In this document: in pieces, positions 1 through 64,000 of the stretch
Layout: every line of letters starts with the position of its first letter
How positions within the stretch are numbered: position 1 is the stretch's first letter
Source of the DNA: Imbricaverruca yamaguchii
Lineage: Eukaryota; Arthropoda; Thecostraca; Neoverrucidae
Reading direction: 5' to 3'
Length of the DNA: 64,000 nt
Assembly (NCBI GenBank): GCA_034440575.1
Contig: JAOTOL010001556.1
Location: forward strand, 688,501 to 752,500
Notes under the pieces: generated by a model
Database searches by the model: none
The model's input: the letters and a program-made list of their open reading frames with translations, nothing else
Told to the model about the DNA's origin: nothing
Translations under genes and position numbers: made by a program

Positions 1-360
1 GAAAATAAGATTTTTGTGTGACCAACATTTCTATGGTCATAGTCGACTTTGTTGTCCTTTTCTGATTCTAAATAATTTTTGTTTTTTCAAATATCCAATG
101 AAATGAACTCCCCAGAGCCAAAACATGATATACGTCTTGAAATTCTAGGCCCCCTAGTGATGTCACTTTTGGATAATTTTGTTGGGGGTGGTGTCGGGCT
201 CCACTCGTCGAACGTTTCCCGATGACACCCCTTTTGTTTTCGTGGGAAGCTTAGTTCGGATATTATTGGGGCTTCCTATCCACCCTCCCAGATGGGGTGT
301 GAGGATATGACCGTCTCTCCGGTCAGATCCGCACACCTCACCCACTTGATTGTGGGTCAA
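1..360 (+). mobile_element. TTAA-bounded DNA transposon relic, family 1 (copy 1, left end outside window)
   Basis: This block matches 48480-48833 in the same orientation and 16490-16860 inverted. Shared landmarks are the AACTCCCCRGAGCC stretch near 105-120, the 'gtgatgtcacttt' stretch near 157, and 'cgatgacaccccttttgtttt' around 220. The right end is degenerate: the terminal TTAA seen in the other copies reads TCAA at 357-360. Only the right part lies in the window. There is no coding capacity, so it is a non-autonomous or decayed element. Family assignment (piggyBac-like) rests on the TTAA-bounded ends of the better preserved copies and is inference. Confidence 0.6.
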
Positions 361-409
361 TGCTGGAGCCGGCGCCGGTATGACGGGTTCTGACAACATG
401 CGAACATAC

Positions 410-560
410 GGCAGGTGTCGGCGTCACGCGGATGCCGCCGGAACAGCAGGTGTCCGGAATGCACAGCTTATAAAACTGTGCTAGCTGCCCGGTGTATAAG
501 CTGTGCAATCTGGCCGCCCGTTTTGTTGGCGGCTTCCGCGTAACGCCGACACCCGCCTGC
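410..560. repeat. Imperfect inverted repeat (foldback)
   Basis: A left arm at about 410-472 and a right arm at about 494-560 are imperfect reverse complements of each other, with a spacer of about 20 bp. The inner ends read CACAGCTTATA and TATAAGCTGTG. The outer ends share a GC-rich block around GTGTCGGCGT. It could be a small foldback element or an array-edge inversion; no target duplication was recognised. Confidence 0.6.
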
Positions 561-589
561 GTGTGCTATCTGTGCTATGTGCCGATTGT

Positions 590-1005
590 GTCAGGCACGA
601 TACCCTCACGGGTGCCGGGTTATGCAAGGCCAACGCCGCTGTATGTGTTGGACTGTATGTACCACGTGTCGTGACAGGTGTCGAGATTGTGCTGGTTAGG
701 CACCGTGTGACGGGTCGGGCTGTATGTGCCAGGTGTCGTGACAGGTGTCGAGATTGTGCTGGTTAGGCACCGTGTGACGGGTCGGGCTGTATGTGCCAGG
801 TGTCGTGACAGGTGTCAAGATTGTGCTGGTTAGCACCGTGATAGGTGTCCGACTGTATGCTCCAGGTGTGGTGACAGGTGTGAGATTGTGCTGGTTGGCC
901 GTGTGGGGGGGGTTGTCGGGTTTGGGAAGGTTTTTGGGCAGGTGTCGGGATTGTATGGCCCAGGCACCGTGGCAGGTGTCCGACTGTACGGGCCAGGTAT
1001 AAAGT
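590..1005. repeat. 67-bp GC-rich minisatellite, part 1
   Basis: Two near-perfect 67-bp units lie around 665-800, then increasingly degenerate units run to about 1000. The core contains GTGACAGGTGTCGAGATTG followed by TGCTGGTTAGGCACCGTG. The same core recurs at 1871-2440, so the two blocks were probably one array before an insertion split it. Confidence 0.8.
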
Positions 1006-1685
1006 CATAAAGCCATGAAGTCATAAGGTACAACGTATCAAGTCATAAGACTTGCTAAGATTCGATAAGATACACGGACCCATCCAGGTTAAGTCTGTAA
1101 ATGGAAGATGCCATAACCCTGGCAAAATGACACTCCACCACAACCAACATCACATCCCTAATTACATAGAATACATCCGCCAATATCCATCACTTATCAA
1201 TGTCTATCTACCATACCTATTCAGCCCTATTCACTAGCCCTAATGTAACACATGTGACTTGAGTGGAGAACCAATATTTTGCAGACCCCACTTTTACCTG
1301 CTTAAAGGTGCCTGTGCAGTGCACGCCTACTTAGCATAAATGTCACCCTATCTACCACAACTTAGAACTGAAAACCGAGATTTCGCAACCTAAAAGATCA
1401 TCCATCATAGTTTAAAATACATTCAATGAGCGACTGCCGACGACATCAGCAGGCGTACTATTCTACCGATGAACCATCCTTTGAATACCTGCTGTCGTTT
1501 GACTGTCCTACACATTATTTTTCTCAACTAAAAAGGGGAACCCCTTAAAATTCCCAACACCCCCCCAAAAAAGGGAAAAAAAAAAAAAAAAAAGGGGAGA
1601 AAAAAAAAAAAAAAAAAAAAAAACGGTTTTGGTTAAAAAATATTTAGTGTTGCTTTTGTAAAAAAAAAAAAAAAACAACACCACA

Positions 1686-1746
<61 letters not shown>

Positions 1747-1751
1747 GAGGG

Positions 1752-1783
<32 letters not shown>

Positions 1784-1870
1784 TTTGGTAAAAAAAAGAA
1801 AAAAAAAGGGAAAGGTAAAAGGGGGGGCTATTACCTAAACAGTTGATTTGTCTAACCTAAATTGGTGACC
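1006..1870 (-). mobile_element. 5'-truncated retroelement 3' tail inserted in the minisatellite
   Basis: Read on the minus strand, two stretches match the non-coding tail next to the CR1-like remnant at 17540-18390: 'ggtcaccaatttaggttaga' near 1846-1865, and a block around 1305-1365 centred on ATGCTAAGT and GTGCACTG. The lower-coordinate end (1006-1055) carries short imperfect repeats of AAGTCATA, similar in style to the short tandem 3' ends of CR1/L2-type elements. No reverse-transcriptase coding remains. The block interrupts the minisatellite on either side. The interpretation as a 3' untranslated tail is inference from shared order with the 17.5-18.4 kb copy. Confidence 0.5.
1556..1830. 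repeat. A-rich low-complexity tract
   Basis: Long runs of A are interrupted by short G or T clusters. The tract lies inside the retroelement tail, at a place where the 17.5-18.4 kb copy has only a few dozen bases. The irregular composition makes sequencing or assembly error as likely as a real expansion. Confidence 0.85.
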
Positions 1871-2440
1871 CTTTATAGTGGCAGGCATTGTGACAGGTGC
1901 CGGAATCGTATGGGCTGGGCACTGTGAGATGTCCCGTGCTTGTGTCAGCCAGGCGCCGTGACATGTCCCTGGGCTCATGACCGTGACATGTTCGTGACAC
2001 TCATGGTCGGCTAGGCCCCGTGACATGTCCCGGGATTGTGCGGGCTGGGTACTGTGTCAAGTGTTGGTTTGTCTCGTGCCAGGAGTTGGTAGGCTACGTA
2101 CCATAACGCGTACCGTGATTGTGCAGGCCAAGCACCATGTCAAGTGGATGGTTACGTGGACCAGACATCGTGACGGGTACCGTGATTGTGCAGGCCAAGC
2201 ACCATGTCAAGTAGCTGGTTATGTGGCAAAATTGTGACAGGTACCGTGATTGTGCAGGCCAAGCACTGTGTGCCGGGTTGTGACCGAATCGTGACGGGTA
2301 CGTCTGGGCCACATGTCAAGTGCCGGGTTACGCGGACCAGAAATTGTGACAGGTACCGTGATTGTGCGGGGATACGGCAATATGCGTCGAGCATTGATCC
2401 GATAGGAACCGGCACGATGTTGCTGCCATTAAACGATAAG
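1871..2440. repeat. GC-rich minisatellite, part 2
   Basis: About ten degenerate units carry the core GTGACAGGTACCGTGATTG followed by a GCAGGCCAAGCAC block. It is the same family as 590-1005. Open frames here are by-products of repetition. Confidence 0.75.
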
Positions 2441-2864
2441 AATCTTTCTCAAGATGATTAAAAATGACATGCAAACTCTTCTATATTACAATTATAATAT
2501 AGTACTCCAACCACTATACTGAAGGTGATCGTAATCGAATTGCAATCACTGTTGTTAGAGAAGCCTCAATAAGGCAGTGTGTGTAAATTGAAATTAAGAC
2601 ATATATGAGGTAATGTGGTTTTGATGGCACCAAGTCCCTGCTTATGACTGTGCTCAGGATCAAACGCTCAAACGTGAAGATCACGCACTCCGCGGCAGTC
2701 GCGCTGCGGTAACACTACACGTTCAGTCAGTTCCGTCCCATGAGAGACGTCTACTCAACCATCACCATCATTCGCTGCGCCGCCTCCCGCGTCTTCCTGA
2801 TGAACTTCGGCGGACTGATGATTCACATGACTGCGACTGAGCGTGTAAACCACGCTCATGGGCC
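2441..2864. other. No recognisable feature
   Basis: Unique-looking, AT-rich at first and then mixed. No supported gene, RNA or repeat was seen. Confidence 0.5.
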
Positions 2865-3050
2865 TAACCTGCCCAGCCGGCGTGGGCCGACACAAACCAC
2901 ACTCATGGTCCCAGCCGGCGTGGGCCGACACAAACCACACCCATGGTCCCAGCCGGCGTGGGCCGACACAAACCACACTCATGGTCCCGGCCGACATGGG
3001 CCGACACAAACCACACCCATGGTCCCGCCGGCGTGGGCCGACACAAACCA
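2865..3050. repeat. 38-bp minisatellite, about 5 copies
   Basis: Each unit contains CATGGTCCCAGCCGGCG followed by TGGGCCGACACAAAC. Copies differ at a few positions and by small indels. The open frames of 74-135 codons that cross it have repeat-driven composition and no domain signature. Confidence 0.85.
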
Positions 3051-4016
3051 TCATCAGAAAGCTACAACGGCAGCTGTGTTAACATTATTGCGAAGTGAGT
3101 GTACAGACAAAATGCGGTGTCGAGTCGCCAATGCAAATTCGTGTTAGAAAATAATTGCATTTTGTCTGCAATCATCTAACAAAACAAAATAAATGCAAGA
3201 CATGATTGCAAATCCTGAAATCCTGCCCGTCCGTACGCAAAACTTGCGATTTATGAAGCTTCTGATGTCGTCACCCGTAACAAGCTCTTTATCTTTATAA
3301 ATGTCAAGATTATCTACTGCAGATGATGGCTGCTGCGTCAACTCTCGTGAGATGATGCTGGTGTACGCCATCAATGTAGTGATAATGCCGCAGTACGTCA
3401 CCACCTCTGCCGGTAGTGGTGAGACACGCTACTAGCGCAGCAGAGCAGATCAGGTCAGAATACACTCCCAGTGCTGCAGAGAATGGTGGAACACGCCACC
3501 ATCGCTGCAGGTGGTGGTGAAACACGTCACCAGCGAACTACACAGAAATGGTCCGGAGCTGAAGCTGTATCCATGCAAGCATATGTATATTATGTATATA
3601 TGCATATGCATATATGAAGAGAGAGAGAGAGAGGGAGAGATAGAGAGAGGAAGAGAGAGATAGAGAGAAGAGAGAGAGGGAGAGAGAGGGAGAGACAAAG
3701 TGAGAGATAAAAAATTACGAAAATGAATAGAAGGGGCAATGAAGGTAATAAACCGAAGTATCTATGTTGCCCCTCCCTCCACCGAAAAAGGAGAAGAATA
3801 TATATCGGCAAATGCCTATTTACAATGAGCACTGCAGTCTCGACTTTGCCCCCAGTTCACGGCATGGAAAGTCGTGCAATAAGCATGAATTCTGAGGTCC
3901 ACTTCCACTTTAATAATTGGTGACTTTCTTTCTAGAAGAAGAGGACCCATTCCTTCTTCTCGTACCAACAACTTTCTTCCGGCCCTAATTTGACTATTTC
4001 GGGATCTTTCATCATT
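3051..4016. other. Mostly anonymous sequence with a GA microsatellite
   Basis: 3340-3545 holds two or three loose units of about 65 bp (GGTGGTGAAACACGTCACCAGCG-like, degenerate). 3616-3710 is a GA-rich microsatellite preceded by an ATGCATAT-rich stretch. The rest shows nothing recognisable. Confidence 0.6.
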
Positions 4017-4690
4017 CATAAAGACATAAAGACATAAAGGATTAGTGCAACTATGAGCCACAAGGGCCCTTCTTGGTTGCACTCTGTACACTGAACCAGT
4101 TGCCCACCAAATCTGTCAATCAGCCCTCCCTGTAATACTGAAAAGCAAGCCCTCTATTCTTATAATGATTGTCTATGCTGTTTTTAAAGATGTTCAATGT
4201 GCTGCTACTGACATTGTTTTCTGGCAGCTGGTTCCAGTGTTCTACTACCCTGTTGGTGAAGAAAGTCTGCCTTAACCTTGTTCTGCTGTGGTGAACTTTA
4301 ATTTTGAATTTATGACCTCTAATTGCATCATTTCTGTTAAATTCAAACATTTCCCAAAGATATCCCCTCTCCAGACCATGGACAAATTTAAAGACCTCGA
4401 TGAGATCTCCTCTCAGCCTTCTATATCTAAGTGAAAACATATTCAATTTCTTCAATCTTTCCTCATATGCCAGGTTGCTTATACCATTAACCATTTTTGT
4501 AACCCTCTTTTGTACTCTCTCTAAAAGCCAACAATCTTTTTCATAGATAGGAGACCAAGCTTGGATGCAGTACTCCAAAGGTGGCCTGACATATGCGCAG
4601 TAAAGCTTCCTGATGACTTCCTCACTTCTGTATGATACATTCCTATTTATTGCCCAGAGCATTCTTCTTCTTCCTTTCCTTTCTTTCCCC
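4017..4690 (-). pseudogene. CR1-like non-LTR retrotransposon, 3' end (reverse transcriptase C-terminus)
   Basis: The minus-strand frame ending at 4120 encodes the C-terminal end of a CR1/Jockey-group reverse transcriptase. It has the LYCAYVRPPLEYC..WSP stretch after the polymerase core, then LERVQKRVTKM, YEERLKKLNMFSLRYRRLRGD and a conserved FFTNRVVEHWNQLPE end. About 180 residues are homologous; the catalytic FADD block and the endonuclease domain are missing, so the copy is severely 5'-truncated. Codons upstream of about 4670 are low-complexity and not part of the protein. A 3' untranslated stretch of about 80 nt ends in three copies of an 8-bp repeat (GACATAAA on the plus strand, 4018-4041), typical of CR1 3' ends. 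The remaining frame is open, so the insertion is fairly young. Retroelement identity is well supported; the exact clade is not. Confidence 0.85.
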
Positions 4691-4739
4691 CTTTTTAAAA
4701 AAAACCCAAACCCTCCCCTTAGCAAAAACCTCAAAAAAA

Positions 4740-4766
4740 GCCTTAAAAAATTAATTTTTTTTGCAT

Positions 4767-4802
<36 letters not shown>

Positions 4803-4910
4803 AAAAAAAAATAAATTAAAATTTTTTAAATAAAATTTAAAAAAAAAAATAAAAACCCCCCAACAAAAATTTAAAAAAAAAAAAAATAACCCCCCCCCCC
4901 ACCCCCCCTA

Positions 4911-4944
<34 letters not shown>
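4740..4944. repeat. Poly(A)/poly(T) low-complexity tract
   Basis: Runs of A, a C-rich stretch near 4891-4908 and a run of more than 25 T follow the 5' truncation point of the CR1-like copy. The homopolymers may be partly assembly error. Confidence 0.85.
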
Positions 4945-4948
<4 letters not shown>

Positions 4949-6693
4949 CAGGTCCTCTTCAAGGCATTTCCTAAACATTTTGCATGATGGTCATTCAATT
5001 GGTCTAGCTTTGGAATTAACTGTTTACTGCCCACACCCGCGTGAACCGTTGCAATTCCGAACGACGACGGTGTTGGCAACTTGTTTTGGCAGGCGGCGAA
5101 ATGTGGCCGGGTCATGTGAAGGTAACACATTATGGTAATGCAGTGTTGGAGGACTGCCGTGCGCGTTATTTCCGACCGTTTACGACGCTCCACGTCACCC
5201 TCCTGAGTGGCTGTACGTACCAGCAATTCCGCACCATTTCGGTGAAATACGGTCAATAAACCGGGCGTCAGTGGCGGTCCACCGCGTGGCATGGGACGGC
5301 CATGTGTCGGCACCCCCGCGCCTCCTCCGCGACCGCCCCCTGCCAGGAATCGTGATACAACTTGAATCTGGCGGCCCACCTGTTACCTGGTTAAATGGGT
5401 AATCCAGGCAGGGAGGGACGACGGCGGCGCAGCGACCCTTCCTTGTTCACCTCATTGTGGCCAGTGTCCCGGCGGTGCTGCTGTGATGGGCGGGGAGGGG
5501 GACGTGCGGGGGGGGGCGGTGTGGCCGGTCCGCTGTCGGGGGAGGGGGGACGGAGTGGAGGCAGGTCCCGGGACTAAGGGCGGGCGCTCGTGGCGGCACA
5601 TCGCACGGCAGCCGCGAAGGTGGTCTGCCTCTGTATTCACGTGCTACTAATTAGGACGCGGCGTCAGTCGCGAGAGATGACGGTCGAGTTACACGTGGTC
5701 ACGTGGCCAGCGTGACTCCTGCACCATATTCTGACGCGCGAGATGACGGCCGGACAATGCAGGAAGGGTATGTCAGGGGCGAGCGTGACGGGCAGGGGGA
5801 GAGAGCAATGACCGTCGGACCCAACCGTCCGTGCTGAGTCAACTGAACAGGTGATGACCACCTGTTTTTCGTCAGGTGACAAAAACTGGACAGATCTTGA
5901 GTGCAGATATTTGAACCCGTATTAGGTCGTTGGAGATGGTACGCGTTCATGTCCTCCGCACATTCGACGCTGCAGGCGTTCGTGACGCTCTTTAAGTCGA
6001 GCAAGAACCCGATCGATGTATGTGTCTGGTGTATTCGAAACAGTTTTATATGAGGAACGGAATCAGACCCTCACCGCTCCGACCCCACACTTGTAAATGT
6101 GAATCACCTCCTTGCCATGGGTCTTCTTTACTAGCATGCTCCTCACACCCAGCACTTTCAGTGGAATATTAGTCAAAATAATTCTTCTGACGTAAGATCT
6201 TTTAGAATGTCTTTCTGAGGCGAAACCCCCGGCGCCCGTACAGCTTCTCCTGTGTTTCGTCGCGAAGTGATGTGCTTCGCAACACAGCCATGGCGTGGAG
6301 GGTCGGTCGGCATTCGGTAGCTCTTTCACCAGTGGTGGCTCGGTTGCGACCGGGTGGCTTTGCGATGAACCCCAAGGATCTGGGGAGGTATTCTGTTGCT
6401 GCTTTTTAGCGACGCAGTAGGTGAATGAATTGCTTCTGTGTCATGCATGTTTAAAAGCGCGTGGCTATAGAGCCACTAAAGGTAGCCCCATGACTGATGC
6501 ACAGGCATCTGGGCTGGACTGCGATTCATTCGCGACTCTTCCGTGCACTGCCTCTGACGGTGGAAGAGGCGTCGTCGCCCATCCAGTTCTCCAACGGTGC
6601 CTTACTCCGGCTGTGATTCGCGCCTGGTGCCTGTGATAGGATTGACAGATGTCGAGTCGACCAATATGCATTTACGGGGAACGGTGTGTCTGG
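4945..6693. other. No recognisable feature; GC-rich part at 5270-5650
   Basis: No open frame here has a recognisable domain or conserved motif. 5270-5650 is GC-rich with G-runs. Nothing else is supported. Confidence 0.5.
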
Positions 6694-6807
6694 TGTCCAG
6701 TGACCAGTGACAAGTTGCCAGTGACCATTAACCAGTGACCAGTGACCAGTGACCAGTGACCAGTGACCAGTGACCAGTGACCAGTGACCAGTGACCAGTG
6801 ACCAGTT
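6694..6807. repeat. 7-bp tandem repeat (GACCAGT)n
   Basis: About 14 units of GACCAGT, near-perfect from 6734 to 6806, with degenerate units before. Confidence 0.95.
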
Positions 6808-6837
6808 ACTGTAATCCCGTGCAATGGCTTTGACAGC

Positions 6838-7642
6838 GGGCACGTGTCCCGGCGACACTTGACGGTGTGCCCGGTAACGTTTGACGGTGTGTCCGGTGAC
6901 GTTTGACGGTGTGCCCGGTAACATTTGGCGGTGTGTCCGGTGACGTTTGACGGTGTGTCCGGTAACGTTTGACGGTGTGCCCGGTGACGTTTGACGGTGT
7001 GTCCGGTAACGTTTGACGGTGTGTCCGGTAACGTTTGACGGTGTGCCCGGTAACGTTTGACGGTGTGTCCGGTGACGTTTGACGGTGTGCCCGGTGACGT
7101 TTGACGGTGTGTCCGGTAACGTTTGACGGTGTGTGCGGTGACGTTTGACGGTGTGTCCGGTAACGTTTGACGGTGTGTCCGGTGACGTTTGACGGTGTGT
7201 CCGGTGACGTTTGACGGTGTGCCCGGTAATGTTTGACGGTGTGCCCGGTAACGTTTGACGGTGTGCCCGGTAACGTTTGACGGTGTGTCCGGTGACGTTT
7301 GACGGTGTGTCCGGTGACGTTTGACGGTGTGTCCGGTGACGTTTGACGGTGTGTCCGGTGACGTTTGACGGTGTGTCCGGTAATGTTTGACGGTGTGCTC
7401 GGTGACGTTTGACGGTGTGCCCGGTAACGTTTGACGGTGTGCCCGGTAATGTTTGACGGTGTGCCCGGTAACGTTTGACGGTGTGCCCGGTAACGTTTGA
7501 CGGTGTGTTCGGTGACGTTTGACGGTGTGTCCGGTGACGTTTGACGGTGTGTCCGGTGACGTTTGACGGTGTGCCCGGTAACGTTTGACGGTATGTCCGG
7601 TGACGTTTGACGGTGTGCCCGGTGACGTTTGACGGCGTGTCT
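6838..7642. repeat. 22-bp minisatellite, about 36 copies
   Basis: The unit is GACGGTGTGYCCGGTRACG plus TTT. Two variants (CCGGTAACG and CCGGTGACG) are interspersed along the array, showing local spread of variants by unequal exchange or conversion. It contains a TGACG CRE-like core, but no gene lies nearby to regulate. Confidence 0.95.
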
Positions 7643-7736
7643 GGCTCCTAATACCTCACGACCGGCATACCCGCTGGAAATAAAAAAAATCTGGAATTAT
7701 CAGCACCGAATCAGCCCGTCGTATTATGGAACACAC

Positions 7737-7904
7737 TCTCTCTCTCCCTCTATCTCTTTCTTTCTATCTTTTCACTCCCTCTGTCGCTCCGACCCTCCGT
7801 CCCTCCTTCCCTTCCTCCTTTTCTGTCCGCTTCCCTTTCCATCCATTTTCTCCCTCCCCATATCATCCAAACACTCACTCTCTCTCTCTCTTTCTCTCTC
7901 TCTC

Positions 7905-7959
<55 letters not shown>

Positions 7960-7972
7960 TTCTCCTTTTATC
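7737..7972. repeat. CT-rich microsatellite
   Basis: An irregular TCTC/CCCT tract, purest at 7879-7945. The long open frames on it are compositional. Confidence 0.95.
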
Positions 7973-8097
7973 CCACTTAGAAGCAATGCGTCTTCTGTGT
8001 ATATACAATTGCGGGCATTTGCGCCAATGGTCGAGTCTCGAGTGACAGCGTTGTAACTGCATCCATACACCATCTGATGGTGGCCAGCCCACGGCAC

Positions 8098-8740
8098 CAC
8101 TCACCACTCATTGCTCACCGCTCACCTTTCACCACTCACCATTTACCACTCACCACGTCACCACTCACCACTCACCACTCACCATTTACTACGTCACCAC
8201 GTCACCACGTCACCATGTCACCACGTCACCACTCACCACGTCACCACTCACCATTCACTACTCACCATTCAGCACTCACCATTCACCACTCACCATTCAC
8301 CACTCTCACCACGTCACCAATCACCACGTCACCAATCACCACGTCACCAATCACCACGTCACCAATCACCACGTCACCAATCACCACGTCACCAATCACC
8401 ACGTCACCAATCACCACGTCACCAATCACCACGTCACCAATCACCACGTCACCAATCACCACGTCACCAATCACCACGTCACCAAGCACCACGTCACCAA
8501 TCACCACGTCACCAATCACCACGTCACCAATCACCACGTCACCAATCACCACGTCACCAATCACCACGTCACCAATCACCACGTCACCATTCACCACGTC
8601 ACTACCCACCACGTCACCACGTCACCACGTCACCACTCACCACTCACCACGTCACCAATCACCACGTCACCATTCACCACGTCACTACCCACCACGTCAC
8701 CACGTCACCACGTCACCACTCACCACTCACCACGTCACAG
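8098..8740. repeat. 15-bp minisatellite with 10-bp flanking variants
   Basis: 8310-8590 has about 19 near-identical 15-bp units (CAATCACCACGTCAC). On either side are looser CACCACTCAC and CACGTCAC units. Three forward frames and one reverse frame stay open because 15 is divisible by three; none is a credible protein. Confidence 0.95.
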
Positions 8741-8776
8741 CACCGACACTCGTTGAACCGTCATGTCACGCTCACG

Positions 8777-9125
8777 TGCGAGTGTGTGTGTGTGTGAGAG
8801 TCGACGTCTGTGTCTATATATGTGCCTGTGCCTGTGTCTGTATGTTTGTCAGTGTCTGTGCGTCGGTATATGTGCGTTGGTGTCCGTGTATGTCACTGTG
8901 TTTGTGTGTCTGGGTGTATGTGTTTGTGTTTATCTGTGTCTGTGTCTGTGTTTCCGTGTCTGTGTTTGTGTCTGTGTAATCTGGATCTGTGTAATACTGT
9001 GGTGGCCTCTGTACCTGTACGTATGTGTCTGTATCTGTGTGTGTCTGCGATTGTATCTGTGTCTGCATGTCTGTGCCTGTGTCCGTCTATGTATCTCTGT
9101 GACAGTCTGGTCTGTGTGTCTGTGT
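8777..9125. repeat. TG/TGTC cryptic microsatellite
   Basis: Irregular TGTGTCTG repeats on the plus strand. The cysteine/valine-rich translations are compositional. Confidence 0.9.
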
Positions 9126-9232
9126 ACAGCTGGCCGCGCAGTGCTGTGATCGGTCCCGCAGCGGCGGCGGCGGCGCCGGCCATTACCATAAATTACAGCA
9201 GTCTGACAAGTGAGCCATCAGCTGGCGACGGG

Positions 9233-9465
9233 GTGCCGCAGTCGGCCGGCGGTCGGCCGCCGGTCGGCCGCCCGGCCTCCGTCTCCTCCGACCGGCCGGC
9301 CGCTCATGGTGCCGCAGTCGGCCGGCGGTCGGCCGCCGGTCGGCCGCCCGGCCTCCGTCTCCTCCGACCGGCCGGCTGGCCGCTCATGGTGCGCCGCAGT
9401 CGGCCGGCGGTCGGCCTCCGTCTCCTCCGACCGGCCGGCCGGCCGCTCATGGCGCCGCGGCACGG
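9233..9465. repeat. 76-bp GC-rich minisatellite, about 3 copies
   Basis: Each unit holds CAGTCGGCCGGCGGTCGG, a further CGGCCG-rich part, CTCCGTCTCCTCCGACC and GCTCATGG. The third unit is shortened. Confidence 0.9.
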
Positions 9466-11190
9466 GCGCAGCCAGGCCGGGCATCTCTGGGTGCCGCTCA
9501 CGGTGAGACCGCCCGAGCTGGTTGTGACTTGCGGCGAGTGTCGCGTCACCTGACGCTTCACGTGGCCGGCGACCGGTGTCCCGCCGACCTGAGCTCGCCC
9601 GTGCATTTCCCCGGCCAAATTAGACAACCCGCTGGCCGGCAACAAAGGAGTGGGCCCAGGTGCGGGCGAAATGGAGACGGGCATTGTTGTCACTTGGCCG
9701 TGTCAGTGCACTTGCCCAGGGCACCGGTCACAGGGGGCGGCGGTATCGATGGCTTCATGAAGGTCATAGTCCGTTGTCCGACGGCGCTGACTGGCTTCAG
9801 GTGTGCGCAGAAGCCCCGTTTACCTGCCTCCCAGATCGATGTCTTAGATATCAGATCGGTCTGAACCCGGAAGGGGTTGTCTTTGAAACCGTGGTGTTTG
9901 ATTCGGGGAATCTGACGGCGGCGTCCGTAATAGTAACGTAAGCGAGTTCGCTGAAACCTGCGCAGGATGATGATATTCAAGTCCGTGGAGAGTCACGCTT
10001 TCCGACGGAGTATGCTATGTAAGGTACGATACGCCCACTTATCGTTATATTTTGATAACACGCTAATCGAGATTTCTGCATTATAGTATAACTCTGACGC
10101 TGTATTCGCCTCTGCCTTTGCTTGTTATTCAGCCAGAGGCAGGGACGGATCCAAGAGGGACACAGAAACAAGTCCCCCTACCTATTAAAAGACGGTATCA
10201 GTCTGCCTGGAAGAGGCACTCACTCCTCCGGGGACGCCAGAGTGCACCCGGACCAGCTTCTTCTTTTTTTTCTCAGCCGAGTATGCTCCTGCGAGGACAC
10301 TGGAGCACATCATCTGGAACGCATCGCATTCAGTGGTGCACCCGCAGAAGGGTGCCCTTCCCCAAGCACCACTCATAATCCTGCCCCTGGCCGGGGGTTA
10401 AGCCGTTAGGTTCATGGGCATATCAGCCTGTCCGAAATCGGCAAGAAGCAGCTTCACTGCTTTCTCGGTTCATTAACATCACAAAGGGATTGCAGTACAT
10501 TTACCTGCAGCTGAGCCTCGGAAAATCGGCGTGCCTAAAAGGACTGGTGGCTTTCTGTCCTGCGAAATGTATAAACCATCTGGACGTTATTCAGCGACGC
10601 ATTTCATGGGAATGTTGTAAAAATGGGTCATCCATCCCCAAAACTGTCTATAAAGCACTTGAGCAAGTCGTCAATCTCACGTCCTTCGTAAGTGAATGAA
10701 ATATTCATGTTGAAGTGATGGGAGGCTTGCAGCGCAGTAAGATTGTTTTCTCAGAACATCTGGATGCTTCCTGGGGCATTTTCTTATTATATTGGACTAT
10801 TTCCCCTATAGATCTGCTGGAAGGATTTTAAAGTGCCGAATTATTCATGATTATGCCATAAATAAACATGGGTGCAAGATCGGTAACAAACTTCATGGTT
10901 AGTCTCGGAAACAAACAACAAAGGCCGCGTTGCAAGGTGGAATGAACAATGATAAGCTAAACAAGTCGATGTTGCTGCTGTAAAGGCTGGTGTTGCGTCT
11001 ACAACGCCTGCTACACTGCCTCGTTAATACTTGATCCCTTAAAATCGGTTCATTGATGCAAATGGTAACTGGCATAGCCAACCAGAAAGATGCGCAAAAT
11101 GACCTAAAGACGAAAGGCCACCCACCTCATTTAATGTTATGTACTTGAGGTGCCATCCACGTGATGTTGGCGCTCGTCCGAGCTTGCAGT
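9466..11190. other. Anonymous sequence
   Basis: No supported gene. The only candidate structure is the short inverted-terminal-repeat element at 10133-10390, listed separately. Confidence 0.5.
10133..10390. mobile_element. Possible small MITE
   Basis: Ends are CCAGAGGCAGG and CCTGCCCCTGG, 10 of 11 positions complementary, bounding 258 bp without coding. The left end continues into GGATCC, as in some hAT-derived elements. Flanking 8-bp sequences do not match, so no target duplication supports it. Confidence 0.3.
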
Positions 11191-11194
11191 GCCA

Positions 11195-11412
11195 TATCCC
11201 TGATATTAACCTTCGTCTGTGCTTGCAGTGTCATCTGATGCTAACCTTCGTCCGTCCTTGCAGTGTCATCTGATGTTAACCTTCGTCCGTCCTTGCAGTG
11301 TCATCTGATGTTAACCTTCGTCCGTCCTTGCAGTGTCATCTGATGTTAACCTTCGTCCGCGCTTGCAGTGTCATATGATACTAACCCTCGTCCGTACTTG
11401 CAGTGGCATATA
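11195..11412. repeat. 35-bp minisatellite, about 6 copies
   Basis: The unit contains CTTCGTCCGTCCTTGCAGTG followed by TCATCTGATGTTAAC. Inner copies are near-identical and outer ones degenerate. Confidence 0.9.
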
Positions 11413-12307
11413 CCTGATTGTATACCTGATCAAGGGTTTGGGTGCGACCTAAAACGTTTCCAGTTCTCATGGAATAATCACCGGTGTGCTGCAGTGACCA
11501 GATCTCGTCATTGACCTCCGATGTGTGCACCTGTTGTTACTGGGTGACTCCCAAGCTAGCATTAAAGTTCAAGTTTTCGTGAAGACCGATAATATTCACG
11601 TTTAATTGATACCTCTGTGAAACGATAAAATATACGGACTGGTAATCCTCTGCATGGCGTTCATTGACATTATCGGATACCAAAAATGTGCACTTGGTCT
11701 CATTTCTTCATAGGTCATGGGTCAGCTGAGGTCGAAGTGTTAACTTCATTTTGGAAACCTCCCATATATTGCTCGAAATTACTATTTCCTGGTATGGATG
11801 AATAAACATGGACGCAGAAAGGTTCATCGTCTAAATTCACACAAGACTGACCAATAAACCCAAAAGGCTGCATGAGGTTCAGCCAGTGAGTGACCTGGAA
11901 TTACATTAGAAAGGAAAGTTATCCATGCAGAAGAGTTTTCTTGGTTGTCTAGCATAATCTAGCATCAGCTAGTTTGGGGCAAAGGTTGAGTTCAATACCG
12001 ATAATTTAGGCTATCTGCGAAAAACGCCCTGCATCAAAACATTAGCGAAGGATGCCTTGTGAGCGATCACGAACACCAGCTGCTAACGTATACCCTGATC
12101 GCGAAGACCTTCAGTGGGCGTCAGCCGTCTAAACCTCATACACGGGTAAGGGTTAAACAGCTGTCAAGTGTCTGGCACTCTGAAGCTTACTAGGCAGCTG
12201 CCCCCATGCAAATGAGCTTCAATGTTGTTTGCTCATTCCAGCACCAATATCAGTTTTCAAGATGCATGCCCGTTGTATGCGGTCTTACACGAACATTCAC
12301 GGTGAGC
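11413..12307. other. No recognisable feature
   Basis: Mixed unique-looking sequence with only short open frames. Nothing supported. Confidence 0.5.
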
Positions 12308-12475
12308 TGATGTCGGGTCTGTCCCATGGGCCACGGGCCTGGGCCCAGATGGGCTAAGGTCGGGCTGTGGACGGGCTAGGGCCGGGTTGATCCCATGGGT
12401 CAAGGATCGGCCGCAGTCTGGCTAGGGCCGGGTCGATCCCATGGGTCAATGATCGGCGGCAGTCGGGCTAGTGGC
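12308..12475. repeat. 46-bp minisatellite, about 2.5-3.5 copies
   Basis: The unit contains GGCTAGGGCCGGGTYGATCC then CATGGGTCAA and a GATCGGC-rich end. The first unit is diverged. Confidence 0.85.
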
Positions 12476-13867
12476 AGTCCCACATGCTCTAACAGAGTAA
12501 AGGGGTTGGATGTGCTCGGCGTCACAGTTGTTATGTAAAGTCCGTGCGGGCGAATGGTCCATATATAATACGACAATTATCCAGGTGCAGTTTATCATTG
12601 TTTAGACACGAATACGGGAGCTTTGCAATGTACCTTGCTTCACTGGTAGCATGTGAAAATTGCAGTAATATGAAAGATATCGTAGAAGATGCATACAACA
12701 AGTAGAGCAAGGCATAAGGATGTGAACATTTTGTTTTAGCATGTCATGAAACCAAGGAAAACGGTTGCATCGATATGTTACAATACCAGAACGGCAAAGA
12801 TCATCTTAAGACAGGTATCCAAACCTAGACAGCTCATGAATGCATAGGAATTATGTAAGCAAGTGCGCAACCAATGCCATACCGATCAAGCGATTCAAGG
12901 GGTCCGACCTACCCACGACTCCAGCGATTGGATTACAGATATATTTTCTCTATGGGTGGAACAATTGTTTCAAGCGAAAGCAATGGGCCACCTATTCACC
13001 TGCACTTGGTCTAAAGTCACTCGTGCCAACTTCAGCTGCGATCGGTGCATGCGGGACGAATAGCCCAGCTGAGGGCGCCAAGCTACACAACAGGCTGGCG
13101 GACCCGCAATTCCCACGCGACCTATCACACAGGCCACGGGATGGTCGCGTCTGCGGACCATCAGTGCCCAGCCCAGCCAGACAGCTGACAGGTACTCCAC
13201 CACCCAGACTGGCGGCCGTCAGCGCCGCGCTGGAGGAACAACCGCCAGACAAGCCGCCGGCACCGCGCCGAAAAAAAACGGATATCATCCAGACCTGCAG
13301 AAAGCAAGTCGGAGTACCCGGCGTTCCCATTATGACATCTAGTGACGGTCAAGTATAGGCTGGGTATCGCTGCCTTCTCTGTCGCGCTCGGCGACATGTA
13401 ACGGTTGGCTGTCGGGACGATGGTCAGAACGGTAGAAAATAACAGTTCGAGCAAGACGAAATTTTCAAATGGCTGGGAACTGGGTGAGCTCTCTTTGAAA
13501 TATCCTGGGCAAGGCCATTAGTGTGGGTGCGGTTTTCTGTCAATTTGTTGATGCTTGGCCGTCTGCAGTAGTACCCACGATAGGGTGGAAACTATGCAAA
13601 TTGGCATGGAGATATGCACAACTAGTTTACTGCATGAGGAATCGGGATCGCAATGGCAAGACCTGTATGCCCCAGTCATTTACTGTCAATTTTAAGTGAA
13701 AGTTAGAATACCAGTTTCAGCCTACAAACTATAACAACACTACAGCCGAATGAAGGAAAGCTTTGCAATCCACCAAGCAGATTCGTTACCGTCCCGCAGT
13801 CACAGGCGATATGGGGATACGGTCTGTTGACGCAGGTGCAGTGTTCGTTACCACCCCTCCGTGACGG
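12476..13867. other. No recognisable feature
   Basis: A 172-codon open frame at 12840-13358 has no recognisable domain and is overlapped by other long frames on both strands. I do not call it a gene. Confidence 0.5.
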
Positions 13868-13975
13868 GTGCTACCCTTTCGTCAACTCGGGGCCCCTTTC
13901 GTCGGTTCAGGGGCCCTTCACATCGGCCCAGGGAGCCGGGGTCCTCTGGGCCGACTCAAGGCGTACGCCACCCCT
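13868..13975 (+). repeat. 21-bp degenerate repeat (GGGCCC/CGTCGG family), locus 1
   Basis: About five units of 20-21 bp have the pattern GGGGCCC, about five variable bases, CGTCGG and TTCA. The same pattern recurs at 54540-54850 and, mainly inverted, at 63580-64000. Confidence 0.65.
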
Positions 13976-16489
13976 CCGACCTTCCAGGCGCGGCGGGTGG
14001 CGTTGTTGGCAGAGGGCAATGGCAGCACGACAAGGAGCACGGCGCCACCTTTAGTTCCCCCAGGTGACATTTCGTCATAAACGCCGCCACAAAATAAATT
14101 ATCCCTTGAACATCTAACGCGGATGTAAATATTGGAATGAAGTTAGTGAACATCAAAATCAAATGAGTGGGTGGAATTCAAAATTCCAGTTGCAATTTCA
14201 AATTCAGCTTTACTGAAAGAATCGCTTCACGTCGTTAGTTGAACCATGCCATGCGCCGAGTCTGCTATCGCATTTAAAAATCGGCCAGGGGAATGGGGAG
14301 GGGGCAAGCCGAATTTTCGAGACGAATGTGTGAGCATTTTCTACACAGCGTATTTGTAGAGTGCGTAGCGAATTTCCGCTGTGTTTTTAGGCAAGGCACC
14401 GAACACAATCTGATATATCATTATGGAGGAGTCTGGAATAACAAGACGTTGCGTCCGCGTTAACCGTATTCCGGCATTTAGAGATATTTGTCAGGCTTTG
14501 GACATCCTTACTACCTCCAGGACACCCATCATTGCCCTTTAGAGCTCATTTGGCACTCTATTGGCCTTTGACTGGAGGTAGGAGTTAGATGGGGATGGGG
14601 GATTGGGTTTGGTCCAATGTCCCCTAAAATACGCCACTTTGTTATATTATTAAGGGTTGATGCATTTTTACGGCCCCGCCCATTTACTAGGCGAAGAACG
14701 ACTTGCACATTGACATCAATTTGAATGACTGAGGAAAGTGGAAAAACAGAGACCGCGACACTCTTCTTGGGTGCGGTACTTGGTCCGTTTCCATTCGGCA
14801 ACAGTGGTAATCCTTGCATCGCAAGATCAGCCTTGGCCTGCCCGATTTGGTGATGAAATCTCTGGAAACTTGTTTGTGCAGAAAATGCCACTCGAAAAGC
14901 GGATTACAGGGTAGCAGACGTGCTTGCTCTACCCAGTTCTGGTTTTCCTTATTTTTACGCCGTAGCTTGCAATGTGTGTACGTTTTGTGTGCAGAGTATG
15001 TACATTAAACAGTGTCTCTGTGCAGCAGAACATGTCAGAAGCTGTACCAACCTGTTATGGTGGCGCAGCGCAGATGTCCTGCAAAAACAGGCAGCGCCTC
15101 AGGCCAAACGTAGTACTACAACCGGTCGCCGCCCTCAGAGATTGGCCGGCTGAAATATTGGCGATCAATCTAAAGTCAAAGCGAATGCTAAGATTGACGG
15201 AACGATCTAAGCCACTGGTGTACAAGGTACTTTCATGCATGCTCTGGCACACATGTACTTTCCAGACATTTCATCACGGTGGAAAATTGAATTGGCGTTT
15301 TAAGTGCGCCCAACGGCTGCAGCTGCGGCTGGTACCGTTCGGTGCCTGCCCGCCCGGCCGGCACCAGAGCGGCCGGTTTTCTGGAGAGGGAGCCGAGTGC
15401 GGCCGACAACAGTGCCCGGCGGCTGTGTGGCCCGCCGCGGCCAGTAGGCAGGGCGCCCCGGCTCGACTGGTACCTGGGTCGGCTGGTCGGCCGCTGACGG
15501 CCGCGGTCTGTGTACGGCGTGGCGCGGCCTGTCGTCCCGGCCGGGGAGTACCGGCCGCACGCCCAGCTGGGCTCCGCCACTGATGCGGCGACGGTTACGT
15601 GACGCTCGTGCAGAGCCGGGCACGATATCCGGCCGGCGGGGAAAAAACTTCCTTTGTTGCTCGTGTTCCGCGAACGCGGCCAAGATTCGGCGAATCGAGC
15701 GTTGGCATTGCTTGGCCGTCGTCCTGTTTCCAGGGTGCCCGCGCTGCGAGGAAATTACGACTGAGATAGCACAACACCACCGGTGGCTGTGTCCGATAAC
15801 AGCTTATCATTTGATACTCGCATTGATACTGTTGCAACTGCACATGGACCCAGCTGAGGCAGTTGAACTTAGACCAAGTGACGCCGCGGTCGATTCCTTG
15901 GCTCCTTGGTTTTCTGGTACTGCATGCACAAACATGCAGCAGCAGTAGTGGAGGACAGCATGTTTTTGGCATAACCAATACAGCAACAATCAGATATGGG
16001 TGTTGTCATAGAACGGTGCTGGCAGGATTTCCATCCCGCCAGCGTCACAACTGTCCGACACATAGCGACAGTTCAGCAGAAATATTGCCAGCCCATGCCT
16101 ACTAACTGCAGCACAGTTCGGAACAACGACCGGAGAAGCAAGTGGCTAGAGTTTAGCTTCATGTATCACGCTTGACGAAGACGCAGGTGCGCAGCCTGCA
16201 TTTTCTAATGAGGGCCCGACCACAAAAAATGCCGTGGAACAGACAACGCTTTCGGGGCGTAAAGCGAACCGCAAATGTATGGTGAACACAAAAATGTTTT
16301 GTTTGATGCAATGTATTCTTGGTTGTTAAAGGGAGGAGGGCAGAGGGACCGGACCCTCTTTGCTGCGTCTCTGCGAGGACGGAAGCCTGAATATTACCAA
16401 CATCGCGTCCCTGATAACTCGTCACTATCATTTAGGCAAGTTATGCTTTGCTGCTTATAAAGTGCATGACGTTCATAAAGTGTTAAGGC
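13976..16489. other. No recognisable feature; GC-rich part at 15310-15740
   Basis: 15310-15740 is CpG-rich with overlapping open frames on both strands, none with a recognisable domain. The rest is mixed sequence without a supported gene. Confidence 0.5.
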
Positions 16490-17258
16490 TTAACCCGCGC
16501 CGTCTTTCCGGTCAAATCCTCACCCCGTCTCGGTGGGGGGGGTTGAAGACCCCCTCTAAAATCCAAACTGAGCATCGCACGAAAACGAAAGAGGTGTCAT
16601 CGCAAAGCGCTCAACGAGTAGGGTCCTGGTCCACCCTCCAAAACAATTTTCCCCCAAAAGTGACGTCACCAGTGGGGCTAGATGTTCACATTTCACAACT
16701 TACATTATGTTTTTGACTCTGGGGAGTTCATTTCGGGGGATATATGAAAAAAAAAGTATTTGGAATGAGAAAGGGACAGCGAAATCGACCAGGGCTATAA
16801 CTTTTATTGTCCCCCAAAAATAAAAAGTATATTTTTTTAATTTCAAAATTTTGGGTTTTCAAGTTTACTTTCATTTTCCTTTTCCAATGGGTAAAGCGGA
16901 CCGAGAAACGTTGTTGGAAGTCAACTTGCTCTAATAAAAAATGTTTACTTTAGCCAGAATCCTGTATTTGAACTGCAATTTGGCAAATACGCAAAATTTA
17001 TATGCAATCAAAAACGAAACAAATGAAAAATTCCACTCATACGTTTTGTTACATCCGTAAAGATAAGCAAACGCTGAAAGTTTCATTAAAATATCTGTGT
17101 CCGTTAAAGCGTGACGACTGGTTGGACTTTTTTGGAGGTGACCTCACTTGACCTTGACTAACTCCTTGATCCTGGATGACCTGACCTAAAAGTTTTGAAC
17201 CCGCTATCCGCGAAAAACCTGAGGGGGGCGGTTGAAGACCCCCAAGACAAGGGGTTAA
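16490..17258 (-). mobile_element. TTAA-bounded DNA transposon relic, family 1 (copy 2)
   Basis: This 769-bp block starts TTAACCCGCGCCGTCTTT (16490) and ends GACAAGGGGTTAA (17258), so TTAA flanks CCC-starting ends at both sides. Just inside each end the copies share a GACGGC/GAGGGGGCGGTT landmark. It aligns inverted to 48004-48833 along its length. TTAA targets with C-rich termini are the hallmark of piggyBac-type elements; no transposase is present, so this is a non-autonomous copy. Family assignment is inference from ends only. Confidence 0.7.
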
Positions 17259-17328
17259 TAAGAGCCGCAGGGGCCCATTTATCTCAACACTATCTAGAAA
17301 AGATACCAGAAAAGTACATGCCTACATC

Positions 17329-17533
<205 letters not shown>

Positions 17534-17539
17534 CTGAAG

Positions 17540-18390
17540 TTCCAAGGGAACTATATCACAGCTTATCTCGTACCATTCATCTGATATTGCATATCACACT
17601 CCTAAACAATTCCAAACTCATCCTATCATGCGCCATTGTGCTGTCATATGCAATCTCATCAGTATCGCATCCCCGCAATTCGGCGTTGAATCCACTGCTA
17701 CGCACACCCTATATAGTGTAATATAATGCTATCAGTACAATATGCCATATACAGTTAGTATAATACCCAAGTTATCAGCATGATCGAAAATAATCTTCAG
17801 ACTACATCCACTATCGCTTAAACTGGCGTGTACAGTGCATACCCACTTAGCATGGATATCACCCCATCCGCCCAACTGTCCTATATCTTGATTTGTCTAG
17901 CCTGAATTGGTGGCCCCTGTGTGATAGTCTAAATAAAAGAGCATGATTCAGACTGGCCTGATCTAGTAATTTTATAAGTTTCTACGTTTCAATCATATCA
18001 CCCTTTAATCTCCTGTGCTTGAGTAAGTACATATATAATGTCATAAGTATTTCTCAATATTCTAAGTTGCCTAGTCCACTGATGAGTCTAGTGGCTCTGC
18101 GTTGAACTCTTTCTAGCATACCTATATATTTTTATAAGGAGGGGCTACACGTCCGTACAGAATATCCTAAATGGGGTCGCACGTAGGCCAAGTATAGCAT
18201 TTTCATCACTTATGCTCTTACTTTTGCTCTTACGCCTCACACTCTTATTAATGATTCCCAATATTCTGACTGTCGTGTTCCTAACTGAGACACATTGTTT
18301 TCCTACATTAAGATCATTTGAAACACTAACACCAACACACCTAAATCTCTTTTCTTCACAAAGTTGCGTCACAAATTATAACGTAATTGG
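17540..18390 (-). pseudogene. Decayed CR1-like retrotransposon 3' end
   Basis: Translated on the minus strand with frame changes, 18380 down to about 17990 gives the characteristic C-terminal succession of a CR1-like reverse transcriptase: a LGVSVSNDLNVGKQC-like stretch, AYVRPHLGYSV, GMLERVQRRATRLISGLGN and KHRRLKG. Stops and frameshifts interrupt it, so it is dead. The sequence below about 17940 is the 3' untranslated part; its ATGCTAAGTGGGTATGCACTG-like and CCACCAATTCAGGCTAGAC blocks match 1006-1870. It is the same broad element class as 4017-4690 but more diverged. Confidence 0.7.
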
Positions 18391-20644
18391 AGGAAAGCCA
18401 GCATGTTTCACTATTCGAGAAATATCAATTCGCTGAAAACTCGAACATGGAGTATTACATCGCTGCAGAATAAGCAGAAGTTGTATCTTAGTCCTACTCG
18501 CGTAGTCTATTGACTACGGGCGGCCTACTGCAATCGGCCATGGTGAAGCTATTGAACTCTTTTTTGCCCTGTACCGTGTGTGTGACTATAAGCGGACATT
18601 TTCACGGCAGATGCGTTCCATCGATTCCCCCTGGCGGCATTTGACTCTGAACAAAGTTCTCAGATGGTCGCCCTGCCACAATGCCGGCCACTCGACGTGA
18701 CAGTGCGACGATGCGACTGCACCGGCGGCAGGTGGCGCGCCGGCTCCGGAGCTGGTGCCACATGCCACCCTGCCACCTCTGCCCACCCACCTGGACCGTC
18801 AATCCTTTACCGTCAGCTCAGGCGAGACGAGTACCTCCCACTCCGACTGCGCTTCAACTCTTTCGCCGGGCCCGTTTCCCGATGGTGGATTAGAGAAAGA
18901 CAAGTGCGAGCCGGGCGAGCCCCATGCGAGCAAGCCTGAGGTTGTGACAAAGGCGCTCGCTCCGCGTACAGCTGTTGGTCGGGCGGAGACAATTAGCGAC
19001 GCGGCCCGCCGGCGGCCGGCACAATGCGCCAGCCGTCGCGGCGCGGCGCTGAAACAAAAGCGCATCGCTTCAGCGCCAGCGCGCATTTGGCGACTCGGGA
19101 TGCCAAGTGGCGAATAATCAGAGATGCTTCATCGAGCGCTCAAGAGGAGCACTAGCGCGCTGGCGTGCCTGGCCGTCGGCAATGAAGGTGAATTTCGGCA
19201 GTGGTCCGTAATGGCGACTGGAGTAAAGGGTGGAGACACAATAGTCCCCTTTCCCGACCTCGCACGTCAGCATCAAAGGTTAAAATGCATCTGCTAATTA
19301 CTAATTGGCTAATTTGATTTCGTCTCCGTAATTGTGTTCTATGCGTCTTTGAACTCAGCCTCAGCCCCGAGCTAATAATTAAAAACTTTTAGTTGCATAA
19401 TTAAGAAACCCGGGAGTGACTAATGAATCCTTTTATGCAAAATACTGAAATTCTACAATGAGATGAAGATGAATTATATCTCTGGAGGCCGTCTAGCTGT
19501 TTTACCAAGAAACGTATCTATGGGTAGCAAACCAGGAAAAAGTAGGCAGGCTGTGCATCAGTGTTGGCTTCAACTGATGATAAAAGGCACAGCTAATGTT
19601 TCTTTTTTCATTTCGTGATTTTCAATTTGTTTCATTGTTTCAGGCCATTGGCACCGCACTTAGAGAAAAGTGTATTCCACCCTCTCAAAAGCACCCACGA
19701 AACATCTGCCTACAATTCCGCAAAAACCTCCACTATTTCATGCCATCTTGGAACAAACAGGCGTGATCTGGAATGAGTTCGGGGGAATTTCCTGTTTTAA
19801 TGGGAATTAGAAGGCACCACAGGGCTTAAAGTGTGGTTGCTATCATATGAGTTACAGCTTCACCCCCATAACAATGCCATCCAACTTTGATCATTATCCC
19901 ACTTTTTGCCACCTTATAATTTCTCGCTTTAATCTCTCACGAAGTCCTGCAGCGACCCCAGCATGGAATTTTGGGGAGATTCAGGAGGTTTTAGGGCATT
20001 CTTACCTCTGCAGCGGCAGCCACATTGCATTGGCGACACTGGCACCTCAGAGCTAGCGTTAACAACAGAGGTCAGACTTCCAGGTCTGTTGTTATCTGGT
20101 GGGTCGTGACTCTCTTCCTTAAGTATCAGTGCAATGCATGCTTTCCTTGTGTGGTGCTGTCACTGCTATGTTCTCAGTCAGTGTTTGCAGAAACAGTTTG
20201 TGGAGTGGCTGAGCAGGTACATCAGCCAGTATCCTTGGGTGCTGTCCATGATGCCTTTCTGACTCCTGTACATTTAATTTTAAACAGTTTCTGACTTCTG
20301 ATTGTACTATTTTAACATCTTCAAGAATGTGTTATCTGTAATGCTGCTATGCTGATGGGGACTATATGCGGCAACAGGTGGGAAGATACCTTGAGGTAGT
20401 TTTGTGGCGGACAAGTAGATAACTCCCAAAAACTCCCAAAAAGGAATACACTATTGTCTCCGTGTGGGATGCGCCTGGACGCTGTTCCTTTCCTTAGGTG
20501 GCATTAAGTACGTGCCATATGGCGCTGAGGATAATGAAATGACAGCAAAACGTGGTTTGCACTCAAGTAAAAAATATGGACCTTGATTCAATGCTTGTTT
20601 AAACTGATATGTACTCAGAAAGCGGCAACACGGGATAGTAGTGT
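18391..20644. other. No recognisable feature; GC-rich part at 18600-19130
   Basis: 18600-19130 is GC-rich with overlapping open frames that show no domain. 20060-20095 has a 10-bp stem (TAACAACAGA/TCTGTTGTTA). Nothing else is supported. Confidence 0.5.
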
Positions 20645-20967
20645 GGGGGAGATAAAAGTATGGAAAGATAAAAGTATGGAAAGATAAAAGTATGGAAAGA
20701 TAAAAGTATGGAAAGATAAAACTATGGAAAGATAAAAGTATGGAAAGATAAAAGTATGGAAAGATAAAAGTATGGAAAGATAAAAGTATGGAAAGATAAA
20801 AGTATGGAAAAAAGATAAAAGTATGGAAAGATAAAAGTATGGAAAGATAAAACTATGGAAAGATAAAAGTATGGAAAGATAAAAGTATGGAAAGATAAAA
20901 GTATGGAAAGATAAAAGTATGGAAAGATAAAAGTATGGAAAGATAAAAGTATGGAAAGATAAAAGTT
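20645..20967. repeat. 16-bp tandem repeat (GATAAAAGTATGGAAA)n, about 20 copies
   Basis: Near-perfect 16-bp units. Two units read GATAAAACTATGGAAA and one has a 4-bp expansion near 20810. The minus-strand phenylalanine/leucine-rich frames are spurious. Confidence 0.97.
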
Positions 20968-23385
20968 CGAATATATCATCGCATCTCATAGCTAGACGAA
21001 ATGACAAGTTAATCTCAATGGCATGATGATCCTTTCCACTATTCAGACCCGTGTTTTATATCGCACCACACTCACAGATCAAAAATAGGGACCCTCTCAA
21101 CGTGAATACTGCGGGACCATACCGAAGAGTGGAACGTCGTTCCCCGTGACATTAAATGTAGCCAACACGGAGTGAGTTTCATTTCCAAGCGGTTTGACAT
21201 CCCATCTGATATGAAGGCTTTGTGGAACACTACTTTTCCCAGTCATGCACGTTGCAAACTGAGCATTTGTGTCATTGTATCAGCTTAGCTCATCTGATAT
21301 TTCCACTAGTTAGGCAACGCTCTTTACTAGCTGTACCGTTATTCGCATCACGTACCCAGGGCCGCACCGTTATTCGCACGACATATTCAGGGCCGCACGA
21401 TAACTCTCACCACATACCCAGGGGCGAAGCTGGTATCGTAACCACAAATACAATGTGCAGAAAATGGGGGAAGGAGGAACCTACAGAAGACGTGAAGACA
21501 ACTGCAACGCCTATGCCTTTTCTGTCGACATCCAGATACTGGGAGCCGACAGTAGACGTGAAAACAACTATAACGCCTCCGCCTGTTTCGAGTGTCCTCA
21601 TATCTGGGCAGTACTGGCAGGACCCACCCGCACAGCCAACCTGGTCCCTGCCCCTTCCGTGATGGCAAGTATGCTCTCGGATGGTCTAACTTCCAAACGA
21701 CTGACATCTACTCTGATGTGATTAAGATTCTGCAGGAACAGGAAATGCCACTCCAGTCAATAGTTCGATCGCCTGTGGGGCTCTTCTCGCAGTCATACGG
21801 ATCTTCTTTCTTAACAATTCACTGCAGCTTTACCACAAACATTCAAAGCAATACGGGTAAAATCAAGCTAGAGCTTACGCAATATACTATATAATGTCAA
21901 CACCCACGAATGAAGAGCATCATAGTCAAAGTTTTCTTCAGGCCGTGTGATATAAAGATGCGAAGAAGAAGGAAATGGCGCGAATTTTACCATGCTATGC
22001 TTACCATGACCATGTCATAATGGGGTGCTCATACTGTTTATCTTTTACAAATCAATTGCAAGGGATGTTCAAATAATGTGGTTTCGTGTGTGGAATACGA
22101 ATCTGAATATAATTTGTAATTCCGATAACCATAGCCTACCTCTTTTTTCGGTGGAATATTGTCAAATTTGGGATTATCTTGATTTTTTCCGGATTATTTT
22201 CATTTGATTCGTTCCCCATCTAGCTCAGCAATAATCATAATATCTTTATAAATAATTAGAACATATCTTTAACTAATTGATAACTCAACGCAAGACAATA
22301 TGCCGGAGTGGACTCCAACTCCCCAAACCCAGACCACACAGAGCGACGCATGGTGAAGTCACTTGTATATTGTGCCACAAATATCCCCACAACCATTTAT
22401 TTGTTCGCCAAGAATTCGTGCGGATGAGAGCGTCCCCAGCATCAATTTAAAAAATTGAATAGTCTGTCATTTAAATTTCGGTTTCAGTCGATAAACTTTC
22501 ACAAAACACGCATATTATATGGGTGGCTGTTACAAGATCGTTGTAGCTATCACATGGTGCTGTATAATTTTCAGAGGGCCCTCAGTGGCAACCAAAGTAG
22601 TCTTTATAGTTATCAGCGGGGCAGTGTGATTGTTGACAGGCCTTCACTAAATGCTAGAGGGCCTGTCATGATTTCCAAAAGGCTGTAGCTGTAATGTGCT
22701 CACCGTGATTTGCAGAGTGGCCCTTGTAAGTGCTAGAGGAGCGCTCTGTGTCGGATAGGGCCGCCCTGAAACTGATAAGGAACATGACAGCCATGGTGGT
22801 TTTGTACCCTCAATGCGAAGCATAACAACAAGAGAAGCTATCGACCAAAGGATTCCAGCAGCGAGATTCTCGTTTTCCGGGAAAAGGCATTTGAATACCT
22901 TCAACGGGCCCATTCTAGTACTATGGTTGGAGACACATGTTGCTCTTGCTCTCTAGCGCCTCTGGCTATTGCCACCCGTTTGGCTATTTAATTAATGAAC
23001 TGCGACCAACAAGGGAATAGTGATTTCCATCCTTCCCTTTGTTATGCGTAACGCAACATCCGAGATGCGGCCCCTCAGCGGAGCCGTACAATATTTCGGT
23101 AAACCTGTGCGCAATGCAGTGATTACAAGCGAGGGCGTCTACTCCCGTGTACATGAGAAAAACGTTCATCTGAGTGACTCAGCCCGGTCCGACCATCACG
23201 CCTTTAGAGCGCGAATAATTTTCTTGTCACAGTATTTCTAGTCCTACTTACTTCACTCGGATCGGAACCTGCTCTTTTCATTGTTTTTATGTTTGCAGTT
23301 TTCAGCACAAATGCGATTTACGAAAAACTGGTAGATGAAGGTTAAACTGGACTGGACGCGACTGGAGACAGCGCAGAATAATAGT
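20968..23385. other. No recognisable gene; small duplications at 21340-21430 and 21480-21600
   Basis: 21340-21430 contains three loose units around TATTCGCAC and CAGGGCCGCAC. 21480-21570 and 21530-21600 are similar over about 60 bp (GACGTGAAGACAACT-like). No domain was recognised in the 146-codon frame at 21222-21662. Confidence 0.5.
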
Positions 23386-24655
23386 CGGACCGCGAGGGCC
23401 ACTCGTCATGGAGAGGCAGGAGGGGAAAGGGGGCTGATATGCAGACAGAGGGGACGCGAGAACCTCTCATCACGGAGAGGAAGGTGGGGAAGGGGGCTGA
23501 TATGAGGACGGAGGACGCGAGAACCTCTCGTCACGGAGAGACGGATGTAGGAGGAGGAAGGGGCTGATATGCAGACAGAGGGGGACGCGAGAACCTCTCA
23601 TCACGAGAGGCAGGTGGGGGAGGGGGCTGATATGAGGACGGAGGGGACGCGAGAACCTCTCGTCACGGAGAGACGGATGTAGGAGGGCTGATATGAAGAC
23701 AGAGGGGACGCGAGAACCTCTCATCACGGGAGAGGTAGGTGGGGAGGGGCTGATATGAACACGGAGGGGACGCGAGAACCTCTCATCACGAGAGGCAGGT
23801 GGGGGAGGGGCTGATATGAGGACGGAGGACGCGAGAACCTCTCATCACGCAGAGGCAGGAGGGAAGGGGCTGATATGAGGACGGAGGGACGCGAGAACCT
23901 CTCGTCACGGAGAGACGGATGTAGGAGGGCTGATATGAAGACAGAGGGGACGCGAGAACCTCTCGTCACGGAGAGGCAGGTGGGGAGGGGCTGATATGAG
24001 GACAGAGGGGACGCGAGAACCTCTCGTCACGGAGAGACGGATGTAGGAGGGCTGATATGAAGACAGAGGGGACGCGAGAACCTCTCATCACGAGAGGCAG
24101 GTGGGGAGGGGGCTGATATGAAGACGGAGGACGCGAGAACCTCTCGCCACAGAGAGGTAGGAGGGGAAGGGGCTGATATGAAGACAGAGGGGACGCGAGA
24201 ACCTCTCGTCACGGAGAGGCAGGAGGGGAAGGGGGCTGATATGAGGACGGAGGACGCGAGAACCTCTCGTCACGGAGAGGCAGGTGGGGGGAGGGCTGAT
24301 ATGAAGACAGAGGGGACGCGAGAACCTCTCATCACGAGAGGCAGGTGGGGGGGGGGCTGATATGAAGACGGAGGGGACGCGAGAACCTCTCGTCACGGAG
24401 AGACGGATGCGGGAGGGCTGATATGAAGACAGAGGGGACGCGAGAACCTCTCATCACGGAGAGGCAGGAGGGGAGGGGGCTGATATGAACACGGAGGGAC
24501 GCGAGAACCTCTCGTCACGGAGAGACGGATGTAGGAGGGCTGATATGAAGACAGAGGGGACGCGAGAACCTCTCATCAAGAGAGGAAGGGGGGGGGGGGG
24601 GAACACGGAGGGACGCGAGAACCTCTCGTCACGGAGAGACGGATGTAGGAGGGCT
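23386..24655. repeat. About 60-bp G-rich minisatellite, about 21 copies
   Basis: Each unit carries GACGCGAGAACCTCTCRTCA, a G-rich variable part and GGGCTGATATGA. Units alternate between longer and shorter versions (with or without GACGGATGTAGGAGG), so the array has a mixed higher-order pattern. Open frames on either strand are repeat-driven. Confidence 0.95.
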
Positions 24656-25978
24656 GATAAGGATCCCAACCTCTCACCCACTATTGCCACCTACTATCTT
24701 TCAGTTGCTTCCAATGCATCAGCGTTCTCTCCAGTTACGGATTAGAAGCAATCAGCAATTGTAATTCCCACAATACTTTTAACAACAAAATAGCTTTTGC
24801 CCACAGTGCTGCTGAAATAAGAATATTTTGGCTTCTGAATATTAACAATACGAATACATTTGCTGGTTCACCTGGCGACCACAGTTACCTCTACGAGACC
24901 AACATACCGATGTCAGACGATAACATTAGCACTATGGTTAAATTAGAAAGGGGAACTGTCAAAGATCGGCCGATATCGGCCAGTCTGAAATTATACCACA
25001 AAGAGGCACACCGCACCACCCGACCGGCGTACAGAGTAGGGCTAAATATTGCTTTAGAAGTACGCACATCTTTGCTCAATTCAAGGAAGGCGTTCCATGG
25101 CGCAGTTCAGCCAGAACGCCGGCCGATGAGGACAAGTCAGCCAGTGACAGGTCACGTGACTGTGACGTCACGACACGATATATGCTGGCTCGGAGGCCAG
25201 GCGACCACGTGACAGCACCAGTCCGATGGAGGAGGCCTCACGGAATGGTTGTGTGCGTCATGACGTCAGCGGGAAGGCTGCGGACGGAAAACGACCGTGG
25301 CACACCGCAGCAACTCTGCTAATGTGGCAATTGGCATAGTTGCAACACCGGTACCGACAGAGTGCATCTTTGTACTGAGTGCCAAGAGAGCTCGGTTGCG
25401 GCGGATCCATGTGCTTCCTGTCCAGATCCTGCACCTGCAACAACGGAGCCCCTCAAACCGCAGTTTCCCTCGTTCGTCCAGTGCCCCTACTGGTGCACTA
25501 TGCTGGCTAAGTTTGCAACTTGTAGCTAAAAATCGTATTCAGTAAAACTGCAGAGTAACGATGCCATACAAACGAGTCGGTTCGGCTACCGACCTGACAA
25601 TGTTCTCCTAGAACTAAGCCTCCCGCTATTGTTTTCACATTGGAAGGTGCAAAGGACATGTTATAACATGTTATATACAGGGCAGTACACATGTTATAAC
25701 ACTAATGCTAGTAGCTGACATGAAAATATTGGTCACATGATATCAGCGGCGTTGATGTCATGTAACTTTGCCAGCGCTGACTTACCACTCGAACTGTTCG
25801 TGGGATGGGGGAATTCCCTGATGTGGCGGAGAAGGGACAAGCGTGAAAACCAACGTTTGTTAGCTCTTTCAAAGGTACTTTTAGGATATTTCCCAAGAGG
25901 TGTCAAAATTGGAGTTCAAAGGTACTACACGCTTTGCATAATGATGTGTGCATGTTTGTCTATAAGCACAATCCCAAG
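24656..25978. other. No recognisable feature
   Basis: Mixed sequence. Frames of 60-100 codons occur on both strands with no recognisable domain. A short ACATGTTATA duplication lies near 25657-25700. Confidence 0.5.
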
Positions 25979-26274
25979 TAGTTTCAGTGACTAATACAAC
26001 GAAGAATGGCTCTTAAGTGCTCCTGGGTTTTAGACATTGCGTGAGATGAAATGTACGACCCTCAATATACCAGGAGGTGCTTAGTTTACATCAAAAGTAG
26101 CGTTAGGGATTATGCTATATTACTCAACGTTTCGGCCAGGGGCCATCGTCAGGATGACGATGGCCCCTGGCCGAAACGTTGAGAGCATAATCCTAACGCT
26201 ACTTTTGATGTAAACTAAGCACCTCCTGGTATATTGAGGGTCGTACATTTCGTCTCACGCATAGTTTCAGTGAC
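25979..26274. mobile_element. Foldback insertion with 13-bp flanking direct repeats
   Basis: TAGTTTCAGTGAC occurs at 25979-25991 and 26262-26274, flanking an insertion with a near-perfect palindrome at 26038-26261 (arms 114 and 107 bp, 3-nt loop at 26152-26154; the length difference is a 7-bp indel). The minus strand near the loop contains CTGACGA, a GGCC/GGCC stem and GAAAC, in the order of the hammerhead-ribozyme core (CUGANGA, stem II, GAAA) with one extra base before the stem. Variable-length target duplications and hammerhead motifs are known for Penelope-like elements. Assignment to that class is inference. Confidence 0.65.
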
Positions 26275-29200
26275 GTCATGTCAGGTTGCGAAATCACGTC
26301 GAGGCCAAACTCATATTTTCGCTCATATGCTCATCATTTCCAGTCTGTTAATCATAGTCAACCGTAGAGTCAACACTCGACATTTATGTGACAGAGCTCA
26401 CTGTGACGCGGGTGAGCACATCAGTGTGCACAGTTTCAGGTCGGTCTGGTTTCAGATCACGGAGGCATGCATGATCCGAAGTGTGCATGTACCTGTACCT
26501 CTCCGCAGAAATTACGAATTGTCGAAATGTGATCGTCCTTTTTGCGCAGCGAAGAGCAAGCAGCACTTGCTCTTATTACATCAGTCGACCTCTCTTCTAC
26601 GTGAATTTCAATGCATGCACTATTGCAACGCCATTATAGATTTATGACTCAGGTGACTCGGGCTGGTCTAATTTGATCATCGTTTTGTAGATAGTTGGCA
26701 TGTAGAGTAGTTTTGAACGATGGATTCGAACTTAGCACACTTTTTCCACGTGATGCTAAGATTATAAGAATAGTACATGGGTCATCATAGCTCAATGGTC
26801 CAGGTGGTATGATCTGATTCACATTCACCAATTTGCAACACATTCTTTTCAATAGTAGTTTTCGATGCTGAAGTGAAATCCACTCCAGATACATTTTTAC
26901 CCCAGAAATGCGGGTTTTAGGATGCAATGAGGTGTGAGCAGTGTAACCTTGGAAGAGGTTTACCTTGCCCGATAAAATGCTGCAACATGTGTGCTGCAGC
27001 GTATTCTTCCAAGTCCATTTATATTTGTTTCATCGCTTTACCTTCATGGTTTGGACTATTGTACAATCATGTTCAAACGTGGAACGCCTATGCTGTTTCA
27101 TTCCCCTACTACACGTAATCTTGACCGTGAATTCCCATTTTGATAACGCCATGGTGTTTGCCAGGAGCTTGGCTAGCTATGTATGCTGCGTTTTACAAAA
27201 AAATGCAGCGTCTTTTGGCCAGGAGTCTAAAACCGGTAAAACAGACGGAACAGGTCCTGTCTATTTTTTCCAATTTTCGTCACGAACTTCAACCCACTTG
27301 CCCCGACCTGGAGGTTCAACAGTAAAAAGTACACGTCTTTGTACAACATTGAACAGGTGACGCTACACGATGGTGCTGGAACTACAGTTGTAGTGCTAGA
27401 GCAGAACAAATCCCTGGTGGCAGGTGGCAGGAGGGGGAGGGGGAGAGAGGGTCAACCGTCAGCGGCATGAGGGGGTCGACGGACCAGCGGCAGTTCGCGG
27501 GCTAGGAAATACTTTGCAGCCATTTTAATGGATTTTGTACCCACTACACGCAACATCATAGTGTTATGTAATTGGATGCTATGCCAAAAGCTTCCCCAAG
27601 GTTTGTCTCCATGCAACATTCGACACCACCTAACGTTCTACTTCATCTTTGGCCCAATGATGCAATGTAAATATTTATCGGAATCTAATAGTTGCCTGAT
27701 GTGCATTTCAGACTTCTACGATAGTACGCGAGTGTTTCTCCAAGCTAGCACAGAACGTAACATGTTTTGCTGGACTTGTTACGCCAACTCCGCCAGGTCA
27801 CGCCAGGTCTACGGGGTGATCTATCCCGAGGGAAGAGAAACCAGGGCATCCCTTGGTGTTGGAGCTGCCCAGGTCTGCCGGTCAGCTCCTGGTGTCATTG
27901 GGGTCGGTGTCAACCTTCTCCCAAGAGGACGTGGGTAACAGACAACGACAGGCGGGTTCAGACTCTGAGGCTCGGTGAAGGCCGAAGGCGCAGCTCAGCG
28001 TCAGCGCCGCACGCCCCCCCCCCCCTGGGCAGCACCATCAGCACGCTCGCTATGCCGTCAGCCCTCATCAACTTAAGGCAAGCGTCGCCTAGTCTGGTGT
28101 GCCGGTTCAAAACAAGAGGCGTGTTCCGTGTTTATCGCCTACCATCAGCGGCAGTCGGACCGAGGTGTCTGGCGCGCAGACGTCCAGACGGCCAGACGGC
28201 CAGACGGCGAGACGGGATGTATATGCGTCGCGTCCGCCAGATGGTGGCATTGATCTGTGATTGCACAGCCCCCACTGGGCAGTCTGCATCCTGTTTGCAC
28301 GTGCATACGGCGGAAGGTTCCGACCCAGCCTCGCGGTGTTGTGGGATTTAAGAGCACCAGCTGCCGTAATGTCCAGCACTGCTGTGGAACTGAAAACGGC
28401 GCAACGCGGGTCGCTCAGTCGTCTAAGGCCTAATGTAACGAGTATGCAAATAGCTAAACGTGGTGCATCCGTATCCACATGTATAATCTCCTCACCTATA
28501 TTCTCCTCGCCTCTCCTCTTCTGGTCATTATTGGCTCTAATTGCTGGCTCTCGGCCGGCGGTCGGTCGGCACGCTTCTTCACCGCGCGGGCGCACGTGAT
28601 GGCGCTGTTTGCGTCACCTTTGACCCAGTCGTGCGCCGAATCCGCCCGGTCGCCGCCACACCTGCTACGGCGACGCCGCCGCCGGCACCAGCCGCCAGGT
28701 GCGCACGCCCGCCGCCGCTCCCGGTGTCGCCCGCGGTCGGAGGCGGACGTAGCCGCCGGCGCGTCCTCCGCAGACTACGCGAGGTGTAATGGCGACGCTG
28801 CCGGGGGCCCGCGCGAGGGAAAACGCGGTCGGTGCTGCTGGCTAGTTATCGCCGAAAACGAGGTGACCCGGGTGAGGGACGTTAGTCAGTGTCTCGCGCC
28901 GCGTTGCTGACACCCCGCTACTTCAGTCCGATTTATTTATTGTTTGGGATTGAGGGTGCTTACTCCTCACACTCCGGTTCAGCGTGTATTTTGGGATGGT
29001 AGTTTGTATGCCTGTATAGCTAGTCTCAAGTGAGGGCGCTTATTTTGCACCGTAATTGTCTCTCAAACACACATGAACCAAATACGAGCCTTCAGCCTGA
29101 TTGAAGTGCAAAGTGGGTTTAAGCTATTAATGTGTTGCATGATTGCATGATGCATGATGCGGAATTATTTTTTTATTATAAAAAAAAATATCTTCGAGTC

Positions 29201-30015
29201 CTTGAACTTGAATCATCTTTAGAATCTCACCTACAATCGACTGAATGACATATGTGTCCTTTCTACTATAGTTAAAACAGTACAGTCTATAGAGCGATGC
29301 GACATCTTCTGGTGGAGTTTGCTGTCTGCAAATCAAATCCGAATGACATTAAAGTAATCATGCACATGGATATCGAGTGGGAAACATATAGTTTTCCACT
29401 ATAACAATCCCTTCTTCATGCTCAATTTTGATGACGTCAGTTCATGGTCTGGCATTGGATCTAACCGTTTTATTTGGACCGTTGGAAATGCCGAACCATG
29501 CAAGTAGTTTTGATGCAGGAAGGATACGAATTGTTTGCGATGGTGTCTTTTGGTACGCAGCGCTTCGGTAGTGTTCGAAGTGGAGAAACCGGTGGTTCAA
29601 TAACTACCACTCATCTCCCAAATAAGCGATTCCCTACGTCAACCCCCACTTGTCTCCCCTATAAAGGATTCACTACGCCAATGTATCAAAAGTGAGCTTG
29701 GTTTTCCTCAGGCGGCAGTACGGTAGACTGAGATTGAGCGCATGAATTTTCAGTACATTAAGGCGCAGGATACTCTGCTAAAGTTGAAACAAGTACCCAC
29801 AATCCAATGCTTCATAATTGCCATGTGTTGTGCGACGGAGTGGAAGTGATAAAAAGGCTTTTTGAGTTGTTCGTCCTACCACAGATTGTTCGAAGAAACC
29901 TTCCACCAGGCACCAAGGCAAATGACACTGAACAGGCATGAGATAGTAACATAAAAGCGGCACTGATGTATCCTAAGAAACGTCAAAAACTGACTGAAGC
30001 GCTTACTGAGACGGC
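26275..30015. other. No recognisable gene; GC-rich part at 28500-28900
   Basis: 28500-28900 is strongly GC/CpG-rich with open frames on both strands lacking domains. A short GACGGCCA duplication is at 28181-28210. Nothing in 29000-30000 is recognisable. Confidence 0.5.
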
Positions 30016-30800
30016 TGCACAGACCAATGTCAGCTGAGGTACGCCAGACGCCCAGCTCAGCACGTGGACATAGCTGAGGTAGAACACGTTCACCAGCCGC
30101 TCAGCACGTGGATATAGCTGAGGTAGAGGACTCTCACCGCAGCTCGCACGTGGCATAGCTGAGGGAGACTTCCCGCAGCTCGCGTGGACATAGCTGTTCT
30201 AGGCGGACATAGCTGAGGTAGAGGACCCTCACCAGCAGCTCAGCACGTGGACATAGCTGAGGTAGAACACGTTCACCAGCCGCTCAGCACGTGGATATAG
30301 CTGAGGTAGAGGACTCTCACCAGCAGCTCAGCACGTGGACATAGCTGAGGTGGGGACTTCCCGCGCTGCACTGGATGCTGGGTGGACTCTCCGGGCGTTG
30401 TGGTCGGCTGCGTGGCTGCTGAGGTGACTCTACCGCGCTCGCACGTGGACAGCTGAGGTGGACCTACCGAGCTCAGACGTGGACATAGCTGAGGTAGAGG
30501 ACCCTCACCAGCAGCTCAGCACGTGGACATAGCTGAGGTCCGCTCGCACGTGGACATAGCTGAGGTAGAGGACGCTCACCAGCAGCTCAGCACGTGGACA
30601 TAGCTGAGGTAGAGGACCCTCACCAGCAGCTCAGCACGTGGACATAGCTGAGGTAGATGACCCTCACCAGCAGCTCAGCACGTGGACATAGCTGAGGTAA
30701 AGGACTCTCACCAGCAGCTCAGCACATGGACATAGCTGAGGTAGAGGACTCTCACCAGCAGCTCAGCACGTGGACATAGCTGATGTAGACTCTCACCAGC
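30016..30800. repeat. 44-bp minisatellite, about 16 copies
   Basis: The unit contains GTGGACATAGCTGAGGTAGA then GGACYCTCACCAGCAGCTCA and GCAC. A middle part (30350-30480) is disordered and shortened, possibly low-quality sequence. Confidence 0.92.
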
Positions 30801-31888
30801 ACCCCAGCAAGCCAATTTGAAATGTCTGTTTAAATGAACGTTTAAGGACATTATAGAAGTTAGCTTTGAATCCAGAAATATCGTGCTTTCGAGAGGTGGA
30901 TGGGCGTGTGGCCGGCGGTCAGATTGGTTCCCACTCTCCTGAGCTTTTCTTGAATAATTAAAAGGCACGGGCACAATAGACGTGATAGCTATATCGAATT
31001 AAAGAGCGAATGGTTTAAGGGAAATTTGCACGCCTGGTCCTTAACGGTTAGGTAGACGGGTTCAAAGTCACCTCCTTGTTCTTGAACAGTGCATTTCTTA
31101 GGGTCATATTAAAAATGTTGCCAAAACTGCAGTGCGTCAGATACACACCGTGTCTGACATCCTGGTAAACACTGACGTGTCTAAAATTGGTCAAACATCT
31201 AATAATCAGTATGGTGCCTTGAGATTAAGTCAAGCCAGATCATGACCAGGCCTTCAAATGAACATTTTTTTTCAAGTATTCTACCTTGCAGGTTCAGTCA
31301 AAACCCGGAATACATACGACGAACCATGATGTATTTAAACGGTGGTCAGCGTTTCACATCAACATCAGGTTAGGTCATGGATATTTGGCTAAGAGGAGTG
31401 CTGGCGCGCCGGTTCAGTGAGGAAAGATAGATGATGATATTGGTATGAAATGATGCTCGTTCAGTGTTTGTCTTCAAACTGAACTTATGCCACATGGCTT
31501 CCTCTCTTACACTCGCCATCTATTCTCAGACTGAACCCCAATAACCAGTACCAAGTGAGTGGCAACATGATCTGTTCGTGGCTGGAGATCCCTGGCAAAT
31601 CTGGAGGGATCAGAACTCTCTCCTGGCTTGGCATTACTATTGCTTGTCGTAGTTTCTTATCTAATGTATAGTTGTTTATCCGGACTCCCCCTGACTTCAT
31701 GAGATGCTTCCAACCTTGGATCTGGCAGCGCATAATCAGTCAGCTACAGACTTCGTCGCGTGTGCTCGCAATAATCTTGTAACCGCAGCCTGCCATCAAC
31801 AGCAGAACGGGGTCACGCTTTTCAGTGCAACGGCCTCCGTCAATCGCGATTCAATTAGTTAATTCAAGTGGCCCGAATTAGGCCGCGT
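30801..31888. other. No recognisable feature
   Basis: Mixed, mostly unique-looking sequence with short frames only. Confidence 0.5.
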
Positions 31889-33715
31889 GGTAGCGCTCGC
31901 CCAATTCGACGTATTGTCCCCGTATCTGGCCGACCACTAGAGGTCACTGCCTCCCAGACTCGGCGTACTGTCCCCGTATCTCGCTGGCCGCCACAGAGGT
32001 CACTGCCTCCCAGACTCGGCGTACTGCCCCAGAGGGTCTGTCGCCCAGACTCGGCGTACTGTCTCGGTATCTCGCTGGCCGCTACAGAGGTCACTGCCTC
32101 CCAGACTCGGCGTACTGTCCCCGTATCTGAGCGGCCGCTACAGAGGTCACTGCCACCCAGACTCGGCGTACTGTCCCCGTATCTGAGCGGCCGCCACAGA
32201 GGTCACTGCCGCCCAGACTCGGCGTACTGTCCCCGTATCTGAGCGGCCGCCACAGAGGTCACTGCCGCCCAGACTCGGCGTACTGCCACAGAGGGTCTGC
32301 CGCCCAGACTCGGCGTATTGTCCCCGTATCTGAGCGGCCGCTACAGAGGTCACTGCCACCCAGACTCGGCGTACTGTCCCCGTATCTGAGCGGCCGCCAC
32401 AGAGGTCACTGCCGCCCAGACTCGGCGTACTGTCCCCGTATCTGAGCGGCCGCCACAGAGGTCACTGCCGCCCAGACTCGGCGTACTGCCACAGAGGGTC
32501 TGCCGCCCAGACTCGGCGTACTGTCCCCGTATCTGAGCGGCCGCCACAGAGGTCACTGCCGCCCAGACTCGGCGTACTGCCCCAGAGGGTCTGCTGCCCA
32601 GACTCGGCGTACTGTCCCCGTATCTGGCCGGCCGCCACAGAGGTCACTGCCGCCCAGACTCGGCGTACTGCCCCAGAGGGTCTGCTGCCCAGACTCGGCG
32701 TACTGTCCCCGTATCTGAGCGGCCGCTACAGAGGTCACTGCCGCCCAGACTCGGCGTACTGTCCCCGTATCTGAGCGGCCGCTACAGAGGTCACTGCCGC
32801 CCAGACTCGGCGTACTGTCCCCGTGTCTCGCCGGCCGCTGCAGAGGTCACTGCCACCCAGGCTCGGCGTACTGTCCCCGTATCTGAGCGGCCGCTACAGA
32901 GGTCACTGCCACCCAGACTCGGCGTACTGCCCCAGAGGGTCTGCCGCCCAGACTCGGCGTACTGTCCCCGTATCTGACCGGCCGCCACAGAGGTCACTGC
33001 CGCCCAGATTCGGCGTACTGCCCCAGAGGGTCTGCCGCCCAGACTCGGCGTACTGTCCCCGTATCTCGCCGGCCGCCACAGAGGTCACTGCCTCCCAGAC
33101 TCGGCGTACTGCCCCAGAGGGTCTGCTGCCCAGACTCGGCGTACTGTCCCCGTATCTGGCCGGCCGCCACAGAGGTCACTGCCGCCCAGACTCGGCGTAC
33201 TGTCCCCGTGTCTCGCCGGCCGCTACAGAGGTCACTGCCGCCCAGACTCGGCGTACTGTCCCCGTATCTGGCCGGCCGCCACAGAGGTCACTGCCTCCCA
33301 GACTCGGCGTACTGCCCCAGAGGGTCTGCTGCCCAGACTCGGCGTACTGTCCCCGTATCTGGCCGGCCGCCACAGAGGTCACTGCCGCCCAGACTCGGCG
33401 TACTGTCCCCGTGTCTCGCCGGCCGCTACAGAGGTCACTGCCGCCCAGACTCGGCGTACTGTCCCCGTATCTGGCCGGCCGCCACAGAGGTCACTGCCGC
33501 CCAGACTCGGCGTACTGCCCCAGAGGGTCTGCTGCCCAGACTCGGCGTACTGTCCCCGTATCTCGCCGGCCGCCACAGAGGTCACTGCCGCCCAGACTCG
33601 GCGTACTGTCCCCGTATCTGGCCGGCCGCCACAGAGGTCACTGCCGCCCAGACTCGGCGTACTGTCCCCGTATCTGAGCTGCCGCTACAGAGGTCACTGC
33701 CGCCCAGACTCGGGA
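31889..33715. repeat. 56-bp/35-bp compound minisatellite
   Basis: The 56-bp unit contains CCCAGACTCGGCGTACTGTC, CCGTATCTG and CGGCCGCCACAGAGGTCACT. A 35-bp short form replaces the second half with CCCCAGAGGGTCTGC. Long and short units combine into a 91-bp higher-order unit that recurs many times, especially after 32560. Restriction-like CGGCCG recurs in each unit. The 253-284-codon open frames are products of the repeat. Confidence 0.95.
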
Positions 33716-34346
33716 AAGTGACCGAGTTTAGTAGCGATCTGACGTCGACCGGCCGGCCGCAAATCGTGGCCGCCTGTTCGCCTGCACCCGCCACGACGGA
33801 CACCACGAGCTGCACATACACTGCACCCATGGCTCTGTCCAGCGAACACGCGACGTGTCAGACGCGCAGATGGACAGCTGGGGAGATGGAGACACGAGTG
33901 ACGACTGCTCGTCTGCTCGCCGGGTGGCTGCACCGACGCCGTCACGTGCTTGGTGCGAGGTTGCCGTGAGTCATTGTGTACACACGAGAGCCGTTGCCTC
34001 TAATCTAGCAATGGTGCAACGCGGTGTCGATAAGCGGTCGTCGAAGCATCATGAAGCTATTAACAGTACGTGACGTCACGTTGACCTCAGCGTGATCCGC
34101 TGGTGGCAGCTATCAGATAGAGAATTGGGTAAACATGCTCTCTACTGAAAATTAGAGTACTTCACCCCTCTACTGAACACCAGATATCACCTTATCTTGA
34201 GTCATGTCCGGGCCGCAGTGGTAAGCCACGGTTAGAACGGACCGTTGAAGATAATGTGCAGGTAGCCTTCTGATGTTTCGGCGAGAGGGGAAACGCCGGA
34301 CGCTACCAGCATTTACCGTTGAAGTTGGCACAACCACGAATGTCGC
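33716..34346. other. No recognisable feature
   Basis: GC-rich at first and then mixed. No supported gene. Confidence 0.5.
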
Positions 34347-34460
34347 ACTGACACACTCAGTACCCATTATACTGATACACACAGTTGGGTCATACGTGCA
34401 ATATAGTGCTGATACACACAGTTGGGTCATACGTGCAATATAATGCTGATACACACAGTT
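34347..34460. repeat. About 37-bp tandem repeat, 3 copies
   Basis: Units share ATACACACAGTTGGGTCATA and CGTGCAATATARTGCTG. The third ends in a variant. Confidence 0.85.
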
Positions 34461-34739
34461 GGTGTGCTACGTCATACATACAATACTGGTGAGATCCGCA
34501 CATGCCGTTGTCCAGCGTTGCTTTGGGAATTATTTCACATGGGAAGGGATAATCAGATATGTTTGATACCACTTCGATATGCGTCTTGGCCGCACAAGAC
34601 ACTCGTTATAGCCATTGTTTTGCATTCCTGAGCCCATCGTAAGCGCTGAACAAATTGTCCCCACTTAAGTCCGATGCGTGCTGGCAAGACGCCAGTTGCG
34701 TTTTCGGCGAATGGAGAATGTTAGACAAAAGAAAGTCAG

Positions 34740-35145
34740 GGTGGGGAATATCGGAACGGGTATGCTAGCAACGGAAATACTTGGACGATAATGGCATGAC
34801 AGAGAATCTCAGGACGGGAAATGTCAGTACGGGGAATGCTAGGGCAGAGAATGTCAGGGTGGGGAATGTTAGGACGGGCATGCTGGACGGGGAATGTCAG
34901 TACGGGTAATATCAGGACAGAGAATATCAGGATGGGGAGTCCCATGATAATGACAGGTCGGAGGATGTCAGATCGGATAATGCCAGAGCGAAGAAAGTCA
35001 GGTCGGGGGACGTACGGTGGGAGGGTGAAGGCACGGAGATTACCAGGTCAGGGAACCTTCATTCGGAGAATACCAGCACGAATATTGTCCGGTCACGGAA
35101 CCTCCATTCGGAGAATACCAGCGCGAAGGTTGTCAGGTTGAACGC
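34740..35145. repeat. 15-bp degenerate repeat followed by a 45-bp duplication
   Basis: 34800-34945 is made of units near GGGAATGTCAGTACG (15-16 bp) with many substitutions. 35045-35145 holds two 45-bp copies containing CATTCGGAGAATACCAGC. Confidence 0.75.
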
Positions 35146-35320
35146 GTACTTGTCATAGCTCGACGGTCAGTCTATTTCGGGAATTAATTTCCAGCAGAAA
35201 GAAAACAAACGATCCTATTGGGATTCATACTATTGAAAACAAGTCATAACCTCTGAATAAAGATGCATGAAATAGGGCTGAATATGACATATTTTACATG
35301 AGGACGCATATTAACTCATA

Positions 35321-36301
35321 TTAACACCCGCCCTGGAGGGGGGGGGGGTGCGAAATCTGTCCACCCATCCGGTTTTTCGTACACAAGGCTAGATTTTACC
35401 GGCCGATAGACGCCATTATTTGTGTAACTACTTCGAAATGAACGGTGCTATGCTTAAGGCAAGAAAAACTAAAATCGGCCGAAAACATTTCGAGTTAGGG
35501 GCCGTTAAATAAAATAAATGTAGTTCCAGGTCACAAAAATCGGCGCTGATGCGCTTCCTGTATATTGGCAAAAGGGGAGTGTTCTTGACAACACTAGCGA
35601 CATATTTGATGTATGTTGTTATGCTGTATAGTTTCAAGGTCATGTTAGGTTACCGAAGTCAATTCAGGTCAAGTTCATGACAGGCTAATGAACCAATCTT
35701 GGTCAATTGGAATGTTGTCATAAATGCAAATGCTGTCATGCGATTGATGCCACTTTGCATGCACCTCCCTACACATCCTGAAAACTACTGTTTGTCATTG
35801 TGCACCTAACCGTTGCCATACTTTATTCATGTACTTCACTTCTTTATTCGCGAAGCCGATTGCGCCGAGCCGCCCGATGGAGCATTCGGGCGGGCGGCCC
35901 AATTCCGGTACCTGGAGCAGGTAATGACCTGAAAAGGTGCTGCTATATAGGTGACATGAGGTCAATTGCCGGGTCTGGCATCTGTGTTGCATCATTAGTA
36001 ATGTCCAACACATCACTGATGCCCATTTTGGAGCATTTAAACACAATCACAGTGATCCATAATAAGGACAAGCCAAGCCACGCATAACGAGAAAATTGTG
36101 ATATATGTGACCTTTTCGACCTTGAAGATATTGATCTAAGATCATGAAATCTGTACACCATAGAGCTCACCGCCGTACCCATCCATCCTGCGAATTCCGT
36201 TACTCCAGCTTTAATAGAAGCCGATATCTTTGGGGGGCGGAATTGACCCCCCCCCCCTTCGGTGTGCATAATTTTCAGAGGCCCTCCAGGGCGCGTTTTA
36301 A
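35321..36301 (-). mobile_element. TTAA-bounded DNA transposon relic, family 2 (copy A)
   Basis: The block begins TTAACACCCGCCCTGGAGGG (35321) and ends CCTCCAGGGCGCGTTTTAA (36301), giving TTAA plus inverted termini. It aligns inverted to 58392-59727. Similar open frames in both copies (about 80-100 codons near 35943-36250 and 58472-58744) contain a matching WLGLSLLWI stretch, but nothing shows that they are coding rather than shared by descent of DNA. No transposase was recognised. Confidence 0.7.
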
Positions 36302-36319
36302 TCTTACCATTACCAATAC

Positions 36320-36725
36320 TACCAGATCTAAGGCTACAATTACAAATATCACCAGTCATGAGGTTCTATTACACATTTCATCAATAATATGGCTCAAGTA
36401 ACCGATATCACCAGGACTGAAGTAATCATTAACGATGTCATCAAAACTGATGACCCCATTGCCGTGATCCGTAGAATTCGTATTCATCGCCACCGATATC
36501 ACCAGTACTGAAGTCATCATTATCGATAGTATCGGGACAGAATTCACAATTACCAACATCACCAAGGCTGAGGTCATCATTGTCAATATCACCAGGGCTG
36601 AAGTCATCATTGTCGATATAATCATTACCGAATTCACCACTACCGATGCCACCAGGACCGAATTCACCACTGCCGACACCAGCAGGACTGCAGTCATCAC
36701 CACCAATGTCGCCGGAGCTGCCGGC
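36320..36725. repeat. 30-bp degenerate tandem repeat
   Basis: Units resemble TCACCAGGGCTGAAGTCATC followed by ATTGTCGATA. The best pair is at 36558-36620 and outer units drift strongly. Confidence 0.75.
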
Positions 36726-36929
36726 ACCGACGCGGCGACGCCAGGTCAGACGTCATCGTGCTTGGCCGCACGGCCACACTGACACATCCAGTGAGCGTCT
36801 GTTGCCGGCCGACGCAGTGCACCCACCGTGTCATGAGTCACCGCCTGGCGTGTCGCGGGCGGCGGCCCACTCCAGCAAATGCGCCAGCTCTAGTCCAGCG
36901 TGTGTTGCTAGCTCGCCAGGGATACGGAC

Positions 36930-38095
36930 GATTGCCACCGCCAGTGTCAGCCCTGGCTCGCCGATTGCCACCGCCAGTGTCAGCCCTGGCTCGCCGATTG
37001 CCACCGACAGTGTCAGCCCTGGCTCGCCGATTGCCACCGACAGTGTCAGCCCTGGCTCGCCGATTTCCACCGCCAGTGTCAGCCCTGGCTCGCCCATTGC
37101 CACCGCCAGTGTCAGCCCTGGCTCGCCCATTGCCACCGCCAGTGTCAGCCCTGGCTCGCCCATTGCCACCGCCAGTGTCAGCCCTGGCTCGCCGATTGCC
37201 ACCGCCAGTGTCAGCCCTGGCTCGCCGATTGCCACCGCCAGTGTCAGCCCTGGCTCGCCGATTGCCACCGCCAGTGTCAGCCCTGGCTCTGGCTCGCCGA
37301 TTGCCACCGCCAGTGTCAGCCCTGGCTCGCCGATTGCCACCGACAGTGTCAGCCCTGGCTCGCCGATTGCCACCGACAGTGTCAGCCCTGGCTCGCCGAT
37401 TGCCACCGCCAGTGTCAGCCCTGGCTCGCCGATTGCCACCGCCAGTGTCAGCCCTGGCTCGCCGATTTCCACCGCCAGTGTCAGCCCTGGCTCGCCCATT
37501 GCCACCGCCAGTGTCAGCCCTGGCTCGCCGATTGCCACCGCCAGTGTCAGCCTTGGCTCGCCGATTTCCACCGCCAGTGTCAGCCCTGGCTCGCCGATTG
37601 CCACCGACAGTGTCAGCCCTGGCTCGCCGATTGCCACCGACAGTGTCAGCCCTGGCTCGCCGATTGCCACCGACAGTGTCAGCCCTGGCTCGCCGATTGC
37701 CACCGACAGTGTCAGCCCTGGCTCGCCGATTGCCACCGCCAGTGTCAGCCCTGGCTCGCCGATTGCCACCGCCAGTGTCAGCCCTGGCTCGCCGATTGCC
37801 ACCGCCAGTGTCAGCCCTGGCTCGCCGATTGCCACCGCCAGTGTCAGCCCTGGCTCGCCGATTGCCACCGCCAGTGTCAGCCCTGGCTCTGGCTCGCCGA
37901 TTGCCACCGCCAGTGTCAGCCCTGGCTCGCCGATTGCCACCGCCAGTGTCAGCCCTGGCTCGCCGATTGCCACCGCCAGTGTCAGCCCTGGCTCGCCGAT
38001 TGCCACCGCCAGTGTCTGCCCTGGCTCGCCGATTGCCACCGCCAGTGTCAGCCCTGGCTCGCCGATTGCCACCGCCAGTGTCAGCCCTGGCTCGC
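36930..38095. repeat. 33-bp minisatellite, about 35 copies
   Basis: The unit is GCCAGTGTCAGCCCTGGCTC followed by GCCGATTGCCACC. Variants (GACAGTG, GCCCATT, GATTTCC) are arranged in runs, and a repeated variant pattern suggests a segmental duplication of about 600 bp within the array. Since 33 is divisible by three, two forward and two reverse frames are open for 420-540 codons. None has an independent start context or a domain, so I do not call them genes. Confidence 0.97.
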
Positions 38096-38700
38096 CTCCA
38101 CATCGCTGCTCCTCCCAGCGCTGCCGCAGTGTGAGTTTATCCGCACGTGCTCGCGGTAGCGGTTCGGGGGCAAAGATCGCCGGTGGCTGGAGGTGGGAGC
38201 TCGGGTCCCACAGGGTGCGCGGTTTACGGCTCGTGGCAATCCAGGCTGGCGAGCTGGGCTGGGAAGATTCATACTGACGCGTGATACACGACAAAGTTTC
38301 TCTGCCCCTTCGGCCGCGTCTGTGTTATAACGCTATACCGAAGGATTCGTATACCGAATCGTGACTGTGAGCAGAGTGACTAGTGAACAGATGTTGGCCT
38401 TTGTCGTCCTTATGACCACTACCGAGAATGGAAGGGACTCAAATTAAAGTATGATGTGCATTAGACCGCCAATATTAGGGTGTGAACAACTTACTCGTCA
38501 GTTCAAACGTAATAGCACAACGTTATAAGGACAGCGAGGCATATGCACGCAACGCGTGGCTCTCGTCAAGCGGCGGGTAATGACCAATTACGCTGCCGTT
38601 CGACATGCACCAAGCATCCGCGGCCTCGCCATTACCGTCGAGGCATTGCCCAGTGTGTGTGTGCCTGATCTGTCCCGACAATCCGCTGCAAGGCGCGTGA

Positions 38701-38961
<261 letters not shown>

Positions 38962-38967
38962 TGATTG

Positions 38968-40540
38968 TCGGACACGTCGGCTGAACAGTGCCTGTCAGTA
39001 CGTCTCTGTGACACGTCGGCTGAACAGTGCCTGTCAGTACGTCTCTGTGACACGTCGGCTGAACAGTGCCTGTCAGTACGTCTCTGTGACACGTCGGCTG
39101 AACAGTGCCTGTCAGTACGTCTCTGTGACACGTCGGCTGAACAGTGGTGTCAGTACGTCTCTGTGACACGTCGGCTGAACAGTGCCTGTCATTACGTCTC
39201 TGTGACACGTCGGCTGAACAGTGTCTGTACGTTTCTGTGACACGTCGGCTGAACAGTGCCTGTCAGTACGTCTCTGTGACACGTCGGCTGAACAGTGCCT
39301 GTCATTACGTCTCTGTGACACGTCGGCTGAACAGTGCCTGTCAGTACGTCTCTGTGACACGTCGGCTGAACAGTGTCTGTACGTTTCTGTGACACGTCGG
39401 CTGAACAGTGCCTGTCAGTACGTCTCTGTGACACGTCGGCTGAACAGTTCCTGTAAGTACGTCTCTTTGACACGTCGGCTGAACAGTGCCTGTCATTGCG
39501 TCTCTGTGACACGTCGGCTGAACAGTGTCTGTACGTCTCTGTGACACGTCGGCTGAACAGTTCCTGTCAGTATGTCTCTGTGACACGTCGGCTGAACAGT
39601 GTCTGTCAGTACGTCTCTGTGACACGTCGGCTGAACAGTGCCTGTCATTACGTCTCTGTGACACGTCAGCTGAACAGTTCCTGTAAGTACGTCTCTGTAA
39701 CACGTCGGCTGAACAGTGCCTGTCAGTACGTCTCTGTGACACGTCGGGTGAACAGTGCCTGTCATTACGTCTCTGTGACACGTCGGCTGAACAGTGTCTG
39801 TCAGTACGTCTCTGTGACACGTCGGCTGAACAGTGTCTGTACGTTTCTGTGACACGTCGGCTGAACAGTGTCTGTACGTCTCTGTGACACGTCAGCTGAA
39901 CAGTGTCTGTACGTTTCTGTGACACGTCGGCTGAACAGTGCCTGTCAGTATGTCTCTGTGACACGTCGGTTGAACAGTTCCTGTAAGTACGTCTCTGTGA
40001 CACGTCGGGTGAACAGTGTCAGTACGTCTCTGTGACACGTCGGCTGAACAGTGTCTGTCAGTACGTCTCTGTGACACGTCGGGTGAACAGTGCCTGTCAG
40101 TACGTCTCTGTGACACGTCGGGTGAACAGTGCCTGTCATTACGTCTCTGTGACACGTCGGCTGAACAGTTCCTGTCAGTACGTCTCTGTGACATGTCGGG
40201 TGAACAGTGCCTGTCATTACGCCTCTGTGACACGTCGGCTGAACAGTGTCAGTACGTCTCTGTGACACGTCGGCTGAACAGTGTCTGTACGTCTCTGTGA
40301 CACGTCGGTTGAACAGTGCCTGTCATTACGTCTCTGTGACACGTCGGCTGAACAGTACCTGTAAGTGCGTCTCTGTGACACGTCGGCTGAACATTGCCTG
40401 TCAGTACGTCTCTGTGACACGTCGGCTGAACAGTGCCTGTCAGTACGTCTCTGTGACACGTCGGCTGAACATTGCCTGTCAGTACGTCTCTGTGACACGT
40501 CGGCTGAACAGTGCCTGTCAGTACGTCTCTGTGCAGCCTT
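38968..40540. repeat. 39-bp minisatellite, about 42 copies
   Basis: The unit is GTCTCTGTGACACGTCGGCT followed by GAACAGTGCCTGTCAGTAC, with a shorter version lacking part of the end (GTGTCTGTACG). Many single-base variants (CATTACG, GGGTGAAC, TTCCTGTAAG) are scattered along it. The many open frames in all phases come from the repeat. Confidence 0.97.
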
Positions 40541-41283
40541 CCGTCATGGGAGCTGTGTAACTTCGGAGACTGGGCGGAGAGGTCCGATCTGGAGGGGAAC
40601 TTTACCGAGTCTTTATCCGCTGAATGTGAGTGCCGTGGATTCTTCGCACAATTGGCGGCATATAGGCTGACAATGGTAGGATGTGGAAAAGGTTATGCTT
40701 CGTGACACTCATCTTATCCCCCTTAGATGCATATTTTGCAGCCATGTCATTAACGCAACTGGATGTGTAGCACGGTAACCAGCCGATCGGGATCCGGGGA
40801 ATGATACACATTGAGATGGCTCGAGTAGTCGAGTATTTGAAGACTTGGGGACGTTTAATCTCCAAAATGATGTTAATTTTGATATGTATGATATTTTAAA
40901 TGTATGAACTAGGGTTCTTGTATTATTTATTATTGAATTATTCGCATAGTTAAAAAAATAAATTAGCACATGCGTTCGAATATGACAAAAAAAATATAAT
41001 ATAGTTATCAAAAGCTATGAATCAAACACATTCGTACCCATTCATGCCGAGTTGGTGCATGTTCTGCTATATACAGAACAAAAACTGCTGCGTCTCTATA
41101 GATAGCTGGAAACGGTGTCTTCACAGTAATATGGTTGCCAAATTTCTAATAATGTATGTATTTTTGTCACCCACCACCCGAAAACACACAATACTTAACA
41201 CCTGGTAGAGTCTCCCATAGCTCAAAATACACTTCAGTACAGTTCATGATGCAATAATTATCGCGATGTGTTTGGCTTACCCA
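40541..41283. other. No recognisable feature
   Basis: AT-rich from 40860 onward, short frames only. Confidence 0.5.
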
Positions 41284-41650
41284 AAGAAGCTACACCGAGC
41301 TACACCGAGCTACACAGAGTCACACCAGACTATATAGAGTTACACCAAGCTACACCGAGTCACACCAAACTACACCGAGATACATCAAGCTACACCAAGC
41401 TACACCGAGCTACATCGAGTCAGACCAAGCTACACCGAGCTATACGAAGCTATAGCGAGCTACAGCGAGCTACACCGAGATACATCGAGCTACACCGAGC
41501 TACATCGAGCTACACCGAGCTACACCGAGTTACACTGAGCTACACCGAGCTACACCGAGCTACACCGAGCTACACCGAGCTACATCGAGCTACATCGAGT
41601 TACACCGAGCTACACATAGCTACACCGAGCTACATCGAGTTACACCGAGC
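41284..41650. repeat. 10-bp tandem repeat (GAGCTACACC)n
   Basis: About 36 units with variants GAGCTACATC, AAGCTACACC and GAGTTACACC. Confidence 0.95.
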
Positions 41651-41667
41651 TAGTCAGTGCAATCGCA

Positions 41668-42150
41668 TCACCTGGCATCATGGGCGTCTGTAGCGTAACT
41701 CAGCTGGTAACATGGGCGTCTGTAGCGTAGCTCAGCTGGCAACATGGGCGTCTGTAGCGTAGCTCAACTGGCAACATGGGCGTCTGTAGCGTAGCTCAGC
41801 TGGCGACATGGGCGTCTGTAGCGTAGCTCAACTGGCAACATGGGCGTCTGTAGCGTAACACGGCTGGCAACATGGGCGTCTGTAGTGTAGCTCAGCTGGC
41901 AACATTGGCGTCTGTAGTAAAACTCAGCTGGCAACACGGGCGTCTGTAGCGTAGCTCAGCTGGCGACATGGGCGTCTGTAGCGTAGCTCACCTAGCAACA
42001 TGGGCGTCTGTAGCGCAACTTAGCTGGTAGCATACTCGTCTGCAGCGTAGCTTAATTGACAACATGGGCGTATGCGTTGTAAATCAGCGGACAGCGCAGG
42101 TGTCTGTAGCGTAACTCAGTTCACAGCACGGGCGTCTGCAGCGTAAACGC
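41668..42150. repeat. 32-bp minisatellite carrying a tRNA A-box-like motif, about 15 copies
   Basis: The unit contains AACATGGGCGTCTGTAGCG then TAGCTCAGCTGGC. TAGCTCAGCTGG fits the tRNA-gene A-box consensus. No B-box (GGTTCGANNCC) and no cloverleaf were found, so this is not a tRNA gene array. Confidence 0.9.
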
Positions 42151-43749
42151 ATTCACGTGCACTGAAGCGGGGTCGCTACAGATACAGCATCTCGCTGCGT
42201 TACGATTGAGCGGCGGCGAGTACCCGGTAAAATACGAAGCCGCCGCGACGATGCGTTGGAAACAAACGTCGGCCGGGCCGTAAAAAGTCCGGCACACAAT
42301 AACAAAAACGATCAGATGCAAACATTAGCCTGCTACCCGGCGTTAGCAGAGCGCGCCTCCGGAAGATTGGCCCCGGGAGGGGTCAGGGCAGATCGTGAGA
42401 AGCCCCGGCGGCCTCTCGGCATAACAATTTATTGCCACTTTGTAGCGGGCGTTTTCCAGAGTCAAATGATCGGTCTCGGCGATAGGAAGGTGGTGTTCAG
42501 GCTGTGATTTCATTAAAAAAACGGCGTTGCCGGCAGCCGCAGTTACGACCAGTCCGCTCCGAGCTGCCCACTGTTCGGTTGCCATGCGTCAAACTGTACG
42601 GTGGTGTCGCCTTACTGTTGGATTCGCTGCTGGAGGGGGCTGGGGAAAAAAACTCGGCTGTCGTTTGGATAGCAGAGGAGAGGAACGCATGTGATTGGTC
42701 GGGAGGTCGGACGGCCGGCGGCCCGCCTCTTTTTGCACAGGTGCTGGCAGGTGTGGGGTCAGAGGTCCAGTTCAGGAAGCAGGAAACGGTGCGCGGGGTC
42801 ACCAGGCCATTGGGGGTGCCAACAGAGGTCAGATGATGGGCAGAGCGAAATGGATGACTTTCGAAAGAAGCAGATTCAACAATATATGTGGCTAAAAGGA
42901 ACGATAATTAATTGAAAACACATGGATGTCATTATCTCCATATGACTTCCGTCGTTCCCTTCCATACTTTGTGATCTGATTCCATAGTGCACACAATTTA
43001 AGTAGCGTCATGAACAGTTGGCACCATTACAGTACGAAGTCTTCTTCAATTGGGGCACATCACGGAAGTTAATACCGTTCGTCCCTGAGTCCCGTCCTTC
43101 CCATCCCTGAGCCGGTCGGCAGCGGCAGCTGGCTGGCTTCGCCGGACACTGGCTCGTCAACACCACCTCACTCCGACACCAACTCCTGGCTCTGTCTGGA
43201 AAGCTTCACTCGGGCCTGCTCGGCAGTTTGATTTGACCCGTAATGACTAACAATGTGTACCGCCATGATGCGCCGTGGCGTACTCGAGCGACCCATTATT
43301 CGGTAATGAGACGAGCGTTACCGGCGAATGTTCGGCAGATGAGTCTGACCTCTGCCTCGGCGCAGGAGATTACCCGTGTGTGCTGGAGAACCAGAGACAG
43401 TTGATTAATGGTCCAGACTGGGGAAGACAACTCGCGGGAGACGCGAAGCAGATGGGCCAAACATAACGGCCAGTTCTTCCGCGTCGGGAACTTCGCCCAT
43501 CGTTTCGAGTGAAATTACAGGCTCATTTAGCACCGCGAGCAGGGATAGGTTTCGAGACTTAATAAATTTTCACCTCTCTGTTGTCTGATTGTAAATGCAT
43601 GTGCTTCATACCGAAAGTATATGCGCATTAACGTGTCCCTAGCTAATACGATTATGCTGCACTGTGCATAGTATGTGTGTATTTCAAAAATATCTAGTGG
43701 ACGGGTTGGCCATGCCCTCCCAGTATGTTTTTACTGGATTTCACCTTTT
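42151..43749. other. No recognisable gene; GC-rich part at 42170-42840
   Basis: Frames of 70-110 codons on both strands at 42340-42920 show no domain. The rest is anonymous. Confidence 0.5.
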
Positions 43750-43900
43750 CTAACCAGACACAAGCCCACCGTCTAAGGTACCGCAGTGTGTTGGCCACCC
43801 GACGTCATCCAGACACAAGCCCGCCGTCTAAGGTGCAGCAGGGTGTTGACCGCCCAATGCGATTCAGACACAAGCCCGCCGTCTGAGGTGCATACCGTTC
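43750..43900 (+). repeat. Left member of an inverted repeat pair flanking two arrays
   Basis: Contains three loose copies of a unit around CAGACACAAGCCCGCCGTCT. The segment from about 43780 to 43875 is the reverse complement of about 46620-46715 with substitutions. Confidence 0.75.
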
Positions 43901-43959
43901 GGTGTGAGCCCTGTTATCCTGTGTCCAGCTTGAGAGCCGTCTTCTTGCGTACCGTCCAG

Positions 43960-44635
43960 AGTCAGGCGCTGTCCAACGTACCATCCGGCGTGAGGTCCGC
44001 CGGCCAACTTACCACCCGACGTGAGGACTGTCTTCTCACGTATCATCCGGCGTGAGGCCTGTCTTCTCACGTACCATCCGGCGTGAGGCCTGTCTTCTCA
44101 CGTATCATCCGGCGTGAGGCCTGTCTTCTCACGTACCATCCGGCGTGAGGCCTGTCTTCTCACGTACCATCCGGCGTGAGGCCTGTCTTCTCACGTACCA
44201 TCCGGCGTGAGGCCTGTCTTCTCACGTATCATTCGGCATGAGGCCTGTCTTCTCACGTACCACCCGGCATTGAGGCCTGTCTTCTCACGTATCATCCGGC
44301 GTGAGGCCTGTCTTCTCACGTACCATCCGACGTGAGGCCTGTCTTCTCACGTACCATCCGGCGTGAGGATTGTCTTCTTACGTACCATCCGGCGTGATAC
44401 TTGTCTTCTCACGTACCATCCGGCGTGAGGCCTGTCTTCTCACGTACCATCCGGCGTGAGGCCTGTCTTCTCACGTACCATCCGGCGTGAGGCCTGTCTT
44501 CTCACGTACCATCCGGCGTGAGGCCTGTCTTCTCACGTACCATCCGGCGTGAGGCCTGTCTTCTCACGTACCATCCGACGTGAGGCCTGTCTTCTCACGT
44601 ACCATCCGGCGTGAGGCGCGCCTTCTCACCGAGCG
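43960..44635. repeat. 31-bp minisatellite, about 21 copies
   Basis: The unit is GTGAGGCCTGTCTTCTCACG followed by TACCATCCGGC. TAC/TAT and GGC/GAC variants recur. Confidence 0.95.
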
Positions 44636-45304
44636 CCTGGAGGTTTGAATATCTTGTGAAACACCCATCATGAGTTCTGTGGCGTAAATGCAAATTCCAA
44701 ATCGCACACAGAGGCGCTTAGATATGACGTCATTTTTGAGCGCATGACGGACGATTGTGTGTTAAAGCGGCGCTTATATTGCATAGTGTACACACATTCG
44801 TACTATAGAAGTCAAGCTCATCTGTCTGTACACATAGACATTACATTAATCACACGTAGCGAGGAGATGTCCTTTGACAAGCCCCATCTGACATAAAATA
44901 ATTTGTTTATGTTGCAATCTGAGGCTCTACACAAGTACTTTTCAAACGCAACTCAAGAAAACAAGCGTGCTTCTTTTATGACGACAAGAACTCATCACAG
45001 AACTTTGGTCGTGTAAAATCACTAACCCTCGCCGGTATTGGGGAACTTTTCATTTTCCAATGACATTGCAGGGAGTTAATAAGACCAGCTGAAAATGTGT
45101 TAACACATCAGACTAGAGAAAGGAAGCGCAAGCACACGTGCAGCTTGTTGAAATATCTCACGATTAGTGCCAGGCATGACCATGTGCAGCCATTGAATGA
45201 CTCTAGGAGCGCGGTCAAACATCATCTTATCCACGGTTGAGAACGTTTGCGAGCTTACCGCAAATTTTGGCAAATCTACTGCTCATATGAACACGAATTG
45301 ATTG
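44636..45304. other. No recognisable feature
   Basis: Mixed sequence with only short frames. Confidence 0.5.
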
Positions 45305-46530
45305 CATTGTTCCCTGGGATCGTGTCGGCTCCCTGTCGGGTCGGGTCGGCTCCTTATCGGATTGTGTCGGATCTCTGTCTGGTCGTGTCGGCTCCCTATT
45401 GGATTGTGTCTGCTCACTGTTTGATCGTGTCTGCTCCTTGTTCGGCCGTGTCGGCTCCCTGTTTGGTCGTGTCGGCTCCCTGTCGGATCGTGTGGGCTCA
45501 CTGTCGGATCGTGTCGTCTCACCTGTTGTATCGTGTCGGCTCCCTATCTGGTCGTGGCGGATCTCTGTTTGGCCGTGTCGACTCCCTGTCGAGTCATGTC
45601 GGCTCCCTGATGGGCCGTGTCGGCTTCCTGTCGCGTCGTGTCGACTTCCTGTTGGGTCCTGTCGGATCTCTGTCGGGTCGTGTTGGCTCCCTGTCGGATC
45701 GTGTCGGCTCCCTGTCTGTTCGTGTCGGCTCCCTATCGGATCGTGTCAGATCTCTGTTGTCAGTGTCTGCTCCCTGTCGAGTCATATCGGCTCCCTGTCG
45801 GGTTTTGTCGGCTCCCTGTTGGGCCGTGTCGGCTCCCTATCGGATCGTGACGGATCTCTGTTTGGCCATGTCGGTTCCCTGTCGGGTCTTGTCGGCTCCC
45901 TGTCGGGTCGGGTCGGCTTGTCGGTCCTGTCGGGTCGGCTCCCTGTCGGTGGTCGGCTCCCTGTCGGGTCGTGTCGGCTCCCTGTCTGGTCGTGTCGGTT
46001 CCCTGTCGGGTCGTGTCGGCTCCCTGTCGGGTCGTGTCGGCTCCCTGTCTGCTTATGTCGGTTCCCTGTCGGGTCGGGTCGGCTCCCTGTCGGGTCGGGT
46101 CGGCTCCCTGTTGGGTCGTGTCGGCTCCCTGTCGGGTCGGGTCGGCTCCCTGTCGGGTCGGGTCGGCTCCCTGTCGGGTCGGGTCGGCTCCCTGTCGGGT
46201 CGTGTCGGCTCCCTGTCGGGTCGGGTCGGCTCCCTGTCGGGTCGGGTCGGCTCCCTGTCGGGTCGGGTCGGCTCCCTGTCTGGTCATGTCGGTTCCCTGT
46301 CGGGTCGGGTCGGCTCCCTGTCGGGTCGGTCGGTCCCGTCGGGTCGGTCCCCTGTCGGGTCGTGTCGGTTCCCTGTTGGGTCGGGTCGGCTCCCTGTCGG
46401 TCGGTCGGCTCCCTTCGTGGTCCCTGTCGGGTCGGGTCGGCTCCCTGTCGGGTCGTGTCGGCTCCCTGTCGGGTCGTGTCGGCTCCCTGTCGGGTCGTGT
46501 CGGCTCCCTGTCGGGTCGTGTCGGTCCAAG
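45305..46530. repeat. 21-bp minisatellite, about 57 copies
   Basis: The unit is GTCGGCTCCCTGTCGGGTCG plus T or G. Divergence falls along the array: the first half is degenerate and the second half (after about 45950) is nearly uniform, consistent with recent expansion at one end. Open frames of up to 432 codons in several phases are repeat artefacts. Confidence 0.96.
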
Positions 46531-46604
46531 GTCACGTCACGCTGAGCGTTACGACCTGTGGGCAATGTGTCGCATCTGGTCGAGACTTCGATGCCATCCT
46601 TGAA

Positions 46605-46800
46605 GTTTAGTTGACGTCGGGCAGACGAGTTTGTGTCTGGATGACGTCGGGCAGCCAACACACTGCGGTACCTCAGACGGCGGGATTGTGTCTGAATCAC
46701 ATTAGACAGTCAACACCCTTCAAGTAATCCGTCGGTGTCATGATGCGTTGGTGTCATGATCCGTCGGTGTTGTGATCCGTCGATGTCGTGATTCGTCGGC
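46605..46800 (-). repeat. Right member of the inverted pair, then an 18-bp repeat
   Basis: 46620-46715 mirrors 43780-43875 (TGTGTCTGGATGACGTCGGG and AGACGGCGGG landmarks). 46725-46800 holds about four 18-bp units near GTCATGATCCGTCGGTGT. Confidence 0.75.
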
Positions 46801-48003
46801 CAACCTGCGTGGCGACGACGCACCAAGTGTGTGGCAAGCAGTCTATTTGTCCCAACCTTTTGCTAGAACGAGAGGGATCCTCCCAGCTCCCACCACCCAT
46901 AAAGCAATGACTAGCTGGCCTTGAACCTTGAAACTATAAGAGTCTGCCTTTATATTAGGCCTGCTTGAGTTTCCCCTCTCAGTGCCACCATAAAAGCCAC
47001 GCGAATGACAACACAGAGCCGCCCATACGCGATTGGTCTTGAGTGGTCACTGGGTACGTAGTATACACGGTAGTCACTGGGTAAGCAGTGCTTACGGTAG
47101 TCACTGGGTACGCAGTGCACACGCCAGTACTGGCCGAATACTGCACCGTGACTGCGCACACCGTACCTCAGCTAGACGCGGAGCCGATCCACAGACCAGT
47201 AGCCGATCACGTGATGCAGGCGCCGGCAGTTCGGTGCGCGCGGCGTCACCACGAGCCAGGTCGTCCCCCCTCCGTCCTCTACCCCCACCCCATCTAGAAG
47301 AACCGTGCCCCCACCAGTGGCCCACGACCCGTTCGGCCCGGCCAGACACCGCTTCATGTGCTAATCAGGTGTGACGTCATGGGGGTGGGAGCCCCGGGCG
47401 GCGCGGTGTCCGCTATGAAGGTGAAGTCGCGGCGAACGGCAGGCCGTTCGGCTGTTGCCGGGCAGTTCTCGGCGGAAGCGTGACTAACCACACGGGCTGT
47501 CGTCGCACGGGAGAGCGGCGTGGCAACACGGGCAGCGAATGCACCATGCTGGGTAGTTGTTACAAAGCCTGTGACAGGGTGCGGTCTACCACAGTTAAAC
47601 CGAACCAATATCAAGCCTTCAGATAATGAAATGTTGCTTCTGGACCCACATCATGAAGACATCGATGTGGCATCATGAAGCAATCGGTCTGTTCCCGTCG
47701 ACTTCATCGCAAGAAACTCAGTGGGCTTTGGTTAAGGTTGGAAGAAACTGACTATGGGAACAACCTGTGGAGTTTCGTGGAGATGGCGAAGCGTGTCGAT
47801 AAAACGTTTGGCGCCGACTTATAATTGGCGAGGATCTTCTCGGATGTTTGTATGGTCTGCAGCACTACTTTGATTTTTTTCCATTGCTTTACTGATAATT
47901 CCAAGTAACTTTCAGATAGGTGATCCGGTTATTCAGTTCATGCCCGAGCTGAATATCATATGATGCACGACATATCATCGACAATTGCGGAGCCCCTTGA
48001 ACT
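46801..48003. other. Anonymous sequence with a 27-bp triplication
   Basis: 47040-47135 has three units of about 27 bp around GGTAGTCACTGGGTACGCAG. 47160-47560 is GC-rich with no supported gene. Confidence 0.5.
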
Positions 48004-48833
48004 TTATCCCGCGCCGTCTGCAACCGCCCCCTCAGGTTCTTCGCGGATAATGAACGAACGGCGCGCGGCAGTGCGCCGAAGTTTGGCATACCTTTTCCCA
48101 CATCAATTGGGAATGTCATGTCAAACTTTTGAGGTCAGTTCATCTAGGGTCAACGAGTTAATCTTGGTCAAGTGAGGTCACCTAAAAAAGCGTTCAACCA
48201 GTCGTCACGCTTTAACGGGTACAGATATTTCAAAGAAACTTTCAGGGTTGGCTCATCTTCAGGGATGCAACAAAACGTATGAGAGGAATGTTTCCGTTTT
48301 TCCGTTTTTGACTACTTATAACTTTAGTATATCTGCCCCTTGGAGTTGAAATCGAAGATTCTTGCTAAAGTAAACATATTTTGTAAGTGAAAGTTAACTT
48401 CCAACAATGTTTCTCGGTCTGCTCTACCCATTAGTGAAGGAAAATTAAAGGAAAATTGGAAATTCAATTTTGTTGTAATTTAAAAAAATCGTTTTTTTTT
48501 TGGGGGGAGGGAAATGTTTGATTGCCCTGGTCGATTTCACTGTCCTTTTCTGATTCAAATTTTTTTTTTCTCTCTCAAATACCCAAAATGAACTCCCCGG
48601 AGCCAAAAAAAAGCATAATGTAAGTCGTGAGAAGTCGTGAAAATCTAGCCCACTAGTGACGCCACTTTTTAAGTAAAATTGTTCTGGGGGTGGACCCAGA
48701 TCCGACTCGTCGGGTGCTTTCCGATGACACCCCCTTTGTTTTCGTGCGTTGCTTCGTTTGGATTTATAGGGTGTTACTATCCGGCCCCCGTGACGGTGAG
48801 TGAGGATCTGACCTGAGAGACGGCGTGGGTTAA
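48004..48833 (+). mobile_element. TTAA-bounded DNA transposon relic, family 1 (copy 3)
   Basis: It starts TTATCCCGCGCCGTCTGC (48004, one mismatch in the TTAA) and ends AGACGGCGTGGGTTAA (48833), so the outer 15 bp form an inverted repeat. 830 bp long, aligning along its length to 16490-17258 (inverted), and its right part to 1-360. Contains an A/G homopolymer stretch near 48480-48510. No coding capacity. Confidence 0.75.
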
Positions 48834-49721
48834 TACAACAATGCTCAGTACAGCTCTACACAACATTATCAACAGATTTCGTTGAGTTACGCTGCCTGCG
48901 GAAAATCACCAAGTCATATTCGTTGCAATAGCTGCGCCAAGACTCATAAGCCTTGTCACGCTCACGCAAGAACTACACCAGGTCCTGCCCGTCACCCACC
49001 CATGGGTGGGGGGGGGGGGACGGTCCTGAGCGGACAGTGCATGTTCACCGCCACCTACCACAAGTGCATAAACCTCAGTTTCACATCTACCCCTGCTTCC
49101 CGGCTCCAATCCGCCTGCAAGAAATGAAGGGACAAGGCGTCAGCCAGGGGGGGGGGGTGAAGGCGTCGTCAAGGCGTCGCCAGCTGAGGTGCACTTAACC
49201 TTGCACCACAGGCGTGACGTGAAGGACGCCCGGCGACACCCTAGCCCGGGGAAGGGTACGCTCACAACGACTGCTTAATGGTCAGCAATCGGAACGCGCG
49301 GCAAGCTGAACGGCCGACTCGAGATCCGGAACATTGGTGATGATATGGCTCAGCAGTGTTGCCACCCGCTCCAGATGGGCTGGCAGCCGGACAGGCTGAG
49401 AGAGGCAGAGATCCCGCGGCGCCTGTCCGTGGCGACGAATGTCGGAGCCGTCAGCACGATTAAGGTTAATATTCACAGTGCCCAGGCAAAAGGTTGGCTT
49501 CCGAGTCTGATAGCGCCACGCAGCTGGGCTTACAGCTCGTCCAGATACGGGCTCGGATGGCGGGCAGTAAACCACACCCGCAGTGACAGCACGGCGCCCC
49601 CCGCAACTCACAGACACTCCCACAGCGTCTCGCAGGACGAACCGGTACTTGAGATGGTCAACGTCTTCACATTGAGGTTTCCCTTGCATAGGATGGCGAC
49701 GCCACCGCCTCGGGGGCTCCG
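48834..49721. other. No recognisable feature
   Basis: Two G-runs (49008-49019, 49149-49157) and mixed sequence. The frames of 135 and 279 codons that reach into the next array have no domain. Confidence 0.5.
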
Positions 49722-50155
49722 GCGGCTGGACGGCCGCGGCAGCTGGACGGCTGCGGCGGCTGGACAGCTACGGCGGCTGGACGGCTGCGGCGGCTGGACG
49801 GCTGCGGCGGCTGGACAGCTGCGGCGGCTGGAAGGCTGCGGCGGCTGGACAGCTGCGGCGGCTGGACGGCTGCGGCAGCTGGACGGCTGCTGCAGCTGGA
49901 CGGCTGCTGCAGCTGGACGGCTGCGGCAGCTGGACGGCCGCGGCAGCTGGACGGCTGCGGCAGCTGGACGGCTGCGGCGGCTGGACGGCTGCGGCGGCTG
50001 GACGGCTGCGGCGGCTGGACGGCTGCGGCAGCTGGACGGCTGCGGCAGCTGGACGGCTGCGGCAGCTGGACGGCTGCGGCAGCTGGACGGCTGCGGCAGC
50101 TGGACGGCCGCGGCAGCTGGACGGATGCGGCAGCTGGATGGCCGCGGCCTCACTG
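49722..50155. repeat. 17-bp minisatellite, about 25 copies
   Basis: The unit is CTGGACGGCTGCGGCRG, with CAGCT, CTGCTGC and CCGCGGC variants. It ends about 70 bp before the viral element. Confidence 0.95.
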
Positions 50156-50224
50156 GGCCGGACGGTCACGGCGTTCCACTATGAAATCACCAGGATTCTG
50201 TCGAACACTGGGAAAAACAGCGAC

Positions 50225-50363
50225 GTACCAGATTCAAATCAGGTGTTTTTTTTCGCGGGGGGGGGGTCCTGGCGTACGCCAGGATTGCATGGACATGCAA
50301 CTTTTATGTACATAAAAGCCCCCCCCCCCCGCGAAAAAAAAACACCTGATTTGAATCTGGTAC
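50225..50363. repeat. Left terminal hairpin with three internal arms
   Basis: The outer stem pairs 50225-50266 with 50319-50363 and includes an 8-9-nt A/T run and a 10-12-nt G/C run. Inside are three consecutive palindromes: TCCTGGCGTACGCCAGGA (50267-50284), TTGCATGGACATGCAA (50285-50300, 2-nt loop) and CTTTTATGTACATAAAAG (50301-50318). It can fold as a stem with a multi-arm head. Neither stem nor arms match the two other hairpins, so the element has two kinds of ends. Just inside it, AAAAGGCTAATTAAATTTTA begins the same subterminal sequence as at the other ends. Confidence 0.85.
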
Positions 50364-50379
50364 AAATAGCTGAAGGCGG

Positions 50380-50602
50380 ATAAAAGGCTAATTAAATTTT
50401 AGATGAGTGATCAACTGACGGGACTAAACTTTTTCTTTTTATCAGATGAAGAGACTCATTTAATAATTCACCTCATCTCCTAAAAATAATTATTTTTCCT
50501 TACTCATTCACTCATTCAGTTTACTGTTTCAAATGTCTTCCATCATTACTTCATCACCTCATCTCCAAAAAGAAAAAAATTCTTAGCATCACTCACTCAC
50601 TC
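50380..50602 (-). repeat. Left subterminal (ITR-like) module
   Basis: The module contains AATTAAATTTTAGATGAGTG, a CTTTTTCTTTTTATCAGATG block, CACCTCATCTCC and tandem ACTC tetranucleotides (50495-50515, 50587-50602). It is the mirror of 54170-54420 and of modules around the centre. Confidence 0.75.
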
Positions 50603-50603
50603 A

Positions 50604-50609
50604 TTTATT
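50604..50609 (-). terminator. Polyadenylation signal overlapping the stop codon, left copy
   Basis: AATAAA on the minus strand includes the TAA stop of the capsid gene. The arrangement is identical in the right copy. Confidence 0.6.
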
Positions 50610-51621
50610 GCTTCGGAAGAGAGTACATGTGATACACATAGTTCTTACCACCATACTCATACAACTTTTTCAAATTATACAGAGTACAAGAAGGATCTTG
50701 TTGAACAAGACCACTACGACCAAGACTCACCAAAAACTCGAGTTTTGTGGTTAAGAGAGCAGTCAGAGCACTCATAGTTTGCGGAATACTTTTAGGACGA
50801 AAATACACCGCAGATATAACATATTGCCGAGTAACATTATAATGCTTGACACGATCAATAGGAACACCAGGCTCAAAACCTTCAGCATGATAGGGAAAAA
50901 CATTATGCTCCGTCATATCCCACTTATACCACTTTGACGTATCAGGATGAACTGACCACCTCTTGTGATCTGGACCTTGAATAACGCCGCGATTCGAAAA
51001 GCATTGAGACATCGTCGCAGGAGTATACTCCATATCATCACCGTCCGCATCTACAAACACACTGGACAAATCAGCAACAGGCAAAGAACCATCCTTACCA
51101 ACATACTTAAACGAATCAGCAGCTGGATAACTAATCCGCTGAAAACCTCCATTCGTATCTAAAGCATACTCCAGCTCCGGCTGAAGATTTTCAGAAGTGG
51201 TCGTAGTCGTCGTCACTCCAGTTGTTTGAACAGTATTTATACCCCGCAGTTCACCAATACTCATTGTCGCGGAAAGAAATTTTACACCATATTTCTTCGC
51301 ATGTCCAGCCCAGTCAGACTGCTCATGGGTAATAGCAGAATTAGTCGTACCTTTCTTAAAGGAGGCAAGAGTATAACGTCGCGTTTCCAGAAGAGGCCAA
51401 ATATAGTACTGATTATCTTCCAAATCAGATTTGAATTGCACTTCATGAATAGTAGACATAACGACTTTCGTGAAGGACTTGAATCCACGATCAGTAGAGA
51501 CGACATCGTAGGCACCAATGTTTCCAGTCTCAGCATCATTGTCCATGTTTTCAGGATTATTCCTTTTCACTCTCTTGGCCGCCGGCTCCGGCGTCCCTTC
51601 GGAGGAAGGTCCTGCATCCAT
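50605..51621 (-). CDS. Putative parvoviral capsid protein, left copy
   Basis: 338 codons, uninterrupted, probably a structural protein that self-assembles into a small icosahedral capsid. The N-terminus is short, polar and basic, with PAAKRVKR at residues 13-20, which fits a classical nuclear-localisation signal as expected for a virus assembled in the nucleus. The remainder alternates aromatic and polar stretches (WPLLETRRYT, WSVHPDTSKWYKWD, AVYFRPKSIP), compatible with a beta-rich jelly-roll coat protein. A threonine run lies at residues 137-142. There is no phospholipase A2 motif. The length is close to the roughly 330-360 residues of capsid proteins in short-genome invertebrate parvoviruses. 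The ATG has a strong context (GCGACCATGG). The stop overlaps an AATAAA signal. It is 12 residues different from the right copy. The parvoviral assignment comes mainly from flanking hairpins; the sequence alone does not prove it. Confidence 0.7.
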   Translation of the reverse strand: MDAGPSSEGTPEPAAKRVKRNNPENMDNDAETGNIGAYDVVSTDRGFKSFTKVVMSTIHEVQFKSDLEDNQYYIWPLLETRRYTLASFKKGTTNSAITHEQSDWAGHAKKYGVKFLSATMSIGELRGINTVQTTGVTTTTTTSENLQPELEYALDTNGGFQRISYPAADSFKYVGKDGSLPVADLSSVFVDADGDDMEYTPATMSQCFSNRGVIQGPDHKRWSVHPDTSKWYKWDMTEHNVFPYHAEGFEPGVPIDRVKHYNVTRQYVISAVYFRPKSIPQTMSALTALLTTKLEFLVSLGRSGLVQQDPSCTLYNLKKLYEYGGKNYVYHMYSLPKQ

Positions 51622-51627
51622 GGTCGC

Positions 51628-51791
51628 CTGAAAATATTAAAACATATTACACAGAGAAAACATGCTATAAGCTCCAACACAGTCCACAGTACAGATATTA
51701 ATTTACCTTCTTACGAATACGCCAACTCTCCATATTCTCTTATTTCTTTTTAGTAACACCCTCCCGCGTCGACAGCCGCAGCAATACTAAC
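51628..51791 (-). other. Predicted 164-nt intron, left copy
   Basis: Read on the minus strand it starts GTTAGT after CACAG and ends ATTTTCAG before GCGACC. Length and borders are identical to the right copy. Confidence 0.6.
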
Positions 51792-51815
51792 CTGTGATGG
51801 AGGAGATATTGTCAT
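51792..51815 (-). CDS. Short upstream capsid exon, left copy
   Basis: Eight codons begin with an ATG preceded by an in-frame TAA and end at the CACAG splice donor. Joining to the acceptor at 51627 keeps frame and adds ten residues before the main capsid methionine. This could yield a minor, N-terminally extended capsid protein. Its conservation in the mirror copy (52957-52980) supports it, but both copies share recent ancestry. Confidence 0.5.
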
Positions 51816-51879
51816 TTATGTCGGTTTGGTGGCGGACGTAAAGCTCCCACCAGTTGGCGCTAGTGATGCGGCACGGTGT

Positions 51880-51970
51880 TCAGGAATACGACAGACCAGT
51901 CCACTTCGGTCACCTCGACCGGAGATCTAGCATCAGTTAGAGAATCGACCTGTATTCTAGTCAGTTGATC
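51880..51970. repeat. Remnant of a further terminal repeat
   Basis: Present only on the left side. It contains AGCATCAGTTAGAGAATCGA and a following GTATTC that match the region just inside the right hairpin (54400-54425), next to a small stem (CGGTC...GACCG, 51917-51931). It looks like a collapsed ITR head left from concatemer rearrangement. Confidence 0.55.
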
Positions 51971-52324
51971 ACTCATCTGAGTGAGTGAGTGAGTAAGGAA
52001 AAATAATTATTTTTAGGAGATGAGGTGAGTTCTTAAATGAGTCTCTTCATCTGATAAAAAGAAAAAGTTTAGTGTGTTCAGTTGATCACTCACTTAGTGA
52101 GTGAGTGAGTGAGTAAGGAAAAATAATTATTTTTAGGAGATGAGGTGACGAACAAGTGAGTCTCTTCATCTGCTAAAAAGAAAAAGTTTTAGGACATCAG
52201 CAAATCACTCATCTAATGAGTGAGTGAGTGAGTAAGAGTATCCAGCAAATTACTCATCTAAAATTTAATTAGCCTCTTATCCAGCTTCAGTTAGAGAATT
52301 GACCCATATTCACTCACCTCCTCT
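51971..52324 (-). repeat. Left-of-centre subterminal modules with GAGT clusters
   Basis: Three consecutive modules repeat a TGAGTGAGTGAGTAAGG cluster (near 51979, 52097, 52217), a GGAGATGAGGTGA block and the CATCTGATAAAAAGAAAAAG or CATCTGCTAAAAAGAAAAAG block. Tandem GAGT fits the GAGY tetranucleotide consensus of adeno-associated-virus-type Rep-binding elements. Confidence 0.7.
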
Positions 52325-52625
52325 CTTGCCCCCCATTTACGTACGTAAATTCGGTCTGTACAGACCGAGGGGGGCAAGTGAGGAGGTGAGTGAATATGGG
52401 TCAATTCTCTAACTGAAGCTGGATAAGAGGCTAATTAAATTTTAGATGAGTAATTTGCTGGATACTCTTACTCACTCATTCACTCATTAGATGAGTGATT
52501 TGCTGATGTCCTAAAACTTTTTCTTTTTAGCAGATGAAGAGACTCACTTGTTCGTCACCTCATCTCCTAAAAAGAATTATTTTTCCTTACTCACTCACTC
52601 ACTCACTAGGTGAGTGATCAACTGA
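52080..52625. repeat. Central long palindrome
   Basis: The sequence reads as nearly perfect inverted arms of about 270 bp on each side of about 52352. The innermost 55 bp are the two-armed hairpin. Arms differ at a few bases (for example CTCTCTTGCC against GGCAAGTGAG), so it is not a simple single-molecule artefact. The structure equals the junction of a head-to-head replicative dimer joined through one terminal repeat. Confidence 0.85.
52325..52378. repeat. Central T-shaped hairpin
   Basis: Stem CTTGCCCCCC (52325-52334) pairs with GGGGGGCAAG (52369-52378). Between lie two perfect palindromes back to back: ATTTACGTACGTAAAT (52335-52350) and TCGGTCTGTACAGACCGA (52351-52368). The stem extends outwards through TCACCTCCTC/GAGGAGGTGA and beyond. 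This A-B-B'-C-C'-A' order is the layout of adeno-associated-virus-like terminal repeats. Confidence 0.92.
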
Positions 52626-52900
52626 AGACAGTAAACTGAGGCTAATTAAATTTTAGATGAGTAATTTGCTGGATACTCTTACTCACTCACTCACTCATTA
52701 GATGAGTGATTTGCTGATGTCCTACAACTTTTTCTTTTTAGCAGATGAAGAGACTCACTTGTTCGTCACCTCATCTCCTAAAAAGAATTATTTTTCCTTA
52801 CTCACTCACTCACTCACTAAGTGAGTGATCAACTGAACACACTAAACTTTTTATTTTTATCAGATGAAGAGACTCATTTAAGAACTCACCTCATCTCGTA
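52379..52900 (+). repeat. Right-of-centre subterminal modules, partly duplicated
   Basis: 52435-52625 mirrors the left arm. 52634-52830 repeats it in direct orientation (restarting at GGCTAATTAAATTTTAGATG), without the hairpin head. 52830-52900 is a partial third module. ACTC/GAGT clusters recur near 52470, 52600, 52680 and 52801. Confidence 0.75.
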
Positions 52901-52950
52901 CCGCATCACTAGCGCCAACTGGTGGGAGCTTTACGTCCGCCACCAAACCG

Positions 52951-52960
52951 ACATAAATGA
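52951..52960 (+). promoter_or_regulatory. Weak TATA-like candidate upstream of the capsid exon
   Basis: ACATAAATGA is the only AT box close to the start; it overlaps the upstream ATG, so a TSS downstream of it would miss the short exon. I see no clear TATA box further upstream. The promoter may instead lie in the subterminal repeats. Confidence 0.2.
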
Positions 52961-52980
52961 CAATATCTCCTCCATCACAG
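52957..52980 (+). CDS. Short upstream capsid exon, right copy
   Basis: Eight codons from an ATG (in-frame TAA immediately upstream) to a CACAG|GTTAGT donor. Splicing to 53145 keeps frame with the capsid ATG at 53151 and adds ten residues. Identical in position and frame to 51792-51815. Confidence 0.5.
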
Positions 52981-53144
52981 GTTAGTATTGCTGCGGCTGT
53001 CGACGCGGGAGGGTGTTACTAAAAAGAAATAAGAGAATACGGAGAGTTGGCGTATTCGTAAGAAGGTAAATTAATATCTGTACTGTGGACTGTGTTGGAG
53101 CTTATAGCATGTTTTCTCTGTGTAATATGTTTTAATATTTTCAG
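52981..53144 (+). other. Predicted 164-nt intron, right copy
   Basis: Donor GTTAGT at 52981, a TACTAA branch-like motif at 53017-53022, a T-rich end and acceptor TTTTCAG at 53144. A second possible donor (AAG|GTAAAT, 53066) lies inside. Small introns just upstream of capsid starts are usual in parvoviruses. Confidence 0.6.
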
Positions 53145-53150
53145 GCGACC

Positions 53151-54167
53151 ATGGATGCAGGACCTTCCTCCGAAGGGACGCCGGAGCCGGCGGCCAAGAG
53201 AGTGAAAAGGAATAATCCTGAAAACATGGACAATGATGCTGAGACTGGGAACATTGGTGCCTACGATGTCGTCTCTACTGATCGTGGATTCAAGTCCTTC
53301 ACGAAAGTCGTTATGTCTACTATTCATGAAGTGCAATTCAAATCTGATTTGAAAGATAATCAGTACTATGTTTGGCCTCTTCTGGAAACGCGACGTTATA
53401 CTATTGCCGCGTTTAAGAATGGTACGACTAATTCTGCTATTACCCATGAGCAGCAGGACTGGGCTGGACATGCGAAGAAATATGGTGTAAAATTTCTGTC
53501 TGCGACAATGAGTCTTGGTGAACTGCGCGGTATAAATACTGTTCAAACAACTGGAGTGACGACGACTACGACCACTTCTGAAAATCTTCAGCCGGAGCTG
53601 GAGTATGCTTTAGATACGAATGGAGGTTTTCAGCGGATTAGTTATCCAGCTGCTGATTCGTTTAAATATGTTGGTAAGGATGGTTCTTTGCCTGTTGCCG
53701 ATTTGTCCAGTGTGTTTGTAGATGCGGACGGTGATGATATGGAGTATACTCCTGCGACGATGTCTCAATGCTTTTCGAATCGCGGCGTTATTCAAGGTCC
53801 AGATCACAAGAGTTGGTCAGTTCATCCTGATACGTCAAAGTGGTATAAGTGGGATATGACGGAGCATAATGTTTTTCCCTATCATGCTGAAGGTTTTGAG
53901 CCTGGTGTTCCTATTGATCGTGTCAAGCATTATAATGTTACTCGGCAATATGATATATCTGCGGTGTATTTTCGTCCTAAAAGTATTCCGCAAACTATGA
54001 GTGTTCTGACTGCTCTCTTAACCACAAAACTCGAGTTTTTGGTGAGTCTTGGTCGTAGTGGTCTTGTTCAACAAGATCCTTCTCGTACTCTGTATTATTT
54101 GAAAAAGTTGTATGAGTATGGTGGTAAGAACTATGTGTATCACATGTACTCTCTTCCGAAGCAATAA
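53151..54167 (+). CDS. Putative parvoviral capsid protein, right copy
   Basis: 338 codons, intact, same length as the left copy and differing by 12 residues (positions 68, 74, 85, 87, 90, 102, 122, 211, 268, 285, 312, 316). About 21 nucleotides differ over 1017, and 13 of these fall in codons 68-126; long stretches elsewhere are identical. Six changes are silent and the rest alter residues, so there is no strong sign of constraint since the copies split. The PAAKRVKR nuclear-localisation motif is retained. It has the same strong start context, splice acceptor and stop/AATAAA overlap. The bases at codons 84-126 could come from a related strain by recombination. The capsid function is inferred from the flanking parvoviral ends and protein size. 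Confidence 0.7.
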   Translation: MDAGPSSEGTPEPAAKRVKRNNPENMDNDAETGNIGAYDVVSTDRGFKSFTKVVMSTIHEVQFKSDLKDNQYYVWPLLETRRYTIAAFKNGTTNSAITHEQQDWAGHAKKYGVKFLSATMSLGELRGINTVQTTGVTTTTTTSENLQPELEYALDTNGGFQRISYPAADSFKYVGKDGSLPVADLSSVFVDADGDDMEYTPATMSQCFSNRGVIQGPDHKSWSVHPDTSKWYKWDMTEHNVFPYHAEGFEPGVPIDRVKHYNVTRQYDISAVYFRPKSIPQTMSVLTALLTTKLEFLVSLGRSGLVQQDPSRTLYYLKKLYEYGGKNYVYHMYSLPKQ

Positions 54168-54168
54168 A
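54163..54168 (+). terminator. Polyadenylation signal overlapping the stop codon, right copy
   Basis: AATAAA contains the TAA stop (54165-54167). TG-rich GTGAGTGAGTGAG directly downstream could serve as the downstream element while also being part of the terminal repeat. Confidence 0.6.
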
Positions 54169-54438
54169 TGAGTGAGTGAGTGATGCTAAGAATTTTTTTC
54201 TTTTCGGGAGATGAGGTGATGAAGTGATGACGGAACACATTGGGAACACGTAAACTGAGTGAGTGAGTGAGTAAGGAAAAATAATTTTTTTAGGTGATGA
54301 GGTGAGTTCTTAAATGAGTCGCTTCATCTGATAAAAAGAAAAAGTTTAGTCGCGTCAGTTGATCACTCATCTAAAATTTAGTTAGCCTTTTATCCAGCAT
54401 CAGTTAGAGAATTGACCCGTATTACCTCACCTCCTCTT
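54169..54438 (+). repeat. Right subterminal (ITR-like) module
   Basis: Contains GAGT clusters at 54169-54183 and 54256-54272, GGTGATGAGGTGAG, CATCTGATAAAAAGAAAAAG and the TAAAATTTAGTTAGCC end. Mirrors 50380-50602 and the centre-proximal modules. Confidence 0.75.
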
Positions 54439-54491
54439 TTGCCCCCCTCGGCCTGTACAGACCGAATTTACGTACGTAAATTGGGGGGCAA
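54439..54491. repeat. Right T-shaped terminal hairpin, opposite orientation to the central one
   Basis: Stem TTGCCCCCC (54439-54447) pairs with GGGGGGCAA (54483-54491). The two arms are in swapped order compared with the centre: TCGGCCTGTACAGACCGA (54448-54465, one mismatch) comes first, then ATTTACGTACGTAAAT (54466-54481). Unlike the centre, the outer stem stops after 9 bp and host-like sequence follows, so the terminal A' part was lost on integration. Confidence 0.9.
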
Positions 54492-54539
54492 TCGAGTCGT
54501 GGTATCAGTCTCCATGATATTTGCATCGTCAAGGCAGTT

Positions 54540-54850
54540 TTATCCGAAGGCCAGGGTGGGTAAGGGGCCCCTGAACCAATGGAAAGGACTGCTGGGCAGT
54601 CGAGGGGCCCATATAACCGAAAGGGTCTACTAGGAACTGTTAAAATATGTGCGCCCCTGGGTCTGGGTATCCTTCATATCAGCACGGGCCCTCTCCGGCC
54701 ACCAGAGGCCATCTCCATGGGCTCAGCGACCCTCTCCGTCGGTTCAAGGGCCCTCGTCGTTGGCTCAGGGGCCCTCTTTATTGACCTGGACCTGCCCACC
54801 AGCCCAAGAGAGATTCTAACGGCCCGACCCCCCCTCCCTCTGTCGGCCTA
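54540..54850. repeat. 21-bp degenerate repeat, locus 2, in two orientations
   Basis: 54640-54800 shows units such as CTCCGTCGGTTCAAGGGCCCT and CGTCGTTGGCTCAGGGGCCCT, split here as 20+1 in pattern. 54540-54640 has the complementary pattern (GGGGCCCCTGAACCAATGG). It begins about 50 bp after the viral element's right end. Confidence 0.65.
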
Positions 54851-55420
54851 GCGTTCGGCGCTATTGTACTTGAAGAAACTGCTTGTTCTTTGTAGCTTGC
54901 GCGCATGGGTGTAATCATTGGGGTCCAGAGGAACATATCCCCCTTTCTGAAAAGGGGTGATTTATCCCTCTCAATTTCTTTCGTGTCACCCCCCGAAGTC
55001 TCAGCTACCTGAGCATGATCGCCGCAAAATAATTATGCTTCATCATTTATATAGTGAAATATGAAAAAAAAACTTTAAAAAACGTTTTCCGGCCATTTTT
55101 GAATAGCAATGAACCTTGACGATCTTGTTTTCGTTTCAGTGGAAAACTGTGCTTTCCGGGGCAACGAATTTGCACTATTGCAAGGCTTTATGCGTCTTAG
55201 GTTGCATTACCCTGTGTATAAATATATATAACTTGAACAAACGTGACTCTGGGCGGCCTTGCGTATCTTCAAGACCATGGAGGGTGCATGGGCAGCCTTA
55301 AGCACGTACTTCAAGTTGATGTCGTATTCGTATTCGTATTGAGGGACGAGTTCGCCGGAGGCGCATTTGCATTGGTAATGGCATTCAGTGACGGGTTTAT
55401 GATACGGGAAACATTTGAAA
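54851..55420. other. No recognisable feature
   Basis: Mixed sequence and short frames; nothing supported. Confidence 0.5.
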
Positions 55421-56260
55421 CCAGTACATGTCAAGGTTAAACTTCAAGGTCAGAGGTTAGCTTGATCTATTAGATGGTGATATTGAAGCGATATCGGCCG
55501 AACGCGAGGTTCGGTTGCTATCACTTCAATTCCTATCAAACGGGTGTTATTCGACGTGGCACCTATGCAGCATTAGAAAGATAAGCAATATAATTTTTTT
55601 CCAAGGGCAAAGGCCGAGCTGATAATCCGGTCGCCTCATTTTTTTCCGTTTTCGCTCGAACCTATCCAAATCTGCTATCAAGCGATAGCAAGTGGGTAAC
55701 ACTGGAGTAACATTTCAAACCGGAGCATGTCAAGGTCAAAGGTTTGATTGAGGTCCTCGATGACATCGCGTTTCGTCGCTATGCCTTCAATTTGCGGAAA
55801 ACAGATGTCATTCGTCGTCGCTTGTTGTACAATATCCGAAAGTTGATAGTTATAATTAATCTGGAGGGATCAAAAATCAAGCTGAATTCTTCGGTCGCCT
55901 CGCATTTTTTGTTTGTTTTCGCCTAAGCTTACTCAGATCCGCTATCGAGCGATAGCCCATGACGAATCCTCGAATATCACTTTGAAACCGGGACATGTCA
56001 AGGTTAAGTCTCAAAGGTCAAAGGCTAGTTTGAATTTAGGTGTCATTCAGCGTGCCGTGAGGTACTCCAGCAAACCGTTCAGAAATCACACTAATTTGCA
56101 AACTCAAAGGTCGAGCTCATTTCTTCGGGCGCCACGCGTTTCTTCATTTTCTCCCAAAGCAACCACTCTTTGGTATCAAGAGGTAGCCCAAGGACAACGC
56201 TCGAGCAATATTTAAACCCGTGAAATGTCAGGACAATCTTCAAGGTCACAGGTTAGTTTT
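55421..56260 (+). repeat. Direct repeat of about 230-300 bp, about 3 copies, with AAGGTCA motifs
   Basis: CATGTCAAGGTYAA recurs near 55426, 55727 and 55993, with a diverged form near 56224. Between them recur TTTTCGCYYRAACCTA-like, GCTATCRAGCGATAGC and CGGTCGCCTC motifs. The GCTATC...GATAGC part is a small palindrome in each unit. AAGGTCA resembles nuclear-receptor half sites, but that is probably incidental. Confidence 0.7.
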
Positions 56261-57544
56261 GTCCAAAGTCCTCCCGTTTTGTTGCTATGGCTATAATTTG
56301 CATTATGTGGATATCAATCCACGTGGCTTGCCGTACGGTATCCGAATGTTGAGATATCGAAATGATATTGAAAGTGTCGAAGGCACTGTATGTGTACAAT
56401 TACAAAGTGTAATAGGAATAGGAGAATCAAATCTCTTTGTTAGCAGCCGTTGTGGTATTTCCATTATTCCGCAAGCCATAATGTCTGGTGTCTTAAACCT
56501 TTTCAATTATCCCACACATTTGCTGCATGTGAATCCACACGCTTTTGAATCTTTGGAGGACCGCAGTGTTAAGGATCTTGAAACTTTCTAGTCGTTCCGG
56601 AATGTTGAGAACTTTTAATTTCGGATGTTTCGAATCCCGTCCATCTAAGCATACAAGCAATGATTTAAGCCAAGAATCACCTTGTCGGATTCCGTCCCGT
56701 ATCTGATACTAATCATCTTTCCCCCACTTCATCTCGGAGAGGTCTGGCTGTGAGGTGACTATTGTTTGCTGACTCAACATTCAACCGGCACCAAAAACCC
56801 GAATGAAACCCACTAGCCACTTGATCCGTTCATAAGTTGACAATAGCCGGCGACGAATTGCCAGCAACCCAGCCGGCTTCCTCGCTGCACAGCAGAGTCA
56901 ATTATTCGACATCGGCCCAGACAAAGGCCGACCAGCAGGAGTGCCGCCGGCTGTGCGCAGCTCGATTACGCTGTCAGGTGCCGGCTGGTGGTACCTGCTG
57001 AAGACGAGCACGGCATTGTGCGCCAACAATCTGCGCCCACTGCGACGGCGCTATTACCATCAGGTGGCCACACCTGCAGGCTGCTCGCGTGTGTGGCCGT
57101 GTTGGGGAAGATGATGGCGAGCTGAGGAAGTGATCGTTCAGGTTACTGAGGTGATCACTTCTCACCGCAGCTTGATACGGTATTGTCCGACAGTAGTGTT
57201 GTACCTGCCAACCGTCCGCACGCGTTTGTAACTTCTGAGACGCTAGTGTCCTTTCCTTCAGTGGGTAATTAATCGTCGAATGGCGGAAACGATCAGTCAG
57301 ACAGAGATGAGAAATGGGGCGTCGGAACAGGAAAAAACGCTTGATATTTCAACAAATGTGATACTGCAAGAGAAAGTGCACATTGCTTGGTAAACTAGCC
57401 ATAGACATTTGCTATTCGATTGATGATTAATAGTATAATTACAAGCTGTAGCTTCGGATTGAATGACTGGATGACGGACGATGCAGGCGAATTTTTGTCG
57501 AGTTGTAAACATTCTAACATTTGTGTGGTTACGCTTCTATTCCT
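56261..57544. other. No recognisable feature
   Basis: A 123-codon frame at 56220-56591 has no recognisable domain. The rest is mixed. Confidence 0.5.
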
Positions 57545-57587
57545 ATATATAATATATATATATATATATACATGTACAAATATTGTT

Positions 57588-57652
<65 letters not shown>
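57545..57652. repeat. (TA)n microsatellite with an internal break
   Basis: TA runs at 57547-57570 and 57593-57652, separated by a short CATGTACAAATATTG-type spacer. Confidence 0.95.
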
Positions 57653-57655
<3 letters not shown>

Positions 57656-58391
57656 TGTCTTCAGTAGAGGGGGCGGTCCGCCCAACTGAAGGCACTCTAG
57701 GGCTCTAAAGGTATCTTCCCCTCAGTGAAAGGTATCTCTAATGATATTTTAGTACATAGCGATGCTCTTATCCATTGGGAATTCACAAAATTGAAAAGTT
57801 GACATGAAACTTATTGGTGATTCGTAATTATCGTGAAAATTTAAGTTAATATTTATATATTCAATTTGGAACAGCTCTATCATTAATCTGAAATACGTAT
57901 GAGTGAGGGCAGCCTGAATCCAAATGTCGCCATATTATGCGCTTTCGTTTCATACGAAGCGTAGGGTATAAAAAGGGAAAAAAATAAATAAAAACAGCTT
58001 TCGCAAGATGAACTAAAACGCAACGATGAACGCAAGATTCTGCGGAGTGCATTGCCCCGTCGGAGGAAATTATTTGCAAGTTGACTTTCGGGCTACATCG
58101 GAACATGCTTCACACAAAAAGTTCCCATTGATTCATGAAATTAAGGAATTGTGCGACACTGTGGGGTTGGTACAAGTTTCCTACCTGCATAGATGGGTAG
58201 GAGAGGTGAGAAATTCTGTTCAACTGAAAGCGTTCAGGAACGGTGGGCTAAGACTGGGCTTTGATGTGGTCCTTCTCAGTTATCCCCCCTAACAGCCTGC
58301 TTTGCAGCAGAATTGGTCTATGGTACACAAGGTATGCTAAACTAGAAACGTTTAATGCCGAATTCAAGGGGCTAGAAACTTGCACAAAATA
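57653..58391. other. No recognisable feature
   Basis: AT-rich; an 88-codon frame at 58026-58292 has no recognisable domain. Confidence 0.5.
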
Positions 58392-59727
58392 TTAACACGC
58401 GCCCTGGAGGGCCTCTGAAAATAACTGGCACTGGAGGGGGCGGATTCCGCCCCCCTAATGTCTCAGCTCCTATGAAGGCTAGAGCAACACAATTCACAGG
58501 ATGGATGGGCACGATAGTGAACTCTATTGTGTGCAAAGTTCATAACCTTAGGTCAATATCTTCAAGGTCAAATGAGGTCAAAATAGCAAAATTTTCTGGT
58601 TTTGTGTGGCTCGGCTTGTCATTGTTATGGATCGCTGTGGTTGTGTTTAAATGCTCCAAAATTGGCATTAATGATGTTTTGGACATTACTAATGATGCAA
58701 TACAGATGTCAGATCCGCCATTTGACCTCAGGTCACCTATATAGGAGCACTTTATTAGGTCATTACCTGCTCCAGTTACCGGAACCGGGCTCCCATCCCG
58801 ACTTCTCCGTTGGGCGACTCGGCACAATCGGCTTCGCAAAGAAAGGAGTGAAATACATGAATACAGTATGGAAACGCTTAGGCACACAATGACAAACAGT
58901 AGATTTCTGGATGTATAGGGAACATGTAAAGTGACATCAATCGCATGACAGTCATTTGCATTTATGATACATTCCAGTTGACCAAGTTTGGTTCCATTAG
59001 CCTATCATGAACCTGACCTGACTTGACGAAGGTGACCTAACATGACTTTTAAATTATATAGGATAACAATATGCATCAAACAAGTCGCTAGTGTTGTCAA
59101 GAACACTTCCCTATTGCCAATATACGGGAAGCGCATCAGCGCCGATTTTTGTGGTCTGGCGCTGCGAATTGCTTTTACTTTAACGGGCCCTAACTTGAAA
59201 ACCTCTCGGCCGATTTCCACTTTTCTTGCTTTAAACAATGCACCGGTCATTTTGAAGCAGGTACGCGAAAAAATCTGTCGTCTATCGGCCGGTACAATAT
59301 GGAGTTATGTACGAAAAATCGGAAGAATTGGTGGATTTCGCCATACCCCCTCTAGGGCGTGTGCTAACCTGTTATGAACTTGACCTCACTTGACCTCGTT
59401 GACTTGACATGACTCTGGAACAATGTAGCATGACAATGTACATCAAACAAGTCGCTAGTTTTGCCAAGAGCACTTCCTTTTTGCTAATATACGGGAAGCG
59501 CATCAGCGCCGATATTTGTGATCTGGCGGTGAGAAAATGTTTTGACTTTAGCGACCCGTAGCTCGAAAAATGTTCGGTCGATATTCATTTTTCTTACTTC
59601 AAACAACGCGCCGGTAATTTATTGGTAGGTACACAAACAATAGCGTATATCGGCCGATAAAATCTGGAGTTATCTACGAAAAACCAGAGGGGTGGGCGGA
59701 TTTCGCCCCCTCCAGTGCGCGTGTTAA
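58392..59727 (+). mobile_element. TTAA-bounded DNA transposon relic, family 2 (copy B) with duplicated right end
   Basis: It begins TTAACACGCGCCCTGGAGGG (58392) and ends CCTCCAGTGCGCGTGTTAA (59727), so about 18 bp are inverted at the ends. It aligns inverted to 35321-36301. A degenerate internal copy of the right terminus (CCCCCTCTAGGGCGTGTGC, about 59347-59366) is followed by a second copy of the preceding 350 bp (CAAACAAGTCGCTAGT, GGGAAGCGCATCAGCGCCGA landmarks near 59078/59444 and 59126/59492). No transposase. Confidence 0.75.
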
Positions 59728-61721
59728 AACAAATCTGAGAATTAGTTTTGCTTGGCACCGCTAAGCAACTCAAAACCAGCTCTGGATCTTCCAATGCATC
59801 CAATTTGTATTAGTATATTGAACTGTTCCAATTGAAAACCAGGTTTAGTCTGACCAAATGCTTGGTCTGATCTTTGGGCTTATAATATTGTTCATGTTCC
59901 TCATAGTTGGTAACCAAGTGCCCATGCCTGGAGTTGGTATGTGGTCTGGACTCCCTAGTTTGGTGTCATGCTAATCTTAGTTTGTCATTTTCACTATGCG
60001 CTGTGAAAATATGCCATAAAAATATGATCTTGGATCCCATGACTTTGTGAGAGATCTCCAGCCCTGCAAGTGCCAAGGAAGTTTTGGCAGGGAGAGTGTA
60101 AGGATATGTTGGCAATCGCTAAATGTGACCAGCTATGACTAAATTTAATAATTGGTTGACACATGTGGAAGTTTTGTTGGTATTTTTCTTCCAATTGCAA
60201 TGCTCCATGATATTTTTAAGGACTCTGAAACCCTGAACAAACTCAAATTTGCATCTTATTATAAACTTGGATCCTTAGTGTATGAACCAATGCATTTCCA
60301 GGTCTAGCAAATGTATAGTTATTGTCTGGCCAAAAAATTGATTTGGTTATTCTTAAATTCCTCTCTCTCTAATGTGCTGTGCTTCTGTGGAATGGGCAAA
60401 TGCAGCTATACCCACCTTATGAAATGCTGATGTTAATTCATGCAAGACATCTTATTATTGTGCTTTAAGGTATTCACAGGACATGTTTTTCACTTGTCCT
60501 GTTACCTCCAGAAAGAAACAAAGGGGTCATTTGGAAGGTTTGACTTTTTCCATTAAGAAGTGATCCGTTGGATTGGGATTTTATGTTGTCAATTTTGAAA
60601 AGCATCACTCCATCACTTTTATAAACAGTATATTGGTAAAAATCTAAGAGTCCAAAACATACCTTAAAGCACAATTGCATGGACATCTTTGTGTGAAAAG
60701 TATAGGTACCAAACAAGTTCTGAATTTTGGGAACCGAAAAATAGAGTGGTCGAAATCCGACAATTTTTTTTTTTGGGGGGGGGGGGTGCAATGGCGACTG
60801 CCTAATCCGATTTTGATGCCTCGGATCGCCCCAATGCATATATATAAATATATGTACCTTATATGTCCAATGTTTGCCTTGGTTTTCGTTTTGCCGATCA
60901 TTCGCTAAGAACTCACGGTATTCGATCAAATTAGTTCGAAGTATTTTTTGTTGAAGAAATTGGAATCTGAAACGGTGCAGCCAAAAAGAAACAGAATTAG
61001 ATTAGATATTCATTTTATGTCAACCAACTTTTATGCAAACAAATACTTCCATTAAATTACTGATTTTCTCTATTGACAGGTTGTGGTTGCTGCTTTCGCG
61101 CCAAATCGGCCTTCCGTCTGTCACGTGACCTGCATGCCTCGGGGGTCAGGAGATCGTCTGTCTCAATGGAAAGTTACACGATGCCGCGTTGAACGGGAGC
61201 ATGTGACATAAACCGGAGCAAAAGCTGCCAACATAGAAGGAACAGTGACACACCGACTAGTACTTCCTCGACAATCCTGCCAAGTGCATTTCAGCTTCGG
61301 ATATGGGAGCTGAAGTTTTTTTTTCAGATACGGGAACTGAACGGGAGTCAGATTTCTGCTGAAGCAGAAGGAATTTCAGCGCGATTTTGCGGAACGTGCA
61401 GCCACTATTTCCGAAATCTGGTATTTCTGCGTGTACCGAGTTTTGGAGATGTGTGTACATGTCGAGCATGGTGTACGGATTCGAATCGAGAACGGCCTGT
61501 GTCGATCATTGGGAAGAAGTTCGTACTTATTTGTGAAATGTTCCACTATCATACCAAATTGGACACAATAAGGTCCGTGTACCCACGGAGTGTTAAAAAA
61601 GCATAGTTGTCAATTATCTAACAGTTTTATATCGTAGTGCACGATCGCCGATCGTGTGTTTGAAACACGGAAGCCCGGCAGCCGATCCAGGCTTCTGTGC
61701 TTCCGAGCCCTTGCTCTCGCT
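59728..61721. other. No recognisable feature; T/G homopolymers near 60763-60787
   Basis: AT-rich to 60650. The T-run/G-run at 60763-60787 lies in the middle of short frames without domains. Nothing supported. Confidence 0.5.
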
Positions 61722-61795
61722 CGTTCACCGCTCGTCCACCGCTCGTCCACCGCTCGTCCACCGCTCGTTCACCGCTCGTCCACCGCTTGTCAGCC
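61722..61795. repeat. 11-bp tandem repeat (CGCTCGTCCAC)n, about 7 copies
   Basis: Near-perfect 11-bp units with CGTTCAC variants. Confidence 0.92.
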
Positions 61796-61934
61796 GCACC
61801 AAATGGTACCTCGGGCTGGCCATTATTTGCTATGCCGATTCGGATAATGTCCACTAGAAAAAAATAGTCGGAATGATCATTGGATAACGAAGTCCATGAG
61901 TTATTATTTATGATGGGATTTTCACTCTTCCTTT

Positions 61935-62915
61935 TCAAATACCCCTGGTCCGGCTTTCAGGACCGATATGGATATTTTGGGTTAGGCCTCGGCTTTAGGA
62001 GCCGAAGTAGATATGTTGGGCTGAAGCCAGGCTTTAAATATATATGCTGTAGCCGCCAAGTGCACGGTTCGTTGGATTGTGTGTGTATATGACGTTGGGA
62101 TCTCTAAATAACTTGACCTAAGTAGATCGACCGCCGCGAGCGTGAGTTCATACGCAGTGTGAAACTAGATTATCAGTTATTCCGCGCGCCGCAATATCGA
62201 GTAGACGAGAAGGGCAGTTTTAAGGCGCCCGTTTGTTTTCGATGGAGGCTCCGTGGGTGAGGTGATCGGTGACAGGTGGCAGAACCTCGGTACGTATTAT
62301 CACGCAGCGCGCAGTGTTAACATGTGCCGGTGTAGTAATATGATGAAGACGAGAATGGACTGCACATACATTCTTACGTGGCTGTTTGCTTATCTTGTTC
62401 CTTAGGCTGATTGTGGTTGGTATTTTAATGCGAAATGTGTTTTCAGAAACCGCATACGGCCTGGAACAATACACCGCCATGCGCGTTACGACTCAGCAGC
62501 TGAGCCAACTGGTCGTCGATATCACGCACCTACATATGTGGATCTGTAAGACTGAGACTTGGCTTTAAGGACCGCGGTGGATCTGTAACGAGTGGACGAG
62601 TGAATTACTTGTCACGGTGCCAAACCTCGGCACCAGTCCTACAAATCCGCCGCGGTCCTTACTTAAAACCAGGCCTTAAAGCCAGCCCAAGCTTTACAGA
62701 TCCACCTCGGCCCATAAAGCCGGGCTGGGGCCCGACTTCAAGGACCGATGTGGATCTGCAAGGCTTGGATCCTACTTTAATGCCCGATGTAGATGTGCAT
62801 GGCTGGGGCCCATCTCAATAGGCCGAGGTGGATCTGCAAAGCTGGGGCCTGGCTTTAAGGACCGCGGTGAATCTGTAGGGATGGGGCCGAGGTTTGGCAC
62901 CGTGACGAGTGGTCT
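61935..62915. repeat. Degenerate GGCTTTAAGGACCG satellite in two clusters and both orientations
   Basis: Clusters at 61945-62045 and 62550-62915 share GGCTTTAAGGACCG, TGTRGATCTG and GGCTGGGGCC blocks, at a loose period of about 44 bp. 62610-62665 and 62855-62915 are inverted (GGTGCCAAACCTCGG against CCGAGGTTTGGCACC). 62050-62550 between them shows nothing recognisable. Confidence 0.65.
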
Positions 62916-63579
62916 AATCGGAGAAATGTGACTGACATGGAGCGCGACGCGCCGGGAGGCGAAGTCACCCCGGCAGCATGTCAGCGGCTTATCTTGAACC
63001 TTCGCAGACTTGGCCCAGGAGCGGAAATGCCAGACTGGCGGCCAAGGTTAAAGCGACGCGAACACAGGGACGTGGTTGGCGCGGGCCGCAGCTGGTGCTG
63101 AACTTGAACCTGAGGCTGATACTGCGACTTTTCAGCAGAGGCTTCGTGTGATTCACAATGCAAATTCACATGTAAGTAAGTGATTCACAATGCACACCAC
63201 GACAAGTCGAATCAAGTCGTCGAATGACTCAGTTGCACAGGGGGTGGGGGGTGGGGTGATGGAAAACGAGGTTAACGATCTTCATTTTCAGTTCTCTAGC
63301 TTATTTGCTTAACTCCGAACAAGGGAGGGTGGGGGAATCAATGCAATGCTACATTTACATTTATCGAAAGAAGCATGAAGAATATTTCTCGCTTTCCTGA
63401 AATTGGATGAATGCAGTATCTCATGGTGCAAATCATACATATGTCCAGAAATGTACTACCTGACAGTGGCTGAGCCAAAGAAAAGGAGCGAAGTAGGGAG
63501 CCGCCCCCTGGAGGGTCGGAGGGAGTCGTCTAGGCGGCAGCATCGAGAGCCGCCAGAATGACTGCTGGATGACAACATC
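62916..63579. other. No recognisable feature
   Basis: Mixed sequence with a short G-run near 63240. Confidence 0.5.
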
Positions 63580-64000
63580 CAGCAAGGCGCATGGAGACCG
63601 AAAGGACCCCTTGGACCGACGTGTATGACCTCTGGGCCGACGAAAACGTTCCTATGCTGACAGAAAGAGTTCCGAGCCGATGAAGAGGGCCCCGAGTCAA
63701 CTGAGAGTGCCCCCAGACGGAGGATGTCCCGGATAGCTGGAAGGGCCCCCGGATTGAAGGAGAGGGCCTGAGCCAATATGAAAAGCTCGTTGGCTGTCGG
63801 CGGAGTCCAAACCGAAGAAAGGTCTCCTGGCCTGATGGGCATGGCCCAAGTGTTTATAATTGGGCTTCCCGCTTGCCGAAAAAGGCCGAGTCATCAAAAA
63901 GGGCCCTTGAAACGACGGAGGGGACCCTAGTTGCCGGAGAAAACTTCGGCAGTCAGAAAGTGCTCTTGGGTCGACGGACGGGGCCCAAACCGCACAAGGG
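63580..64000 (-). repeat. 21-bp degenerate repeat, locus 3, running off the window
   Basis: About 20 units of 18-22 bp show GGGCCC followed by variable bases and a CCGA/CGAC block (for example AAGAGGGCCCCGAGTCAACTG in pattern). It is the complement of the pattern at 13868-13975 and 54640-54850. The array continues to the window end. Confidence 0.65.

What the first reader, a model, noticed from the sequence alone, without database searches (positions are those of the whole stretch)
50225..54491. Capsid-only parvovirus-like element bounded by hairpin terminal repeats
Two intact capsid-like genes are enclosed by structures that match parvoviral telomeres, yet no replication (NS1/Rep) gene is present. 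Seen directly: hairpins, intact 338-codon frames, tandem GAGT. Known: parvoviruses carry NS and capsid genes on one genome, with bisegmented invertebrate parvoviruses reported more recently (capsid gene on its own ITR-bounded segment). Inference: this may be an integrated capsid segment, or a non-autonomous parvoviral unit replicated in trans.
Basis: partly seen in the sequence, partly recalled or inferred. Interest (0 to 1): 0.95.

Follow-up and report, generated by a model that had tools for sequence, protein, structure and literature searches.

The report
Fossil capsid-only defective parvovirus genome
A contig of an unnamed, probably animal, genome carries a shortened parvovirus genome that kept two copies of its shell gene and its hairpin ends but lost its replication gene, while a relative with both genes sits elsewhere in the same genome, so it looks like a preserved defective virus rather than half of a two-part virus.

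The parts
50225..50363 (.). Left outer telomere: cruciform hairpin (arms about 42-45 nt, three internal palindromes). Its relatives lie on the NS side at C917, C1350, C1388 and C680.
50364..50384 (.). Stub of left-end (NS-side) telomere-proximal sequence that changes at about GGATAAA to right-end sequence: the join where the outer telomere of the left copy was exchanged (inferred).
50385..50526 (.). Right-end subterminal module (relative of 54256-54374) downstream of the left VP copy.
50605..51621 (-). Capsid gene VP, left copy, 338 codons, intact; at two positions conserved or nearly so in the relatives (S221, D268) it carries R and V.
51790..51876 (-). NS remnant of the left copy (NS residues 679-707); weaker NS-like sequence to 51953 (60% over 25 residues) overlaps a telomere-proximal repeat.
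51978..52236 (.). Subterminal modules of about 119 nt with (GAGT)4 arrays at 51979, 52099 and 52218: candidate replication-initiator binding sites (function inferred from recall of parvovirus Rep sites).
52066..52637 (.). Central dimer junction: 269-nt arms (98%) around one T-shaped telomere with palindromes 52335-52350 and 52351-52368.
52427..52848 (.). 211-nt tandem duplication of subterminal sequence, right half only.
52902..52985 (+). NS remnant of the right copy (NS residues 681-707 plus a stop).
53066..53144 (+). Putative 79-nt intron in the VP leader (donor AAG/GTAAAT, acceptor TTTTCAG), followed by ACCATGG.
   Evidence: splicing inferred
53151..54167 (+). Capsid gene VP, right copy, 338 codons, intact; AATAAA overlaps the stop.
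   Evidence: fold (on relative P0001; on this protein)
54256..54374 (.). Right-end subterminal module with a (GAGT)4 array at 54257.
54439..54491 (.). Right outer telomere: T-shaped hairpin; its outer arm stops after 9 nt at the host junction.

Best explanation
An integrated subgenomic (defective) genome of a parvovirus lineage that I could not match to a named virus. The parent type is monopartite: cruciform telomere, NS1-like replicase, VP, T-shaped telomere, about 3.8 kb. In the window form nearly all of NS is gone and a second copy of right-end subterminal and T-telomere sequence is fused to the NS stump, which makes a capsid-only unit bounded by T telomeres. Such a unit could replicate only with NS supplied in trans. 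Replication through the T hairpin without terminal resolution then gave a head-to-head duplex dimer with the VP leaders facing the centre, and the outer telomere of one copy was exchanged for a left-end telomere within a short shared sequence. The dimer was inserted into the host genome. Shown: anatomy, NS stump, a relative with both genes, a relative with the opposite deletion, two arm orders at both telomeres. Inferred: order of events, replication in trans, packaging, any present function.
Against: The two halves are not identical, as a fresh dimer would be: 13 of the 21 frame differences lie in codons 68-126, and 8 of 20000 random placements were as clustered; they also differ by about 140 nt missing from the right half and by a 211-nt duplication, so two variants or later conversion must be added. 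No target-site duplication was seen. No second copy of the capsid-only dimer was found; C1336 has VP without NS in the 9.9 kb read, but without hairpins and cut near the NS stop, so it is only a fragment. Both AlphaFold models are of low confidence (pLDDT 36 and 41); the significant PDB matches come from the model of P0001 (39% identical), while the window model gave no significant PDB match and mixed VIA rows. C917 is the only locus with a full-length NS stretch. VP of the window versus C917 has dN/dS 0.57-0.62, which is weak constraint. The two arm orders come from different sublineages, so a fixed inversion is not excluded.
Confidence: 0.8

Rival explanations
1. Integrated capsid segment of a bipartite parvovirus, comparable to Acheta domesticus segmented densovirus.
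For: The unit is VP-only and telomere-bounded; AdSDV has NS and VP on separate segments with T-shaped ends (PMC10267136, section 7 read). P0001 and P0002 lie on short contigs of 2565 and 3371 bases, whose other genes could not be read. C1336 is also VP without NS.
Against: NS and VP share one telomere-bounded unit at C917 and are neighbours at C1388, C588 and C680. The window keeps the NS stump.
Confidence: 0.08
2. A full NS-VP provirus inserted here and was rearranged in the chromosome by deletion and inverted duplication.
For: A 17-bp minisatellite lies beside the left end; the two copies differ by indels; other loci are broken.
Against: It requires a T telomere, which lies behind VP at C917, to move to the NS stump and form a near-perfect dimer junction, which hairpin replication does in one step. 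C1350 shows an independent deletion with both telomeres kept.
Confidence: 0.1
3. A capsid gene kept by the host, for example in antiviral defence, with telomeres as passive remains.
For: 5 of 8 VP copies (my grouping of 10 matches) have full-length open frames, against 1 full-length NS stretch.
Against: The two window copies differ with dN/dS 0.51 and the left copy has changed S221 and D268. Expression was not tested.
Confidence: 0.07
4. An unrelated hairpin-ended transposon that carries a non-viral gene.
For: None found beyond the hairpins.
Against: Parvovirus capsid fold and NS1-like neighbours at related loci.
Confidence: 0.01

Closest known systems
AAV 3' snapback subgenomes (3'-SBG; PMC8235507, abstract and sections 13 and 17 read)
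   Same: Capsid region only, self-complementary, dimer head-to-head with the capsid promoter at the centre, ITR present, replicated in the presence of Rep.
   Different: Here a T telomere with subterminal modules also lies at the centre, the parent has two different telomeres, and the unit sits in a host genome.
AAV genome deletion mutants (GDM; same paper)
   Same: C1350 is of this type: left-end NS fused to the right-end terminus, with the middle missing.
   Different: In a host genome; another lineage.
Acheta domesticus segmented densovirus (PMC10267136; abstract and sections 7 and 13 read)
   Same: VP without NS on a hairpin-ended unit; small VP; its capsid is at ranks 2 and 3 of the fold matches.
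   Different: True bipartite virus; the VP segment is 3332 nt with a PLA2-encoding ORF. Here relatives have NS and VP on one unit.
Penaeus stylirostris densovirus capsid (PDB 3n7x)
   Same: Best fold match of the family model.
   Different: 15% identity in the VIA alignment; subfamily not resolved.
Endogenous parvoviral elements of animals (PMC5013282 and PMC11357303, passages seen)
   Same: Parvovirus genes in host genomes.
   Different: The second paper says that IHHNV elements in shrimp lack hairpins; here telomeres and a dimer junction are preserved.

Membership tests
Parvoviridae | NS1 with SF3 helicase | tested here: met
   Met for the lineage: PF01057 and PF00519 above cut-off in frames of 4 loci. 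The window unit itself keeps only 27-29 NS codons.
Parvoviridae | Single jelly-roll VP of parvovirus type | tested here: met
   low-confidence models, the significant PDB match on P0001 only
Parvoviridae | Terminal hairpins | tested here: met
Parvoviridae | Flip and flop orientation of the hairpins | tested here: inconclusive
   both arm orders seen at both telomeres, but between sublineages in a few single loci, not within one population
Parvoviridae | Linear ssDNA packaged in T=1 particles | not testable with these tools
   no virion
Hamaparvovirinae | Grouping by NS1 SF3 phylogeny | not tested
Bipartite parvovirus (AdSDV type) | NS and VP on separate segments with the same ends | tested here: not met
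   C917 carries both genes between one pair of telomeres
Bidnaviridae | Protein-primed PolB gene | not tested
   no PolB query was run; considered because bidnaviruses have parvovirus-like VP and several segments (PMC11071296, section 13 read)
Parvoviral defective or snapback genomes (AAV 3'-SBG type) | Capsid region only, head-to-head, telomere-ended | tested here: met
   the extra central telomere is a difference
Parvoviral defective or snapback genomes (AAV 3'-SBG type) | Replication dependent on a helper genome's NS | not testable with these tools
   inferred from the absence of NS

The most novel reading that the evidence does not exclude
The capsid-only dimer was a stable helper-dependent satellite that circulated with its NS-bearing parent and was packaged as a natural self-complementary genome of about 4.3 kb, within the ordinary parvovirus size range, with a third, internal telomere.
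Probability: 0.15. Interest if true: 0.8.

Novelty: new variant of a known kind. Interest (0 to 1): 0.62.

Why it matters
Defective parvovirus genomes are known from virion preparations (PMC8235507). Here one host genome appears to have preserved a form with both genes, a capsid-only dimer and an NS-side deletion form of one lineage, telomeres included. That is a record of subgenomic forms in nature; it shows telomere architecture kept while its sequence changes, in a lineage for which VP searches of 5.8 billion proteins found only three other capsid proteins (NS was not searched there); and it warns that a capsid-only, telomere-bounded unit need not mean a segmented virus.

Tried and rejected

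Literature limits: that the integrated capsid-only dimer is not in print rests on 8 answered searches of an open-access library, of which 62, 70, 74, 80 and 113 listed only part of the papers found; I saw titles and starts of abstracts there.

Full report
What is there. The element at 50225-54491 is an inverted dimer. Two 338-codon frames point outward (50605-51621 on -, 53151-54167 on +) in arms of 1311 nt that are 98% complementary. The axis is a T-shaped hairpin made of two palindromes at 52335-52368, flanked by 269-nt arms. The left outer end is a cruciform hairpin with three palindromes (50225-50363), and the right outer end is a T hairpin whose outer arm stops after 9 nt. All 9 arrays of at least three GAGT in the window lie inside the element, most of them in subterminal modules of about 119 nt. 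A BLAST of the element against the window found no second copy. Among open frames of 90 codons or more in the element there are only the two VP frames and five shorter ones of 94-196 codons.

The rest of the genome. The genome search answered first. The genome has 767 Mb in 1430 contigs and no name. VP gave 10 matches, which I read as 8 copies: two in the window (C1323), C1336, C917, C1388, C588 and two at C680; the first five are full-length open frames. At C917 (L019) a T hairpin, VP, a 707-codon open stretch and a cruciform hairpin follow each other within 3823 nt. The stretch is counted from stop to stop; its first 30 or so residues overlap a subterminal module, so the true start is not known. 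It matches Parvo_NS1 (E 1.8e-9) and the papillomavirus E1 helicase family (E 2.8e-13) above their cut-offs, as do frames at C1388, C588 and C680; 2 of the 6 frames given to that call had no match. By PDB sequence its best matches are E1 helicases (E 2.5e-5), then AAV Rep. A genome search with the NS stretch gave 26 matches: full length only at C917; pieces at C680, C588, C1388, C790, C1350 and C1371; weak matches (26% identity) at C44 and C455; and in the window only NS residues 677-707 and 680-707, before the two VP copies. The alignment shows that the NS 3' end and the VP leader are shared with C917. C1336 holds VP without NS, from just inside the T stem to near the NS stop, without hairpins.

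How the window form arose (inference from these facts). In C917 the T telomere lies behind VP and the cruciform in front of NS. In the window a T telomere with right-end modules lies in front of the NS stump, so NS was lost together with the gain of right-end sequence at the stump. A head-to-head dimer about that T telomere is what replication through an unresolved hairpin gives; an AAV review describes such duplex dimers (passages of PMC1131931). At the left outer end the sequence follows the left-end telomere region of C917 up to about GGATAAA and then right-end sequence. C1388 shows both telomeres as long double junctions (T arms 205 nt) and a 167-nt right-end piece, inverted and 100% identical, where NS residues 207-402 are missing. 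C1350 is the opposite product: right-end T telomere joined to NS near residue 399, then the cruciform, with no VP match in the 9.8 kb read.

Replication signature. Read from outside inward, the T arms are B-C at the right end of the window and at C917, and C-B at C1350. The cruciform arms are TGG-first at the left end of the window, C917 and C1350, and CTT-first in the two C680 copies, where the regular expression caught only one of the two arms and I read the order from the printed sequence. The double junctions (window centre, C1388) read both ways and were not counted. This is what flip and flop would give, though the loci belong to different sublineages and a fixed inversion is not excluded. 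The arms differ in sequence between loci but remain largely palindromic, as expected if structure is selected.

Time and selection. Between loci VP dN/dS is 0.12-0.62, and for the NS C-terminal half of C917 versus C680 0.03 with dS 1.33; the other two NS pairs could not be computed. Much of the divergence therefore looks viral, and the loci are most simply separate integrations of different strains. Between the two window copies dN/dS is 0.51, and 13 of 21 differences fall in codons 68-126, so conversion or two parental variants must be added to slow decay. No dating was attempted.

Comparison. AAV populations contain capsid-only snapback genomes whose dimers are head-to-head with the capsid promoter at the centre, and deletion mutants that lack the middle (PMC8235507, sections 13 and 17). 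The window unit and C1350 resemble these two classes. AdSDV is the known bipartite case (PMC10267136, sections 7 and 13); the membership test fails because NS and VP share one unit at C917. My searches of the open library listed no report of an integrated capsid-only dimer with telomeres; several lists were capped, and subscription papers were mostly not covered.

Limits. One unnamed assembly, which I take to be of an animal without having shown it; low-confidence fold models; several genome queries did not complete; no expression data; present function unknown, most likely none beyond possible VP expression.

Noticed in passing
L019:5634-7754 (-), residues about 108-180; equivalents in L020, L021 and L022: A conserved NS stretch where I would expect the nickase motif reads H-x-N (IHLNN, VHVNN) rather than a canonical HUH; whether the endonuclease motif lies elsewhere or is degenerate is open (motif recalled).
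   Followed up: partly
L020:3188-3354 and 5440-5606 (C1388): A 167-nt right-end piece, 100% identical and inverted, sits inside the NS gene of C1388 where NS residues 207-402 are missing.
   Followed up: partly
L050:4188-5900 (C1350): NS-side deletion form with both telomeres and no VP match, complementary to the window unit.
   Followed up: yes
L018:4196-5615 (C1336): VP with an intact frame but without NS and without hairpins: a second VP-only fragment.
   Followed up: partly
L051:3738-6065 (C790): Two NS fragments head to tail, with no VP match in the 9.9 kb read.
   Followed up: no
L021:1932-4088 (C588): About 2.1 kb of other sequence lies between NS and VP, perhaps an insertion.
   Followed up: no
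C1371:726036-726362, C44:24634-25032, C455:7526-7924: Divergent NS or helicase matches (41%, 26%, 26%), possibly other endogenous viruses.
   Followed up: no
51226-51753 (+) and 53019-53546 (-): 175-aa antisense frame over the VP 5' end in both copies, TTG start; no Pfam match for the left-copy frame; probably not coding.
   Followed up: partly
49715-50148: 17-bp minisatellite of 25.5 copies next to the left end of the element.
   Followed up: no
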